From the NCBI GenBank assembly GCA_017650045.1, contig JAGCFP010000052.1, forward strand, positions 1 to 44,727: a stretch of DNA of 44,727 nt, given 5' to 3'. Each line of letters starts with the position of its first letter. Within the stretch, counting starts at the first letter, position 1. This DNA comes from Bacteroidaceae bacterium (lineage in GTDB: Bacteria; Bacteroidota; Bacteroidia; Bacteroidales; Bacteroidaceae). Positions 1 to 44,727 of this stretch are shown here, piece by piece. The position numbers and the translations under genes are program-made. The notes beneath the pieces were generated by a model. That model saw nothing but the letters and a program-made list of their open reading frames with translations. It was not told the DNA's origin and did not search any database.

Positions 1-1
1 C

Positions 2-712
2 TTATTTGGTTCGTGGCTTTCGAGCCAAGGACTGGATGCACGTGGTCAGTATGCTTATATGAAAAGTGGATGGCTTGATCGTATTTCTAAAGGGGTATAT
101 AAGATACATGGAACAGAACCAAGCCTATTGGCAGTTGTATCGTCATATAACACGCAACTTAGTAAGAGTTGTGTGGTGGGTGCATATACAGCTCTGGAAC
201 TTCGAGGATACTCCCATTATCTTTCTATGGGGAAACCTGTGGCTTATCTGTTTACAGACAAAAGCAATAAGTTGCCTTCGTGGTTGTTAAAAGAAGAGTG
301 GGATATGACAATAAAATATATGACTACTTCTTTCCTGGGTGATGAACTGTTGGGTGTAACAACCATGACTATCAATCAACATGATTTGCTTGTTTCATCT
401 CCAGAGCGTGCCATTTTGGAGTGTCTGAACTTGCCAGATGCCTCTTCTTCTTTGCTCGATATCTATTATATCATGGAGGGTTTGACTACATTACGTCCCA
501 AGTTGGTTCAGACGTTATTGGAGAAATGTACATCTCAGAAAGTGAAACGCCTGTTCCTCTATATGGCAGAAAAGGCAGGCCACGCCTGGTATAAGGCTTT
601 GAAACTGGAGAATATCAATCTTGGCACTTCAAGGTTTATGATTACGCCTACTGGAAAGTACATCAATAAGTATAATATGACAATCTCAAAAGAACTTGCA
701 GAATATGAATGA
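2..712 (+). CDS. AbiEi-type antitoxin / transcriptional regulator, 5' end outside the window
   Basis: Resembles the AbiEi antitoxin family of type IV toxin-antitoxin systems, whose members repress their own operon through an N-terminal winged helix and neutralise the nucleotidyltransferase toxin AbiEii. The frame is open to the left edge: before the ATG at 59 it reads LFGSWLSSQGLDARGQYAY, which continues into MKSGWLDRISKGVYKIHG. This is the usual AbiEi N-terminal helix-turn-helix with its KSGWL...G.Y wing, so the ATG at 59 is internal and the true start lies outside the window. The C-terminal part (roughly residues 100-210 of the visible protein, including SSPERAILECLNLPD) fits the AbiEi C-terminal domain. 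Normally an intact abiEii follows at once. Here a caspase-like gene follows, and only a toxin relic is found at 1408-1688. The family call is made from motif pattern, not from an alignment. Confidence 0.8.
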   Translation, partial: LFGSWLSSQGLDARGQYAYMKSGWLDRISKGVYKIHGTEPSLLAVVSSYNTQLSKSCVVGAYTALELRGYSHYLSMGKPVAYLFTDKSNKLPSWLLKEEWDMTIKYMTTSFLGDELLGVTTMTINQHDLLVSSPERAILECLNLPDASSSLLDIYYIMEGLTTLRPKLVQTLLEKCTSQKVKRLFLYMAEKAGHAWYKALKLENINLGTSRFMITPTGKYINKYNMTISKELAEYE

Positions 713-784
713 TGCGTTCTTTTGTTCTTTATCTAATCAGGTGAATAGAATTAATTAATATATGTTTTAATAACCTACAATGAT

Positions 785-1366
785 ATGGGCAACAAAATTT
801 TTTGTTTAGAAACGGAATGGGAACAAAGTATCTATGATCTAAAATACGACTCCCAAGCAAAACCTTTACTTGAATTCTTGAACAATTCAAATGGGGTTGA
901 TTTTTCTTTTAGACAAGTTGCTACAAAATCGGATTTCAATTATTACGTAAGCCATTTACAAAAAGCTTCATATAAAGATTTTACGATTGTTTATCTTTGT
1001 TTTCATGGATCAAAAGGAAATATCTCATTTGCAGATTGTGGAAAGTATGGCTGTCAAGGAGAATATAGAATTATGGATTTCGCTAAGGACAATCCTGATA
1101 TTTTTAATGGGAAGATTGTACATTTTGGCTGTTGTAATACTCTAAAAATAAAAAAAGAAGAGATTCGTGATTTTAAGAAAATGACGGGTGCTTTGATGGT
1201 TAGTGGATATGAAAAAAGCGTAGAGATGACTGGTAGCTTCATTTTTGAAGCTTGGCTATTAGATACGTTATATAATAATCCTTCTATTAGAGCAACTCGA
1301 TTGATGAACTTAGCCAAAAAAGAAATGGATTATTTTGTTAACAAATATAGTTTTACGGCATATTAG
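785..1366 (+). CDS. CHAT/caspase-like protein (DUF6642-like)
   Basis: A 193-residue protein with the layout of a small clan CD (CHAT/caspase-like) peptidase. A hydrophobic strand ends in YLCFHGSKG (His74), and a second strand ends in VHFGCCNTL, where Cys117 sits in the C-x-T position of the CHAT motif. After these comes VSGYEKSVEMTGSFIFEAWLLD, similar to the region after the catalytic Cys in CHAT proteins. It most resembles the short single-domain family I know as DUF6642. Caspase-like proteins of this clan often act as effectors in bacterial defence; a role here is inferred only from its position between an AbiEi gene and an AbiEii relic. Base composition is strongly AT-rich compared with the core genes. 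The start at 785 puts the N-terminal strand MGNKIFCLE at the beginning of the fold; no Shine-Dalgarno sequence is obvious, as is common in Bacteroidetes. Confidence 0.65.
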   Translation: MGNKIFCLETEWEQSIYDLKYDSQAKPLLEFLNNSNGVDFSFRQVATKSDFNYYVSHLQKASYKDFTIVYLCFHGSKGNISFADCGKYGCQGEYRIMDFAKDNPDIFNGKIVHFGCCNTLKIKKEEIRDFKKMTGALMVSGYEKSVEMTGSFIFEAWLLDTLYNNPSIRATRLMNLAKKEMDYFVNKYSFTAY

Positions 1367-1407
1367 TTATTAGATTAGATTCTATCGAATAGTGCTTGTA
1401 TGCTATA

Positions 1408-1688
1408 ATGAAATTATATCTATATACATACGAGGAGTTTGAAGTGACTCGTGCCAAACTCATTAAGATGTCAAGTCGTTGATGACAGAAGCGGATAAAA
1501 AGTTCCTGATTTGTTTTGAATCTGGACAGCCAGAATGGGATGGATATGAGTTTGAATACTTCAAAGATTATCCATCTGTTCAATGGAAGTTGCTCAATCT
1601 GCAGAAACTCGCCAAGCATAATCCACAGAAATTGCAGGAGGAAGCAGATAAACTAAGAAATTTCTTTAATTTAAGTCTCAATAATTAA
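1408..1688 (+). pseudogene. Relic of AbiEii/AbiGii-type nucleotidyltransferase toxin, C-terminus only, frameshifted
   Basis: Two overlapping frames together give the C-terminal tail typical of AbiEii-family toxins. Frame 1 (1408-1482) reads TYEEFEVTRAKLIKMSSR and stops. The next frame, starting at the ATG at 1482, reads MTEADKKFLICFESGQPEW and later YPSVQWKLLNLQKL. The intact family pattern is roughly Y.E....R..LI.......LT..E..FL.SF..G.P.W followed by LPAVRWKL.NL, so the two pieces join with one small frameshift near 1470-1485. The whole nucleotidyltransferase domain (about 200 residues) is missing. The 3' fragment (1482-1688, 68 residues) could in principle still be translated, but it has no catalytic residues. 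Together with the AbiEi gene at 2-712 this indicates an AbiE locus in which most of the toxin was replaced by the gene at 785-1366. Confidence 0.65.
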
Positions 1689-1701
1689 CGGCTCACTACT
1701 T

Positions 1702-2706
1702 ATGTCATACCAAGATTTTCAACAGAAGGTTTATTCGTACTTGATTAAGTATAAGAAGGAAAACCTTAAGATTATTGATAAAGGTACTTCTGCACATGGA
1801 GTTGAACACGATTGTTTATTACCAAAGCCATATAGCGAAGCCAAAATACCTATTATGCTTTATGATGGTATTAAAGAAACAGTGAAAGACATTCAAGCAA
1901 GCAAGTTTGCATATAAGCCTCACCTTGCAGCTTCTGTACATGTGGCAAGTTCTCAAACTGCATGTATCAACCTATTTGTGCCAATCTTGGAAAGTGAGTA
2001 CGCAGACCAAATACTTATAGGGGCAGGAGTCGTACCTAAAGATTTTGACCATATTGACAGGAACCAGCTTCGCAAAGGATATTGCTTTGAGTATTGGGAG
2101 TCAACACTAGAAGGAACAAAAGGGCTTCTTGGAGATCATAGTCCTAATGCTGGTACAGACTCAGATGTTGCCATTGCATATCGCAACAAGAACAACAAAC
2201 TGTGCCTTTGGTTGATAGAGCACAAGTTAACGGAACGAGAATTTACGACTTGTGGAGGCTACCGTTCAAAGGCAATTTCTCACTCAGAGAAGGCATATTG
2301 CACTTCTTGTGGTATTGAAGAAATTTTGAAAAACCACGATAAGTGTTATTACCACAAGCATTGCGGTTACTTCTATTGGAAAATTATGGATGCCCAATCT
2401 TCATTCTTCTGTGGTAAATTTGAAGGCAATGGCTGTCCGTTTAGAGGCGGTATGAATCAACTTTGGAGAAATCAAATGCTGGCTTTGGAACTTGAGAATA
2501 GAGGCGTATTTGAAGATGTCTATTTCTCGGTTGTCTCTCATCCAGATAATTCTTTTCTTGACAAGACTATGAATGAATATCGGGCACTAACAAATAACTA
2601 TCCAAAGTTCTATGACTTCAAATCAAATGCGCTTGTGGATGTGGCAGTTGATTATTTGCCTGATTGGTCAAATTGGTACAAGAAAGTGTATTTGGGAATT
2701 GATTAA
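1702..2706 (+). CDS. PD-(D/E)XK restriction-endonuclease-like protein (PGN_0703-like)
   Basis: A 334-residue protein that looks like the PGN_0703 family of putative restriction endonucleases. The nuclease core is visible: GTDSDVAIAY (Asp153/Asp155) followed by LCLWLIEHKLTE, giving the D-x(n)-E-x-K signature with Glu173 and Lys175. Glu130 lies in the preceding helix. After the core is a Cys-rich segment (Cys200, Cys203, Cys215, Cys221, Cys237, Cys245) that could bind zinc or an iron-sulfur cluster, as in some PD-(D/E)XK nucleases. No methyltransferase gene accompanies it in the window, so it is not a visible classical type II system. Its stop overlaps the start of the next gene (TAATG), which implies translational coupling with the genes at 2706 and 3376. 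The family name is from memory of motifs; nuclease activity is inferred. Confidence 0.65.
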   Translation: MSYQDFQQKVYSYLIKYKKENLKIIDKGTSAHGVEHDCLLPKPYSEAKIPIMLYDGIKETVKDIQASKFAYKPHLAASVHVASSQTACINLFVPILESEYADQILIGAGVVPKDFDHIDRNQLRKGYCFEYWESTLEGTKGLLGDHSPNAGTDSDVAIAYRNKNNKLCLWLIEHKLTEREFTTCGGYRSKAISHSEKAYCTSCGIEEILKNHDKCYYHKHCGYFYWKIMDAQSSFFCGKFEGNGCPFRGGMNQLWRNQMLALELENRGVFEDVYFSVVSHPDNSFLDKTMNEYRALTNNYPKFYDFKSNALVDVAVDYLPDWSNWYKKVYLGID

Positions 2707-3407
2707 TGTATCACCATGATTATGACAATATACAAATGATAGAACAACTCCGACCATTAATGACTCTTGATGCTAACATGAATACATCAGACATCGAAGA
2801 GCGTTTTGAACAAATAGCAAAAATGCTGTTTGAAAGTTTTGCTATTCAAAAGGGTGAGATGGTGTATCTCTTCAAAGAGATTGAGTTTTACTTCTACAAC
2901 AAGAATCATCGTGATATCATCACTCATCCACGGGAGTCAAAACTATTGTGTTGGTATGTAAATGACTTTGGAGGAATTGATTTAAATTTTGCCAGTAATA
3001 TTAAGCGTGAGTCTAGAGCTAATAGTAAAGGAAAGAATGTCAAGAAGTATGTCTTGGATGATAGCGCATACTTTGGGGGAATACTTATTCGTCAACTTAT
3101 AAGTGAGGATGGTTGTGAGGTTCTTAGTGCACCATTAGCATGTGCAGAATTGTTTAGGTGCTATGATGCCACAGGTGTTGACCATGGATTTCCTGTTCTT
3201 GTGGAACATGATAATGGCACAGTTGAGTATATCTGTAAACCTCGTGTTAATCTACTTAGATCAAATCAATCTGTTGAAGATAAAGTTAATAATATTCTTT
3301 ACCAATATCATGACAATGTACAATCTTCCAAAGAAACTTTATACCAAGATTTCATAAACTTCAAAGATAAACCATATGGATATGAACAACAAATTGCTTC
3401 ACGATAA
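2706..3407 (+). CDS. Uncharacterised protein, possible N-methylpurine DNA glycosylase (MPG)-like fold
   Basis: A 233-residue protein without a confident family assignment. I see a run of motifs that parallels the alkyladenine/methylpurine DNA glycosylase (AAG/MPG) fold: KEIEFYFY (Glu58, Glu60, Tyr62) where MPG has E-x-E-A-Y; DIITH (Asp70, His74) where MPG has D-x-A-x-H; and FGGILIRQL (residues 123-131) where MPG has the strand V-L-I/L-R-A. Similar short proteins occur in Bacteroidetes, but I know of no assigned function. It starts on the last base of the nuclease gene and overlaps the deiminase-family gene by 32 bp, so the three are very likely one operon. If the fold reading is right, it would be a base-flipping or base-excising partner of the nuclease. 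That is inference, and it could equally be an unrelated alpha/beta protein. Confidence 0.5.
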   Translation: MYHHDYDNIQMIEQLRPLMTLDANMNTSDIEERFEQIAKMLFESFAIQKGEMVYLFKEIEFYFYNKNHRDIITHPRESKLLCWYVNDFGGIDLNFASNIKRESRANSKGKNVKKYVLDDSAYFGGILIRQLISEDGCEVLSAPLACAELFRCYDATGVDHGFPVLVEHDNGTVEYICKPRVNLLRSNQSVEDKVNNILYQYHDNVQSSKETLYQDFINFKDKPYGYEQQIASR

Positions 3408-4266
3408 AAATACAAACGTAGTATTTCTATCTCCTTGTTTGAATACTAAAAAATATGGTAATCCTAAGTTCTATAAGGAGTTGATGACCATACTAAAGGA
3501 AATGGGTATAGAAACAAGAGAACTAAAATGCACTCGCGATTATTGGGCTCGTGACTATATGCCTATTCAATTGGGCGAAAATGATTTTTTGAAGTATCAT
3601 TATTATCCAGATTATCTTATAAATAAGGATGATATTGATTCGATAACGGATGTTTCAAAAGTGATATCCGGTATGGGTATTAACTGTCGTTCTACCAATT
3701 TAATCATAGATGGTGGCAATATGGTGCCATGTGGTCCTTATATTGTGATGACAGATAAGGTGTTTTCTGAAAACAGGAAAAAGAAAGATGATTGGGAATT
3801 CAAAGCCTTGCTAGATTCCGAGCTTGGTCATCCTGTTATCATTATTCCCTGGACTTCACATGAAGATGATGTGTATGGACATTCAGATGGTTTCATCAAA
3901 TGGTGTGGTGATAATCGAATACTGATGGGTAATCATGGTGATTGCTATCCTGAAGAAGCTGCATCCATCCATCGGATTCTTGAAAGTTATGGCTTTGAAG
4001 TTACAGAAATGCGTTTCAAGGACAAAGTTGATACTCCTTGTTATGAGTTCAACTGGGCATATATCAACTTTCTTCAGGTAGGTAAAAACATCATAATGCC
4101 TAAATTCAACATTGAAGAAGATGTAATAGCTCAACAATACATTCAAGAAGCATTCCCCGATTGCTGTATCCGTCAAATAGAAATGGCAGAAATTGCAAAA
4201 GAAGGTGGCGCTTTACATTGTTTAAGTTGGAATGTATATCTTCCAAAATCACATGTGAAAACGTAA
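3376..4266 (+). CDS. Agmatine deiminase / Porphyromonas-type peptidylarginine deiminase family protein
   Basis: A 296-residue member of the guanidino-group-modifying superfamily. The family's conserved blocks are present in order: CTRDYWARDYMP (Arg54, Asp55, Trp57, Asp60), IIDGGNMV (Asp112), YGHSDGFIKW (His169, Asp171) and EGGALHCLSW (His281, nucleophile Cys282). The catalytic Cys, His and Asp set is complete, so it should be an active hydrolase of a guanidine substrate (agmatine, arginine or peptidyl-arginine). No signal peptide or agmatine-pathway partner (such as N-carbamoylputrescine amidase) is seen. Instead it overlaps the 3' end of the MPG-like gene by 32 bp, within an apparent defence cassette, so a metabolic role is doubtful. 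An alternative start lies at 3382. The family call is firm; the substrate is unknown. Confidence 0.85.
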   Translation: MDMNNKLLHDKNTNVVFLSPCLNTKKYGNPKFYKELMTILKEMGIETRELKCTRDYWARDYMPIQLGENDFLKYHYYPDYLINKDDIDSITDVSKVISGMGINCRSTNLIIDGGNMVPCGPYIVMTDKVFSENRKKKDDWEFKALLDSELGHPVIIIPWTSHEDDVYGHSDGFIKWCGDNRILMGNHGDCYPEEAASIHRILESYGFEVTEMRFKDKVDTPCYEFNWAYINFLQVGKNIIMPKFNIEEDVIAQQYIQEAFPDCCIRQIEMAEIAKEGGALHCLSWNVYLPKSHVKT

Positions 4267-4484
4267 ATCACCACCTATGAGATATTTTTGTCCCTCGGCA
4301 AATTTCGGTTATCTCGGGGGACAGATGGGGGACAAAATGGGTGATAATCTGCAAATATCGAAGTTAAAAATCAAAAATCTGTAAAAACAGACGAAATTTT
4401 AAATGCTTGAAATTATGCGATTTACGAGCTATATTTGCAGATAGTATGCTTTTCTTTGCAAAAAATCACTTTCCCACGCAGAAT
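4267..4484. other. Noncoding junction between the accessory region and mnmE, with repeats
   Basis: No gene is supported here. The stretch holds an imperfect inverted repeat, GTCCCTCG at 4290-4297 against CGGGGGAC at 4315-4322 (one mismatch), and a direct repeat GGGGGACA at 4316-4323 and 4327-4334 with an 11-bp period. Near its right end lies the second copy of the mnmE 3'-end sequence. Closely spaced short direct repeats beside an attachment site would fit arm-type integrase binding sites, but this is a guess. The short plus-strand frame that runs from here into mnmE is antisense to mnmE. Confidence 0.5.
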
Positions 4485-4502
4485 CTACTTTCCCACGCAG
4501 AA
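4466..4502 (-). repeat. Tandem 18-bp attachment-site-like repeat at the mnmE 3' end
   Basis: Read on the minus strand, the last 18 bases of mnmE (4485-4502) are TTCTGCGTGGGAAAGTAG, coding F-C-V-G-K-stop. After one base a second copy follows (4466-4483), TTCTGCGTGGGAAAGTGA, 16 of 18 identical and again coding FCVGK-stop. The 3' end of mnmE (trmE) is an established integration site for genomic islands such as SGI1, whose 18-bp core is exactly these FCxGK-stop codons. Two adjacent copies next to an AT-rich defence-like region therefore look like an att site plus an integration scar. No integrase gene lies in the window. Confidence 0.65.
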
Positions 4503-5915
4503 ATGCTTGAAAATATTCTGAAGGACATCGTCTGCAGTCACCTCGCCTACGATGTCACTGAGGTGATAGATGCACTCGCGGATATCCTGTGAGAGGAAGT
4601 CGCCTGAGAGACCGTCATGGAGTCCTTGCTGCACGCGTTGGATAGCTTCTAAAGCATGGGTGAGAGCTTCGTAGTGACGGACGTTGGTGACGATGACGTC
4701 AGCCTGTGTCACTTCGGGCATCTCAGCAGCTTGAACCAGCAGATGCTGCAGGGCATCTATATTCGGGTCGAACTTGGCAGAGAGTTCAATAAATTGAAAA
4801 TTGAGAGTTGAGAATTGGAAATTAAAGCTGCGCTGAGCGCCTGTATCATTCAGGGTGGCTTGTGATTTCACAAAGGTAAAGTCGGCATCGCTTGGCTTAT
4901 CTGCTTTATTGCGCACGATGATGAGTTTCTTATCCTCACAGCGTGAAGCCATGTCGTGAAGTTCTTCTTCTGATGGGGGAGTGTCTATAAGCCAAAGCCC
5001 GATCTGCGCTTCTTCCAGTTTCTGATAGGCACGTTGAATGCCAATCTGCTCGATGGCGTCTGAAGTCTCTCGTAAACCCGCTGTGTCAATAAAGCGGAAT
5101 GTGATACCCCCAATCACGATGGTATCTTCAATCACATCACGCGTGGTGCCATGGATGTCGCTCACGATGGCGCGATCTTCATGCAGCAGGCGATTGAGCA
5201 GCGTACTCTTTCCTACATTTGTCTTTCCAACGATGGCCACAGGGATGCCTTTCTTCAAGGCATTTCCCACACGGAAAGAATCTGTAAGGCGTGTGATGAC
5301 TTGCTCTATATGATCAGCCAAACGGAACAATTCACTACGGTCTGCAAACTCGATATCCTCATGGTCGCTGAAATCCAATTCCAGCTCAATGAGCGATGTG
5401 AAATGCAACAGTTGGTCACGAAGCTGAGCCAATTCCTTGCTGAAACCACCACGCATCTGGCTCATGGCCAATCGATGCGTAGCTGCAGAGGTTGAGGCAA
5501 TCAAATCAGCCACGGCCTCTGCCTGACTCAAATCCATCTTGCCATTCATGTAAGCTCGCTGGGTGTATTCTCCAGGCATCGCCATGCGACAGCCTTCCTG
5601 AATAAGTAGTTGCAGCACGCGCTGCAGGATATATGAAGAACCGTGACAAGCTATCTCTGTGCTGTCTTCACCTGTATAGGAGTGGGGGGCACGGAAAAGA
5701 CTGACTAGCACCTCATCTACAATCTCCTTGCCATCTGTAATCTGCCCAAAGGTTAGACTATAGGGCTTGGCATCCTCCAATGACTTTGCTGCCTTAGAAG
5801 GTTTGAAGATGTGGCTGGTAGCAGTAATGGCATCTGGTCCACTCACGCGTATCAGTCCGATAGCACCCCCTTGTGCAGTAGCGATGGCGCAGATGGTATC
5901 TTCTACTCGATTCAT
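4485..5915 (-). CDS. mnmE: tRNA uridine-5-carboxymethylaminomethyl(34) synthesis GTPase MnmE
   Basis: MnmE works with MnmG to build the cmnm5 modification at wobble U34 of certain tRNAs, using a folate-bound one-carbon unit and GTP. The 476-residue protein has the N-terminal tetrahydrofolate-binding domain (about 1-120), the helical domain, and the inserted G domain with GKTNVGKST (230-238), HGTTRD (255-260), DTAGLRE (277-283) and NKAD (336-339). It ends in the invariant C-x-G-K tail with Cys473. Odd point: between the NKAD motif and the ELSAK (G5-like) motif there is an extra segment, about residues 351-375, part of which is encoded by a heptamer repeat array (4795-4822). It is last in a minus-strand operon and overlaps msrC by 4 bp. 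Its 3' end carries the duplicated att-like sequence. Confidence 0.97.
   Translation of the reverse strand: MNRVEDTICAIATAQGGAIGLIRVSGPDAITATSHIFKPSKAAKSLEDAKPYSLTFGQITDGKEIVDEVLVSLFRAPHSYTGEDSTEIACHGSSYILQRVLQLLIQEGCRMAMPGEYTQRAYMNGKMDLSQAEAVADLIASTSAATHRLAMSQMRGGFSKELAQLRDQLLHFTSLIELELDFSDHEDIEFADRSELFRLADHIEQVITRLTDSFRVGNALKKGIPVAIVGKTNVGKSTLLNRLLHEDRAIVSDIHGTTRDVIEDTIVIGGITFRFIDTAGLRETSDAIEQIGIQRAYQKLEEAQIGLWLIDTPPSEEELHDMASRCEDKKLIIVRNKADKPSDADFTFVKSQATLNDTGAQRSFNFQFSTLNFQFIELSAKFDPNIDALQHLLVQAAEMPEVTQADVIVTNVRHYEALTHALEAIQRVQQGLHDGLSGDFLSQDIRECIYHLSDIVGEVTADDVLQNIFKHFCVGK
4795..4822 (-). repeat. Heptamer repeat array inside the mnmE G-domain coding sequence
   Basis: On the minus strand four 7-bp units follow each other: ATTTCCA, ATTCTCA, ACTCTCA, ATTTTCA, then a degenerate fifth. 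They encode the FNFQFSTLNFQF stretch between the G4 and G5 motifs of MnmE. The same ATnYTCA heptamer family occurs at 10722-10748 and 17975-17995, so this is a dispersed short repeat that has entered a reading frame without destroying it. Confidence 0.75.
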
Positions 5916-6400
5916 TGATAGATAAGTTTTACCAGAAAATCTGCTACTTGCTCCAAGTAGAGGCGATCAGTTTCATCGAAAGAGGCAATTTCCTTGCTGT
6001 CGATGTCTAATACCGCTTTTACCTCACCTTCTTTTATCAGGGGGACCACGATCTCAGAGCGTGAGAGCGAACTGCACGCAATATGTCCAGGAAACTGCTC
6101 CACATCAGGTACCACCTGCGTCTGTTGCTCTTTCCAAGCCGTGCCACATACACCCTTGCCATACTTGATGATGGAACATGCTACAGAACCCTGAAAAGGC
6201 CCCAAGATGAGGCGATCATCCTTAACCAGATAGAAGCCTACCCAGAAAAAGTCGAACACCTGATGCAAGGCCGCAGCAGCATTAGCCAGAATGCTCACTT
6301 CCTCTGTTTCTCCTGTAAGCAAGGCATGGAACTGTGGTAAGAACTCCTTGTATATTCCAGCTTTATCCTTACTATTTATGTAGAAGTTCACTTCACTCAT
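5912..6400 (-). CDS. msrC: Free methionine-(R)-sulfoxide reductase (GAF-domain fRMsr)
   Basis: A single GAF-domain protein of 162 residues, the usual size for fRMsr, which reduces free L-methionine-(R)-sulfoxide using thioredoxin. The three conserved cysteines are present: Cys75 (VACS), Cys85 (GKGVCGTAW) and Cys109 (PGHIACSS). The block QVVPDVEQFPGHIACSS and the following SRSEIVVPL are typical of the family. It overlaps the nucleoside phosphorylase gene upstream and mnmE downstream by 4 bp each, so the three should be translationally coupled. Cytoplasmic; no signal sequence. Confidence 0.92.
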   Translation of the reverse strand: MSEVNFYINSKDKAGIYKEFLPQFHALLTGETEEVSILANAAAALHQVFDFFWVGFYLVKDDRLILGPFQGSVACSIIKYGKGVCGTAWKEQQTQVVPDVEQFPGHIACSSLSRSEIVVPLIKEGEVKAVLDIDSKEIASFDETDRLYLEQVADFLVKLIYQ

Positions 6401-7275
6401 ATCCTGTCGAGAACGGTTGTTATCAGTGTATCTATCGTATTCTTATAATTTACATCCACTTCCTTCATCAGTCGGCTTGCCACAATCATGCAAACTGTTG
6501 TAGCCTTATGTCCCATCAGTCGGCTGAGTCCACTCAGGGCACTGCTCTCCATCTCATAATTAGTGATGTGTAAGCCTTGATACTCGAACTGCTCTATTTT
6601 TTCGTTCTGTTGTGGATCTGCTATGGGAAGACGCAGTTTTCGGCCTTGTGGGCCATAGAAACCATTGCCTGCAATCGTGATGCCACGTACCATATCGTCA
6701 GATGCAATACGCTCCAACATCTCAGAATCGCAATCCAGAGTGTAGAGCGCAGGCGCACAGATACTGCCCTGCCAACCCATGTGGTTCTTGAAAGCCTGTT
6801 CCATCTGAAGGTCGCACACCTCATTCCGTCCTTGATAGAAATTCAGCACCCCATCGAAGCCTATCGACTTAGCAGCACAGACAAATGTGCCCACAGGCGT
6901 ATAGGGTTGCAAACCTCCGCTGGTACCTATGCGCACGATCTCCAAGGAACGCAATTCCTCTTTCTCTTCACGTGTCTGAAAATCAATGTTGGCCAAGGCA
7001 TCTATCTCGTTCATCACGATGTCGATGTTGTCGCAACCTATGCCTGTACTGATGCAGGTGATGCGCTTCCCTTGATACCATCCTGTGATGGTATGAAACT
7101 CACGGTTAAGAACATCACATTCTATGTCCGTAAAGTGCGACGCCACCAGTCCCACACGCTCAGGGTCGCCCACAAGGATAACTTTGTTGGCCAACGATTC
7201 AGGCTTCACGTGCAGGTGAAAGATCGACCCGTCTTGGTTAATGATCAGCTCCGAAGGAGGAAAGACTTTCTTCAT
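6397..7275 (-). CDS. Nucleoside phosphorylase (PNP/UDP family, probably uridine phosphorylase-like)
   Basis: Cytoplasmic phosphorylase that should cleave a ribonucleoside with phosphate to the base and ribose-1-phosphate for salvage. The 292-residue protein has the family's phosphate-binding start VILVGDPERVGLVASHF (about 31-47), the central VRIGTSGGLQP (about 113-123) and the ribose/base-binding NYEMESSALSGLSRLMGH motif (about 239-256). The M-E-S/T signature and the general layout fit the uridine phosphorylase branch better than trimeric PNP, but substrate cannot be settled from sequence. It lies 12 bp after floA and overlaps msrC, in the same operon. Confidence 0.88.
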   Translation of the reverse strand: MKKVFPPSELIINQDGSIFHLHVKPESLANKVILVGDPERVGLVASHFTDIECDVLNREFHTITGWYQGKRITCISTGIGCDNIDIVMNEIDALANIDFQTREEKEELRSLEIVRIGTSGGLQPYTPVGTFVCAAKSIGFDGVLNFYQGRNEVCDLQMEQAFKNHMGWQGSICAPALYTLDCDSEMLERIASDDMVRGITIAGNGFYGPQGRKLRLPIADPQQNEKIEQFEYQGLHITNYEMESSALSGLSRLMGHKATTVCMIVASRLMKEVDVNYKNTIDTLITTVLDRI

Positions 7276-7287
7276 AGAACAACCGAT

Positions 7288-8280
7288 TTATTTAGTTGTA
7301 TGCGGTGCGCCACCTGCTGGTTTGGCTATAGCGTCACGCATACTGGTATCCGCCTCAATGTTCTTCATGCGGTAGTAGTCCATAATGCCTAAATTACCAG
7401 TGCGGAAAGCTTCAGCCATGGCCTTAGGCACTTCAGCCTCTGCCTCGATGACCTTAGCACGTGCTTCTTGTGCCTTTGCTTTCATTTCCTGTTCCTGAGC
7501 CACAGCCATCGCACGACGTTCCTCTGCCTTAGCTTGAGCAATGTTCTTGTCAGCATTGGCCTGATCCATCTGCAGCGTAGCACCAATGTTCTTACCTATG
7601 TCAATATCTGCGATATCAATAGAGAGAATCTCGAAAGCCGTTCCTGCATCCAGTCCCTTGCTCAGTACCAACTTAGAGATGGAATCTGGGTTCTCCAATA
7701 CCGACTTATGGTTGGTGGCAGAACCTATGGAAGAAACGATACCCTCACCTACACGAGCCAGTACGGTGTCTTCGCCTGCACCACCTACCAACTGACGGAT
7801 ATTGGCACGTACAGTCACACGTGCCTTAGCGATCATCTGGATACCATCCTTTGCCACAGCAGATACGGGTGGCGTATCAATCACTTTTGGATTCACAGAC
7901 ATCTGCACGGCCTCGAACACGTCACGACCAGCCAAGTCGATAGCCGTAGCCATTTGGAAAGGCAGGTCAATGTTGGCCTTCGATGCAGAAACCAGCGCAT
8001 GTACCACACGCTCTACGTGTCCACCTGCCAGATAGTGAGCTTCCAGTTCGTCACGCGTAATGTTCTTCAGTCCTGCCTTATGCGCTTCGATGAGGGCAGG
8101 TACAATCACGTAAGGAGGCACGTTACGGATGCGCATCAGGAAGAGTTGCACCAGAGAGATGTTCACGCCCGATACCTTGGCAGATAACCAGAGGAAGAAA
8201 GGCACATAGTGAAAAAATATAGCCAGGAATATGATGGCGGCTACAATGATAAACGCGGTAAAGAAAATAGGGTCGTTCAT
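7288..8280 (-). CDS. floA: Flotillin-like protein FloA
   Basis: A 330-residue flotillin-like membrane scaffold. An N-terminal hydrophobic segment (about residues 5-34) is followed by the SPFH-like domain with the FloA-specific blocks [15 protein letters not shown] and [21 protein letters not shown]. The second half has a [26 protein letters not shown] block and a long Ala/Glu-rich coiled coil (about 235-300). FloA proteins organise membrane microdomains and are classically encoded beside an NfeD protein, as here (28 bp downstream of the nfeD gene). Confidence 0.95.
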
Positions 8281-8308
8281 ATTATTTTTGTATTTTAGTA
8301 TTTAACTT

Positions 8309-8773
8309 TTATAATTTTTCTACCAAGATATTGCCATCGTTGATGCGCACCACCTTGATGGGCGTTTTGGGATTGAGGAAGCCATCGCAAGACTTTACTT
8401 CCACCAGATCGCCATTAATCTCTGCCTGTCCGAAAAGTGCCAGACGAGTCACAGCCACGCCTTGGTCACCCACTTTCACGCGATGCTCGGCACTGCGATC
8501 CACCTTCCCTTCGATGTCTTTCTTCAGCGCCACCTTGTCCAGGGTCTTTGAGCGCATGAACCACACCACAGCAAGGATACCTGCTATCGCAGATACGGCC
8601 AAAGTGAGGAATCCTGCTGCAGCACCTATGTAAGTGAAGGCATGATACACTGCATAGATGAAGCAGGCTCCCGAGATGAAAGCTGCCAGGCTGGTGCCAG
8701 GAATCAGGAATAGTTCTATGAGCAACAAGACTACGCCTGCTATGACTAATAAAATGATAATCAGTAAATCCAT
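8309..8773 (-). CDS. NfeD-family membrane protein (short form)
   Basis: A 154-residue NfeD1b-type protein lacking the N-terminal ClpP-class protease domain of long NfeD. Three hydrophobic segments fall at about 3-25, 30-50 and 52-72, followed by a C-terminal OB-fold-like beta domain (about 90-154) with GDQGVAVTRLALFGQAEINGD, the hallmark G.G.a.T.L.P.G.....G region of the family. The pairing with floA (28 bp away) is the known genetic association, and NfeD is thought to act with flotillins in membrane microdomains. Confidence 0.92.
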   Translation of the reverse strand: MDLLIIILLVIAGVVLLLIELFLIPGTSLAAFISGACFIYAVYHAFTYIGAAAGFLTLAVSAIAGILAVVWFMRSKTLDKVALKKDIEGKVDRSAEHRVKVGDQGVAVTRLALFGQAEINGDLVEVKSCDGFLNPKTPIKVVRINDGNILVEKL

Positions 8774-8779
8774 AGGCTA

Positions 8780-10204
8780 TTATTTTAAGATTGATTGTTC
8801 TTCTCTCCGTACCCAGTTGGCTGCGCTGCGTACTTCTTGCTGCAACTGTCGTACCCGTTGCTCCAAGTCTAAGATACCAGGCGCTAACTGAGACTTCTGA
8901 CTGCTGCTTCCCTCTGCATATTGTTCACGCATTTGGGAAAGACGGGTATCAAGTTCCGTCAGACTCTGTGCCAATTGCTGATACTGTGCGAAGGCCGCTT
9001 TGGCAGCATCCGACTTAAAGTCGCTTGCCACATAGTAGGTATGTGCATCGTCTATCACGAACTCAAAATCCTTTTTGATGTTCAGTTGAGCAATCTTATT
9101 GCTTACCTCCTCCAATCGCTGCTTGGCAGCGTTCACAGCTCCTTCATTCGTCCAGGTATCTTGAATACGACGCAGTTGGCTGAGGCTGATCAGCTCGTCC
9201 AGATCCGTGTTCTCATAGTTGTACACCTCTTTTGTCTCGTTGGGTATGAAAACATAGATGCAAACCTTGCCTTCAGGCTGATAACGGTCGGATGCAAACC
9301 ATCCAAGGTTGCTGAACTCATCAATCACGAACATATAGTCGTTGTAAGGCGAGTTGAACGGCATTCCCACATTGTCAGGCTGCAGGTAAGTACCATTGGT
9401 ACTATTGTAACGCGTCACAAAGATATCGTACCCACCCATCGACTCAGGACCGTCAGCTGCATAGTAGATGGTACTTCCATCGGGCATCACATACGGATAG
9501 TTGGCATTCTGACCCTTATTGATCTCATCGCTAAGAGGAGCACGCTCACTGGTACCATCAAGCAAGCGCACAGCTCGATAGATGCTTAGCAGTGAGTCTG
9601 GTTTATCTGTATAATAGGCGATGTTACCCAGTTCGTTGTAATACACGATGCCACCCTCCAGACTTGCTTTGGGTGAGAAAGAATTATCTGCAGATAGCGT
9701 CCCTGATTCAGGACTCAGTTTGTAGTAATTCAGAAACGCAGGCTTGTCCACCACTAAACTGTCCACTACAGTTACCCGTTCTACACCACGCAGTTGGCGC
9801 AGTCCGTTTCTACTGCGTAGAAGTAGCTCATCTGCTTCTGCAGTGTCACGCTTGCGCTTCACCAGATCGCTGCGATAAGCCTCTAAGGTCTCAATGGCAT
9901 CTTCAAAGCGGAACACCTCGTTGTAGGCCATGCCCAGATACAGCTGTCCGCTTGGCGTGCGACGTTTTACAGCCTGTTCCAGATATTTCACGGCATTCTG
10001 CGCATCACCCGTTTCCAAGCAGCACACTCCGTACCACAGGTTCAGGTTGCCATTGCTGGGTTGCTGTTTCACCAACTTCTCCAAAGCAGGTTTCGCCTCG
10101 GCAAATTTCCCCTCATCATAGAGGGCCTTTGCCTGCGCCTGTGTCTGGCCATGCAGCGTAAGTGTACAGAAAGTCAGTAATATGGTCCACAAATACCTTG
10201 TCAT
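8780..10204 (-). CDS. Secreted TPR protein with PD40-like repeats
   Basis: A probable periplasmic or outer-membrane-associated protein of 474 residues. The N-terminus MTRYLWTILLTFCTLTLHGQ is a signal peptide, then come TPR-type repeats (about residues 22-130, with ALYDEGKFAEAKPALEKLV and LGMAYNEVFRFEDAIETLE), then a PD40/beta-propeller-like region (YPYVMPDGSTIYYAADG, GGYDIFVTRY) and a C-terminal coiled coil. The architecture recalls the TPR-PD40 part of Bacteroidetes OmpA-like gliding/T9SS proteins, but no OmpA domain is present and no specific role can be assigned. Start choice: the frame extends to 10264, but the -7 box at 10232-10239 places transcription start near 10226, so the ATG at 10204 (with AAAGG upstream) is preferred over 10222. 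It is the first gene of the operon running to mnmE. Confidence 0.8.
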   Translation of the reverse strand: MTRYLWTILLTFCTLTLHGQTQAQAKALYDEGKFAEAKPALEKLVKQQPSNGNLNLWYGVCCLETGDAQNAVKYLEQAVKRRTPSGQLYLGMAYNEVFRFEDAIETLEAYRSDLVKRKRDTAEADELLLRSRNGLRQLRGVERVTVVDSLVVDKPAFLNYYKLSPESGTLSADNSFSPKASLEGGIVYYNELGNIAYYTDKPDSLLSIYRAVRLLDGTSERAPLSDEINKGQNANYPYVMPDGSTIYYAADGPESMGGYDIFVTRYNSTNGTYLQPDNVGMPFNSPYNDYMFVIDEFSNLGWFASDRYQPEGKVCIYVFIPNETKEVYNYENTDLDELISLSQLRRIQDTWTNEGAVNAAKQRLEEVSNKIAQLNIKKDFEFVIDDAHTYYVASDFKSDAAKAAFAQYQQLAQSLTELDTRLSQMREQYAEGSSSQKSQLAPGILDLEQRVRQLQQEVRSAANWVRREEQSILK

Positions 10205-10231
10205 AAACACCTTTTCTTTCATCTTAAAAGT

Positions 10232-10239
10232 CAAAGTTA
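10232..10239 (-). promoter_or_regulatory. Bacteroidetes -7 box (TAACTTTG) for the TPR-nfeD-floA-mnmE operon
   Basis: The minus strand reads TAACTTTG, matching TAnnTTTG, 27 bp upstream of the chosen start at 10204. No good -33 TTTG lies at the expected distance, so this is a moderate call. Confidence 0.55.
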
Positions 10240-10306
10240 CTACAATATTTTCTAATAATCCCAATAATTGCCGAAAATTTTAAGTAATCTTATCTTTTTA
10301 AGGGCA

Positions 10307-10347
10307 GAAACCTACTGTCGGTTTCTTGAAAAGAAAGGCCTCCTTTC
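10307..10347. terminator. Pair of small hairpins between convergent ends, terminator-like on the minus strand
   Basis: Read on the minus strand downstream of the DUF486 gene, GAAAGG-agg-CCTTTC (10333-10347) is followed by TTTT. A second hairpin, GAAACC/GGTTTC (10307-10325), follows. They sit between the end of one minus-strand operon and the promoter of the next, where a terminator is expected. Confidence 0.5.
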
Positions 10348-10352
10348 AACGT

Positions 10353-10721
10353 TTATTTCATAAATACGAAATACACGGCAAGCACCAGGCAGATGAAAGC
10401 GGCAAAATGGTTCCAATGGAGGGATTCACCACGGAACAGAACGGTGGTAAAGATGCCGAAAACCACCAGAGTGATGCACTCCTGAATGACCTTCAGTTGC
10501 ACCAGTGAGAATGGACCTCCATTCTCTTGAAAACCCATGCGATTGGCTGGCACTTGGAAACAGTATTCAAAGAAGGCGATGCCCCATGACAATAAGATGA
10601 TGCCTATAAGAGGCCAACTGGTGGTAATCTTCATTTCTTGCAACTTCAGGTGTCCGTACCAGGCAAAGGTCATGAAGATGTTGGACACGATCAACAGTAG
10701 TATGGTGAATAAGGATTTCAT
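10353..10721 (-). CDS. DMT-superfamily small membrane protein (DUF486)
   Basis: A 122-residue protein with four hydrophobic helices (about 4-24, 35-52, 78-95, 101-119). The block FFEYCFQVPANRMG in the second loop is characteristic of DUF486, a family placed in the drug/metabolite transporter superfamily with no firmly known substrate. It is the last gene of the operon starting at 15094 and follows apbE by 10 bp. Confidence 0.85.
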   Translation of the reverse strand: MKSLFTILLLIVSNIFMTFAWYGHLKLQEMKITTSWPLIGIILLSWGIAFFEYCFQVPANRMGFQENGGPFSLVQLKVIQECITLVVFGIFTTVLFRGESLHWNHFAAFICLVLAVYFVFMK

Positions 10722-10748
10722 ATTTCAATGCTCAATTTTCAATGTATT
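10722..10748 (+). repeat. Heptamer repeats overlapping the apbE stop codon
   Basis: The plus strand reads ATGCTCA, ATTTTCA, ATGTATT in a 7-bp period (10728-10748), preceded by a partial unit. The apbE C-terminus YIEN-stop is encoded by this array on the minus strand. Same family as 4795-4822 and 17975-17995. Confidence 0.6.
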
Positions 10749-11742
10749 GCTTCATTCCCTCAGAAACATAGGTTTGATATTCTCCTTTCTCATCGGCATA
10801 GATGAGGTAGGCTTCAATGTCAGGGTGCGACTGGATGAACTTCTCTGCTTCTTCAAGTCCTAAGACCATGAAAGAGGTGGCATAGGCATCAGCACTCATG
10901 CAGTCGCGGGCCACAACGGTGGCAGAAAGGATGCTGTGTTGCACCGGGTAGCCTGTGCGTGGTTCTATGGTATGTGCATACTTCTTCCCATCGCGGTAAT
11001 AATAGTTGCGATAGTTGCCCGAGGTGGCAATGCCTACCTCAGAGATGCTAAGCACCGTCTGCAGGTCTTGGTTTACGGAGAGCGAGTCGTCTGTAGGTTT
11101 ATTGATACCAATGCGCCAGCGTTCGCCATTGGGATTATTCCCATGCACATCCACTTCACCACCTATGTCAACCATGTAGTTCTGAATGCCTTTATTCTGG
11201 AGCAACTGTGCCACCACATCCACAGCATAGCCCTTGGCAATGGCACTACAGTCAAGGGTGATGCGCGGGTCTTGTTTCACAATCTTCCCTTCTGCGCTCA
11301 GGCTGATCTTATGATAGCCAATGAGCTGCAGCAGACTATCCACCTGGAGGGAGTCGGGATAGATCCCTTGCTTGAAGCCAAATCCCCAGGCATTAACTAA
11401 GGGGGCGACAGTGATGTCGAATGCTCCGCCTGTCTCCTCTGATATTTCCATTGCACGTTGGAAGCAACGAAGGAAGAAGGAGTCGGGCACTATGTCGAGG
11501 TTCTGATTGATGCGTGAAATCGTGGAAGTGTCGTTGAACATGGACAAGGAGCCATCGAACTGTTGCAGTGCCTCATCAATCTCCGTCTTCAGACTGCTGT
11601 CATACTGGTAGGTCACATTATAGATCGTGCCAAAGATCAGTCCGCTTTCTTTCTGAAAAGGAGTGGGTCTGTTGTGCCTTAAGAGTATCAGCACCGTGCC
11701 TACGATGAGCAATGCAATCCAGATATAATTCGCTTTTTTCAT
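10732..11742 (-). CDS. apbE: FAD:protein FMN transferase ApbE
   Basis: ApbE attaches FMN from FAD to a threonine of target proteins, such as NQR and RNF subunits, outside the cytoplasmic membrane. The 336-residue protein starts with a membrane anchor (about residues 6-22). The family blocks follow: GGAFDITVAPLVNAWGFG (105-122), DCSAIAKGYAVD (164-175), MVDIGGEVDVHG (190-201), TSGNYRNYYYRDGKKYAHTI (240-259) and the Mg-binding SADAYATSFMVLG (283-295). No NQR or RNF genes are in the window. It lies between mntP (6 bp) and the DUF486 gene (10 bp). Its last residues (YIEN) come from a heptamer repeat array at the stop codon. Confidence 0.95.
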   Translation of the reverse strand: MKKANYIWIALLIVGTVLILLRHNRPTPFQKESGLIFGTIYNVTYQYDSSLKTEIDEALQQFDGSLSMFNDTSTISRINQNLDIVPDSFFLRCFQRAMEISEETGGAFDITVAPLVNAWGFGFKQGIYPDSLQVDSLLQLIGYHKISLSAEGKIVKQDPRITLDCSAIAKGYAVDVVAQLLQNKGIQNYMVDIGGEVDVHGNNPNGERWRIGINKPTDDSLSVNQDLQTVLSISEVGIATSGNYRNYYYRDGKKYAHTIEPRTGYPVQHSILSATVVARDCMSADAYATSFMVLGLEEAEKFIQSHPDIEAYLIYADEKGEYQTYVSEGMKQYIEN

Positions 11743-11748
11743 GTGTCT

Positions 11749-12330
11749 TTAGAGTCCGTAATATAAATGTTGTATCAATATCTTGCAGCCAATGGCTATG
11801 AGGATAAGACCACCCAATAGTTCGGGGCGCAACTTCCGTGTGATGCTGCGTCCAAAAGAGACCCCCAACCACGCACCCACCAGTGACAAGAGGAAAGAAA
11901 CCAGTCCGATGACGAATAGAGGGTAGATTAGTGTCGCCAGATGATGATAGCCCGTGAAGGCGAAAGAGATACCCACTGCCAAAGCGTCGATGCTGGTGGC
12001 CACTGCCAGAGTAAGCGCCACCACTAACTTGCGGGGGTCGAAATGACGCTCTTCTTCCTTGGTAAATGCCTCTCTGATCATGCTTATACCTATGTATAGA
12101 AGCATGGCGAAAGCAATCCAATGATCGAATTGCTGTATCAGGTCGCTGACGTGGACGAACAGACTCCAACTGATAAGAGGCATAACCGCCTGAAACAGTC
12201 CGAAGAAGAACGCCAGCAGCAGGATAGGCTTCCATTCCATACGCTTCAAGATGATGCCACTGGCAATGGAAACGGTGAAGCAATCCATAGCCAATCCAAC
12301 AGCCAGTAACCAGAGGTCTAATTCGCTCAT
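11749..12330 (-). CDS. mntP: Putative manganese efflux pump MntP
   Basis: A 193-residue, six-helix membrane protein made of two related halves, as in MntP (DUF204). Each half carries the conserved Asp in a hydrophobic helix: GLAMDCFTVSIASG (Asp16) and ATSIDALAVGISFAF. The family exports Mn2+ and prevents manganese toxicity. No manganese riboswitch can precede it because its start overlaps the DUF6048 stop by 4 bp; it is expressed from the DUF4199 operon promoter. Confidence 0.93.
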   Translation of the reverse strand: MSELDLWLLAVGLAMDCFTVSIASGIILKRMEWKPILLLAFFFGLFQAVMPLISWSLFVHVSDLIQQFDHWIAFAMLLYIGISMIREAFTKEEERHFDPRKLVVALTLAVATSIDALAVGISFAFTGYHHLATLIYPLFVIGLVSFLLSLVGAWLGVSFGRSITRKLRPELLGGLILIAIGCKILIQHLYYGL

Positions 12331-13124
12331 TTCTTATGGAAAGGCAATAAATAAATAAGATGGTAAGTGATTCCTATGGTATTGTTGCCATATTTCCCAT
12401 ATCCAGGAACGTAGTAAGGATTGCCAAACTCGCCTGTGGAGGCAGAGAGTTTATAGCGGAAACGCAGAGACCAACCCATGTGTATGGATTTCCACACCTT
12501 GGCACGGATGCCAGCCGAGAACTCTATCCAGTGCATGGTGGATTTCATGCCCGTGTGACTGAAAGGCAGTTGGTCCTCCCACACCTTGTCCTCAATGTTG
12601 GCACGCCATGAGAAGCCCCCCTCATAAGGGTCTATGATGTCATAAGTCAGGCTGGTAAACCCATAACGCAGTCCCACCAGCACCTGGTTGCCATGTGCTT
12701 TCTTATATAAGAAGTTATAGTCGATACCTAAACGGGTATAGGGGGCACTGGCCTTGTAGATGATGTCTTTATTCGTATCCACCATGTCGCTCTTGCCATA
12801 ACCCAGTTCAAGGGTAGGGAAGAAACGCCCCTTCAGATTGACGGTTCCTTGTGCCTCGAAGCCATAGAAATCGCTGCCCAGCACTTTCTTAAACGGCTGA
12901 ATCAGGTCCACTCCCACAGAGATGCCGCTGAAGAGCGGGTATTCTATCTCAGCAGGCGTACGCTCACGCTCTTTCTTCTGCTTGCGTTGCGCCTCTTGAG
13001 CCTTTTCCGACCAGATACGTTCTCCGCCTCGGGGGTCGTTCAGCGTGCCTTGTCCGTGCAGGGGCAATGCAGAGCAAAGAACCAGCAGCAAGCTAATAAT
13101 ATATGGCAAGATTCTCTGTTCCAT
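12327..13124 (-). CDS. DUF6048 family outer-membrane-type protein
   Basis: A 265-residue protein with a signal peptide (MEQRILPYIISLLLVLCSALPLHGQ) and a sequence of alternating amphipathic strands ending in aromatic residues (YGFEAQGTVNLKGRF, YGFTSLTYDI, WIEFSAGIRAKVW), typical of a small outer-membrane beta barrel. Matches the DUF6048 family, which in Bacteroidales is found with DUF6452, its neighbour here. Function unknown. The start at 13124 is chosen over 13133 because it begins the signal peptide; it overlaps the DUF6452 gene by 32 bp. Confidence 0.82.
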   Translation of the reverse strand: MEQRILPYIISLLLVLCSALPLHGQGTLNDPRGGERIWSEKAQEAQRKQKKERERTPAEIEYPLFSGISVGVDLIQPFKKVLGSDFYGFEAQGTVNLKGRFFPTLELGYGKSDMVDTNKDIIYKASAPYTRLGIDYNFLYKKAHGNQVLVGLRYGFTSLTYDIIDPYEGGFSWRANIEDKVWEDQLPFSHTGMKSTMHWIEFSAGIRAKVWKSIHMGWSLRFRYKLSASTGEFGNPYYVPGYGKYGNNTIGITYHLIYLLPFHKK

Positions 13125-13599
13125 AAATGCCAATTTTTGGGTCTTTAATCACTACGGAATCCAGCAGGGTGTTCGTATAGCTGAGCCCAGTAATCACTTG
13201 TTTCATCTGATAGCCGCAGTCCATGTTGAGGAAGTAGGGCGTATTGTGTACCAGTAGGGTCAAGGTATCTTTATAACCGAAAGAGTAGTCCAGCACGAAG
13301 ATGGTGGTATCTACCGCATAGCGCAGGGGCAGCGTGAGTGCAGAGGCATGGACTTGCTTGTTGACAATCACGGAGTCTGTACCAAAGGCAGTCACAGTGA
13401 GCGTATCAAATGCCACACCCACCAGAGAGTCACGCACATAGCCGTCAGGCAACGTATCCTTGACGAAGGAGAAGAAGCCTACGTTCATCATGGGACGGTT
13501 GGCATCCGTGCAATCTGCTTCCTCCGTGCAAGCCATACCTACCGACATCGCTATGCAGCACACCATTCCAAGTCCTATCCACTTCAGCAGTTGTCTCAT
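13093..13599 (-). CDS. DUF6452 family secreted protein
   Basis: A 168-residue protein with an N-terminal hydrophobic signal (about 7-23) ending in VGMACTEEADC, possibly a lipobox with Cys24. The rest is predicted beta-rich. It matches the DUF6452 family, the usual partner of DUF6048 in Bacteroidales, suggesting that the two act together in the envelope. Its start overlaps the glycosyltransferase stop by 4 bp and its 3' end overlaps the DUF6048 start. Function unknown. Confidence 0.8.
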   Translation of the reverse strand: MRQLLKWIGLGMVCCIAMSVGMACTEEADCTDANRPMMNVGFFSFVKDTLPDGYVRDSLVGVAFDTLTVTAFGTDSVIVNKQVHASALTLPLRYAVDTTIFVLDYSFGYKDTLTLLVHNTPYFLNMDCGYQMKQVITGLSYTNTLLDSVVIKDPKIGIYGTENLAIYY

Positions 13600-14549
13600 A
13601 TCTCTTTCTCAATTTGATACTTGTTACGCTCTGAGGAATTGCGTGAAATAAGTTCACCCAAGAATCCTGCCACGAAGAGCTGCACACCTATGATCATGGC
13701 TGTGAGGGCCAGGTAGAAAAAAGGAGAGTCCGTCACCAATGGATGAGGGATGTGGTTAAACACGTAGTAAAGTTTATTGGCACCCACAATCACCACCGCG
13801 ATGAAACCCAAGAGGAAGGTCAGCGACCCCAGTGCTCCAAAGAAATGCATGGGCTCCACGCCAAAGGTGTTGAGGAACCAGAGGGAGAGCAAGTCCAGGT
13901 AGCCATTGATGAAACGACTCATACCGAACTTGGTCTTGCCATACTTGCGAGCCTGATGTTGTACCACTTTCTCGCCTATCTTGTGGAAACCAGCGTTCTT
14001 CGCCAGATAGGGGATGTAACGATGCATCTCACCATATACCTCAATGGTCTTTACCACGTCCTTGCGGTAAGCTTTCAGCCCACAGTTAAAATCGTGCAGG
14101 TTGTGTATGCCACTCACCCTGCGGGCTGTGGCGTTGAAAAGCTTCGTGGGAAGTGTTTTCGACAGTGGGTCGTAACGTTTCTTCTTCCACCCGCTCACCA
14201 AGTCGTACCCTTCTTCCACAATCATCCGACGCAGTTCAGGAATCTCATCCGGACTATCTTGGAGGTCGGCATCCATGGTGATCACCACCTCGCCTTGTGC
14301 CTCCTTGAAGCCACAGAACAGGGCAGGGGATTTACCATAGTTACGACGGAACTTGATGCCGTGAACTTCGGGGTGCAGCGCCTTTAATCCCTCGATGACT
14401 TCCCAGGAATTATCAGTACTGCCGTCGTTTATGAAGATCACTTCATAACTGTAACCATTCTGCTGCATCACACGTTCTATCCAGTCATACAGCTCAGGCA
14501 GAGACTCCGCTTCATTATAGAGTGGAACGATTACTGAGATATCCATCAT
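13596..14549 (-). CDS. Family 2 glycosyltransferase with C-terminal membrane helices (DPM1/GtrB-like)
   Basis: A 317-residue GT-A glycosyltransferase. VIVPLYNEAESLPELYDWI (7-25), INDGSTDNSW (40-49) and the metal-binding TMDADLQDSPDEI (91-103; DxD at Asp93/Asp95) are clear. Two hydrophobic helices near the C-terminus (about 235-256 and 270-292) place it with enzymes that load a sugar onto a polyprenyl phosphate carrier. The sugar and acceptor pathway are not evident from the neighbours. It overlaps the DUF4199 gene by 4 bp at its start and the DUF6452 gene by 4 bp at its end. Confidence 0.92.
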   Translation of the reverse strand: MMDISVIVPLYNEAESLPELYDWIERVMQQNGYSYEVIFINDGSTDNSWEVIEGLKALHPEVHGIKFRRNYGKSPALFCGFKEAQGEVVITMDADLQDSPDEIPELRRMIVEEGYDLVSGWKKKRYDPLSKTLPTKLFNATARRVSGIHNLHDFNCGLKAYRKDVVKTIEVYGEMHRYIPYLAKNAGFHKIGEKVVQHQARKYGKTKFGMSRFINGYLDLLSLWFLNTFGVEPMHFFGALGSLTFLLGFIAVVIVGANKLYYVFNHIPHPLVTDSPFFYLALTAMIIGVQLFVAGFLGELISRNSSERNKYQIEKEI

Positions 14550-15094
14550 TGCTTTACCTCCTCTTGATTAGGTACATTCTTGCGTACCATCAGCGCAGTG
14601 ATAATGGCCCACACCATGCCGAAGAAGATATTGTTCGACAGTTGTTGAACCACCAGTTCTATCGAGCTCATACTTCCCAGTAAGTTCAAGCCTTCACGCA
14701 TCTGGTTGATATAAGCCTCCGAGCCCGGAATCTGCTCTGCTTTCAGCTCATTGAGCATGCCGTTATAGGTATTCAGAATGTAACCGTTGTCCATGTATTC
14801 CAGATAAATGTAGTGCGCCACAGCCGTGAGCAGTGAGGCGTAAATAAACATGCTGGTGACGAAGAGCCACGCATGTCCCAAGCCGATGCCTCCCCCCAAC
14901 ACGCGGTCGCGATACAGCTTGGTATAGTAATACGCCATGAACGGCACACAGAGGGTCAGTCCGATAAACAGCAGCATCAGGAAAGTGTGTGTCAGCCCCA
15001 TAGGTAAGAGGCAGAACTTAGCAATCCAGAATACCCCCATGTAGGTACCCAGCAACATGGCAAATTGATTTAAATATCTCCTATTTTCATTCAT
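14546..15094 (-). CDS. DUF4199 family membrane protein
   Basis: A 182-residue membrane protein with four hydrophobic segments: AMLLGTYMGVFWIAKF near the start, the helix after it, a central one at about 70-95, and FFGMVWAIITALMV near the end. This is the DUF4199 layout of Bacteroidetes, and these genes very often precede a GT2 gene exactly as here. Function unknown. The frame is open to 15388, but the family N-terminus fits MNENRRYLNQFAMLLG at 15094. A consensus promoter ends 5 bp before this ATG, so the transcript is probably leaderless. First gene of the operon down to the DUF486 gene. Confidence 0.85.
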   Translation of the reverse strand: MNENRRYLNQFAMLLGTYMGVFWIAKFCLLPMGLTHTFLMLLFIGLTLCVPFMAYYYTKLYRDRVLGGGIGLGHAWLFVTSMFIYASLLTAVAHYIYLEYMDNGYILNTYNGMLNELKAEQIPGSEAYINQMREGLNLLGSMSSIELVVQQLSNNIFFGMVWAIITALMVRKNVPNQEEVKQ

Positions 15095-15099
15095 GGCGA

Positions 15100-15131
15100 C
15101 AAAGATAGTGCAAGGCGAGTGAAATAACAAA
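15100..15131 (-). promoter_or_regulatory. Consensus Bacteroidetes promoter driving the DUF4199-GT2-mntP-apbE operon
   Basis: On the minus strand, TTTG (15131-15128), exactly 20 bp, then TATCTTTG (15107-15100), matching TTTG-N20-TAnnTTTG. The -7 box ends 5 bp before the ATG at 15094, which suggests a leaderless or almost leaderless mRNA. Confidence 0.8.
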
Positions 15132-15210
15132 TTTATTTGATTATTTCCGAGCCGTAGCCTATCTTCACGAACGAAGTGCGTAAAGATAATTAAAAAATAA
15201 ATAGTATAAA

Positions 15211-15242
15211 ATTGCAAATTGGCAAAAAAAGCTTTACCTTTG
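15211..15242 (+). promoter_or_regulatory. Bacteroidetes promoter for the SRP RNA and tRNA-Thr
   Basis: ATTG (15211-15214), 20 bp, then TACCTTTG (15235-15242). The -33 matches 3 of 4 bases and the -7 box fits fully. The SRP RNA stem begins 18 bp further on. Confidence 0.75.
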
Positions 15243-15260
15243 CACCCGCAAAACGAAAAT

Positions 15261-15356
15261 GGGTAAGTCCTATACGGCCAGCTCCCTGTGAATCCTCCAG
15301 GGCTTGATCGCAGCAAAGGTAGCGGGTTGTAGCGGCGCGATATAGCAAGCTTACCC
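15261..15356 (+). ncRNA. ffs: Small signal recognition particle RNA (4.5S-like)
   Basis: A roughly 96-nt segment closed by a perfect terminal stem, GGGTAAG (15261-15267) with CTTACCC (15350-15356), and a further CCTATA/TATAG pairing inside. Toward the apex it contains CCAGGGCTTGATCGCAGCAA followed by AGGTAGCGG, the same order as the SRP helix 8 pattern (CCAGG-loop-AGCAA-GGTAGCG) that binds Ffh. The apical loop here departs from the usual GGAA tetraloop. It starts directly after a strong -7 box and ends 4 nt before tRNA-Thr, so the two RNAs are probably co-transcribed and processed apart. Confidence 0.75.
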
Positions 15357-15360
15357 ACCC

Positions 15361-15434
15361 GCCTCTTTAGCTCAGTTGGCCAGAGCACGTGATTTGTAAT
15401 CTCGGGGTCGTTGGTTCGAATCCGACAAGAGGCT
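15361..15434 (+). tRNA. tRNA-Thr (anticodon TGT)
   Basis: The cloverleaf can be drawn: acceptor stem GCCTCTT pairing with AAGAGGC (15427-15433), D stem GCTC/GAGC, anticodon loop TTTGTAA with anticodon TGT at 15395-15397, and T arm with GGTTCGAATCC. T is the discriminator base; CCA is not encoded. The anticodon stem has one T-T mismatch in my pairing. It reads ACA threonine codons. Its 3' end is echoed twice downstream (15571-15630). Confidence 0.93.
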
Positions 15435-15453
15435 CAGAAAAAGAGACGAAAAA

Positions 15454-15480
15454 GGATGGGCGTAAGCCAATCCTTTTTTT
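15454..15480 (+). terminator. Rho-independent terminator after tRNA-Thr
   Basis: GGATGGGC (15454-15461), loop GTAA, GCCAATCC (15466-15473), then seven T residues. Eight-base stem with one G-A mismatch. It ends the SRP RNA/tRNA-Thr transcript. Confidence 0.85.
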
Positions 15481-15771
15481 GTTGGCTCAAAGAGACATCA
15501 TGTCAGCGAAAGCTTGCTTTCAGATGACTTGTGGAGGTTTTTTTTGATAGCCTGCCCGCGGCAGGCGCAAGGATGGGCGCCAGCCAATCCGACAAGATGC
15601 TTTTCGGATATCCAATTCACAAGAGGCTCACTCCCTATACTCCACAAAGTGGTTATAAAAAACTCCCCTGCGCTTCATTTAGTACACTATAATATTTTTT
15701 TTAGTCTTCACACTTCACGGGCGTTTAGTAAATGATTGATTGTTATTTAGTTACGGCGTGTTTTCTGCTAA
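15481..15771. other. Noncoding spacer with tRNA-end scars
   Basis: No gene is supported. Besides the tRNA-end fragments it contains a perfect GCCTGCC/GGCAGGC hairpin (about 15550-15566) and one ACTTCAC-type repeat (about 15704-15719) related to the element at 15772-16404. Confidence 0.5.
15571..15630 (+). repeat. Degenerate copies of the tRNA-Thr 3' end and its terminator hairpin
   Basis: Hairpin GGATGGGC...GCCAATCC recurs at 15571-15590, and at 15587-15600 ATCCGACAAGATGC matches the tRNA 3' end ATCCGACAAGAGGC (15420-15433) with one mismatch. A third piece, ACAAGAGGCTCA (15619-15630), is identical to 15425-15436. Repeated tRNA 3' ends downstream of a tRNA are typical scars of elements that integrated there. 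Confidence 0.6.
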
Positions 15772-16404
15772 AGAGACTTCACAAGACTTCACGCAGACTT
15801 CATGCTTTTCTTGATAGAATTGGCTGATAATCATAAGTTATCATAATTAAGAAATAGATATTTGACTGATATATAAATTTCACCTTGTTCACGTGTGAAG
15901 TTTGTGTGAAGTCTTGTGAAGTCTCTGTTTTGGATTTTCTTTAGAAACATAATGCAGAACATATACTTTTATAATCACTATGAAGTGTGAAGTCTATTTT
16001 TTAAAATGATTTTTCAAAGAAACACCTCACACCTCACCTTTGGCGTTTAAAACACTGATTAACAATGTGATATATCGATGAGGTGTTGTGAGCATCCTCA
16101 CCACACCTCACCCTTGGGAACGCATGTAAATTATTAATTAATTCGAAACAGGTGAGGTGTGAGATGTTATTGGCACATTTCATTTGTAGAATAGGGATCT
16201 TTCTACAACTAATACGTGTTCCTTCATGCTCAGTCACGGTGATGACTGAGCTAAGTCCTACCGTTGACTGAGTAGAGAGATAACGTATAAATAGGCAACT
16301 TCTTCAAGAGATTTTAAAGAATTGCAGGCAATTAGCGCAGAAATGTCCAGTGTTATTAGAAAAATGCTTCACTGTTATATACAATAATGCTGGACATTTC
16401 CGCA
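15772..16404 (-). repeat. Complex palindromic repeat element, copy A (inverted relative to copy B)
   Basis: Reading the minus strand from 16404 to 15772, the modules of copy B (42990-43797) appear in the same order with many long matches. They are: a stem-loop TCCAGTGTTATT/AATAATGCTGGA (16346-16394); two 22-bp CTCAGTCA units (about 16225-16270); an inverted pair of ACACCTCACACCTCACC-type arms (16020-16041 and 16150-16168) with further CACCTCAC units between them; and a terminal inverted pair of GACTTCACAAGACTTCAC arms (15772-15802 and 15894-15926). No reading frame of note. Copy A is shorter than B because it has fewer satellite units. Confidence 0.85.
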
Positions 16405-16465
16405 GAAATACCCAGCATTACTGAAAAGTAGTATTACTTTTGGTAAAGAAAGGGAGAACTATTAC

Positions 16466-16912
16466 TTATAGCTCTAATAAATCTTTGAGGAACGCATTCA
16501 ACTCATCGTCCAAGCCTTTAAGCAACTCGTCGTTTACCAGCAGAGTGTCGTCATCTATCAGCAACAGTTCTGCCACCGTTTCCTTATGCTCATCTACCTG
16601 TACGAAGGAGTATGGCTTGAGGATGTGCAGACCATCGAGCACTCCTTGGGCCTTGAGCTCACTCAGGATGGAAGTGAATAGCTGCTGGACCACTTCGTCA
16701 AAATCATCACTTTCATAAGACACCCATTCGTTGATCTTGGTGTGCGCCAACTCGCGGTCATCATCGTCGTAGATAACCAACGAGGCTTCCACCTGATTAG
16801 GCTGAAGATGGATGTCGGTAACTGCTTCCATGTCGCTCTCTCCCTTGTAATGTGACAGGGCTTTTATGAGGGCATCACGGATGATTTTCTTTGAAGCATC
16901 ACTGAGTTTCAT
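16466..16912 (-). CDS. Small acidic protein of unknown function
   Basis: A 148-residue, strongly acidic cytoplasmic protein. The N-terminal third is a helix (SDASKKIIRDALIKALSHY), the middle has two beta strands (VEASLVIYDDDDRELAH), and the last third is predicted helical (LLKGLDDELNAFLKDLLEL). I do not recognise the family. The ATG at 16912 is preferred over an upstream GTG because AGGAGAG lies just ahead of it, one of the few clear Shine-Dalgarno sequences in the window. It lies 26 bp downstream of the DUF6340 lipoprotein gene on the same strand, and its 3' end is about 60 bp from repeat element A. Confidence 0.75.
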   Translation of the reverse strand: MKLSDASKKIIRDALIKALSHYKGESDMEAVTDIHLQPNQVEASLVIYDDDDRELAHTKINEWVSYESDDFDEVVQQLFTSILSELKAQGVLDGLHILKPYSFVQVDEHKETVAELLLIDDDTLLVNDELLKGLDDELNAFLKDLLEL

Positions 16913-16938
16913 ATTCACTCTCCTTTCTTTATGACTTA

Positions 16939-18018
16939 TTACTCTTTAAACCTATTCAACTGTGCATTGAGAATGGCTGTATTACTATGCCGTTTCTGCA
17001 AATCCCTGAAATATTGCTGCGCCAGAAACTGGTTGGTGGTATTGCCGTGCGACTTCTCCACGGCGGTATTGATCCACTGGTAGGCTTTATCAATATCGTC
17101 CATCATCTCATAGGCCAAGGCCAGGTTGTATGCAGCATAGAACTGCTTCTTTGTGCTCTTGGTACCAGCATAGGCTTGTTCCCAGAGCTCGGCTGCCTTG
17201 TCCCACTCATTCTCACGGGCATAGACTACACCATCGCGTACCTTGATGTTGCCGTTTGTGAAGAAGAAGCGTTGGGCATTTTCCCAATGAGGAAGCAGGT
17301 TCTTCACTGGCAATGTGCCTGCATAGTCGGAGGCTTGCTTGAGCATCTCCTCCTGACTGATGAGGTGATTCTTCACATAAGTAAGCGAGTTGCCCACTTC
17401 GTCCCAATAGATGCTGTCTGTCATATTGATGGTAGCCACAGGGGTATCACGATCTGGCAGATAGATGTTGAGAATGGGGCGTACTGCCACGTTGACTGCT
17501 CCAATATAGAACCCATAGTCGGGTGAATAGAGCAGATCTCTTACTTCACGCATCTGCAGGGACTCCAATGATAACAGCACATCTACATCGAGGTAGTTTG
17601 CCAGGCTGTTGACTTCCTGCAAGGAGAGCCCACCTGCCTGAAGCTGTGTATCGTTGGCACGAAGCACGGAGTCGCAGATCACTACTTGCTCGAAGTATTC
17701 TTCATCGGCTATGCCATGTGCCAATGACTCAATGGCATAGGATGTCAACCCGTTGTAATAGGTCGTGGTATGCGACAAGCCGTTTGATTCTACATCTGGC
17801 GTATCTGTGAAAGACCTTGACAGGCGATTCGGTAGATCGTTTGGCACATTGTTCACTATGCCCACTCTCTTCAACTCATCAGGAAAGCTGACTTTGGCAG
17901 GTTCCATGTAGTCGATGGTGAACTGCTCAAGGCTTTGGCAACCAGTGAGCAGCAGCAAGGCTACTGCAAATAATTGAACATTGAACATTGAACATGGTAA
18001 CTGCCCAATGCTTTCCAT
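16939..18018 (-). CDS. DUF6340 family lipoprotein with C-terminal TPR-like repeats
   Basis: A 359-residue probable lipoprotein: hydrophobic segment LFAVALLLLTGC with lipobox Cys27, then a domain with DVDVLLSLESLQMREV and later VRPILNIYLPDRDTPVATI, matching the DUF6340 family. The C-terminus carries two TPR-like units (EWDKAAELWEQAYAG, KAYQWINTAVEKSHGN). Odd point: the signal peptide MESIGQLPCSMFNVQLFAVALLLL has no positive n-region, and codons 8-15 are made of a heptamer tract (17975-17995). A second ATG at 18047 opens MKQVTHIIRKWKALG, a much better n-region, but it is out of frame; one additional heptamer would join it to the lipobox. See findings. Confidence 0.78.
   Translation of the reverse strand: MESIGQLPCSMFNVQLFAVALLLLTGCQSLEQFTIDYMEPAKVSFPDELKRVGIVNNVPNDLPNRLSRSFTDTPDVESNGLSHTTTYYNGLTSYAIESLAHGIADEEYFEQVVICDSVLRANDTQLQAGGLSLQEVNSLANYLDVDVLLSLESLQMREVRDLLYSPDYGFYIGAVNVAVRPILNIYLPDRDTPVATINMTDSIYWDEVGNSLTYVKNHLISQEEMLKQASDYAGTLPVKNLLPHWENAQRFFFTNGNIKVRDGVVYARENEWDKAAELWEQAYAGTKSTKKQFYAAYNLALAYEMMDDIDKAYQWINTAVEKSHGNTTNQFLAQQYFRDLQKRHSNTAILNAQLNRFKE
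17975..17995 (-). repeat. Three perfect heptamers in a signal-peptide coding region
   Basis: On the minus strand ATGTTCA is repeated three times without mismatch. Because 7 is not a multiple of 3, loss or gain of a unit shifts the reading frame of the DUF6340 lipoprotein gene. Confidence 0.8.
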
Positions 18019-18058
18019 TTCCTTATGATATGAGTAACCTGTTTCATAATTCTTTTAT

Positions 18059-21000
18059 TTAAGCCACTCCCTTACCGTGACAATTCTTGTACTTCTTACC
18101 ACTGCCGCAAGGACATGGGTCGTTGCGACCGATCTTCTTAGGTGCCACGAATGGCTGGTTCTTTGGCTGCTGACGTGTGTCCTGACGGGCTGCTGCATCT
18201 TGGGCAGGATCATTGAGGTCTTCTTTCTGCTCACGATACTTGCTCATGTCTTGCTTCTGCTCAGGAGCGGCGGCACGTACCTGATTTGGCTGTTGCTCTT
18301 GCAGAGGTATCTGTCCACGCATCAGGATAGCCACTGTCTCACTGTTGATCTGCTCCACCATCTGGTCGAAGAGGGTCACAGACTCCAACTTATAGATCAG
18401 CAATGGGTCTTTCTGCTCATAGCTGGCGTTCTGCACAGAGTGGCGCAGTTCGTCGAGTTCGCGCAGGTTCTCTTTCCAAGACTCATCGATGACATGCAGA
18501 AGGATGGACTTTTCGAAGCCCTTCACCACTGACTTACATTCGGTCTCGTAAGCTTCCTTCAGGTTGACAGAGATGTTATACACCTTCTTACCATCAGTGA
18601 TAGGAATGAGGATGTTTTCATACATCTGTCCCTGGTTCTCATAAACCATCTTGATGACAGGATATGCCACCTCTGCCAAGTGCTCTGTTCTGCGCTTGAA
18701 CATGGCCATCGCTGCATCGAATACCTGCTCTGTGAGTGCCTGCTTGCTCTTATCAAGGAACTCTTGCTCAGTGAAAGGAGGCTCCATGGCGAGGGTCTGC
18801 AGGATATCCATCTTGCAGTTCTCATAATCGGGTGCACCCACAGCCTTCTCGCAACGCTCCCAAACCATGTTCACGATGTCCATGCCGATGCGCTCACCGA
18901 TCAGGGCGTGGCGACGCTTGGTGTAGATTACCGTACGCTGCTTGTTCATCACGTCGTCGTATTCCAACAGGTGTTTACGGATACCGAAGTTGTTTTCCTC
19001 CACTTTCTTCTGTGCGCGCTCGATGGATTGAGAAATCATCTTGTGCTCCAGCATGTCGCCTTCCTTGTAGCCCAACTTATCCATCACACTGGCGATGCGG
19101 TCTGAAGAGAACAGACGCATCAGGTCGTCTTCCAAAGAAACGAAGAAGACGGATGAACCAGGATCACCTTGACGACCAGAACGTCCACGCAACTGGCGGT
19201 CCACACGACGAGACTCGTGGCGTTCTGTACCCACAATAGCCAAACCACCTGCCTCACGAACTTCTGGCGTCAGCTTGATATCGGTACCACGACCGGCCAT
19301 GTTTGTCGCGATGGTTACAGCACCCAGCATGCGCTCTTCCTCGTGTTTTGTGCCATCAGGGTCTTCCACCATGATTTTGCCCAGATGGCTCTGACCAGCC
19401 AAAGCCACCACTTCAGCTTCACGCTGGTGCAACTTGGCATTCAGCACGTTATGCTGTATCTTGCGCATGTCGAGCATACGGCTCAGAGTCTCAGAGATTT
19501 CAACGGAAGTTGTACCCACCAAAACAGGGCGACCAGCATTACGCAACTTCTCTATCTCAGCAATAACGGCTTTATATTTTTCGCGTTTCGTCTTGTAAAC
19601 GCGGTCGTTCATGTCGTTACGGGCAATCGGACGGTTGGTTGGGATTACCACCACATCCAACTTATAGATGTCCCAGAACTCACCTGCTTCTGTCTCAGCC
19701 GTACCTGTCATACCAGCCAACTTGTGGTACATACGGAAGTAGTTCTGCAAGGTGATGGTGGCAAAGGTTTGTGTGGCAGCTTCCACCTTTACACGTTCCT
19801 TAGATTCTACAGCTTGGTGCAGACCATCGCTCCAACGACGACCTTCCATGATACGACCAGTCTGCTCGTCCACAATCTTCACTTGGTCGTTGATCAGCAC
19901 ATAGTCCACATCCTTAGTGAACATGGTGTAAGCCTTGAGCAACTGCAGCAAGGTGTGTACACGCTCTGACTTGATGGAATAGTCGGTCAGCATCTCGTCT
20001 TTCTTCTGCAGGCGCTCCTCATCTGTAAGGTCGGTACGTGCTTCCAGTTGTGAAAGCTCTGTGGCGATATCTGGCAAGACGAAGAAGGTAGGATCTGATG
20101 TGTAACCACTGATTTCATCGAAACCCTTGTCTGTCAGGTCCACACTCTTCAGCTTTTCATCGATTACGAAGTAAAGAGGTTCTGTCACCTCGTGCATACG
20201 ACGGTTGTTCTGCTCCATATAGATTTCCTCGGTCTTGAGCATGCCAGCTTTAATGCCCTGCTCACTGAGGAATTTGATCAGTGGCTGGTTCTTTGGCAAT
20301 GCCTTATGGCTGCGATAGAGGGAGAGGAAACCTGCCTCCACTTCTTTCTGGTCGTCAGAGTAAACCATACGCTTGGCATCTGCCAGATACTTGGTGGCCA
20401 GCTCTTTCTGCTTGGCAACCAGCTTCTCCACCATCGGACGGAACTGCTCGAAGAGCTGTTCTACATCGCCACGAGGAATAGGACCAGAGATGATCAGAGG
20501 TGTACGTGCATCATCGATCAACACAGAGTCCACCTCATCCACGATGGCATAGTTGTGCTGGCGCTGCACCAAGTCTTGTGGGCGCATGGCCATATTGTCA
20601 CGCAGGTAGTCGAAACCAAACTCATTGTTGGTACCGAAGGTGATATCTGCCAGATAAGCCTTGCGACGAGCCTCGGAATTAGGCTGATGCTTGTCGATAC
20701 AATCCACACTTAGTCCGTGGAACATATAGAGCGGTCCCATCCATTCAGAGTCACGCTTGGAGAGGTAGTCATTCACGGTCACTACATGGACACCATTGCC
20801 CGTCAAGGCATTCAAGAAGACGGGGAGGGTAGCCACCAAGGTCTTACCTTCACCAGTGGCCATTTCTGCAATCTTACCCTTATGAAGTACCACACCACCG
20901 AAGAGCTGCACGTCATAATGCACCATGTTCCAAGTGATTTCACTACCACCAGCCATCCAATGGTTTACGTAGATGGCCTTATCGCCTTCAATACGAACAA

Positions 21001-21430
21001 AGTCGTGTGAAGCAGCCAAATCGCGATCGAAATCGTTGGCAGTCACCACGGTTTCTTCATTTTCCGTAAAGCGACGAGCCGTTTCTTTTACGATGGCGAA
21101 AACCTCTGGTAATACTTCGTCCAAGGCCTTTTCGTAAATCTCCAAAACCTCTTTCTCCAGTTTGTCAATCTGATTGAAGATAGCCTCGCGATCTTCCAGT
21201 TCAGTCTGCTCGATGCTGTCTTTCAGTTCTTGAATCTTGGCTTTTTCAGCCTGTGCAGAATTCTGCACTTTTGCCTTCAACTCCTGAGTCTTGGCACGCA
21301 AGGCGTCGTTATCCAGTTGCTGAATGGCAGGATATGCTGCTTTAATCTTTTCTACCCATGGAGAAATTTCCTTCATGTCTCGAGAAGATTTATTACCGAA
21401 AATCTTACTTAAAAATTCATTAAATCCCAT
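18059..21430 (-). CDS. secA: Preprotein translocase ATPase SecA
   Basis: Motor of the Sec system, driving preproteins through SecYEG. At 1123 residues it is in the usual Bacteroidetes size range, longer than E. coli SecA because of an extended N-terminal coiled coil (about 45-105) and other insertions. Walker A MATGEGKT (190-197), DEVD (298-301), [11 protein letters not shown], the second helicase domain with [12 protein letters not shown] and [15 protein letters not shown], and the C-terminal SEC-C zinc motif [16 protein letters not shown] are all present. It has its own promoter and lies 40 bp upstream of the DUF6340 gene. Confidence 0.99.
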
Positions 21431-21471
21431 GTTAATATATATGTTTTATATAGTTTACGATTATTACCCTG

Positions 21472-21479
21472 CAAAGTTA
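21472..21479 (-). promoter_or_regulatory. -7 box (TAACTTTG) for secA
   Basis: The minus strand reads TAACTTTG 41 bp before the secA ATG. A TTTA lies at about the -33 position, an imperfect match. Confidence 0.6.
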
Positions 21480-21578
21480 CGCAAAAACGAGTGAAATGTA
21501 AAAGGAAAACTTGTTTTTCTTTTCTTTTCCGAATGAAAGCAACGTTAGCTAAAACACCGAATCCTTTGCAAGATGTGC

Positions 21579-23144
21579 TTAAAAATCTAAAGAAAATGCC
21601 TCTGAGGCATTCGGAGCACGGATGTGAAGAGCGCCTGCCAAAGTGGGTGCAATGCATTTAGCAGACACAGGAGTGCGTACAATGGTTGGTTTGATTCCTG
21701 CGCCCCAAATTATATAAGGTGTTGGCACTTGGGCCTTGTTGACCACTGTGTTTTTCGTCGCGTCTTTTTCATCGACAACGGTCCATCCTGGGAGGATGTC
21801 TAAAAGCAAGTCTCCAGATCGCCCTGCATAGAAACCGTTGCGGGTACGCTCCCATGACGGACTACCTGCGCCAACCAACAATTTATTGGCAGTGAAAACT
21901 TGCTGTACCCCACTGAATTGTGCCAGAAATTCGGAGGCCTTTTCTTCAATGTCAGAGAGGCTGATCTGCTTTTCCTCAAGGAGTTTGTGATTCAGATAGA
22001 TTTGCTGGTCGTTATAAGCCTCGATGTATTGCCCTTCGCCATAGGTAGCCATCAGATACACGTTGAGCAGAGCCGCACAACGGTTCAAGTAGAACTCTCC
22101 TGATGGAATGCGGTATCTCTTTGGCTCTAAAGCATCTAAGTCGTTATACCCCGTAGAAGAAACGCAGAACAAGATGTTCTGCATACCTACTTTGCGATCT
22201 AATAGATTAATGAGTTGTGCGATACTCTGGTCTAAGCGCAAGTAAGCATCTTGGATTTCCAACGCATGGTCGGTACCTGCCTGATGGTTATAGCCCCCTG
22301 CATAGTAGGTAAGCGACAGGAAATCAGGTGTAAGGTCGTAACCAATCGGATGGTTGTTCAGCAGTTCCTCTGTCAGCTTGTTGATCTCGTCATTAACCAG
22401 CGGGGTAGTGCAGTACAGACGATACAGATTTACCTTGTCTTCACTGGGCGTGTACTTGAATGCTGCTTCTTGGGTATTAGAGAGATAGACATACTGCCCA
22501 GGGGTAAGGGTAGGGGTCCACGACTGGTTCTTCAGCGTGTAAGCGGGTGAGCGTTGCTCGTTGTACTGACTAAGCCACGCGGGGAATTCGCTATAGTAGG
22601 TGGTACTGCACCATTTCCCCGTGCTTTCATTCAGCCAGAGGGCACAATCTGCCGCATGACCCGCTGAAAGAATGGCAGCATCCCTGAAGGGGGCAATGGC
22701 ATAAACCAAAGCCTTTCCGCCTGTCTGTATCTTTAATTCGTCTGTAACAGTGGTGGTGAGCATCTGCATGGCAGAACTGCTCTCATTGGTATAATTGCCG
22801 ATATAGTTGGTATCATCTACGCAATTCTTCACGTTGAGTGTTGATGTGTCCAGCCATTCTCTTCCGATGATGCCATGCACAGAGGGGTTGGTGCCTGTAT
22901 AGACAGAGGCCATCGCTGAAGCACGGTCGGGCTTATTGAAATCAAACTGTGCCTGAGTGTAGAACCTGCCTTCGCGTAATAGGCGCTTGAAGCCCTGCTC
23001 GCCATAGAGTGCTGCGAAATTCTCCAGATAGTCGGAGCGCAACTGGTCTATGGTAAGAGAGACTACCAGTCTGGGCGTTGGTGTCTGCGCTTGCAATCCA
23101 CTCAACGTCAGCAGCAGGATGTATGTCAGCAGTCCTTTCTTCAT
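21579..23144 (-). CDS. Alkaline phosphatase superfamily protein, apparently lacking metal ligands
   Basis: A 521-residue exported protein (signal peptide MKKGLLTYILLLTLSGLQAQ) with the overall layout of PafA-like alkaline phosphatases/type I phosphodiesterases: VVSLTIDQLRSDYLENFAALYG, a VYTGTNPSVHGIIG block, an EIQDAYLRLDQSIAQLINLLD block and a late IWGAGIKP block. Several catalytic positions are changed: the usual T-G-A-T-H-A nucleophile region reads KPDRASAMAS, the S-x-x-D-x-x-G-H region reads YYAGGYNHQAG, the A-D-H-G metal site reads SSTGYND, and no His is seen in the late H-G-S region. It is therefore likely a pseudoenzyme. Start at 23144: overlaps the DUF4105 stop by 4 bp and begins the signal peptide. 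Confidence 0.78.
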   Translation of the reverse strand: MKKGLLTYILLLTLSGLQAQTPTPRLVVSLTIDQLRSDYLENFAALYGEQGFKRLLREGRFYTQAQFDFNKPDRASAMASVYTGTNPSVHGIIGREWLDTSTLNVKNCVDDTNYIGNYTNESSSAMQMLTTTVTDELKIQTGGKALVYAIAPFRDAAILSAGHAADCALWLNESTGKWCSTTYYSEFPAWLSQYNEQRSPAYTLKNQSWTPTLTPGQYVYLSNTQEAAFKYTPSEDKVNLYRLYCTTPLVNDEINKLTEELLNNHPIGYDLTPDFLSLTYYAGGYNHQAGTDHALEIQDAYLRLDQSIAQLINLLDRKVGMQNILFCVSSTGYNDLDALEPKRYRIPSGEFYLNRCAALLNVYLMATYGEGQYIEAYNDQQIYLNHKLLEEKQISLSDIEEKASEFLAQFSGVQQVFTANKLLVGAGSPSWERTRNGFYAGRSGDLLLDILPGWTVVDEKDATKNTVVNKAQVPTPYIIWGAGIKPTIVRTPVSAKCIAPTLAGALHIRAPNASEAFSLDF

Positions 23145-24319
23145 GCCTTGCGATAACTCAAGATGATGTTGCTGATAGACCTTACCAACAAAACTGAGGC
23201 CAAAGGTAATACTTCTATTGGGAATTTTTGCGGAATCAGTACCCAAAAGATGATAAAGAGCGTTAAAATCACTGCATTTAATACCATATAACGACTTCTT
23301 TGCAGCTTTTTCACCTTTTTAAGTATCCAAGGAAGGCAGAGTAAGTGCAACGGATGGAATACGAAAAGCAGGTAGTTGGGACTCACGGCTGGATGCTCTG
23401 AGAATGCCACCATAAAGGCGATGATACAGCCAGCTATACCTGCAGCGGCAAAGAGCAGTAAATCCAGTCCCCACAGACTTTTTTGATGCCTGATGCCCCA
23501 GATGGTAAGGGCAGCTACTATTATAAATAGCAGCAGAAAAACGCGCAGGGGAGTAAAGGGAGTGGGCGAGGGCCAGTCGCTCTCATCTTGCTCGATGATG
23601 GTCTGTGTTTCCGAAATGAGCCCGCTGCTCCTTTGCTGTAAGTCCGCTTTTTGCGCTGTGCTGAAGTATTGTTCCAACAAGAAAGGAATGAACATGGAAG
23701 CTCGACGACTGATGGGCTTGTCGGCCTCACTGCCAAGCAGCAGATCGATGCCAAAGCGCGACCATGCCTTTCGTTTGGTATAGTCGTGCACCAATCCACG
23801 GTAGGTAAGTCCTTCGATGGGCGTATCCATCTCTTCTTGATAGACAACCTTTCCATTGACAGCCTTCTCTATCATGTCACGCGGACGGGTGGAACAGTTG
23901 TCGTAGAAGTAGTTATAGCGATACATCCGGTTCTCTGGCAGGTAGTTATCCTCCAGCAACATGGCCAGTTTCAGCTTCTCTTCTGTGTTGAGGTTCAGCA
24001 GTTGCTCATGTACGAAGCGCCCTTGTAATTCGTAATTGTAAACGAAATCGTCGTAATACTGCACCCCCAACTGATAATCCGTCTGTCCCAAAGTGAAGCG
24101 CAGGACAAAGTTGGGCGTGTTGAAACTGAAGATGCCGTAATTGAACACATAATCCACCCCTGTTGCCTCATTTTTCACACGGATGGCCGAATGTCCGAAG
24201 AGGTTATACACCTCTTGTCCAGGACCGCATGTCAGCAGGCTCACCGTCAGGCTATCCGTCTGTGCTTTCATAGAAAACGCAGCGAGGCAAGTCAGCAATA
24301 TGATCAGAAATCTTTTCAT
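23141..24319 (-). CDS. DUF4105 (Lnb-like) integral membrane protein
   Basis: A 392-residue envelope protein: signal peptide MKRFLIILLTCLAAFSMKAQ, a periplasmic DUF4105/Lnb-type domain (about 22-235) with the conserved NLFGHSAIRV (His) and YNYFYDNCSTRPRDMIEKA (Cys), and five or so membrane helices in the C-terminal 150 residues. The Lnb family includes lipoprotein N-acyltransferases in Firmicutes, with conserved His and Cys as here, so a role in lipoprotein or lipid processing is plausible but not shown. The ATG at 24319 lies only 7 bp after a consensus -7 box. It is coupled to the phosphatase-like gene by an ATGA overlap. Confidence 0.87.
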   Translation of the reverse strand: MKRFLIILLTCLAAFSMKAQTDSLTVSLLTCGPGQEVYNLFGHSAIRVKNEATGVDYVFNYGIFSFNTPNFVLRFTLGQTDYQLGVQYYDDFVYNYELQGRFVHEQLLNLNTEEKLKLAMLLEDNYLPENRMYRYNYFYDNCSTRPRDMIEKAVNGKVVYQEEMDTPIEGLTYRGLVHDYTKRKAWSRFGIDLLLGSEADKPISRRASMFIPFLLEQYFSTAQKADLQQRSSGLISETQTIIEQDESDWPSPTPFTPLRVFLLLFIIVAALTIWGIRHQKSLWGLDLLLFAAAGIAGCIIAFMVAFSEHPAVSPNYLLFVFHPLHLLCLPWILKKVKKLQRSRYMVLNAVILTLFIIFWVLIPQKFPIEVLPLASVLLVRSISNIILSYRKA

Positions 24320-24326
24320 CAAGGTG

Positions 24327-24358
24327 CAAAGATATAAAAAAAAGAAGACTTGCGCAAA
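24327..24358 (-). promoter_or_regulatory. Consensus Bacteroidetes promoter of the DUF4105/phosphatase-like operon
   Basis: On the minus strand TTTG (24358-24355), 20 bp, TATCTTTG (24334-24327). The ATG at 24319 starts 7 bp beyond the -7 box, leaving essentially no 5' leader. Confidence 0.82.
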
Positions 24359-25054
24359 GCCTCATAATAATGAAGGTATAATAGTGCAAAAAAAACTGAC
24401 CAACTAACCATCTGACCGGTTTTCTCATGTCTGTCTTTTCCTGAAAAACATCGAATGGATTTTATCTTATCCCAAACAAACGTTGAATTCTTTTCATCCT
24501 AACCCTGAAAGAGATGGAATAGTTATCACTAAACCCTGATTAAAGTTGAACCTGCCCTGCAGTAGCTAATTCAACCATTTTCAGGTTTTGCGGTTCAAAG
24601 GTACATGCTTAATGAATTAATATATTTGCTTTCAATTACAGTACGTCTATTTTTTTATGAAGAAAACAAAATGAATAGCCAAAAAATGCAGAAGTTTCTG
24701 TATATTTGTACTGTTAAGTAAATTGTATGATATCACTGAATATCGTATCAAGCTGCCTTAAATTCATTATTATTATGCCTTTGTATAAAAATTTTGAATA
24801 TGTTTTGGTAAAATTTATCATAATATAGATAAAATGTTAAAAAATAATTGTATTTTTGTCACAGACTCAGTTAGTTCAATGGAATGAGTAAGTCAATATT
24901 TTTATTGTTGGAGGACGTTACAAACACTTATCTTCGACTTTTAAATTATTACAAAGTGGAATAAGTAGTGTGTAGAGCACCTACGTCTTTTTTTTATTAA
25001 GTGCTAAATCAGGGTGGCTATAAGCAGAAAGTGTTTTTGTAGATTATTAATTTT
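24359..25054. other. AT-rich 0.7-kb intergenic region, no supported gene
   Basis: Divergent spacer between the DUF4105 operon and the small-membrane-protein patch. Several -7-like boxes occur: minus-strand TACCTTTG at 24596-24603, plus-strand TATATTTG at 24621-24628 and 24701-24708. None has a matching -33 TTTG at 19-20 bp. The only plus-strand frame after the last box is a 33-codon one starting near 24727, with no supporting feature. A small RNA or long leader of the gene at 25055 is possible but unproven. Confidence 0.4.
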
Positions 25055-25507
25055 ATGGGATATATCCAAAATAACTTGATGGATGATGAGAAAATTGTCT
25101 ATGAGGCAAAACTACATGATATTGTTTATACAGGACCAATTATTTTGGCTATCTTTTCATTTCTGATAGTATTTTCTCTGCTAGATACTGTCTCTCTCAT
25201 TATTTCGTTTATTATATGGTCTATTGCTGTGGGATGGGCCATCTCTATATATGGTGGTAAACAGTACGTAGTCACGACACATCGTCTGATATTCAAGCGT
25301 GGTATAATTAATCGTGATTCTTTCGAGCTACTCCTTCGTAAATGCGAAGGTATTCAAGTTGATCAGTCCATTCTCGGACGTATTCTTGACTATGGTACGG
25401 TTAATGTCACAACTGGAGAGGCAACCAACAGCTATAAATATATAAGTCACCCATTAAGATTTAGCACAAAGATTCATGAACAGATTTTTAATTTAAAAGA
25501 CCTGTAA
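25055..25507 (+). CDS. Membrane protein with bacterial PH domain (YdbS/DUF304-like)
   Basis: A 150-residue protein: a short cytoplasmic N-terminus (MDDEKIVYEAKLHDIVY), two adjacent membrane helices (about 25-45 and 47-67), then a bPH2-type domain with YVVTTHRLIFKRGIINRDSFELLLRKCEGIQVDQSILGRIL, the signature of the YdbS/DUF304 family. Such proteins are widespread membrane components of unclear role. First gene of an AT-rich group of small envelope proteins. Confidence 0.83.
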   Translation: MGYIQNNLMDDEKIVYEAKLHDIVYTGPIILAIFSFLIVFSLLDTVSLIISFIIWSIAVGWAISIYGGKQYVVTTHRLIFKRGIINRDSFELLLRKCEGIQVDQSILGRILDYGTVNVTTGEATNSYKYISHPLRFSTKIHEQIFNLKDL

Positions 25508-25564
25508 AATTAGGTGAAGTCGTACAATCAATCAAAATTAATATAATCTTAAATCTAAATTATT

Positions 25565-26083
25565 ATGAAAACAAAATTTCAAAATCAAAAGTTTATCAGA
25601 GTGTTGATGATTTTCACTTTCTTAGTAGGCAGTTTTGGCGCTAATGCTCAGGCCCTCTGGGATTGGGATGACTGTGTTGACTGGGTTAAGTATGAGGGAG
25701 GAGGAGACTATTTAGCACATTTTGCTCGTTTATTGTATGCAGAGGAGGGCTTTGAATTTAGAGTAACTCAAACTTCTCCTGATATTGTAGTAGCAATAAC
25801 TTATCAACCAATTACAATGTTTGGTTCACCAACAACTTGTCGGTATAAAATAGTGAGAGGTAATTATCGGGGAGCACCATATTTTAAGGATGTGGAAGTT
25901 CTTTATGACCCTCTTTTTAATGGCCCATTTAATTCTTGGAATTCTATTCAACAATATAGTGTGCCCTATAAGATGGGAGATTTTGACATGTTCTATGGAG
26001 TAAATGATTTGGATGATTTACCCGTTCATAAGAAAGCCGCCGCAGCACTAATGATAGAGTTTGTTGATTATTATGTTGATTAG
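25565..26083 (+). CDS. Secreted protein of unknown function
   Basis: A 172-residue protein with a clear signal peptide (about 1-29, IRVLMIFTFLVGSFGANAQ). The mature part is rich in aromatic and acidic residues (ALWDWDDCVDWVKYEGGGD, MGDFDMFYGVNDLDDLP) and has two cysteines, at CVDW and TTCRYK, that could form a disulfide. I recognise no family. It is separated from the PH-domain gene by 57 bp and is followed by a perfect hairpin at 26111-26157. Confidence 0.7.
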   Translation: MKTKFQNQKFIRVLMIFTFLVGSFGANAQALWDWDDCVDWVKYEGGGDYLAHFARLLYAEEGFEFRVTQTSPDIVVAITYQPITMFGSPTTCRYKIVRGNYRGAPYFKDVEVLYDPLFNGPFNSWNSIQQYSVPYKMGDFDMFYGVNDLDDLPVHKKAAAALMIEFVDYYVD

Positions 26084-26110
26084 TATGTTTTTATGAAACT
26101 TTTTTCTAAC

Positions 26111-26157
26111 CATATTGTTTTAGCTGGCATATTTGATATGCCAGCTAAAACAATATG
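26111..26157. repeat. Perfect 22-bp inverted repeat with 3-nt loop
   Basis: Left arm 26111-26132 and right arm 26136-26157 are exact reverse complements around the loop TTG; the core is TAGCTGGCATAT/ATATGCCAGCTA. It begins 28 bp after the stop of the secreted-protein gene, so it may act as a bidirectional terminator, but the long uninterrupted stem without a T-tract suggests a palindromic insertion or recognition site. Confidence 0.9.
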
Positions 26158-26327
26158 ACTCTCAAAGTTATAAAATTGAGGCATCTACAGATGATTTTAG
26201 TCCTCTAAAACTTCTGGAAGAATGTCTTACTTTTATGAATTATTGTGATCTGAATAAGATAACTGATATTAAGCATTTTGCTTCCGACAGGCATAGAAAT
26301 GGTGGTTTAAAATCGGTTATAGACTAA
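26139..26327 (+). pseudogene. Possible truncated gene remnant after the hairpin
   Basis: An open frame leaves the hairpin without a credible start (only a TTG in the loop) and reads coding-like sequence YDSQSYKIEASTDDFSPLK, then LEECLTFMNYCDLNKITDI to a stop at 26327, 15 bp before the next gene. It could be the 3' remnant of a gene whose 5' part was lost when the hairpin arrived. No family is recognised. Confidence 0.3.
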
Positions 26328-26342
26328 CTAATAATTAAAAAG

Positions 26343-26834
26343 ATGAGAGATAAAACATTTGATGGCTATAATAATGCTGAAGAAATTTTATTTAAATCAA
26401 CATTGAGTGAAGAACAGACAATTGACTTCATCAAGAACAAAATTTCTGTTCCTTATGATTATGCAGATAATACATCCAATGACAAAGAATTAGAATATAC
26501 AAAACGTCGTCTGTTTTTTTGTGAATATAGTATTCATTGTGATATTGTAAAGGTTGATAATAAGTATCGATTAAAAATATACTATACTAAACAGAATCTC
26601 GAATGGGCATTTGGGTTGTTTGGGCTACTTGCACTTTTCTTGATGTATAAATCAAATTTGGCAAAAGGTATGGACGATATAACAAGTGTTTTAGTCCTTT
26701 TAGGAGGTTTGCTATTTGTCCTTTGGATTGTTAATGGATTTGTTGAAGCAAATCCTTCACAAGAATTATATGATGCCTGTAAGTCTATGAAAAAGGAACT
26801 GGAGGCAACTATTAAATTAGAATTAGAACCATAA
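26343..26834 (+). CDS. Two-helix membrane protein of unknown function
   Basis: A 163-residue protein with a hydrophilic N-terminal half (about 1-85, with SEEQTIDFIKNKISVPYDYA and a strand region CEYSIHCDIVKVDNKYRLKIYY), two membrane helices (about 87-103 and 114-132) and a short helical tail. Not recognised. It lies between the hairpin and the duplicated membrane-protein genes, 13 bp before the first of them. Confidence 0.65.
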   Translation: MRDKTFDGYNNAEEILFKSTLSEEQTIDFIKNKISVPYDYADNTSNDKELEYTKRRLFFCEYSIHCDIVKVDNKYRLKIYYTKQNLEWAFGLFGLLALFLMYKSNLAKGMDDITSVLVLLGGLLFVLWIVNGFVEANPSQELYDACKSMKKELEATIKLELEP

Positions 26835-26847
26835 ATAATAATAATCC

Positions 26848-27279
26848 ATGGCTGCTTTTTTTATCCCTTTTATGTTTTCTTTATGCATTCTGTACTTAGG
26901 TCTTCGTTTTATTAAAGACATTTACAAAAGCATTAATTACCTACTAGCTATAGAATCCTCAAGAAGAAAGGATGTCCCTTTATTATTGGTTTCTTATCTT
27001 ATTATAGGTGCCTTTCTTATTGTATTTGGAGCAGTGTTTTACTATCAGGTATGTGCAGCTACAATAGAAGATCTATTAAAGCCACGTTACCCTGTAGAAG
27101 AACCAATTCTATATGGCATAGCAACAATTATTACTTCTCTGATTTTTACCGGAGGTGTTTTTACAATGATGTCTATTTTTGAGAATGAGAAGGAGTCGTT
27201 AATTAAATTCTTCCTGATATCATCAGTTGTTATATTTGTTGTTTATCTTGTATTAAGAGGAATGATGGTCTTGCCTTGA
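26848..27279 (+). CDS. Multi-helix membrane protein, tandem paralogue 1
   Basis: A 143-residue, four-helix hydrophobic protein. It shares blocks with the protein at 27479-27895: LRFIKDIYKSINYLLA versus LRLIKDIYKSINILLA, IIGAFLIVFGAVFYYQ versus ITGAFLVIIGAMFYFK, ITSLIFTGG versus MTSLIFTGG, and the C-terminus VVYLVLRGMMVLP versus VAYLVLKGLMILP. Clear tandem paralogues. No family recognised. Small duplicated membrane proteins next to a secreted protein recall immunity-gene arrays, but nothing in the sequence proves that. Confidence 0.7.
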   Translation: MAAFFIPFMFSLCILYLGLRFIKDIYKSINYLLAIESSRRKDVPLLLVSYLIIGAFLIVFGAVFYYQVCAATIEDLLKPRYPVEEPILYGIATIITSLIFTGGVFTMMSIFENEKESLIKFFLISSVVIFVVYLVLRGMMVLP

Positions 27280-27325
27280 TTTTTATGCTATATTTCCCTA
27301 GAAATAATCATTCTTAATTTGCTAT

Positions 27326-27367
27326 ATGACTAGATTTGAGCTAGACTTATTCCTGGGCTACCCATAG
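27326..27367 (+). pseudogene. Decayed 5' copy of the 64-residue membrane-protein gene
   Basis: Starting 47 bp after the first paralogue's stop, MTRFELDLFLGYP-stop matches the start MTGFELTLI of the gene at 27943, which begins 48 bp after the second paralogue's stop. The preceding bases are also similar (AATTTGCTATATGACT versus GATTTGTTGTATGACT). It is therefore the broken second half of a duplicated two-gene unit. Confidence 0.6.
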
Positions 27368-27478
27368 ATGACATCATAATTAATCCAAAACTATTTCAAT
27401 TGATCCTGATCAATTTGGAGATGTTGGTTTCAAACTATAATTGGCTATTATTAGAATTAAAACCAAAATTTTTGATTC

Positions 27479-27895
27479 ATGAGAACGTTTATATATTTCT
27501 TGACTATTATATCTATCGGCATCATATATTTTGGTCTTCGTCTTATTAAAGACATATACAAAAGTATTAACATTTTGTTGGCGAAAAAAGACTCTGAGAA
27601 GAATAGTCTTTCCATACAAAAGATTGGTTATTATATAACAGGAGCTTTTCTTGTTATAATTGGAGCCATGTTCTACTTTAAGATTTGGGTAAATGTAATG
27701 AATCGCGATGTAAAAGAATCAATCATTAGTGGCATAACAATGATTATGACTTCTCTTATTTTTACAGGAGGGATGGCTACTATTGAGTCAATGTTAGTAG
27801 GTGAAAAAGAAACGATTATTAAAAAAATGCTGATAGGATCAGTCGTTATACTTGTAGCTTATCTTGTACTAAAAGGACTCATGATATTGCCTTGA
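27479..27895 (+). CDS. Multi-helix membrane protein, tandem paralogue 2
   Basis: A 138-residue paralogue of the protein at 26848-27279 (shared blocks are listed there). Four hydrophobic segments: about 3-20, 48-66, 83-100 and 115-135. The basic stretch AKKDSEKNSLSIQKIG between helices 1 and 2 is the most diverged part. It is followed at 48 bp by an intact 64-residue membrane-protein gene, whereas the first copy is followed by its decayed counterpart. Confidence 0.7.
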   Translation: MRTFIYFLTIISIGIIYFGLRLIKDIYKSINILLAKKDSEKNSLSIQKIGYYITGAFLVIIGAMFYFKIWVNVMNRDVKESIISGITMIMTSLIFTGGMATIESMLVGEKETIIKKMLIGSVVILVAYLVLKGLMILP

Positions 27896-27942
27896 TTATA
27901 TAAAAATTAAGATTTTGTAAAATTACAATACAGATTTGTTGT

Positions 27943-28137
27943 ATGACTGGATTTGAATTGACTTTAATTATTGTTGTTTCTGGAGCTCTAATAGGCTTCT
28001 TCTTTTCTAAAAAAGGACATGAGAAAGAAGGAGCCATAGAAGGTGCAAAAACATCTTGTGGATGTATATTAGCTTTTATTCTTTTGTTAATCGGAGCAAT
28101 TATCTTGTTTGCAATAATGGCAAGCGGTGCTATCTGA
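27943..28137 (+). CDS. Small two-helix membrane protein
   Basis: A 64-residue protein: helix 1 (FELTLIIVVSGALIGFFF), a polar loop with KKGHEKEGAIEGAKTSCGC, helix 2 (ILAFILLLIGAIILFAIMA). The Cys-Gly-Cys at the entry of helix 2 is notable. No family recognised. Supported as a real gene by the decayed duplicate of its 5' end at 27326, with the same spacing to its upstream neighbour. Confidence 0.6.
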   Translation: MTGFELTLIIVVSGALIGFFFSKKGHEKEGAIEGAKTSCGCILAFILLLIGAIILFAIMASGAI

Positions 28138-28163
28138 TTTATTTATAATTATTTTTAGGTAAT

Positions 28164-28988
28164 ATGAATTGTAAAAAGAATTATATTCGTGAATTGTGGA
28201 TAATAATGACTTTGGCTTTAACTGTGGTTGTGTTAGCCTGTCAGAGTGGTAATAGACATGTCTCCTCTCAGGAGTTAGTTGTTATGTCTCTGACGGATTC
28301 GGTGTATGGTGGTAATGAGTATAACAACTACTACATGGCCTCTTTTACTATTGATGTACCTATAAGTGGACCTAAGGCATTGGTTAATTCTCTATTAGTG
28401 GTTGTCAATAGAGAATTATATAATGCATGTGAGGGTTGTGCCCATTTTGATGATAATGTTGTTGCATTTAGTAAGAAGGAAATGTTTTCTGATGATGCAG
28501 AGTTTTTACTAAACCACTACATGGAGAAATATAAGTCTATAATAAAAGATAGCCTTTGGAGAGAATATGGTTTCTATTTGAAAATGGAAGCACAAACAGA
28601 AACTTTTGTGACTTATGGCTTGGAATATGATTATTGTGGGGCATCTTGTGGATCAGAAAAGCACTATTATACTTTCAATAAACATGACGGACATTTGATA
28701 AGTGAAATAATAAATCACAATAATCTTATTCGTTTTTTTGAGGATTTCCCTGAATACAATAGTATAGGAGCAGATCCTTGGTCAGGAACTTCAGGGTGGA
28801 AGTTCTATCCTGAGGATGAGTTTGATAATTCATGCTTTGGATTATTAGATGACCACTTCTCGCTTGTAATCGCTGGTTATGGTAATCACTTTTTACTCAT
28901 AGATTTCCCTTATAGCAAGATTATTACTTACCTTTCATCCGATGTGCAAAAACTAGTGGAACTAAAATGTAAAAAAGATATTCAGTAG
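28164..28988 (+). CDS. Lipoprotein with possible RsiV/PdaC-type (DUF3298-like) domain
   Basis: A 274-residue probable lipoprotein: hydrophobic segment IIMTLALTVVVLACQSG with lipobox Cys26. The region from about residue 160 (YTFNKHDGHLISEIINHNNLIRFFE) has the F....G..lsl.dll pattern of DUF3298, and the C-terminal part (YNSIGADPWSGTSGWKFYPEDEF, FSLVIAGYGNHFLLIDFPYSKI) is the beta-sheet half of such domains. The domain call is tentative. It ends the run of AT-rich envelope genes. Confidence 0.6.
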   Translation: MNCKKNYIRELWIIMTLALTVVVLACQSGNRHVSSQELVVMSLTDSVYGGNEYNNYYMASFTIDVPISGPKALVNSLLVVVNRELYNACEGCAHFDDNVVAFSKKEMFSDDAEFLLNHYMEKYKSIIKDSLWREYGFYLKMEAQTETFVTYGLEYDYCGASCGSEKHYYTFNKHDGHLISEIINHNNLIRFFEDFPEYNSIGADPWSGTSGWKFYPEDEFDNSCFGLLDDHFSLVIAGYGNHFLLIDFPYSKIITYLSSDVQKLVELKCKKDIQ

Positions 28989-28990
28989 TG

Positions 28991-29122
28991 ATGAAGGATA
29001 TTGATGGCAATCAAATCTCCTTATATTTCAGAAGGCTCCTATTAGAAGACAATCAAGACCGGGTACTTGCGCCTTTATCGGCAAGGGTGTCGTTTATTCC
29101 CGATTCATCCTTTGCCATTTGA
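28991..29122 (+). CDS. Possible 43-residue small protein
   Basis: Starts 2 bp after the preceding stop and reads MKDIDGNQISLYFRRLLLED, then NQDRVLAPLSARVSFIPD. The placement suggests coupling to the lipoprotein gene. There is no other support; it may be a gene remnant. Confidence 0.25.
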   Translation: MKDIDGNQISLYFRRLLLEDNQDRVLAPLSARVSFIPDSSFAI

Positions 29123-29430
29123 AATTAGATTCTCGCAGAAATTGGATTTTGACGGGAATAAGTGGGGGTAACAAACACCTATTTGCTCCGCATCTTCTTT
29201 ATACCCCACTTTAGCTCCACTAAAAAATACTCCACTTACACCCATTAGATACCCCATTCTTCTATATAGAAACGGAGCAGAAATGGTCTTGGTATGGACA
29301 TTGTAAGGATCCCTTACATATTTTAACAAATAAAAGTGCAGTAAATGGGTACAAAACGGCATTCCCATAATAGAAAAGGGTTCGATTTATGACATTTTGA
29401 ATAATTTAACGGCAAGAAAGGGAAAAACTT
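29123..29430. other. Intergenic, no supported gene
   Basis: The only open frame is on the minus strand (29368-29105, 87 codons) and has no promoter, recognised family or start context. I see no RNA structure here. Confidence 0.4.
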
Positions 29431-29461
29431 TTTGATAGGTGGCGAAAAAGTTGCATCTTTG
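29431..29461 (+). promoter_or_regulatory. Bacteroidetes promoter upstream of the FadL-like gene
   Basis: TTTG (29431-29434), 19 bp, CATCTTTG (29454-29461), one mismatch to TAnnTTTG. It places the start of transcription near 29467, so the ATG at 29467 cannot have a leader and the ATG at 29488 is favoured. Confidence 0.65.
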
Positions 29462-29487
29462 CACTCATGTTTTTATCTAATAAGAAA

Positions 29488-30756
29488 ATGAAGGTAAGAT
29501 TCAGACAAATATTATGGCTACTTTTGCTGGTAATATTTTCTGATGCATTGAGCGCACAGAACAACACCAATTCTCCTTACACCCGTTACGGATATGGAGC
29601 GTTGGCCGATCCTATCTCGTCGAACAGCAGGGCGATGGGTGGCATGGGCATCGGACTGAGAGACCGTTTGCACGTGAACATCTCCAATCCTGCCAGCTAT
29701 ACGGCGATGGATTCCCTGACTTTCCTCTTCGATGGAGGAGTGACGTTGCAGAATACGAATTTCAGTGACGGAACGTATAAGCTGAATGCAAAGAATACCA
29801 GCATGAATTACTTTGCCATGCTGTTCAGATTGAATAAGAAAGCTGCCATGAGTTTGGGATTAACTCCCTTCTCATTTGTGGGATACAATCTAAGACAAAC
29901 TTACGATGATGCCACGTCAGCTGACAATTATAGTTCTTTGAATTTCTATGGAGACGGCGGATTGCACCAACTTTATGGCGGTATAGCGATTAATTTTATC
30001 AAAAATCTGTCGATTGGTGCAAATTTTTCGTATATTTGGGGCGACATTACACATAGAGCGGTTCAGGCATTCCCAAGGAACCCTTCGGCATTGGGTGTGA
30101 CAAACGTTGAAAATGTGGATGTTCGTAGCTTCAAGTTCGACTTTGGAATGCAGTATGTGCATCGCATCAACAGCAGGAATACACTGGTGATAGGTGCTGT
30201 ATACACTCCAAAGCAGAAGTTGAGCAACGATGCTTCTCTGACCACGTCACTTGGTGTGTCGGGGGCTTATACAGAAGTAGCGACCGTGACGGATACGATA
30301 GTGACTTGCGAGATTCCTAATTCTTATGGCTTAGGTTTTTCGTATGTTTACGACCAAAGGTGGACCGTAGGTATGGACGTCCTCTATCAGCAGTGGAGTA
30401 AGGTCAAGTTCATGAATGGAAAAGACCTCTTCTGCGATAGGATGAAGGTTTCAGTAGGTGCAGAATACATGCCAGCACTCTACGGAAACAATTTCCTGAA
30501 GCTTGTGAAATATAGGGCTGGAGCTTATTACTCCTTGCCTTATTACAAGTTGGATGGAAAACGAGCTGCCAGGGAATATGGCGTGAGCCTCGGCTTTGGA
30601 CTGCCAGTGCCACGTTCCAATTGCATCATCAATATCTCTGGACAGTATGCCCATTTACAAGGCATAGGCGCCTCCAGACTGGATGAGAATATTCTCCAAG
30701 TGACCGTGGGACTGACGTTCAACGAGACTTGGTTCTTCAAACGGAGAATTAACTAA
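29488..30756 (+). CDS. FadL/OMPP1-like outer-membrane beta-barrel protein
   Basis: A 422-residue outer-membrane protein. After the signal peptide (MKVRFRQILWLLLLVIFSDALSAQ) comes NSPYTRYGYGALADP and RAMGGMGIGLRDRLHVNISNPASYTAMDSLTF, an N-terminal pattern seen in Bacteroidetes FadL-type and PorV-type barrels (NPA motif after a glycine-rich strand). Alternating amphipathic strands follow, and it ends with an aromatic-rich strand (LTFNETWFFKRRIN). Substrate unknown. It is 57 bp upstream of the TPR protein and heads the envelope block. Start chosen at 29488 from promoter position and signal peptide. Confidence 0.75.
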   Translation: MKVRFRQILWLLLLVIFSDALSAQNNTNSPYTRYGYGALADPISSNSRAMGGMGIGLRDRLHVNISNPASYTAMDSLTFLFDGGVTLQNTNFSDGTYKLNAKNTSMNYFAMLFRLNKKAAMSLGLTPFSFVGYNLRQTYDDATSADNYSSLNFYGDGGLHQLYGGIAINFIKNLSIGANFSYIWGDITHRAVQAFPRNPSALGVTNVENVDVRSFKFDFGMQYVHRINSRNTLVIGAVYTPKQKLSNDASLTTSLGVSGAYTEVATVTDTIVTCEIPNSYGLGFSYVYDQRWTVGMDVLYQQWSKVKFMNGKDLFCDRMKVSVGAEYMPALYGNNFLKLVKYRAGAYYSLPYYKLDGKRAAREYGVSLGFGLPVPRSNCIINISGQYAHLQGIGASRLDENILQVTVGLTFNETWFFKRRIN

Positions 30757-30813
30757 TGAGAGTGTATAAACCATACATATTTTGAGAGAAATAATAATAA
30801 CAATAACTTAAAA

Positions 30814-32142
30814 ATGAATACAATGAAAATGAGAAATCTTTTACTCGGTTTGCTCCTTACTGCAGGGGTGACCAGTGCTTTCGCACAGAGCGATCAGTGC
30901 AACACCAACAGTAGCATCGCACGCGCTGCTGCTAATTCTGGCAACTATCAGGACGCTTATGAACCAAACATGACCGTGCTGAGAGACTGCCCTACGCTGA
31001 GATATTATCATTACACTGACGGTATCAAGATCTTGAAGGCTTTCTTGGCTGACAAGAACTCTGCCGATTATGATAAGTATTTCAAGGAGCTGATGGATCT
31101 GCGTGATGCTCAGATGAAGTATGCACCTGAGTTCGCTACTCGTCAGCGTGGTGTGCCTTCACCTGCACGTCTGCTGGCTGAAAAGGCTGGTGACTACCTG
31201 GAGTTCGCTAAGAACCCAGATGTGAAGCAGGCTTATCAGTGGTACAAGGAGTCTGTAGAGTCTGAGAAGACCAACTCTCGTGCAACTGCCATCTTGTCTT
31301 ATGTGCAGATGTCTAAGGAATTGGTTAAGGCCGACAGAAACTTTGCTGACACTTTCTTCGCTGACTATCTGGCTGCTACCAAGCTGGCTGAAGAGGCTGC
31401 CAATAATGCTGCCGATGAGGATGCAAAGAAGAACTGGGATGCTGTGAAGGAGAACCTCGTAGCTGAGTTCATCAACAGTGGTGTGGCTGACTGCGAGTCT
31501 TTGCAGAACATCTATGGTCCACGTGTAGAGGATAACAAGAACAACCGTGACTTCTTGGTAAACACCATCTCTATCCTGAGTATGATGGGTTGCCGCGAGA
31601 GCCAGGTTTACACTGACGCTTCTTTCTACATGTATCAGATCGAGCCAACTGCTGAGGCAGCTGTAGGTGTGGCTTACCGTTACTATAAGAATGGTGACTA
31701 CGATGAGGCTGTGAAGTATTTCGACGAGGCTATCGGTATGGAAGATGACGACGCTAAGAAGGCTGAAATGGCTTACGCTGCTGCTGCTGCTCTGCTGAAT
31801 GGCAAGAAGTTGGCTCAGGCTCGTAACTATTGCAACCGTGCCATCAACTTCAAGAGCGACTTTGGTCAGCCTTACATCCTGATTGCTATGGCTTATGCTC
31901 AGAGCCCTAACTGGACTGATGATGGCGCTATGAACCGTCTGACTTACTCTCTGTGCATCGATAAGTTGCAGCGCGCAATCGCTGTTGACCCAAGCTGCGA
32001 GGAGCAGGCACGTCAGCTCATCCGTCAGTACTCAGGCTATCTGCCATCTTCTGAAGACCTGTTCATGCAGGGCGTGAAGTCTGGCGACCGTGTTACTATC
32101 GGCGGTTGGATCGGTGAGTCAACAACTGTACGTACAAGATAA
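30814..32142 (+). CDS. Exported TPR-containing protein
   Basis: A 442-residue protein with a signal peptide (about 1-24, LLLGLLLTAGVTSAFAQ). The mature part is alpha-helical, with TPR units best seen at about 285-345: AVGVAYRYYKNGDYDEAVKYFDEAIG and KKLAQARNYCNRAINFKSDFGQP. Conserved-looking cysteines in QCNTN, DCPTL, DCESL and MGCRES suggest disulfides in the periplasm. Its codon use is strongly biased (GCT, CTG, AAG), as in a highly expressed gene. It is directly followed by lptC (2 bp). No precise family name. Confidence 0.78.
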   Translation: MNTMKMRNLLLGLLLTAGVTSAFAQSDQCNTNSSIARAAANSGNYQDAYEPNMTVLRDCPTLRYYHYTDGIKILKAFLADKNSADYDKYFKELMDLRDAQMKYAPEFATRQRGVPSPARLLAEKAGDYLEFAKNPDVKQAYQWYKESVESEKTNSRATAILSYVQMSKELVKADRNFADTFFADYLAATKLAEEAANNAADEDAKKNWDAVKENLVAEFINSGVADCESLQNIYGPRVEDNKNNRDFLVNTISILSMMGCRESQVYTDASFYMYQIEPTAEAAVGVAYRYYKNGDYDEAVKYFDEAIGMEDDDAKKAEMAYAAAAALLNGKKLAQARNYCNRAINFKSDFGQPYILIAMAYAQSPNWTDDGAMNRLTYSLCIDKLQRAIAVDPSCEEQARQLIRQYSGYLPSSEDLFMQGVKSGDRVTIGGWIGESTTVRTR

Positions 32143-32144
32143 TT

Positions 32145-32780
32145 ATGATTAAATCGGCTAAAGTCGTTTTAAATAGAATTTCCAGCATAACCATTGCATT
32201 CTGTGCAGTGGTTATGCTTCTTTTATTTACCTCTTGCTCCCATCAGAGCAAAGTGTTTGGCGAAGCTGTCACGGAAAGGGATTCGTTGCCAGTGCTTGCC
32301 ACCTATGATGTCAATACCTTAATCTCTGATTCCGGACTTATCCGCTATAGGATTGAAGCAGATGAGTGGCTGGTTTATGACAGGAAGAATCCTTCTTACT
32401 GGGCTTTTGAGAAAGGGGTCTATCTGGAGAAATTCGATGAGGATTTCGTGGTAGATGCAGATATCAAGGCCGACACTGCCTATTATTATGATAAGGATAG
32501 ATTGTGGGAGCTGAGGGGCGACGTGGCCATTAAGAACCTCAAGGGTGAGCGATTCAATACAGAATTGCTTTTCTGGGATGAAAAGACTCAGAAGGTTTAT
32601 TCTGACAAGTTTATCCGCATAGAACAAGAAGACAAGATAGTGACTGGTGAGGGCTTTGAGTCCAATCAGCAGATGACCGACTATACCATCTTTAAGCCAG
32701 GTGGAGTGTTTTATATCAATGAAGAAATGCAAGCCGACAGTACGGCTGTAGATAGCTTGACAACCGACACGTTAGAATAA
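32145..32780 (+). CDS. lptC: LPS export periplasmic protein LptC
   Basis: A 211-residue protein with an N-terminal membrane or lipid anchor (ITIAFCAVVMLLLFTSCSH) and the LptC beta-jellyroll: SDSGLIRYRIEADEWLVYD, AFEKGVYLEKFD, AYYYDKDRLWELRGDVAIKN, ERFNTELLFWDEKTQKVYSD and the ending TDYTIFKPGG. LptC joins LptB2FG to LptA in the bridge carrying LPS to the outer membrane. LptE is encoded about 8 kb downstream on the same strand, in the same envelope block. Confidence 0.92.
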   Translation: MIKSAKVVLNRISSITIAFCAVVMLLLFTSCSHQSKVFGEAVTERDSLPVLATYDVNTLISDSGLIRYRIEADEWLVYDRKNPSYWAFEKGVYLEKFDEDFVVDADIKADTAYYYDKDRLWELRGDVAIKNLKGERFNTELLFWDEKTQKVYSDKFIRIEQEDKIVTGEGFESNQQMTDYTIFKPGGVFYINEEMQADSTAVDSLTTDTLE

Positions 32781-32788
32781 AGATAATT

Positions 32789-34057
32789 ATGACTCAAATC
32801 ATCATATATCTGCTTATCGCGATGGCTCTTTCCGCCTTTTTCTCAGGCATGGAGATCGCATTCGTGTCAGTTGACAAGTTACGTTTCGAAATGGATAAGA
32901 AACCAGGAATCATTTCTTCCATTCTTTCCTATTTCTTCCATCACTCCAACAACTTCATTTCCACCATGTTGGTGGGTAATAACATCGTGCTGGTAGTCTA
33001 TGGTATGCTCATGGCGCAGATTATTGAGACGCAATGGTTGGCAGGTATTCCGATGAATCAATTCGCCTTGTTGCTGATAGAGACGGTTATTTCCACCTTA
33101 ATTATATTAGTAGTGGGAGAATTTCTGCCCAAGACCTTGTTTAAGATCAACCCCAACCTGATGATGAAGATCTTTGCCATTCCACTTTATCTGTTCTATA
33201 TCATCTTATATCCTATTTCTAAGTTTTCTTCCGGACTTTCCTATATCTTCCTTCGCCTGTTTGGCATGGATGTCAATAAGGATGTGTCTGACAAGGCTTT
33301 CGGACGTGTGGATCTCGACTATTTCGTGACGTCGAGTATAGAAAATGCTGAGAATGAGGACGAATTGGATACCGAAGTGAAGATCTTCCATAATGCGATG
33401 GATTTCTCCTCTGTGAAAATCAGGGATTGCATCGTACCTCGTACAGAGATCGTGGCGGTTGATGTCTCCGATCCAATGAGTAAGTTGATGAATGAGTTCA
33501 TAGAGTCGGGCATTTCCAAGGTTATTGTATATGATGGAAATATAGATAATATTGTGGGATACATCCATTCCTCAGAGATGTTCCGCAACCCTACGGATTG
33601 GCATAAGAGCATTAAGAAGATCCCTATCGTGCCAGAAACCATGTCGGCTCATAAGCTGATGTCTATCTTCATGCAGGAGAAGAAGTCCATTGCTGTGGTG
33701 GTGGATGAATTTGGTGGTACGTCAGGTATCGTTTCTCTGGAAGATCTTGTGGAGGAAATCTTTGGCGACATAGAAGATGAGCATGACAATACTTCTTACA
33801 TCTGCAAGCAAGTGGGAGAAAATGAATACCTGCTTTCCGGACGCATGGAGATAGAGAAAGTCAATGAGACATTGGATCTGGATTTACCAGAATCAGACGA
33901 TTACCTCACGGTCGCAGGATTGATACTGGATGTCTATCAGAGTTTCCCTAAGCTGCATGATATAGTAACCGTAGGCAAATATGAGTTCAAAATGATAAAA
34001 ATGACAGCCACAAAGATTGAAATCGTACGTTTAAAAGTGAATGAAAATGCAGAATAA
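32789..34057 (+). CDS. CNNM/CorC (HlyC) family membrane protein, GldE-like
   Basis: A 422-residue protein: CNNM transmembrane domain with three or four helices (about 1-150, including SAFFSGMEIAFVSVDKLRFEM and TMLVGNNIVLVVYG), a pair of CBS domains (about 205-330, MDFSSVKIRDCIVPRTEIVAVD and KSIAVVVDEFGGTSGIVSLEDLVEEIFGDI) and a C-terminal CorC_HlyC domain (about 345-420, LPESDDYLTVAGLILD). The family is linked to Mg2+/Co2+ transport; in Bacteroidetes close relatives are named GldE of the gliding/T9SS region. It follows lptC by 8 bp. Confidence 0.9.
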   Translation: MTQIIIYLLIAMALSAFFSGMEIAFVSVDKLRFEMDKKPGIISSILSYFFHHSNNFISTMLVGNNIVLVVYGMLMAQIIETQWLAGIPMNQFALLLIETVISTLIILVVGEFLPKTLFKINPNLMMKIFAIPLYLFYIILYPISKFSSGLSYIFLRLFGMDVNKDVSDKAFGRVDLDYFVTSSIENAENEDELDTEVKIFHNAMDFSSVKIRDCIVPRTEIVAVDVSDPMSKLMNEFIESGISKVIVYDGNIDNIVGYIHSSEMFRNPTDWHKSIKKIPIVPETMSAHKLMSIFMQEKKSIAVVVDEFGGTSGIVSLEDLVEEIFGDIEDEHDNTSYICKQVGENEYLLSGRMEIEKVNETLDLDLPESDDYLTVAGLILDVYQSFPKLHDIVTVGKYEFKMIKMTATKIEIVRLKVNENAE

Positions 34058-34100
34058 GCAAATTTTTCGTAAATTATTAGAGGTTTATTGACATTTTTTG

Positions 34101-34108
34101 TACCTTTG
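34101..34108 (+). promoter_or_regulatory. -7 box (TACCTTTG) for the SurA/PpiD-like gene
   Basis: TACCTTTG, a full match to TAnnTTTG, 41 bp before the ATG at 34150. The -33 region (TTAG) is weak. Confidence 0.6.
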
Positions 34109-34149
34109 TGCGCTAATTTTGAGAAATAAGAATAAAACTATAATAGAAA

Positions 34150-36288
34150 ATGGCAGCATTACAATCAATTAGGTCCAAAGGACCCCTGTTGGTGGCCACT
34201 ATTGGCCTTGGCTTGTTCGCCTTTATTGCAGGTGACGCCTGGAAAGTGATAGCTCCACATCAGACTCAGAATGTGGGGGAAGTAAATGGTGAGTCAATTA
34301 CAGCGCAAGAATACCAGCAATTGGTAGAGGAGTACACTGATGCAGTGAAATTTGCTCAGGGACTGAATGCGCTTACAGAAGATCAGACCGATGCCGTGAA
34401 GGATCAGGTTTGGAATACGTTTGTGAACAATAAGTTGTTAGAGAAGGAAGCCGATAAGTTGGGCTTGGAAGTTACCGATGAGGAAGTACAGGATATCATC
34501 AATACTGGTACTTATTCTTTGTTGACCAATACGCCGTTCATCAATCAGCAGACTGGTCTGTTTGACAAGGACATGTTGAACATGTTCCTGGTACAGTATT
34601 CTCAGATGAATGCCCAGACCGATGCTACGACGGCTAACTACTATCAGCAGGTTTACAACTACTGGAAGTTTGTGGAGAAGAACATCCGTCAGAACCGTCT
34701 GGCTGAGAAATATCAGGCACTGATTAGCAAGTCTTTGTTCTCTAATCCTGTAGAGGCACAGGCCACTTATGATGCCCGTATCAATGAGACCGACATGCTG
34801 ATGGCTGCTATTCCTTATTCTTCCATTAGTGATGATGACGTGACCGTTACAGATGCTGATATTCAGGCTGCTTACAATGAGAGGAAAGAGCAGTTCCGCC
34901 AGTTGGCAGAGACCCGTAACCTGCGCTATATCGATGTTCAGGTAGTGGCTAGCGATGAAGACAGAGCCGCTCTCCAGAGAGAGATGATGGAATATACGGA
35001 GCAGTTGGGTGGTGATGTAGAAGATTATACTTCTTTCATTCGTTCTACGGATTCTGAAGTACCTTATGTGGATTTGTTCTATACGACCAATGCATTGCCT
35101 TCTGACGTAGTGGCACGCTTAGACTCTGTGGCTCTGGGTGAGGCTTATGGTCCTTACTACAATGCTTCTGACAATTCACTGACTTCATTCAAGAAGTTGG
35201 CTGTATCTGCTGAGCCAGATTCTATCCAGTTCCGTCAGATTCAGGTAACCGCTACTACCAAGCAGCGTATGACTGAATTAGCTGACAGTATCTTCAATGC
35301 ACTGAAGGGTGGTGCCAACTTTGAAGAGATCGCACAGAAGTATGGTCAGACAGGTGAAACCACTTGGATCAGTTCTGCCAATTATGAAGGTGCCCAGATC
35401 GACAATGATAACTTGAAGTACATCAAGGCCATCGTTTCTCAGCCAAAGAACCAGTTGGTAAATCTGGCTTTGAACCAGGCAAACATCATTCTGGAAGTGA
35501 CCGACCGTAAGGCTGTAGATACCAAGTATAAGGTTGCCGTTGTGAAGCGCCCCATCGAATTCAGCAAGGATACCTATACCAAGGCATATAACGACTTCAG
35601 TCAGTTCGTAGCTACCAACAATACGTTGGATAAGATGGTTGCCAATGCTGAGGATGCTGGTTACCGCCTTTATTCTGCTAATGATGTGTACAACTACGAT
35701 CATAACATCGGTGGCATCAAGGGTACCAGAGAGGCTTTGAAGTGGGCCTTCGGTGCTAAGGGTGGTGAAGCTTCTGGCCTCTATGAGTGTGGAGAGAGCG
35801 ATCACCTGATGATGGTGGCGGTTTCTGGCATCATTAAGAAAGGTTATCGTCCATTGGCATTGTTGTCTGATGACCTTCGTCAGGAAGTGCTTCGCGACAA
35901 GAAGGCTGAGAAGATCATGGCTGATATCAAGGCTGCTGGTGCAACTACCATCGACCAGATCAAGAATATGGCCAATGCTGTGAACGACTCTGTGAAGCAT
36001 GTCACATTCTCTGCACCTGCATACATCACTGCACTCCGTTCAACAGAACCTATCGTTAGCGCGTTTGCAGCTGCTAGTCAGCAAGGTCAGGTAAGTGCTC
36101 CTCTGAAGGGTCAGAGCGGTATCATCGTTCTTCAGCCTTATGCAACGAACAAGATCAATGATACTTTCGATGCTGCTACTGAAGAGTCAAGAACAGTGAA
36201 TACCAACGCCAATGTGGTAAGTTCACAGTTTGTAACCGACTTGTATATGAAGGCTAAGGTAACGGACAATCGTTATCTGTACTTCTAA
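34150..36288 (+). CDS. PpiD/SurA-like peptidylprolyl isomerase, membrane-anchored chaperone
   Basis: A 712-residue periplasmic folding factor anchored by one N-terminal helix (GPLLVATIGLGLFAFIAGDAW). The SurA-like N-terminal region follows (VGEVNGESITAQEYQQLVEEY, WNTFVNNKLLEKEADKLGLEVTDEEV), the pattern of PpiD. A parvulin-like segment is around 360-430 (SIQFRQIQVTATTKQRMTEL, FEEIAQKYGQTGETTW), which looks incomplete, so isomerase activity is uncertain. The protein ends with a C-terminal helical half. PpiD-type proteins assist newly secreted proteins at SecYEG. Own promoter upstream and a strong terminator downstream make it a single-gene unit. Confidence 0.88.
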   Translation: MAALQSIRSKGPLLVATIGLGLFAFIAGDAWKVIAPHQTQNVGEVNGESITAQEYQQLVEEYTDAVKFAQGLNALTEDQTDAVKDQVWNTFVNNKLLEKEADKLGLEVTDEEVQDIINTGTYSLLTNTPFINQQTGLFDKDMLNMFLVQYSQMNAQTDATTANYYQQVYNYWKFVEKNIRQNRLAEKYQALISKSLFSNPVEAQATYDARINETDMLMAAIPYSSISDDDVTVTDADIQAAYNERKEQFRQLAETRNLRYIDVQVVASDEDRAALQREMMEYTEQLGGDVEDYTSFIRSTDSEVPYVDLFYTTNALPSDVVARLDSVALGEAYGPYYNASDNSLTSFKKLAVSAEPDSIQFRQIQVTATTKQRMTELADSIFNALKGGANFEEIAQKYGQTGETTWISSANYEGAQIDNDNLKYIKAIVSQPKNQLVNLALNQANIILEVTDRKAVDTKYKVAVVKRPIEFSKDTYTKAYNDFSQFVATNNTLDKMVANAEDAGYRLYSANDVYNYDHNIGGIKGTREALKWAFGAKGGEASGLYECGESDHLMMVAVSGIIKKGYRPLALLSDDLRQEVLRDKKAEKIMADIKAAGATTIDQIKNMANAVNDSVKHVTFSAPAYITALRSTEPIVSAFAAASQQGQVSAPLKGQSGIIVLQPYATNKINDTFDAATEESRTVNTNANVVSSQFVTDLYMKAKVTDNRYLYF

Positions 36289-36308
36289 ACCATATGACCA
36301 AACGAAAG

Positions 36309-36342
36309 GGCCGTCCGAAGGCAAAGTCGGACGGCCTTTTTT
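36309..36342 (+). terminator. Rho-independent terminator
   Basis: Perfect 10-bp stem GGCCGTCCGA (36309-36318) / TCGGACGGCC (36327-36336), 8-nt loop, six T residues. It ends the PpiD-like gene transcript. Confidence 0.95.
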
Positions 36343-36369
36343 GTCAAACCCGTTATTATCAAACTAAAC

Positions 36370-37419
36370 ATGGAACTTCAGTCGAAAGAACCACTGTTGG
36401 GAAAGACCTTAGAGGAATTGCAGGGTATTGTAAAACTACTCGACATGCCTGCTTTTACTGCCAAGCAGATTGCTTCTTGGCTTTATGGCAAGCGCGTACG
36501 TTCCATCGATGAAATGACCAACTTATCCCTGAAGAACCGTCAGTTGCTCAGTGCATCTTATGAGGTTGGCGCTTCAGATCCCGTGGATGCCATGCGTTCT
36601 GTAGATGGAACGGTGAAGTATCTCTACGGAGCAGGAAAGGCACACTTCGTGGAAACGGTGTATATTCCTGATGAGGATAGGGCAACCATCTGCGTATCAT
36701 CCCAAGTTGGCTGTAAAATGAACTGTAAGTTCTGTATGACAGGCAAGCAAGGTTTCAAGGCAAACCTCAGTGCTGCGCAGATTATCAACCAGATTAACTC
36801 CCTGCCAGAGTATGACACCCTTACCAATGTGGTGATGATGGGTATGGGGGAGCCACTCGACAATGTGGATGAGGTTCTGAAAGCCCTGGAGATTATGACT
36901 GCCCCTTGGGGATATGCCTGGAGTCCGAAGCGCATCACGCTCTCATCAGTAGGTTTGGCAAAGGGACTTAAACGATTCTTAGAGGAGTCTGAATGCCATC
37001 TGGCCATAAGTCTGCATTCGCCTATCCCTCAACAACGAAGGGAACTGATGCCTGCAGAAAAGGCATTCTCTATCAGAGAGGTGGTGAAGGTATTGCGCGA
37101 CTATGATTTCAGTAAGCAGCGTCGTCTTTCTTTTGAATATATCCTTTTCAAGGGCGTCAATGACTCAGAGCTTTATGCCAAGGAATTACTGAAACTGCTC
37201 CGCGGACTCGACTGCCGCATTAATCTGATACGATTCCATGCCATCCCTGGCGTTGATTTGGAAGGTACGGCGATGGAAGACATTGTCAAGTTCCGTGACT
37301 ATCTCACCTCTCACGGCTTGTTCTCCACCATTAGGGCTTCAAGGGGAGAGGATATCTTTGCTGCCTGCGGAATGCTCTCCACAGCTAAGCAAGAGGGATT
37401 TAACGAAGATTTAACATAG
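36370..37419 (+). CDS. rlmN: 23S rRNA/tRNA adenine C2-methyltransferase RlmN
   Basis: Radical SAM enzyme that methylates C2 of A2503 in 23S rRNA and A37 in some tRNAs. The 349-residue protein has the N-terminal helical domain, the 4Fe-4S motif CKMNCKFC (Cys115, Cys119, Cys122), MGMGEPLDNVDEV, the SAM-contact ISLHSP block and the catalytic C-terminal Cys333 in FAACGML. Typical length, no anomalies. Confidence 0.97.
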   Translation: MELQSKEPLLGKTLEELQGIVKLLDMPAFTAKQIASWLYGKRVRSIDEMTNLSLKNRQLLSASYEVGASDPVDAMRSVDGTVKYLYGAGKAHFVETVYIPDEDRATICVSSQVGCKMNCKFCMTGKQGFKANLSAAQIINQINSLPEYDTLTNVVMMGMGEPLDNVDEVLKALEIMTAPWGYAWSPKRITLSSVGLAKGLKRFLEESECHLAISLHSPIPQQRRELMPAEKAFSIREVVKVLRDYDFSKQRRLSFEYILFKGVNDSELYAKELLKLLRGLDCRINLIRFHAIPGVDLEGTAMEDIVKFRDYLTSHGLFSTIRASRGEDIFAACGMLSTAKQEGFNEDLT

Positions 37420-37424
37420 AAACA

Positions 37425-37456
37425 TTTGGGCTTCGCATCAATTCTTTGTAGATTTG
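37425..37456 (+). promoter_or_regulatory. Consensus Bacteroidetes promoter for the DUF4837 gene
   Basis: TTTG (37425-37428), exactly 20 bp, TAGATTTG (37449-37456), 28 bp before the ATG at 37485. Confidence 0.85.
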
Positions 37457-37484
37457 TTGCACATTATTAATAATATAAGGAATT

Positions 37485-38549
37485 ATGAAACGATATCTCT
37501 ATTATTTCAGTATAATGATGCTTGTGCTGCTTGCTGTTACGGCATGTTCCAGAAGCGGTAGGCCAAGAAGGGGAGGTGTGAGCATCCTGACCCCTACATC
37601 CAGTGGTAGTGCCTATGAGATGTTGGTTGTCGTCGATGACGATCTTTGGGAGCGTCCTGCTGGTCGTGCCCTTTTCGACGTACTCGATTCTGACGTGCCA
37701 GGTCTTCCACAGCCAGAGCGCTCTTTCCGCATCATGCATACCGCCCCACGTAATTATGATGCCACCATGAAGTTGGTGCGTAATATTGTGGTAGTAGATA
37801 TCAAAAACACCTATACTCAGGGAAAGTTCAGGTATTCCAAGGATATGTATGCCTATCCACAGGCCATCCTGAATATTCAGGCTCCTGATGAGGATACCTT
37901 TGAAGAGTTTGTCAAAGCCAACAAGCAAGTCATCCTCGACCTCTTCAACCATGCTGAGATGAACCGTCAGATAGATGTGCTGCGTTATGAACACAGTGAC
38001 TATATTTCCACCCAGGTAAAGAGCATGTTTGATTGTGATGTGTGGGTATCTGGCGAACTTCGTTCTACCAAGCAGGGACAGGATTTCTTCTGGGCGGGTA
38101 CCAATACGGCCACCAACGACCGTAACTATGTGATTTATTCCTATCCTTATAAAGACACACGTACGTTTACTAAGGAGTTCTTCGTTAACAAGCGCGACTC
38201 TGTGATGAAAGAAAACATCCCTGGTGCTAAGGAAAACAGCTACATGGCTACCGATTCACTGATGACCAATGTCACCGCTTACAACCTCAATGGTGAATAC
38301 ATCTTCGAGGCTCGTGGCTTGTGGCGCATGAAGGGTGACTTCATGGGAGGTCCTTATGTGTCTCAGGCTCGTGTGGATCAGGCCAACCAACGTGTGATTG
38401 TGGAAGAGATATTTGTATATGCACCCGATAAGAACAAACGTAACTTGGTCAAGGGCATGGAGGCTTCACTTTATACCTTGCGCTTGCCTAACAGCAAGAA
38501 CGAGACTGGGGAGATTCCTATTGGGATGGAAGATTCTGCTTCAGAATAA
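37485..38549 (+). CDS. DUF4837 family lipoprotein
   Basis: A 354-residue lipoprotein: signal MKRYLYYFSIMMLVLLAVTAC with Cys21. It matches DUF4837 of Bacteroidetes: SGSAYEMLVVVDDDLWERPAGRALFDVL near the start, TFEEFVKANKQVILDLFNHAE in the middle, and ARGLWRMKGDFMGGPYVSQ toward the end. The duplicated alpha/beta pattern suggests two similar subdomains. Function unknown. First gene of a run (pdxA, sigma-54 activator, lptE, TPR protein, secG) with gaps of at most 17 bp. Confidence 0.88.
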   Translation: MKRYLYYFSIMMLVLLAVTACSRSGRPRRGGVSILTPTSSGSAYEMLVVVDDDLWERPAGRALFDVLDSDVPGLPQPERSFRIMHTAPRNYDATMKLVRNIVVVDIKNTYTQGKFRYSKDMYAYPQAILNIQAPDEDTFEEFVKANKQVILDLFNHAEMNRQIDVLRYEHSDYISTQVKSMFDCDVWVSGELRSTKQGQDFFWAGTNTATNDRNYVIYSYPYKDTRTFTKEFFVNKRDSVMKENIPGAKENSYMATDSLMTNVTAYNLNGEYIFEARGLWRMKGDFMGGPYVSQARVDQANQRVIVEEIFVYAPDKNKRNLVKGMEASLYTLRLPNSKNETGEIPIGMEDSASE

Positions 38550-38566
38550 GTAAATATTCAACTTAC

Positions 38567-39670
38567 ATGGAAGATCGTAAAATCAGAGTAGCTATTACTC
38601 AAGGAGATATAAATGGTGTGGGTTATGAGGTTATCTTGAAAACCTTCGATAACCCCACGATGTTGGAACTCTGTACCCCTGTGATTTATGGGTCGCCCAA
38701 GGTGGCTGCCTATCATCGCAAGTCGTTGGAGCTATCCACTAATTTCACCATCGTCAATTCTGCTGCAGATGCAGTAGAAGATAGACTGAATATCGTCAGT
38801 TGTACCGAGGATGAAGTCAAAGTTGATTTCGCCAAGGCCGATGCAGAAGCTGGTAAAGCTGCCGCAGATGCCTTGCAGAAGGTTGTAGAAGAGTATCACG
38901 ACTATCTGGTGGATGTGCTGGTTACTGCTCCTGTGAATCACCAGATCCTTTCTTCAGAGCTGTTCCCTTTCAAGACTCAGCATGCCTACTTGGAACAAGC
39001 CATCGGAGAGGGTGCTCGCTCATTGGCTATCTATGTGAAAGATCATTTCCGCATAGCCTCAGTAACCTCCAATATCCCGTTGCGTGACGTCCCTGCAGCA
39101 CTTACTCAGGAATTGTTGCAAGAACGTTTGGAAGCCTTTGCGGCTTCACTGACCACTGACTTTGGCATCGATGCTCCACGCATTGCTGTGCTTTCCCTCA
39201 ATCCGCGCAATACAGCTACTAACAGCTTCGGTTCAGAGGAAGAAAACTGCATTATCCCTGTGGTCACAGAGATGTCGCACAACGGCATGCTTTGCTTCGG
39301 CCCTTATGCTGTAGATGAGTTTATGGGGAAGGAAGAGTATATACACTATGATGGTGTCTTAGCCATGTATCATGATCAGGCACTGGCAGTCTTTAATACG
39401 CTTTCTCAGGAAGAGGGCGTGGTTTATACCGCTGGCCTCCCATTGATACGTACAGCGCCTGCTTATAGCGTCAAGTATGATGTGGTAGGAAAAGGAGTGA
39501 TGGATGAGAACTCTTTCCGTCAGGCCATTTATCTGGCACTGGATATCTTCCGCCAGCGTGAACGTGAACGTGAAGCCCACGCCAATCCGTTGCGTAAGCA
39601 GTATTATGACAAGCGTGACGACAGCGATAAGCTGAAACAGATGGATACCAATCCTGAGGATGAATTATAA
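38567..39670 (+). CDS. pdxA: PdxA-family 4-hydroxythreonine-4-phosphate dehydrogenase homologue, divergent active site
   Basis: A 367-residue member of the PdxA family, which oxidises 4-phosphohydroxy-L-threonine in pyridoxal phosphate synthesis. The frame of the family is clear: VAITQGDINGVGYEVILKTF, VLVTAPVNH, AMYHDQALAVF, TAGLPLIRT and VGKGVMDENSFRQAIYLALDIF. The metal and substrate residues are partly altered: the usual G-H-T-E reads QHAY (His139 kept), the usual N-P-H-A-G-E reads NPRNTA (Arg214 in place of the second metal His), and the usual T-S-P-D-H-G reads TAPAYS. His269 (YHDQ) is kept. Loss of a ligand suggests reduced or changed activity. Confidence 0.85.
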   Translation: MEDRKIRVAITQGDINGVGYEVILKTFDNPTMLELCTPVIYGSPKVAAYHRKSLELSTNFTIVNSAADAVEDRLNIVSCTEDEVKVDFAKADAEAGKAAADALQKVVEEYHDYLVDVLVTAPVNHQILSSELFPFKTQHAYLEQAIGEGARSLAIYVKDHFRIASVTSNIPLRDVPAALTQELLQERLEAFAASLTTDFGIDAPRIAVLSLNPRNTATNSFGSEEENCIIPVVTEMSHNGMLCFGPYAVDEFMGKEEYIHYDGVLAMYHDQALAVFNTLSQEEGVVYTAGLPLIRTAPAYSVKYDVVGKGVMDENSFRQAIYLALDIFRQREREREAHANPLRKQYYDKRDDSDKLKQMDTNPEDEL

Positions 39671-39678
39671 ACCAAACT

Positions 39679-40962
39679 ATGATCAGGCCTGAAATTATAC
39701 AACAAGTCAAACAGCATTTCGGCATCATTGGCAACAATGAGGCACTGTTGCATGGCATTGATGCCGCGTTGCAAGTAGCCTCTACCGATGCTTCGGTACT
39801 GATTACGGGAGAGAGTGGTGTAGGAAAGGAAAGTTTCCCTAAGATCATCCACGCCTATAGCCCCCGTAAGCATGAAAGCTACATTGCCGTGAACTGTGGA
39901 GCCATTCCAGAAGGAACGATTGACTCTGAGCTTTTCGGGCACGTCAAAGGTGCTTTCACAGGTGCCATTGATGAGCGTAAAGGTTATTTTGGTGAGGCCA
40001 ATGGTGGCACCATTTTCCTTGATGAGGTGGGTGAGCTTCCGCTTTCCACCCAAGCCCGTCTTCTGCGTGTGCTGGAGAGCGGAGAATACATTAAGGTGGG
40101 ATCTTCTAAGGTTGAGAAGACCAATGTACGTATTGTGGCAGCTACCAATCTGAACATGACACAAGCCATTGCTGATGGGCGTTTCCGCAAGGACCTGTTC
40201 TATCGTCTCAGCGTGGTGCCTATCATGCTTCCTCCACTTCGTGAGCGTGGTAATGATGTGTTACTGCTCTTCCGCAAGTTTGCGGCCGACTTTGCGGAGA
40301 AATACCGTATGCCAGCGATTCGTCTGACAGAAGATGGCAAGCAGTCGGTAATGGCTTATTCGTGGCCAGGAAATATACGTGAGCTGAAGAATGTGGTAGA
40401 GCGCATCTCTATCTTGGAAGAGAATCGCGATGTAGATGCAGAGATGTTGCGTCGCTACCTTAAGGAACAGTCGCGTGGACCTCAGCTTCCCGTATTGCTT
40501 GGAGCAGGGGAGAAGAACTTCGAGAATGAGCGCGAGTTCTTGGTGCAGGCACTCTTGGGTATGCGCCAGGAGATACAAGACCTGAAGAAGCAGTTGGAAG
40601 ACTTGCAGCAGAAACAGCAGTTGCTCATGCAGCAACCGGTGTCCGACCAACCTTCTATGACATTGATACATCCTTCACAGTCTGTGGGTGTCACTTCACC
40701 ACAGATTGCCACTTATTATAAGCCTGCTACTGTGAAGGCGGTGGATGACGATGATGACATTCAAGATACTGAGGTACTGGAAGAAGAAAATCTCTCTCTC
40801 TCAGATGCCCTGAAAGAAAAGATTATAAAAGCCCTGGAGAAGCACCACGGAAGGCGTAAGAACGCAGCTGCTGAACTGGGCATATCAGAACGAACCCTAT
40901 ATAGAAAAATCAAAGATTATGGATTGGATAAAGGCAACAATAAGAACAACGCTGCTCTGTAG
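39679..40962 (+). CDS. Sigma-54-dependent transcriptional activator without N-terminal sensor domain
   Basis: A 427-residue bacterial enhancer-binding protein. The AAA+ domain begins almost at once: GESGVGKE (44-51), the sigma-54-contacting GAFTGA loop (91-96), FLDEVGEL (113-120), and arginine-finger and sensor blocks RKDLFYRLSVVPIMLPPLRER and YSWPGNIRELKNVVERI. After a glutamine-rich linker with a coiled coil (about 285-325) comes a Fis-type helix-turn-helix (KNAAAELGISERTLYRKIKDYGL). No receiver, GAF or PAS domain precedes the AAA+ domain, so activity must be controlled another way, such as by expression level or a partner. It overlaps lptE by 44 bp. Confidence 0.93.
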   Translation: MIRPEIIQQVKQHFGIIGNNEALLHGIDAALQVASTDASVLITGESGVGKESFPKIIHAYSPRKHESYIAVNCGAIPEGTIDSELFGHVKGAFTGAIDERKGYFGEANGGTIFLDEVGELPLSTQARLLRVLESGEYIKVGSSKVEKTNVRIVAATNLNMTQAIADGRFRKDLFYRLSVVPIMLPPLRERGNDVLLLFRKFAADFAEKYRMPAIRLTEDGKQSVMAYSWPGNIRELKNVVERISILEENRDVDAEMLRRYLKEQSRGPQLPVLLGAGEKNFENEREFLVQALLGMRQEIQDLKKQLEDLQQKQQLLMQQPVSDQPSMTLIHPSQSVGVTSPQIATYYKPATVKAVDDDDDIQDTEVLEEENLSLSDALKEKIIKALEKHHGRRKNAAAELGISERTLYRKIKDYGLDKGNNKNNAAL

Positions 40963-41449
40963 TCTGCTGTTTTTGGTGGTTTCTTGCACCGTGTCTGGTT
41001 TTGGTTTGTCACCCATCAGTTCCATCGACTATAACCGCGTGAAGACCATCCAGATTGACGACTTTGCCAATCGTGCCGAGTACGTCTATGGTCCGCTTGC
41101 TACCACTTTCAATGACAAGATGAAAGACCTCTTTATCCAGCAGACACGTCTTCAACTGGTCAATACTGGGGGCGACTTGATAATTGATGGAGAAATAACG
41201 GGTTACAACCAGTACAATGAGGCGATAGATGCCAGTGGTTATTCTTCCAAGGTGAAGTTGACGCTCACGGTGAGTGTGAATTATCAGAATACCACCAATG
41301 AGGAGGAAAACTTTGCTAATCGCACGTTTACAGCCTTCCAGACCTATGACTCTTCACGCTTGCTTACCGATGTACAGGATGAGCTGATTGCCATCCTTGT
41401 GAAAGATATTGCAGAACAGATTTATAACTCTACCGTGGCCAACTGGTAA
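40919..41449 (+). CDS. lptE: LPS assembly lipoprotein LptE
   Basis: A 176-residue lipoprotein (signal MDWIKATIRTTLLCSLLFLVVSC, lipidated Cys23) with the Bacteroidetes LptE pattern: FGLSPISSIDYNRVKTIQIDDFANRA, then DLFIQQTRLQLVNTGGDLIIDGEITGY, then SSKVKLTLTVSVNY. LptE plugs the LptD barrel at the outer membrane. The start overlaps the 3' end of the sigma-54 activator by 44 bp, and the stop overlaps the next ATG (TAATG), so the genes are tightly coupled. Confidence 0.92.
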   Translation: MDWIKATIRTTLLCSLLFLVVSCTVSGFGLSPISSIDYNRVKTIQIDDFANRAEYVYGPLATTFNDKMKDLFIQQTRLQLVNTGGDLIIDGEITGYNQYNEAIDASGYSSKVKLTLTVSVNYQNTTNEEENFANRTFTAFQTYDSSRLLTDVQDELIAILVKDIAEQIYNSTVANW

Positions 41450-42135
41450 TGATGACGAATACGGACATACTGGAACTGACGAAGCATCCTGAACGCCTCA
41501 ATGGTGAGACGCTTTATGAGCTTCGTACCCTTATTCCTCGCTATCCCTATTTCCAAACTCTGCGCCTGCTTTATTTGCAGAACCTCTATCTGTTGCACGA
41601 TGCCAGTTTTGGTGCAGAACTTCGCAAGGCCATTCCTTATATAACTGATCGGGAGCAATTGTTCCGTCTGATTGAAGGAGAGTCTCCTGTGATTGCCCCC
41701 CAGCATGTGGTGGAAGCAGAGGTAGAAGAAACCGTGCAGCCAGTAGAAGACCGTACGCTGGTCTTGATAAACCACTTCCTGCAAACCCTTCCAGCCGACG
41801 AGAAGGTTACCCCTTTGCAGCAGTTGGATTATTCTACCGACTATGCTGCCTATATGTTGGCAGAAGAAACTCCGCAAGAATCCCAGCCTTCCATGTCATT
41901 GGAAGTATCAAATACACCTGCCGAAGATGCATCTCCTGCATCTGTTCCAGAGGATTTGGACGACAGCTATTTTACTGAAACCTTGGCAAAAATCTATATT
42001 CGTCAGCAAAGATATGAGAAGGCACTTGAAATAATTAGGAAATTAAATTTGAAATATCCAAAAAAAAGTGCTTACTTTGCAGACCAAATACGGTTCTTAG
42101 AGAAACTGATTATTAACGATAAATCAAATAAGTAA
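41449..42135 (+). CDS. TPR-type protein of unknown function
   Basis: A 228-residue cytoplasmic protein. The N-terminal part (LTKHPERLNGETLYELRTLIPRYPYFQTLRLLYL) is helical, the middle is a low-complexity Glu/Pro linker, and a single TPR-like unit is at the C-terminus (FTETLAKIYIRQQRYEKALEIIRKLNLKYPKKSAYFADQI). This protein lies between lptE and secG in many Bacteroidales, which supports it as a real gene, but I know no function. Confidence 0.8.
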   Translation: MMTNTDILELTKHPERLNGETLYELRTLIPRYPYFQTLRLLYLQNLYLLHDASFGAELRKAIPYITDREQLFRLIEGESPVIAPQHVVEAEVEETVQPVEDRTLVLINHFLQTLPADEKVTPLQQLDYSTDYAAYMLAEETPQESQPSMSLEVSNTPAEDASPASVPEDLDDSYFTETLAKIYIRQQRYEKALEIIRKLNLKYPKKSAYFADQIRFLEKLIINDKSNK

Positions 42136-42139
42136 TAAA

Positions 42140-42508
42140 ATGTATTTGCTTTTAGTAATTTTAATGTTGATTGCATCTATTTTGATGTGTGGCATTGTAT
42201 TGATTCAAAATTCCAAAGGTGGTGGCCTGGCATCAGGTTTTTCTTCTTCAAACGCCATCATGGGTGTTCGTAAGACCACCGATTTCTTAGAGAAGGCAAC
42301 TTGGACTTTGGCTGGCACTATGGTAGTGTGCAGCATCCTCTCAGCTTATGCACTGACTTATGGTGGTGGCTCTGGAAATGATGCCATCATGCAGCAGGCT
42401 GTAGAGCAGCAGAGCACCAACCCTTATAACATGCCAGTTGGAACCACTGCACCAGCTGAGGCAACTACTCCTGCCACTCCTGCAGATGCAGCTACTCCAG
42501 CCGAGTAA
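42140..42508 (+). CDS. secG: Preprotein translocase subunit SecG
   Basis: A 122-residue SecG: first helix LLLVILMLIASILMCGIVLIQ, the conserved NSKGGGLASGFSSSNAIMGVRKTTDFLEKATW loop, second helix LAGTMVVCSILSAYALTY, then a Thr/Ala/Pro-rich tail typical of Bacteroidetes SecG. It stabilises the SecYEG channel driven by SecA, whose gene lies at 18059-21430. Last gene of its operon, followed by a terminator. Confidence 0.95.
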   Translation: MYLLLVILMLIASILMCGIVLIQNSKGGGLASGFSSSNAIMGVRKTTDFLEKATWTLAGTMVVCSILSAYALTYGGGSGNDAIMQQAVEQQSTNPYNMPVGTTAPAEATTPATPADAATPAE

Positions 42509-42539
42509 TTCAAGGCACTGACATTAGGAGAGAGATAGA

Positions 42540-42573
42540 GTGGGGCATACCTGTGAGTATGTCCCACTTTTTT
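42540..42573 (+). terminator. Rho-independent terminator after secG
   Basis: GTGGGGCATAC (42540-42550), 6-nt loop, GTATGTCCCAC (42557-42567), then six T residues; one mismatch in an 11-bp stem. Confidence 0.92.
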
Positions 42574-42695
42574 GATGTATATGTGTTTTATTCGCAAAAT
42601 GGCAAATATACATATTGTTAGTTGAGAATAATGAGATAAATGGCTAATTATTAGTCTGTTTCAGAATAATAATTACCTTAGCACTGCAAAAATAG

Positions 42696-42944
42696 TCGAA
42701 TGGTTCGATAATATTTGCATTAAAAAAGTTATCTGGCAAAGAAAAAATCTACATCCAATCAGCTTTGAATGTAGATAATAAGGATAAGAAGAGTCAGGAA
42801 ACCTTTTCATTGAAGAACTCGGGGGACTTCTTCAGAAAAATTGTGATTGTGGATGGAAATACAAAGCAATGGACTGATCCGGATGGCATAATGTATGTCG
42901 GAGTCATTCCCTTCCTGCTCGAAGATGCTGGACTTGGTTTCTAA
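42696..42944 (+). pseudogene. C-terminal relic of a DUF4143 AAA ATPase
   Basis: A frame without a start, bounded upstream by a stop at 42693, reads ALKKLSGKEKIYIQSALNV, then QETFSLKNSGDFFRKIVIVDG, then DGIMYVGVIPFLLED and stops at 42944. This is the characteristic C-terminus of the Bacteroidetes ATP-binding proteins with DUF4143 (pattern K.YIQSA......Q E..SL..I.D.F.KI.IV......DG...IGL..FLL). The ATPase domain and more than 300 residues are absent. The remaining 82 codons are intact in one frame, so the loss was by deletion and is probably not ancient. Confidence 0.72.
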
Positions 42945-42989
42945 AAAATTACCAAAAGTCAGATTGAATCTCAGAAACACAAGGAGTTA

Positions 42990-43797
42990 GCGCAAAAAAG
43001 TCCAGTATTATAGTGGGTATTATTGAAGCATTTTTACGATAATACTGGACATTTCCGCGATAATTGCCTGCATTTTGGTGATCATACTTGATGTATGGCC
43101 TATTGATATGTTATCTCTCTGCTCAGTCAACGGTAGGACTTAGCTCAGTCATCGTTAGGATTTAGCTAAGTCAAGGTTAGGACTTAACTCAGTCATCAGT
43201 GTGACTGAGCATGAAGGTATTAATACTAATTCATGAAGGTATTAATACTAATTCATGAAGGTATTAATACTAATTATTGAAAGATCCCTAATCTTTAAGC
43301 GAAAAATGCAAAAAACACCTCACACCTCACCTTTTTCGAATTAGCGAATAATTTACATACATTCTTAAGGGTGAGGTGTCATTTCAACACCTCACCACTC
43401 CTCACCCTTATTACTATGTAAAGACCTTCAAGAAGGTGAGGTGTGGTGAGGAGTGCTTTTAACACCTCACCTCTACATTGCATTGATATTCAGCATTTTA
43501 AATGCCAAAGGTGAGGTGTGAGGTGTTTTTGCGAAAATTCTTCAGAGGATTTTCTTGGAGAGAATTTAAAAATAGACTTCACACTTCACGCTGATTATAA
43601 AAGTGTATGTTCTGTATGGCATTCCTTAAGCAAATCCGAAGTAGAGACTTCACAAGACTTCACACAGACTTCACATGTAAAAGGTGTGAACTCTGTTTAT
43701 AAAGCTTTTTTGTGATATCAACGTAAAATAGCTGATGATTCTTATGGTATCCTATCGAAGAGAGTGTGAAGTCTGCGTGAAGTCTTGTGAAGTCTCT
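42990..43797 (+). repeat. Complex palindromic repeat element, copy B
   Basis: Roughly 0.8 kb of noncoding DNA made of successive inverted repeats. (1) A perfect 11-bp stem TCCAGTATTAT/ATAATACTGGA (43001-43011 and 43039-43049). (2) 22-bp satellites (43121-43275). (3) A perfect 24-bp inverted repeat of ACACCTCACACCTCACC type (43311-43334 and 43507-43530) enclosing further CACCTCAC arms. (4) A 33-bp inverted repeat with one mismatch, containing GACTTCACAAGACTTCAC (43643-43675 and 43765-43797). Copy A (15772-16404) contains the same modules in the opposite orientation. No convincing protein is encoded. Confidence 0.88.
43121..43275 (+). repeat. Two adjoining 22-bp tandem satellites within element B
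   Basis: Four 22-bp units beginning GCTCAGTCA or a close variant run from 43121 to 43208, followed after one base by three identical 22-bp units beginning CATGAAGGTATTAATAC (43210-43231, 43232-43253, 43254-43275). The second unit contains the palindrome GTATTAATAC. Element A has two of the first type and one decayed copy of the second. Confidence 0.9.
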
Positions 43798-43992
43798 TTA
43801 GGGCAGAATTGTCTATAATAATCTAATATCCAGCCTTTTGTAGAATGACTGTGAAGTCTTGAGCCTAAAAATAATTTTCCTTATAAAAAACTACAAATGC
43901 TTAAATTGGGAAGACTCTTATTAATTAGTGACGTATTTTTAAAATAATAATGTGCTTTTCTTGGAAAAAGGCTTGAATTCCTTGGAGAAAGG

Positions 43993-44024
43993 TTTGATTA
44001 TATTGTAGAATAATTGTATATTTG
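43993..44024 (+). promoter_or_regulatory. Consensus promoter with no intact gene behind it
   Basis: TTTG (43993-43996), exactly 20 bp, TATATTTG (44017-44024). The first downstream frame is MANYYS-stop, so the gene it served is gone or the product is an RNA. Confidence 0.65.
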
Positions 44025-44509
44025 TAGCAATATAATGGCAAATTATTACTCCTAACTATTTTATACACAGAGTATTAAGAAAGTCGGTAAAATAGAGAAA
44101 TATGCCTAAATTATGCCCTATGTTCCCGTCATTTCAGGCTTAAAATTCGACCATTTTCGACGTTCCAAAACGCCATTTTGGGGAAATTTTGCTAAACACT
44201 TTTTAACAGTGAGTTTACACTTTTTAAGGCAACTTTGCGCCGATTGTTCATGCTCCGTAACCTCAAAATGTTGAGTGATGACACACACATTTTTCTTCCC
44301 TCCTTTTGTTCTTCATGGGTATGTTCCATGATTGAAGAAAGGGAAAGAAAAAAGATGGGCTTGATGACGGGGTTGTTCATCTCGAAGTCAAAACTGGATT
44401 TGGTTCTTATGTATTGAAATCAGATAGATTGATGTAGTCAACAAGGTTAATCTTTGAAAAGAAAAGAAAGTTTGACACAGCTTTTGAAGGAAAAGCCGAA
44501 GAAAATTTG
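44025..44509. other. Noncoding stretch before the acetyltransferase gene
   Basis: No gene is supported. It holds an imperfect hairpin CTTCATGG/CCATGATTGAAG around 44311-44338 and short frames without known matches. It may include a long leader transcribed from the promoter at 43993-44024. Confidence 0.4.
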
Positions 44510-44517
44510 TACCTTTG
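44510..44517 (+). promoter_or_regulatory. -7 box (TACCTTTG) for the acetyltransferase gene
   Basis: Full match to TAnnTTTG, 21 bp before the ATG at 44539. A TTTG at 44483-44486 lies 23 bp upstream, slightly too far for an ideal -33. Confidence 0.65.
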
Positions 44518-44538
44518 CAGACAGATAAATCGGAATTT

Positions 44539-44727
44539 ATGGAGATAAAAAACAGACCCAACCCCAATGAGGCCTTCCCGAATCCTAAGATTCCAAGCCT
44601 CTGCTTCATCAAGAACGTGGTGAAGAACCCGCGTATCATCATCGGCGACTATACCTACTACGATGATGTGGATGGTGCTGACCAGTTCGAGAAGCATGTC
44701 ACTCATTTCTACGACTTCATAGGTGAC
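44539..44727 (+). CDS. Vat/CatB-type xenobiotic acetyltransferase, 3' end outside the window
   Basis: The first 63 residues read MEIKNRPNPNEAFPNPKIPS, then CFIKNVVKNPRIIIGDYTYYDD, then FEKHVTHFYDFIGD. This is the start of the left-handed beta-helix acetyltransferases of the CatB/Vat (XAT) family, where IKN.V.NP.IIIGDYTYYDD is conserved. Members acetylate chloramphenicol or streptogramin A; many chromosomal ones have no proven resistance role. The catalytic His and the hexapeptide repeats lie beyond the window. The minus-strand frame over this region is antisense. Confidence 0.88.
   Translation, partial: MEIKNRPNPNEAFPNPKIPSLCFIKNVVKNPRIIIGDYTYYDDVDGADQFEKHVTHFYDFIGD

Follow-up and report, generated by a model that had tools for sequence, protein, structure and literature searches.

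Three overlapping forward-strand genes in a Bacteroidaceae genome raise the question of whether they act together as an undescribed defence system. The original prediction had read them as a three-gene cassette of a PD-(D/E)XK nuclease, an MPG-like protein and a deiminase-family enzyme. The window analysed here is the 44,727-nt stretch of contig JAGCFP010000052.1 (GCA_017650045.1, Bacteroidaceae bacterium), read on the forward strand, and its relevant features are as follows.

59..712, + strand: AbiEi-type antitoxin/regulator of the same island (Pfam AbiEi_3, 2e-47; PADLOC AbiEi, 1.9e-68)
785..1366, + strand: DUF6642 protein between AbiEi and the AbiEii remnant (Pfam, 2.6e-18)
1479..1688, + strand: AbiEii C-terminal remnant covering model positions 231-289 of 290 (PADLOC AbiEii, 8e-15)
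1702..2706, + strand: gene 1, predicted PD-(D/E)XK nuclease of the REase-ARP / PDDEXK_13 kind in the exchangeable position, 334 aa (Pfam, 26-sequence alignment)
2706..3407, + strand: gene 2, core, likely a divergent AAG/MPG-like protein, 233 aa (alignments, profile comparison with AAG, AF2 model)
3376..4266, + strand: gene 3, core, predicted guanidino (amidino) hydrolase of the PAD_porph / agmatine-deiminase type, 296 aa (Pfam, alignment, Foldseek of a fused relative, PDB sequence search)
4468..4502, no strand: repeat ACTTTCCCACGCAGAA, two copies with 19-bp spacing at the mnmE 3' end (sequence comparison across loci)
4485..5915, - strand: chromosomal gene with the repeat in its 3' end, which we take to be mnmE (trmE) from the sequence character of its translation

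The open reading frames of the trio (1702-2706, 2706-3407 and 3376-4266) agree with the predicted overlaps of 1 bp between genes 1 and 2 and 32 bp between genes 2 and 3, and would form one translational unit. The AbiEi reading frame is open up to the contig start. PADLOC 2.0.0 recognised AbiE as the neighbouring system and returned no family for any of the trio's proteins at E values up to 1.

Linkage of genes 2 and 3 and the exchangeable first gene

The stable unit of this locus consists of genes 2 and 3, and the first gene is exchangeable. At 34 of the 43 loci compared, no more than 2.5 kb separated a gene-3-type deiminase gene (PAD) from the middle gene, and the same linkage was observed at 22 of 29 distinct places from a survey of 399 family genomes (the 37 places of that survey came down to 29 once the window's own genome and seven places that were weaker or second ones had been set aside; L072 and L160 denote the same place, and 6 of the 29 repeat loci of the 43-locus set). 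PAD was found downstream of the middle gene, upstream of it or on the opposite strand, and at 15 of the 43 loci the two shared one ORF; one such natural fusion protein has ~510 aa, and the fusion at L023 includes part of PAD only. The middle gene also occurred alone (L148, L149, L150, L162), and at L017-L020 a GIY-YIG gene stood where PAD would be. One candidate locus, L049, was rejected by eye because its match, within a DUF262-like ORF, looked fortuitous.

Over the same 43 loci the gene-1 position was occupied by REase-ARP (6), a 261-aa family of unknown kind (7), PDDEXK_4 (3), a C39-like protein (3, called below its cut-off), DUF3800 (2), HNH (2), an ATPase-like protein (2, called by eye), KAP (1), Fic (1) and three singletons, with none or another gene in 8 and a contig edge in 5. 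One analysis was limited to ORFs of at least 80 aa with a real stop. Several partner proteins and extended deiminases of related loci end in acidic, SSB-like ...PF tails; the literature matches listed held, by their titles and the opening of their abstracts, nothing relevant on the use of SSB tails in phage defence. Of the predicted three-gene cassette, the linkage of genes 2 and 3 was borne out, whereas its first member proved variable, with REase-ARP upstream at only 6 of 43 loci. The trio likewise did not generally hold together when viewed from the nuclease side, where 22 of 24 REase-ARP places had neither a middle gene nor PAD within the 2.4-3.9 kb retrieved around each.

This last count, and the varying upstream neighbours, would be expected if an mnmE-linked defence island had collected the three genes as independent passengers whose adjacency and overlap here are chance. 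We consider this quite improbable, since 34 of 43 loci show the middle gene and PAD linked, with 15 fusions and with several arrangements across the surveys, and since the window's own genome has the whole trio once more at another locus, at 25-37% identity. That genome contains three PAD-type genes: both members of the gene-3 subfamily adjoin a middle-type and a REase-ARP gene, and the third (48 bits) is located elsewhere. The nuclease, middle protein and PAD of the second set are 25%, 28% and 37% identical to those of the window. Its middle protein lacks H68, and it was not listed when the genome was searched with a 35-row middle profile at E values up to 1.

The three predicted proteins

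Gene 1 is, as predicted, an intact PD-(D/E)XK nuclease as far as its sequence can tell. It scored above the Pfam cut-off for both REase-ARP (PF22558; 58.9 bits, cut-off 27) and PDDEXK_13 (PF20796; 36.1 bits, cut-off 27), and E130, D155, E173, K175 and Q253 were kept in 26 of 26 aligned family members. This alignment contained one ORF each for 22 of the 24 REase-ARP places plus the window, L025, L028 and L029; L145 (short) and L144 (the window itself) were left out. The predicted core of D153, E173 and K175 was right for E173 and K175. D153 is present, but the conserved Asp is D155, because it is this residue that is kept in all 26 members. Gene 1 thus shares its Pfam score and catalytic residues with the restriction-type nucleases of these two families, and differs from them by a Cys-rich insert in its subfamily (window, L025, L028 and L029). 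L143 and L123 have fewer Cys there, and the other rows displayed of the alignment lack the insert. An expansion of "ARP" in the Pfam name was not found in our look-ups.

The middle protein is likely, though not proven, to be a distant relative of the AAG/MPG base-excising glycosylases. The motifs reported originally are present (E58-x-E60-x-Y62, D70-x-x-T-H74 and GGILIR at 124-129), and A38, E60, F61, Y62, D70, G90, D92, F95, G124, G125, R129, P143 and Y224 were invariant in 35 sequences. In 66 relatives, E60 was kept in 64 (with 2 gaps), Y62 in 65, R129 in 66 and H68 in 52, but H74, the His of D-x-x-T-H, in only 38 (Tyr in 27). The active site of human AAG includes E125, Y127, H136 and R182, with the His being catalytic. 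E60, Y62 and R129 are the AAG-like Glu, Tyr and Arg. In the profile alignment the AAG His falls on H68 and not on H74, which the original prediction had named for superposition on the catalytic site.

The resemblance itself was supported by profile comparison of diverged relatives. A 31-row profile of these against 31 AAG rows reached at best Prob 94.7 (E 5.8e-8), with a median over 186 seed combinations of Prob 73.6 (E 2.9e-5) and a worst value of Prob 4. The best real score was 54.5, against at best 15.9 for reversed AAG and at best 18.7 for decoys (154 comparisons from 14 families), and one of 200 20-column block shuffles outscored one diverged profile (40.4 against 39.5). The alignment is collinear through E-x-E-x-Y, His, G-x-L-x-R, G-P, R-hydrophobic-G and a C-terminal YRY/WRF segment. 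When near relatives of the window protein (33 rows) were compared by themselves, they did not match AAG (Prob 0.2). The whole-family profile gave Prob 12 (P 0.0024), and in match-column form it scored 18.7, no better than the block-shuffled AAG mean of 18.4.

The structural comparison with AAG/MPG gave no such support. The AlphaFold (AF2) model was confident (pLDDT 89.1), and no PDB match was better than E 0.2: Foldseek returned a best E of 0.21, with AAG absent from the best 50 of 410 matches in a search that had no positive control. It is for this reason that we grade the AAG relation as likely, and call the protein AAG-like rather than assigning it to PF02245. In Pfam the window protein had no PF02245 match; of eight relatives tested, one (L086) gave a match, which at 15.8 bits stayed below the cut-off of 27. 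The sole Pfam match of the window protein up to E 1, PAZ_2, was rejected (E 0.0057; 16.9 bits, below the cut-off of 23; absent in 8 relatives). What the family shares with AAG/MPG is therefore the collinear motif order of its diverged members; it is set apart by its own invariant D70, G90 and D92 and by the lack of a Pfam or PDB-fold match.

Gene 3 is predicted to encode a hydrolase of the PAD_porph/agmatine-deiminase type whose active site is complete. It scored 82.4 bits against PAD_porph (PF04371, cut-off 25), and D60, D112, H169, D171, N231 and C282 were invariant in 13 of 13 aligned sequences, in line with the full Cys/His/Asp set of guanidino hydrolases noted at the outset. A fused relative matched PDB 6b10 (Foldseek, E 1.6e-13), and a PDB sequence search of gene 3 pointed to agmatine deiminase structures. 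Family, fold and catalytic residues are thus common to gene 3 and the PAD_porph/agmatine deiminases of the pentein superfamily. Unlike agmatine deiminase, it has 296 aa, is partnered or fused with an AAG-like protein and lies far below the equivalog cut-off (TIGR03380; 45.8 bits against 381.8).

Distribution, mobility and defence context

Defence-type neighbours in the loci of relatives include a GmrSD-type system and a PDC-S26 nuclease. At L165 an MTase_II/PglX-like gene lies directly 5' of the middle gene and PAD, and at L084 PAD lies directly 3' of HsdR, with no middle gene found. These neighbours, together with the lack of a PADLOC model for the trio's proteins, agree with the candidate defence context of the original prediction. 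The repeated pairing of genes 2 and 3, in many cases as a fusion, next to defence genes that vary from locus to locus suggests an undescribed defence module. Among the literature matches listed, mostly outside subscription journals, no unit using a deiminase or an MPG glycosylase in phage defence was found.

The pair might instead serve metabolism or repair, for example in polyamine/guanidine or damaged-nucleotide handling, and occur in defence hotspots by chance. AAG relatives are repair enzymes, agmatine deiminases are found among PAD_porph proteins, and several pairs sit, as judged by eye, amid ordinary-looking genes (e.g. L153, L159, L163, L166). We regard this as unlikely, given the repeated swapping of partners beside nucleases and other defence-type genes, the large distance to the agmatine deiminase equivalog and a patchy distribution, at 34 of 399 family genomes and 6 of 395 phylum genomes (the window's own genome being in both).

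No middle protein was found in 72,556 plasmid records. PAD occurred in 7 of 50,697 phage records, one of which (L088) is an unverified 16.7-kb record with a fused middle-PAD pair; the other six are Bacteroides phages with a PAD that is 25% identical. In viral_contigs, the middle profile gave 95 pattern matches, none of them confirmed; 5 loci were found with the PAD profile, of which 3 have a middle gene. The elements often abut mnmE beside the repeat with its 19-bp spacing, and at five of the 43 loci (L003, L007, L017, L019, L025) the repeat flanks the element on both sides, at distances of 2.7-5.2 kb. The window contig carries one element end only. The repeat at the mnmE 3' end is thus the probable joining site of element and chromosome; no integrase was recognised by eye among the ORFs between the repeats.

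A candidate mechanism and its relation to known systems

We tentatively favour the view that the locus holds a mobile Bacteroidales module, with a core of an AAG-like protein and a deiminase and a swappable partner, most likely protecting the cell from phages or other invading DNA. The core would combine a divergent AAG/MPG-like protein with a pentein-fold guanidino/amidino hydrolase, often fused, and the first position would hold an exchangeable partner, a PD-(D/E)XK nuclease in the window. The AAG-like protein may bind DNA and flip a purine-type base, either a hypermodified phage base or guanine itself, and the fused or bound deiminase could then hydrolyse a guanidino/amidino group that this base, or a related nucleotide, carries. 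The DNA would be marked by loss of the base or by its altered form, and the partner nuclease, or some other effector of the locus, would destroy it.

The deiminase may also be the effector in its own right, acting on free arginine or agmatine or on protein arginines to halt growth on infection, with the AAG-like protein as sensor or inhibitor and the nuclease as a separate defence gene. The full active site of the PAD subfamily, its resemblance to agmatine deiminase structures, and pairs without a recognised adjoining nuclease (by eye, e.g. L153, L159, L163) fit this possibility, as does a common core with swappable neighbours, which could be one module beside passengers. We think it somewhat unlikely: at L084 PAD stands beside HsdR with no middle gene found, which would be odd for an inhibitor-dependent toxin, and the nuclease and middle genes overlap by 1 bp, with the nuclease present again in the second, diverged set of the same genome. 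Within the favoured defence reading, a bolder and rather doubtful form would be a new immune chemistry, in which the AAG-derived base flipper and the hydrolase deiminate or strip a base of invading DNA in situ and pass the site to interchangeable nucleases, with the SSB-like tails tying the system to replication forks or single-stranded DNA.

If the favoured view is correct, a mobile module found in Bacteroidales of gut and rumen combines the action of an AAG-like protein with that of a guanidino hydrolase, deiminase chemistry is added to prokaryotic immunity, and an AAG-type branch stands beside the UDG-type anti-phage glycosylases. Even without a defence role, a recurrent fusion of a base-excision-type protein and a deiminase has no obvious explanation.

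Two further known systems stand close. In the available parts of the reports, Brig1 and Brig3 are anti-phage DNA glycosylases of the uracil DNA glycosylase superfamily, with Brig1 being protective alone and the Brig3 fold being compared with human AAG (PMC11078745, PMC13160076). The module would share with them a base-excising glycosylase type in a defence setting, its activity being predicted here; judged by these partial descriptions, it differs in that its likely relative is AAG/MPG and in being coupled to a deiminase and, at some loci, a nuclease. SGI1-type islands sit at trmE according to the accessible text of PMC8409611, and thus have in common with the module an element at the trmE/mnmE 3' end. 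As far as that text describes them, the module elements are distinct in their size of 2.7-5.2 kb, in having no integrase recognised by eye and in belonging to Bacteroidales.

Gene context and the middle gene-PAD pair

The original prediction joined a nuclease, an MPG/AAG-like glycosylase and a deiminase into a candidate defence cassette, and its three open reading frames, with overlaps of 1 bp and 32 bp, were confirmed in the window sequence. The gene order is as follows.

Upstream of the trio: AbiEi, a DUF6642 gene and an AbiEii remnant of 69 codons (Pfam/PADLOC)
1702-4266, plus strand: the trio, with gene 1 (nuclease), gene 2 (middle protein) and gene 3 (PAD deiminase)
Downstream of the trio, opposite strand: a gene that we take to be mnmE

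Within positions 785-1688, AbiEii is reduced to its C-terminal ~60 residues, and the DUF6642 gene lies between this remnant and the retained AbiEi. In three comparison loci (L008, L011, L029), AbiEi is separated from an AbiEii-like gene by a pair of genes of a type that Pfam assigns to GmrSD in L029.

Linkage was followed in a main set of 43 loci, chiefly from Prevotella, Segatella, Bacteroides and other Bacteroidales, many of ruminant or gut origin; one locus is from an Erysipelotrichaceae MAG and another from 'bacterium P3'. A PAD gene lay within 2.5 kb of the middle gene in 34 of these 43 loci. In 27 of them PAD is co-oriented and downstream, and in 7 it is encoded on the opposite strand. 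Of the 29 distinct places in the family survey, with L072 and L160 counted once as one place, 22 show the linkage, with PAD downstream in 11, upstream in 9 and on the opposite strand in 2; six linked places repeat main-set loci, and without these the count is 16/23. PAD was also near the middle gene in three of four phylum-survey loci, and the middle gene was present in three of five viral-contig loci found via PAD. Several of the loci that lack PAD (L035, L037, L043, L078) lie at a contig edge or are truncated, and L006 has only a PAD fragment, while in L148, L149, L150 and L162 the middle gene had no PAD across 13 kb. In L017-L020 PAD is replaced by a GIY-YIG (LEM-3-like) gene, which in the first three of these loci is on the opposite strand. 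A similar protein is encoded in L147 (2473-3237), close to the second set of the window's genome. A single reading frame carries both middle protein and PAD in 15 of the 43 main-set loci, L023 with a partial PAD only; this fusion suggests that the two core proteins share a substrate or a complex.

Gene 3 was assigned to PAD_porph (Pfam), and the catalytic positions of PAD were unvarying in 13 of 13 aligned sequences. The structure predicted for L025, a fused relative (pLDDT 86.7), matched agmatine and peptidylarginine deiminases in Foldseek (6b10, E 1.6e-13), and the PAD sequence profile matched 6b10 with E 4e-23. An agmatine deiminase identity for gene 3 failed the curated cut-off. On a viral contig (L084, 5001-5879), a subfamily PAD lies directly 3' of an HsdR gene and is followed by genes for an HsdM-like protein (named by eye) and a YhcG-type nuclease; the middle gene was not found beside this PAD. 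A PAD_porph protein, 25% identical, is also carried by Bacteroides phage DAC19 (L087, 5704-6756) and five related phage records, whose host is Bacteroides thetaiotaomicron; in these phages it is possibly a counter-defence or DNA-modification enzyme.

Probable relationship of the middle protein to AAG

The middle protein matched no Pfam, PADLOC or NCBIfam family at cut-off. In a Foldseek search of its confident AF2 model (pLDDT 89.1, pTM 0.86), run without a positive control, the best 50 of 410 matches contained no PDB structure with an E below 0.21. Two uncharacterised giant-virus proteins matched, from Hyperionvirus (E 7.9e-9) and Catovirus (E 1.9e-8), far better than any solved structure among those 50.

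In contrast to the structure search, profile comparison placed the whole family (66 rows) collinear with 31 AAG rows at Prob 12 and P 0.0024. The 33 near rows alone, with which the window protein belongs, gave nothing against the AAG profile (Prob 0.2), and the 31 diverged rows reached Prob 67.7 (E 4.9e-5). When the diverged rows were realigned in 186 seed combinations, the best result was Prob 94.7 (E 5.8e-8), the median Prob 73.6 and the worst Prob 4. The best real pair scored 54.5, against at most 15.9 for reversed AAG and at most 18.7 for 14 decoy families (154 comparisons). Under the harsher null of block-shuffled AAG, one of 200 outscored one diverged profile, and in match-column form the profile of the whole family scored 18.7, which did not stand above the block-shuffled mean (18.4). 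The best alignment begins at an N-terminal helix, takes in E-x-E-x-Y, H, G-x-L-x-R, G-P and R-I-G and ends in a C-terminal YRY/WRF segment, and one relative matched PF02245 below cut-off (E 0.0093). We consider it likely that the middle protein has AAG ancestry. Its invariant D70, G90 and D92 are its own and not those of AAG, and may indicate changed chemistry. In L073 (1438-2637), a middle-type domain is preceded by at least 196 N-terminal residues of unassigned family, the frame starting beyond the fetched stretch.

Exchangeable partners, a second set and mobility

Gene 1 scored above the Pfam cut-offs for REase-ARP and PDDEXK_13, and E130, D155, E173, K175 and Q253 were invariant among 26 aligned members. 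REase-ARP was found in 18 of 247 phylum genomes. Since only two of 24 REase-ARP places, both in the window's genome, have a middle-type gene or PAD within the 2.4-3.9 kb fetched, this nuclease family looks like a general-purpose partner. Upstream partners in the main set, defined as genes within 400 bp 5' of the middle gene on the same strand, are varied (table).

Upstream position of the middle gene in the 43 main-set loci (C39-like is below its Pfam cut-off; ATPase-like was named by eye)
261-aa family without a name: 7
REase-ARP: 6
PDDEXK_4: 3
C39-like: 3
DUF3800: 2
HNH: 2
ATPase-like: 2
KAP: 1
Fic: 1
Singletons without family: 3
None/other: 8
Contig edge: 5

Gaps between partner and middle gene were 27-101 bp, and 182-183 bp for the two ATPase-like genes. 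A papain/C39-like protein lies near the pair, in either orientation, in L007, L033, L035, L036, L039, L042, L044, L154 and L161; its motif is of the Q-G-x-L-D-x-x-C type, partly degenerate in L039 and L042, with Pfam below cut-off or silent. Proteins ending in ...PF, mostly after acidic residues, and so resembling the C-terminal tail of SSB, occur near the pair in L036, L039, L042, L044, L077/L161, L082, L083, L086, L138 and L154. Such tails were found in 12 of 352 near frames (one apparently a true SSB) vs 1 of 737 far frames (Fisher p 3e-5 once this SSB is excluded; some of the rows are related to each other).

The window's own genome, an assembly of 93 contigs and 77% complete, holds a second set on another contig.

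Contig C7: REase-ARP/PDDEXK_13 nuclease, 255-aa protein without family, middle-type gene, convergent PAD

Identity to the window's trio is 25% for the nuclease, 28% for the middle protein and 37% for PAD. The C7 middle-type gene retains equivalents of E60, Y62, D70 and R129 and lacks H68; it was detected with the first profile (E 6.6e-7, fetched stretch) and the enlarged profile, and was not listed by a 35-row profile search of the genome. Three PAD-type genes are present in this genome, and the two of the PAD subfamily each lie inside a nuclease, middle and PAD set. This second, diverged set is the strongest support for the trio as originally proposed.

At the mnmE 3' end, ACTTTCCCACGCAGAA occurs in two copies with 19-bp spacing (4468-4502). 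In 17 of 43 loci, no more than 2 kb separates the middle gene from an mnmE gene downstream of it. The repeat flanks both sides in L003, L007, L017, L019 and L025, bounding elements of ~2.7-5.2 kb with the middle gene and varying neighbours, inside which no integrase was recognised by eye. Between the repeats of L003 lie the middle gene, a PAD split across frames and, among the frames listed, one more of 74 codons. SGI1-type islands share this location, the trmE/mnmE 3' end, as described in PMC8409611.

Proposed defence role and known systems

Presence was patchy, in 34 of 399 family genomes and 6 of 395 phylum genomes (the window's own genome in both counts). We favour defence as the probable role of the module because of its neighbours, this distribution, its nuclease partners and the PAD directly 3' of HsdR in L084.

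AAG-type proteins flip bases, pentein hydrolases require a guanidine or amidine, and groups of this type are present in guanine and some hypermodified phage bases. On these grounds, the AAG-like protein would recognise a base, which would then be deiminated and/or excised before the DNA is cut. Neither PADLOC nor the papers listed by the literature searches showed an AAG-type or deiminase-containing defence system for these proteins. The anti-phage glycosylases Brig1 and Brig3 are assigned to the UDG superfamily (PMC11078745, PMC13160076), whereas the middle protein is AAG-like.
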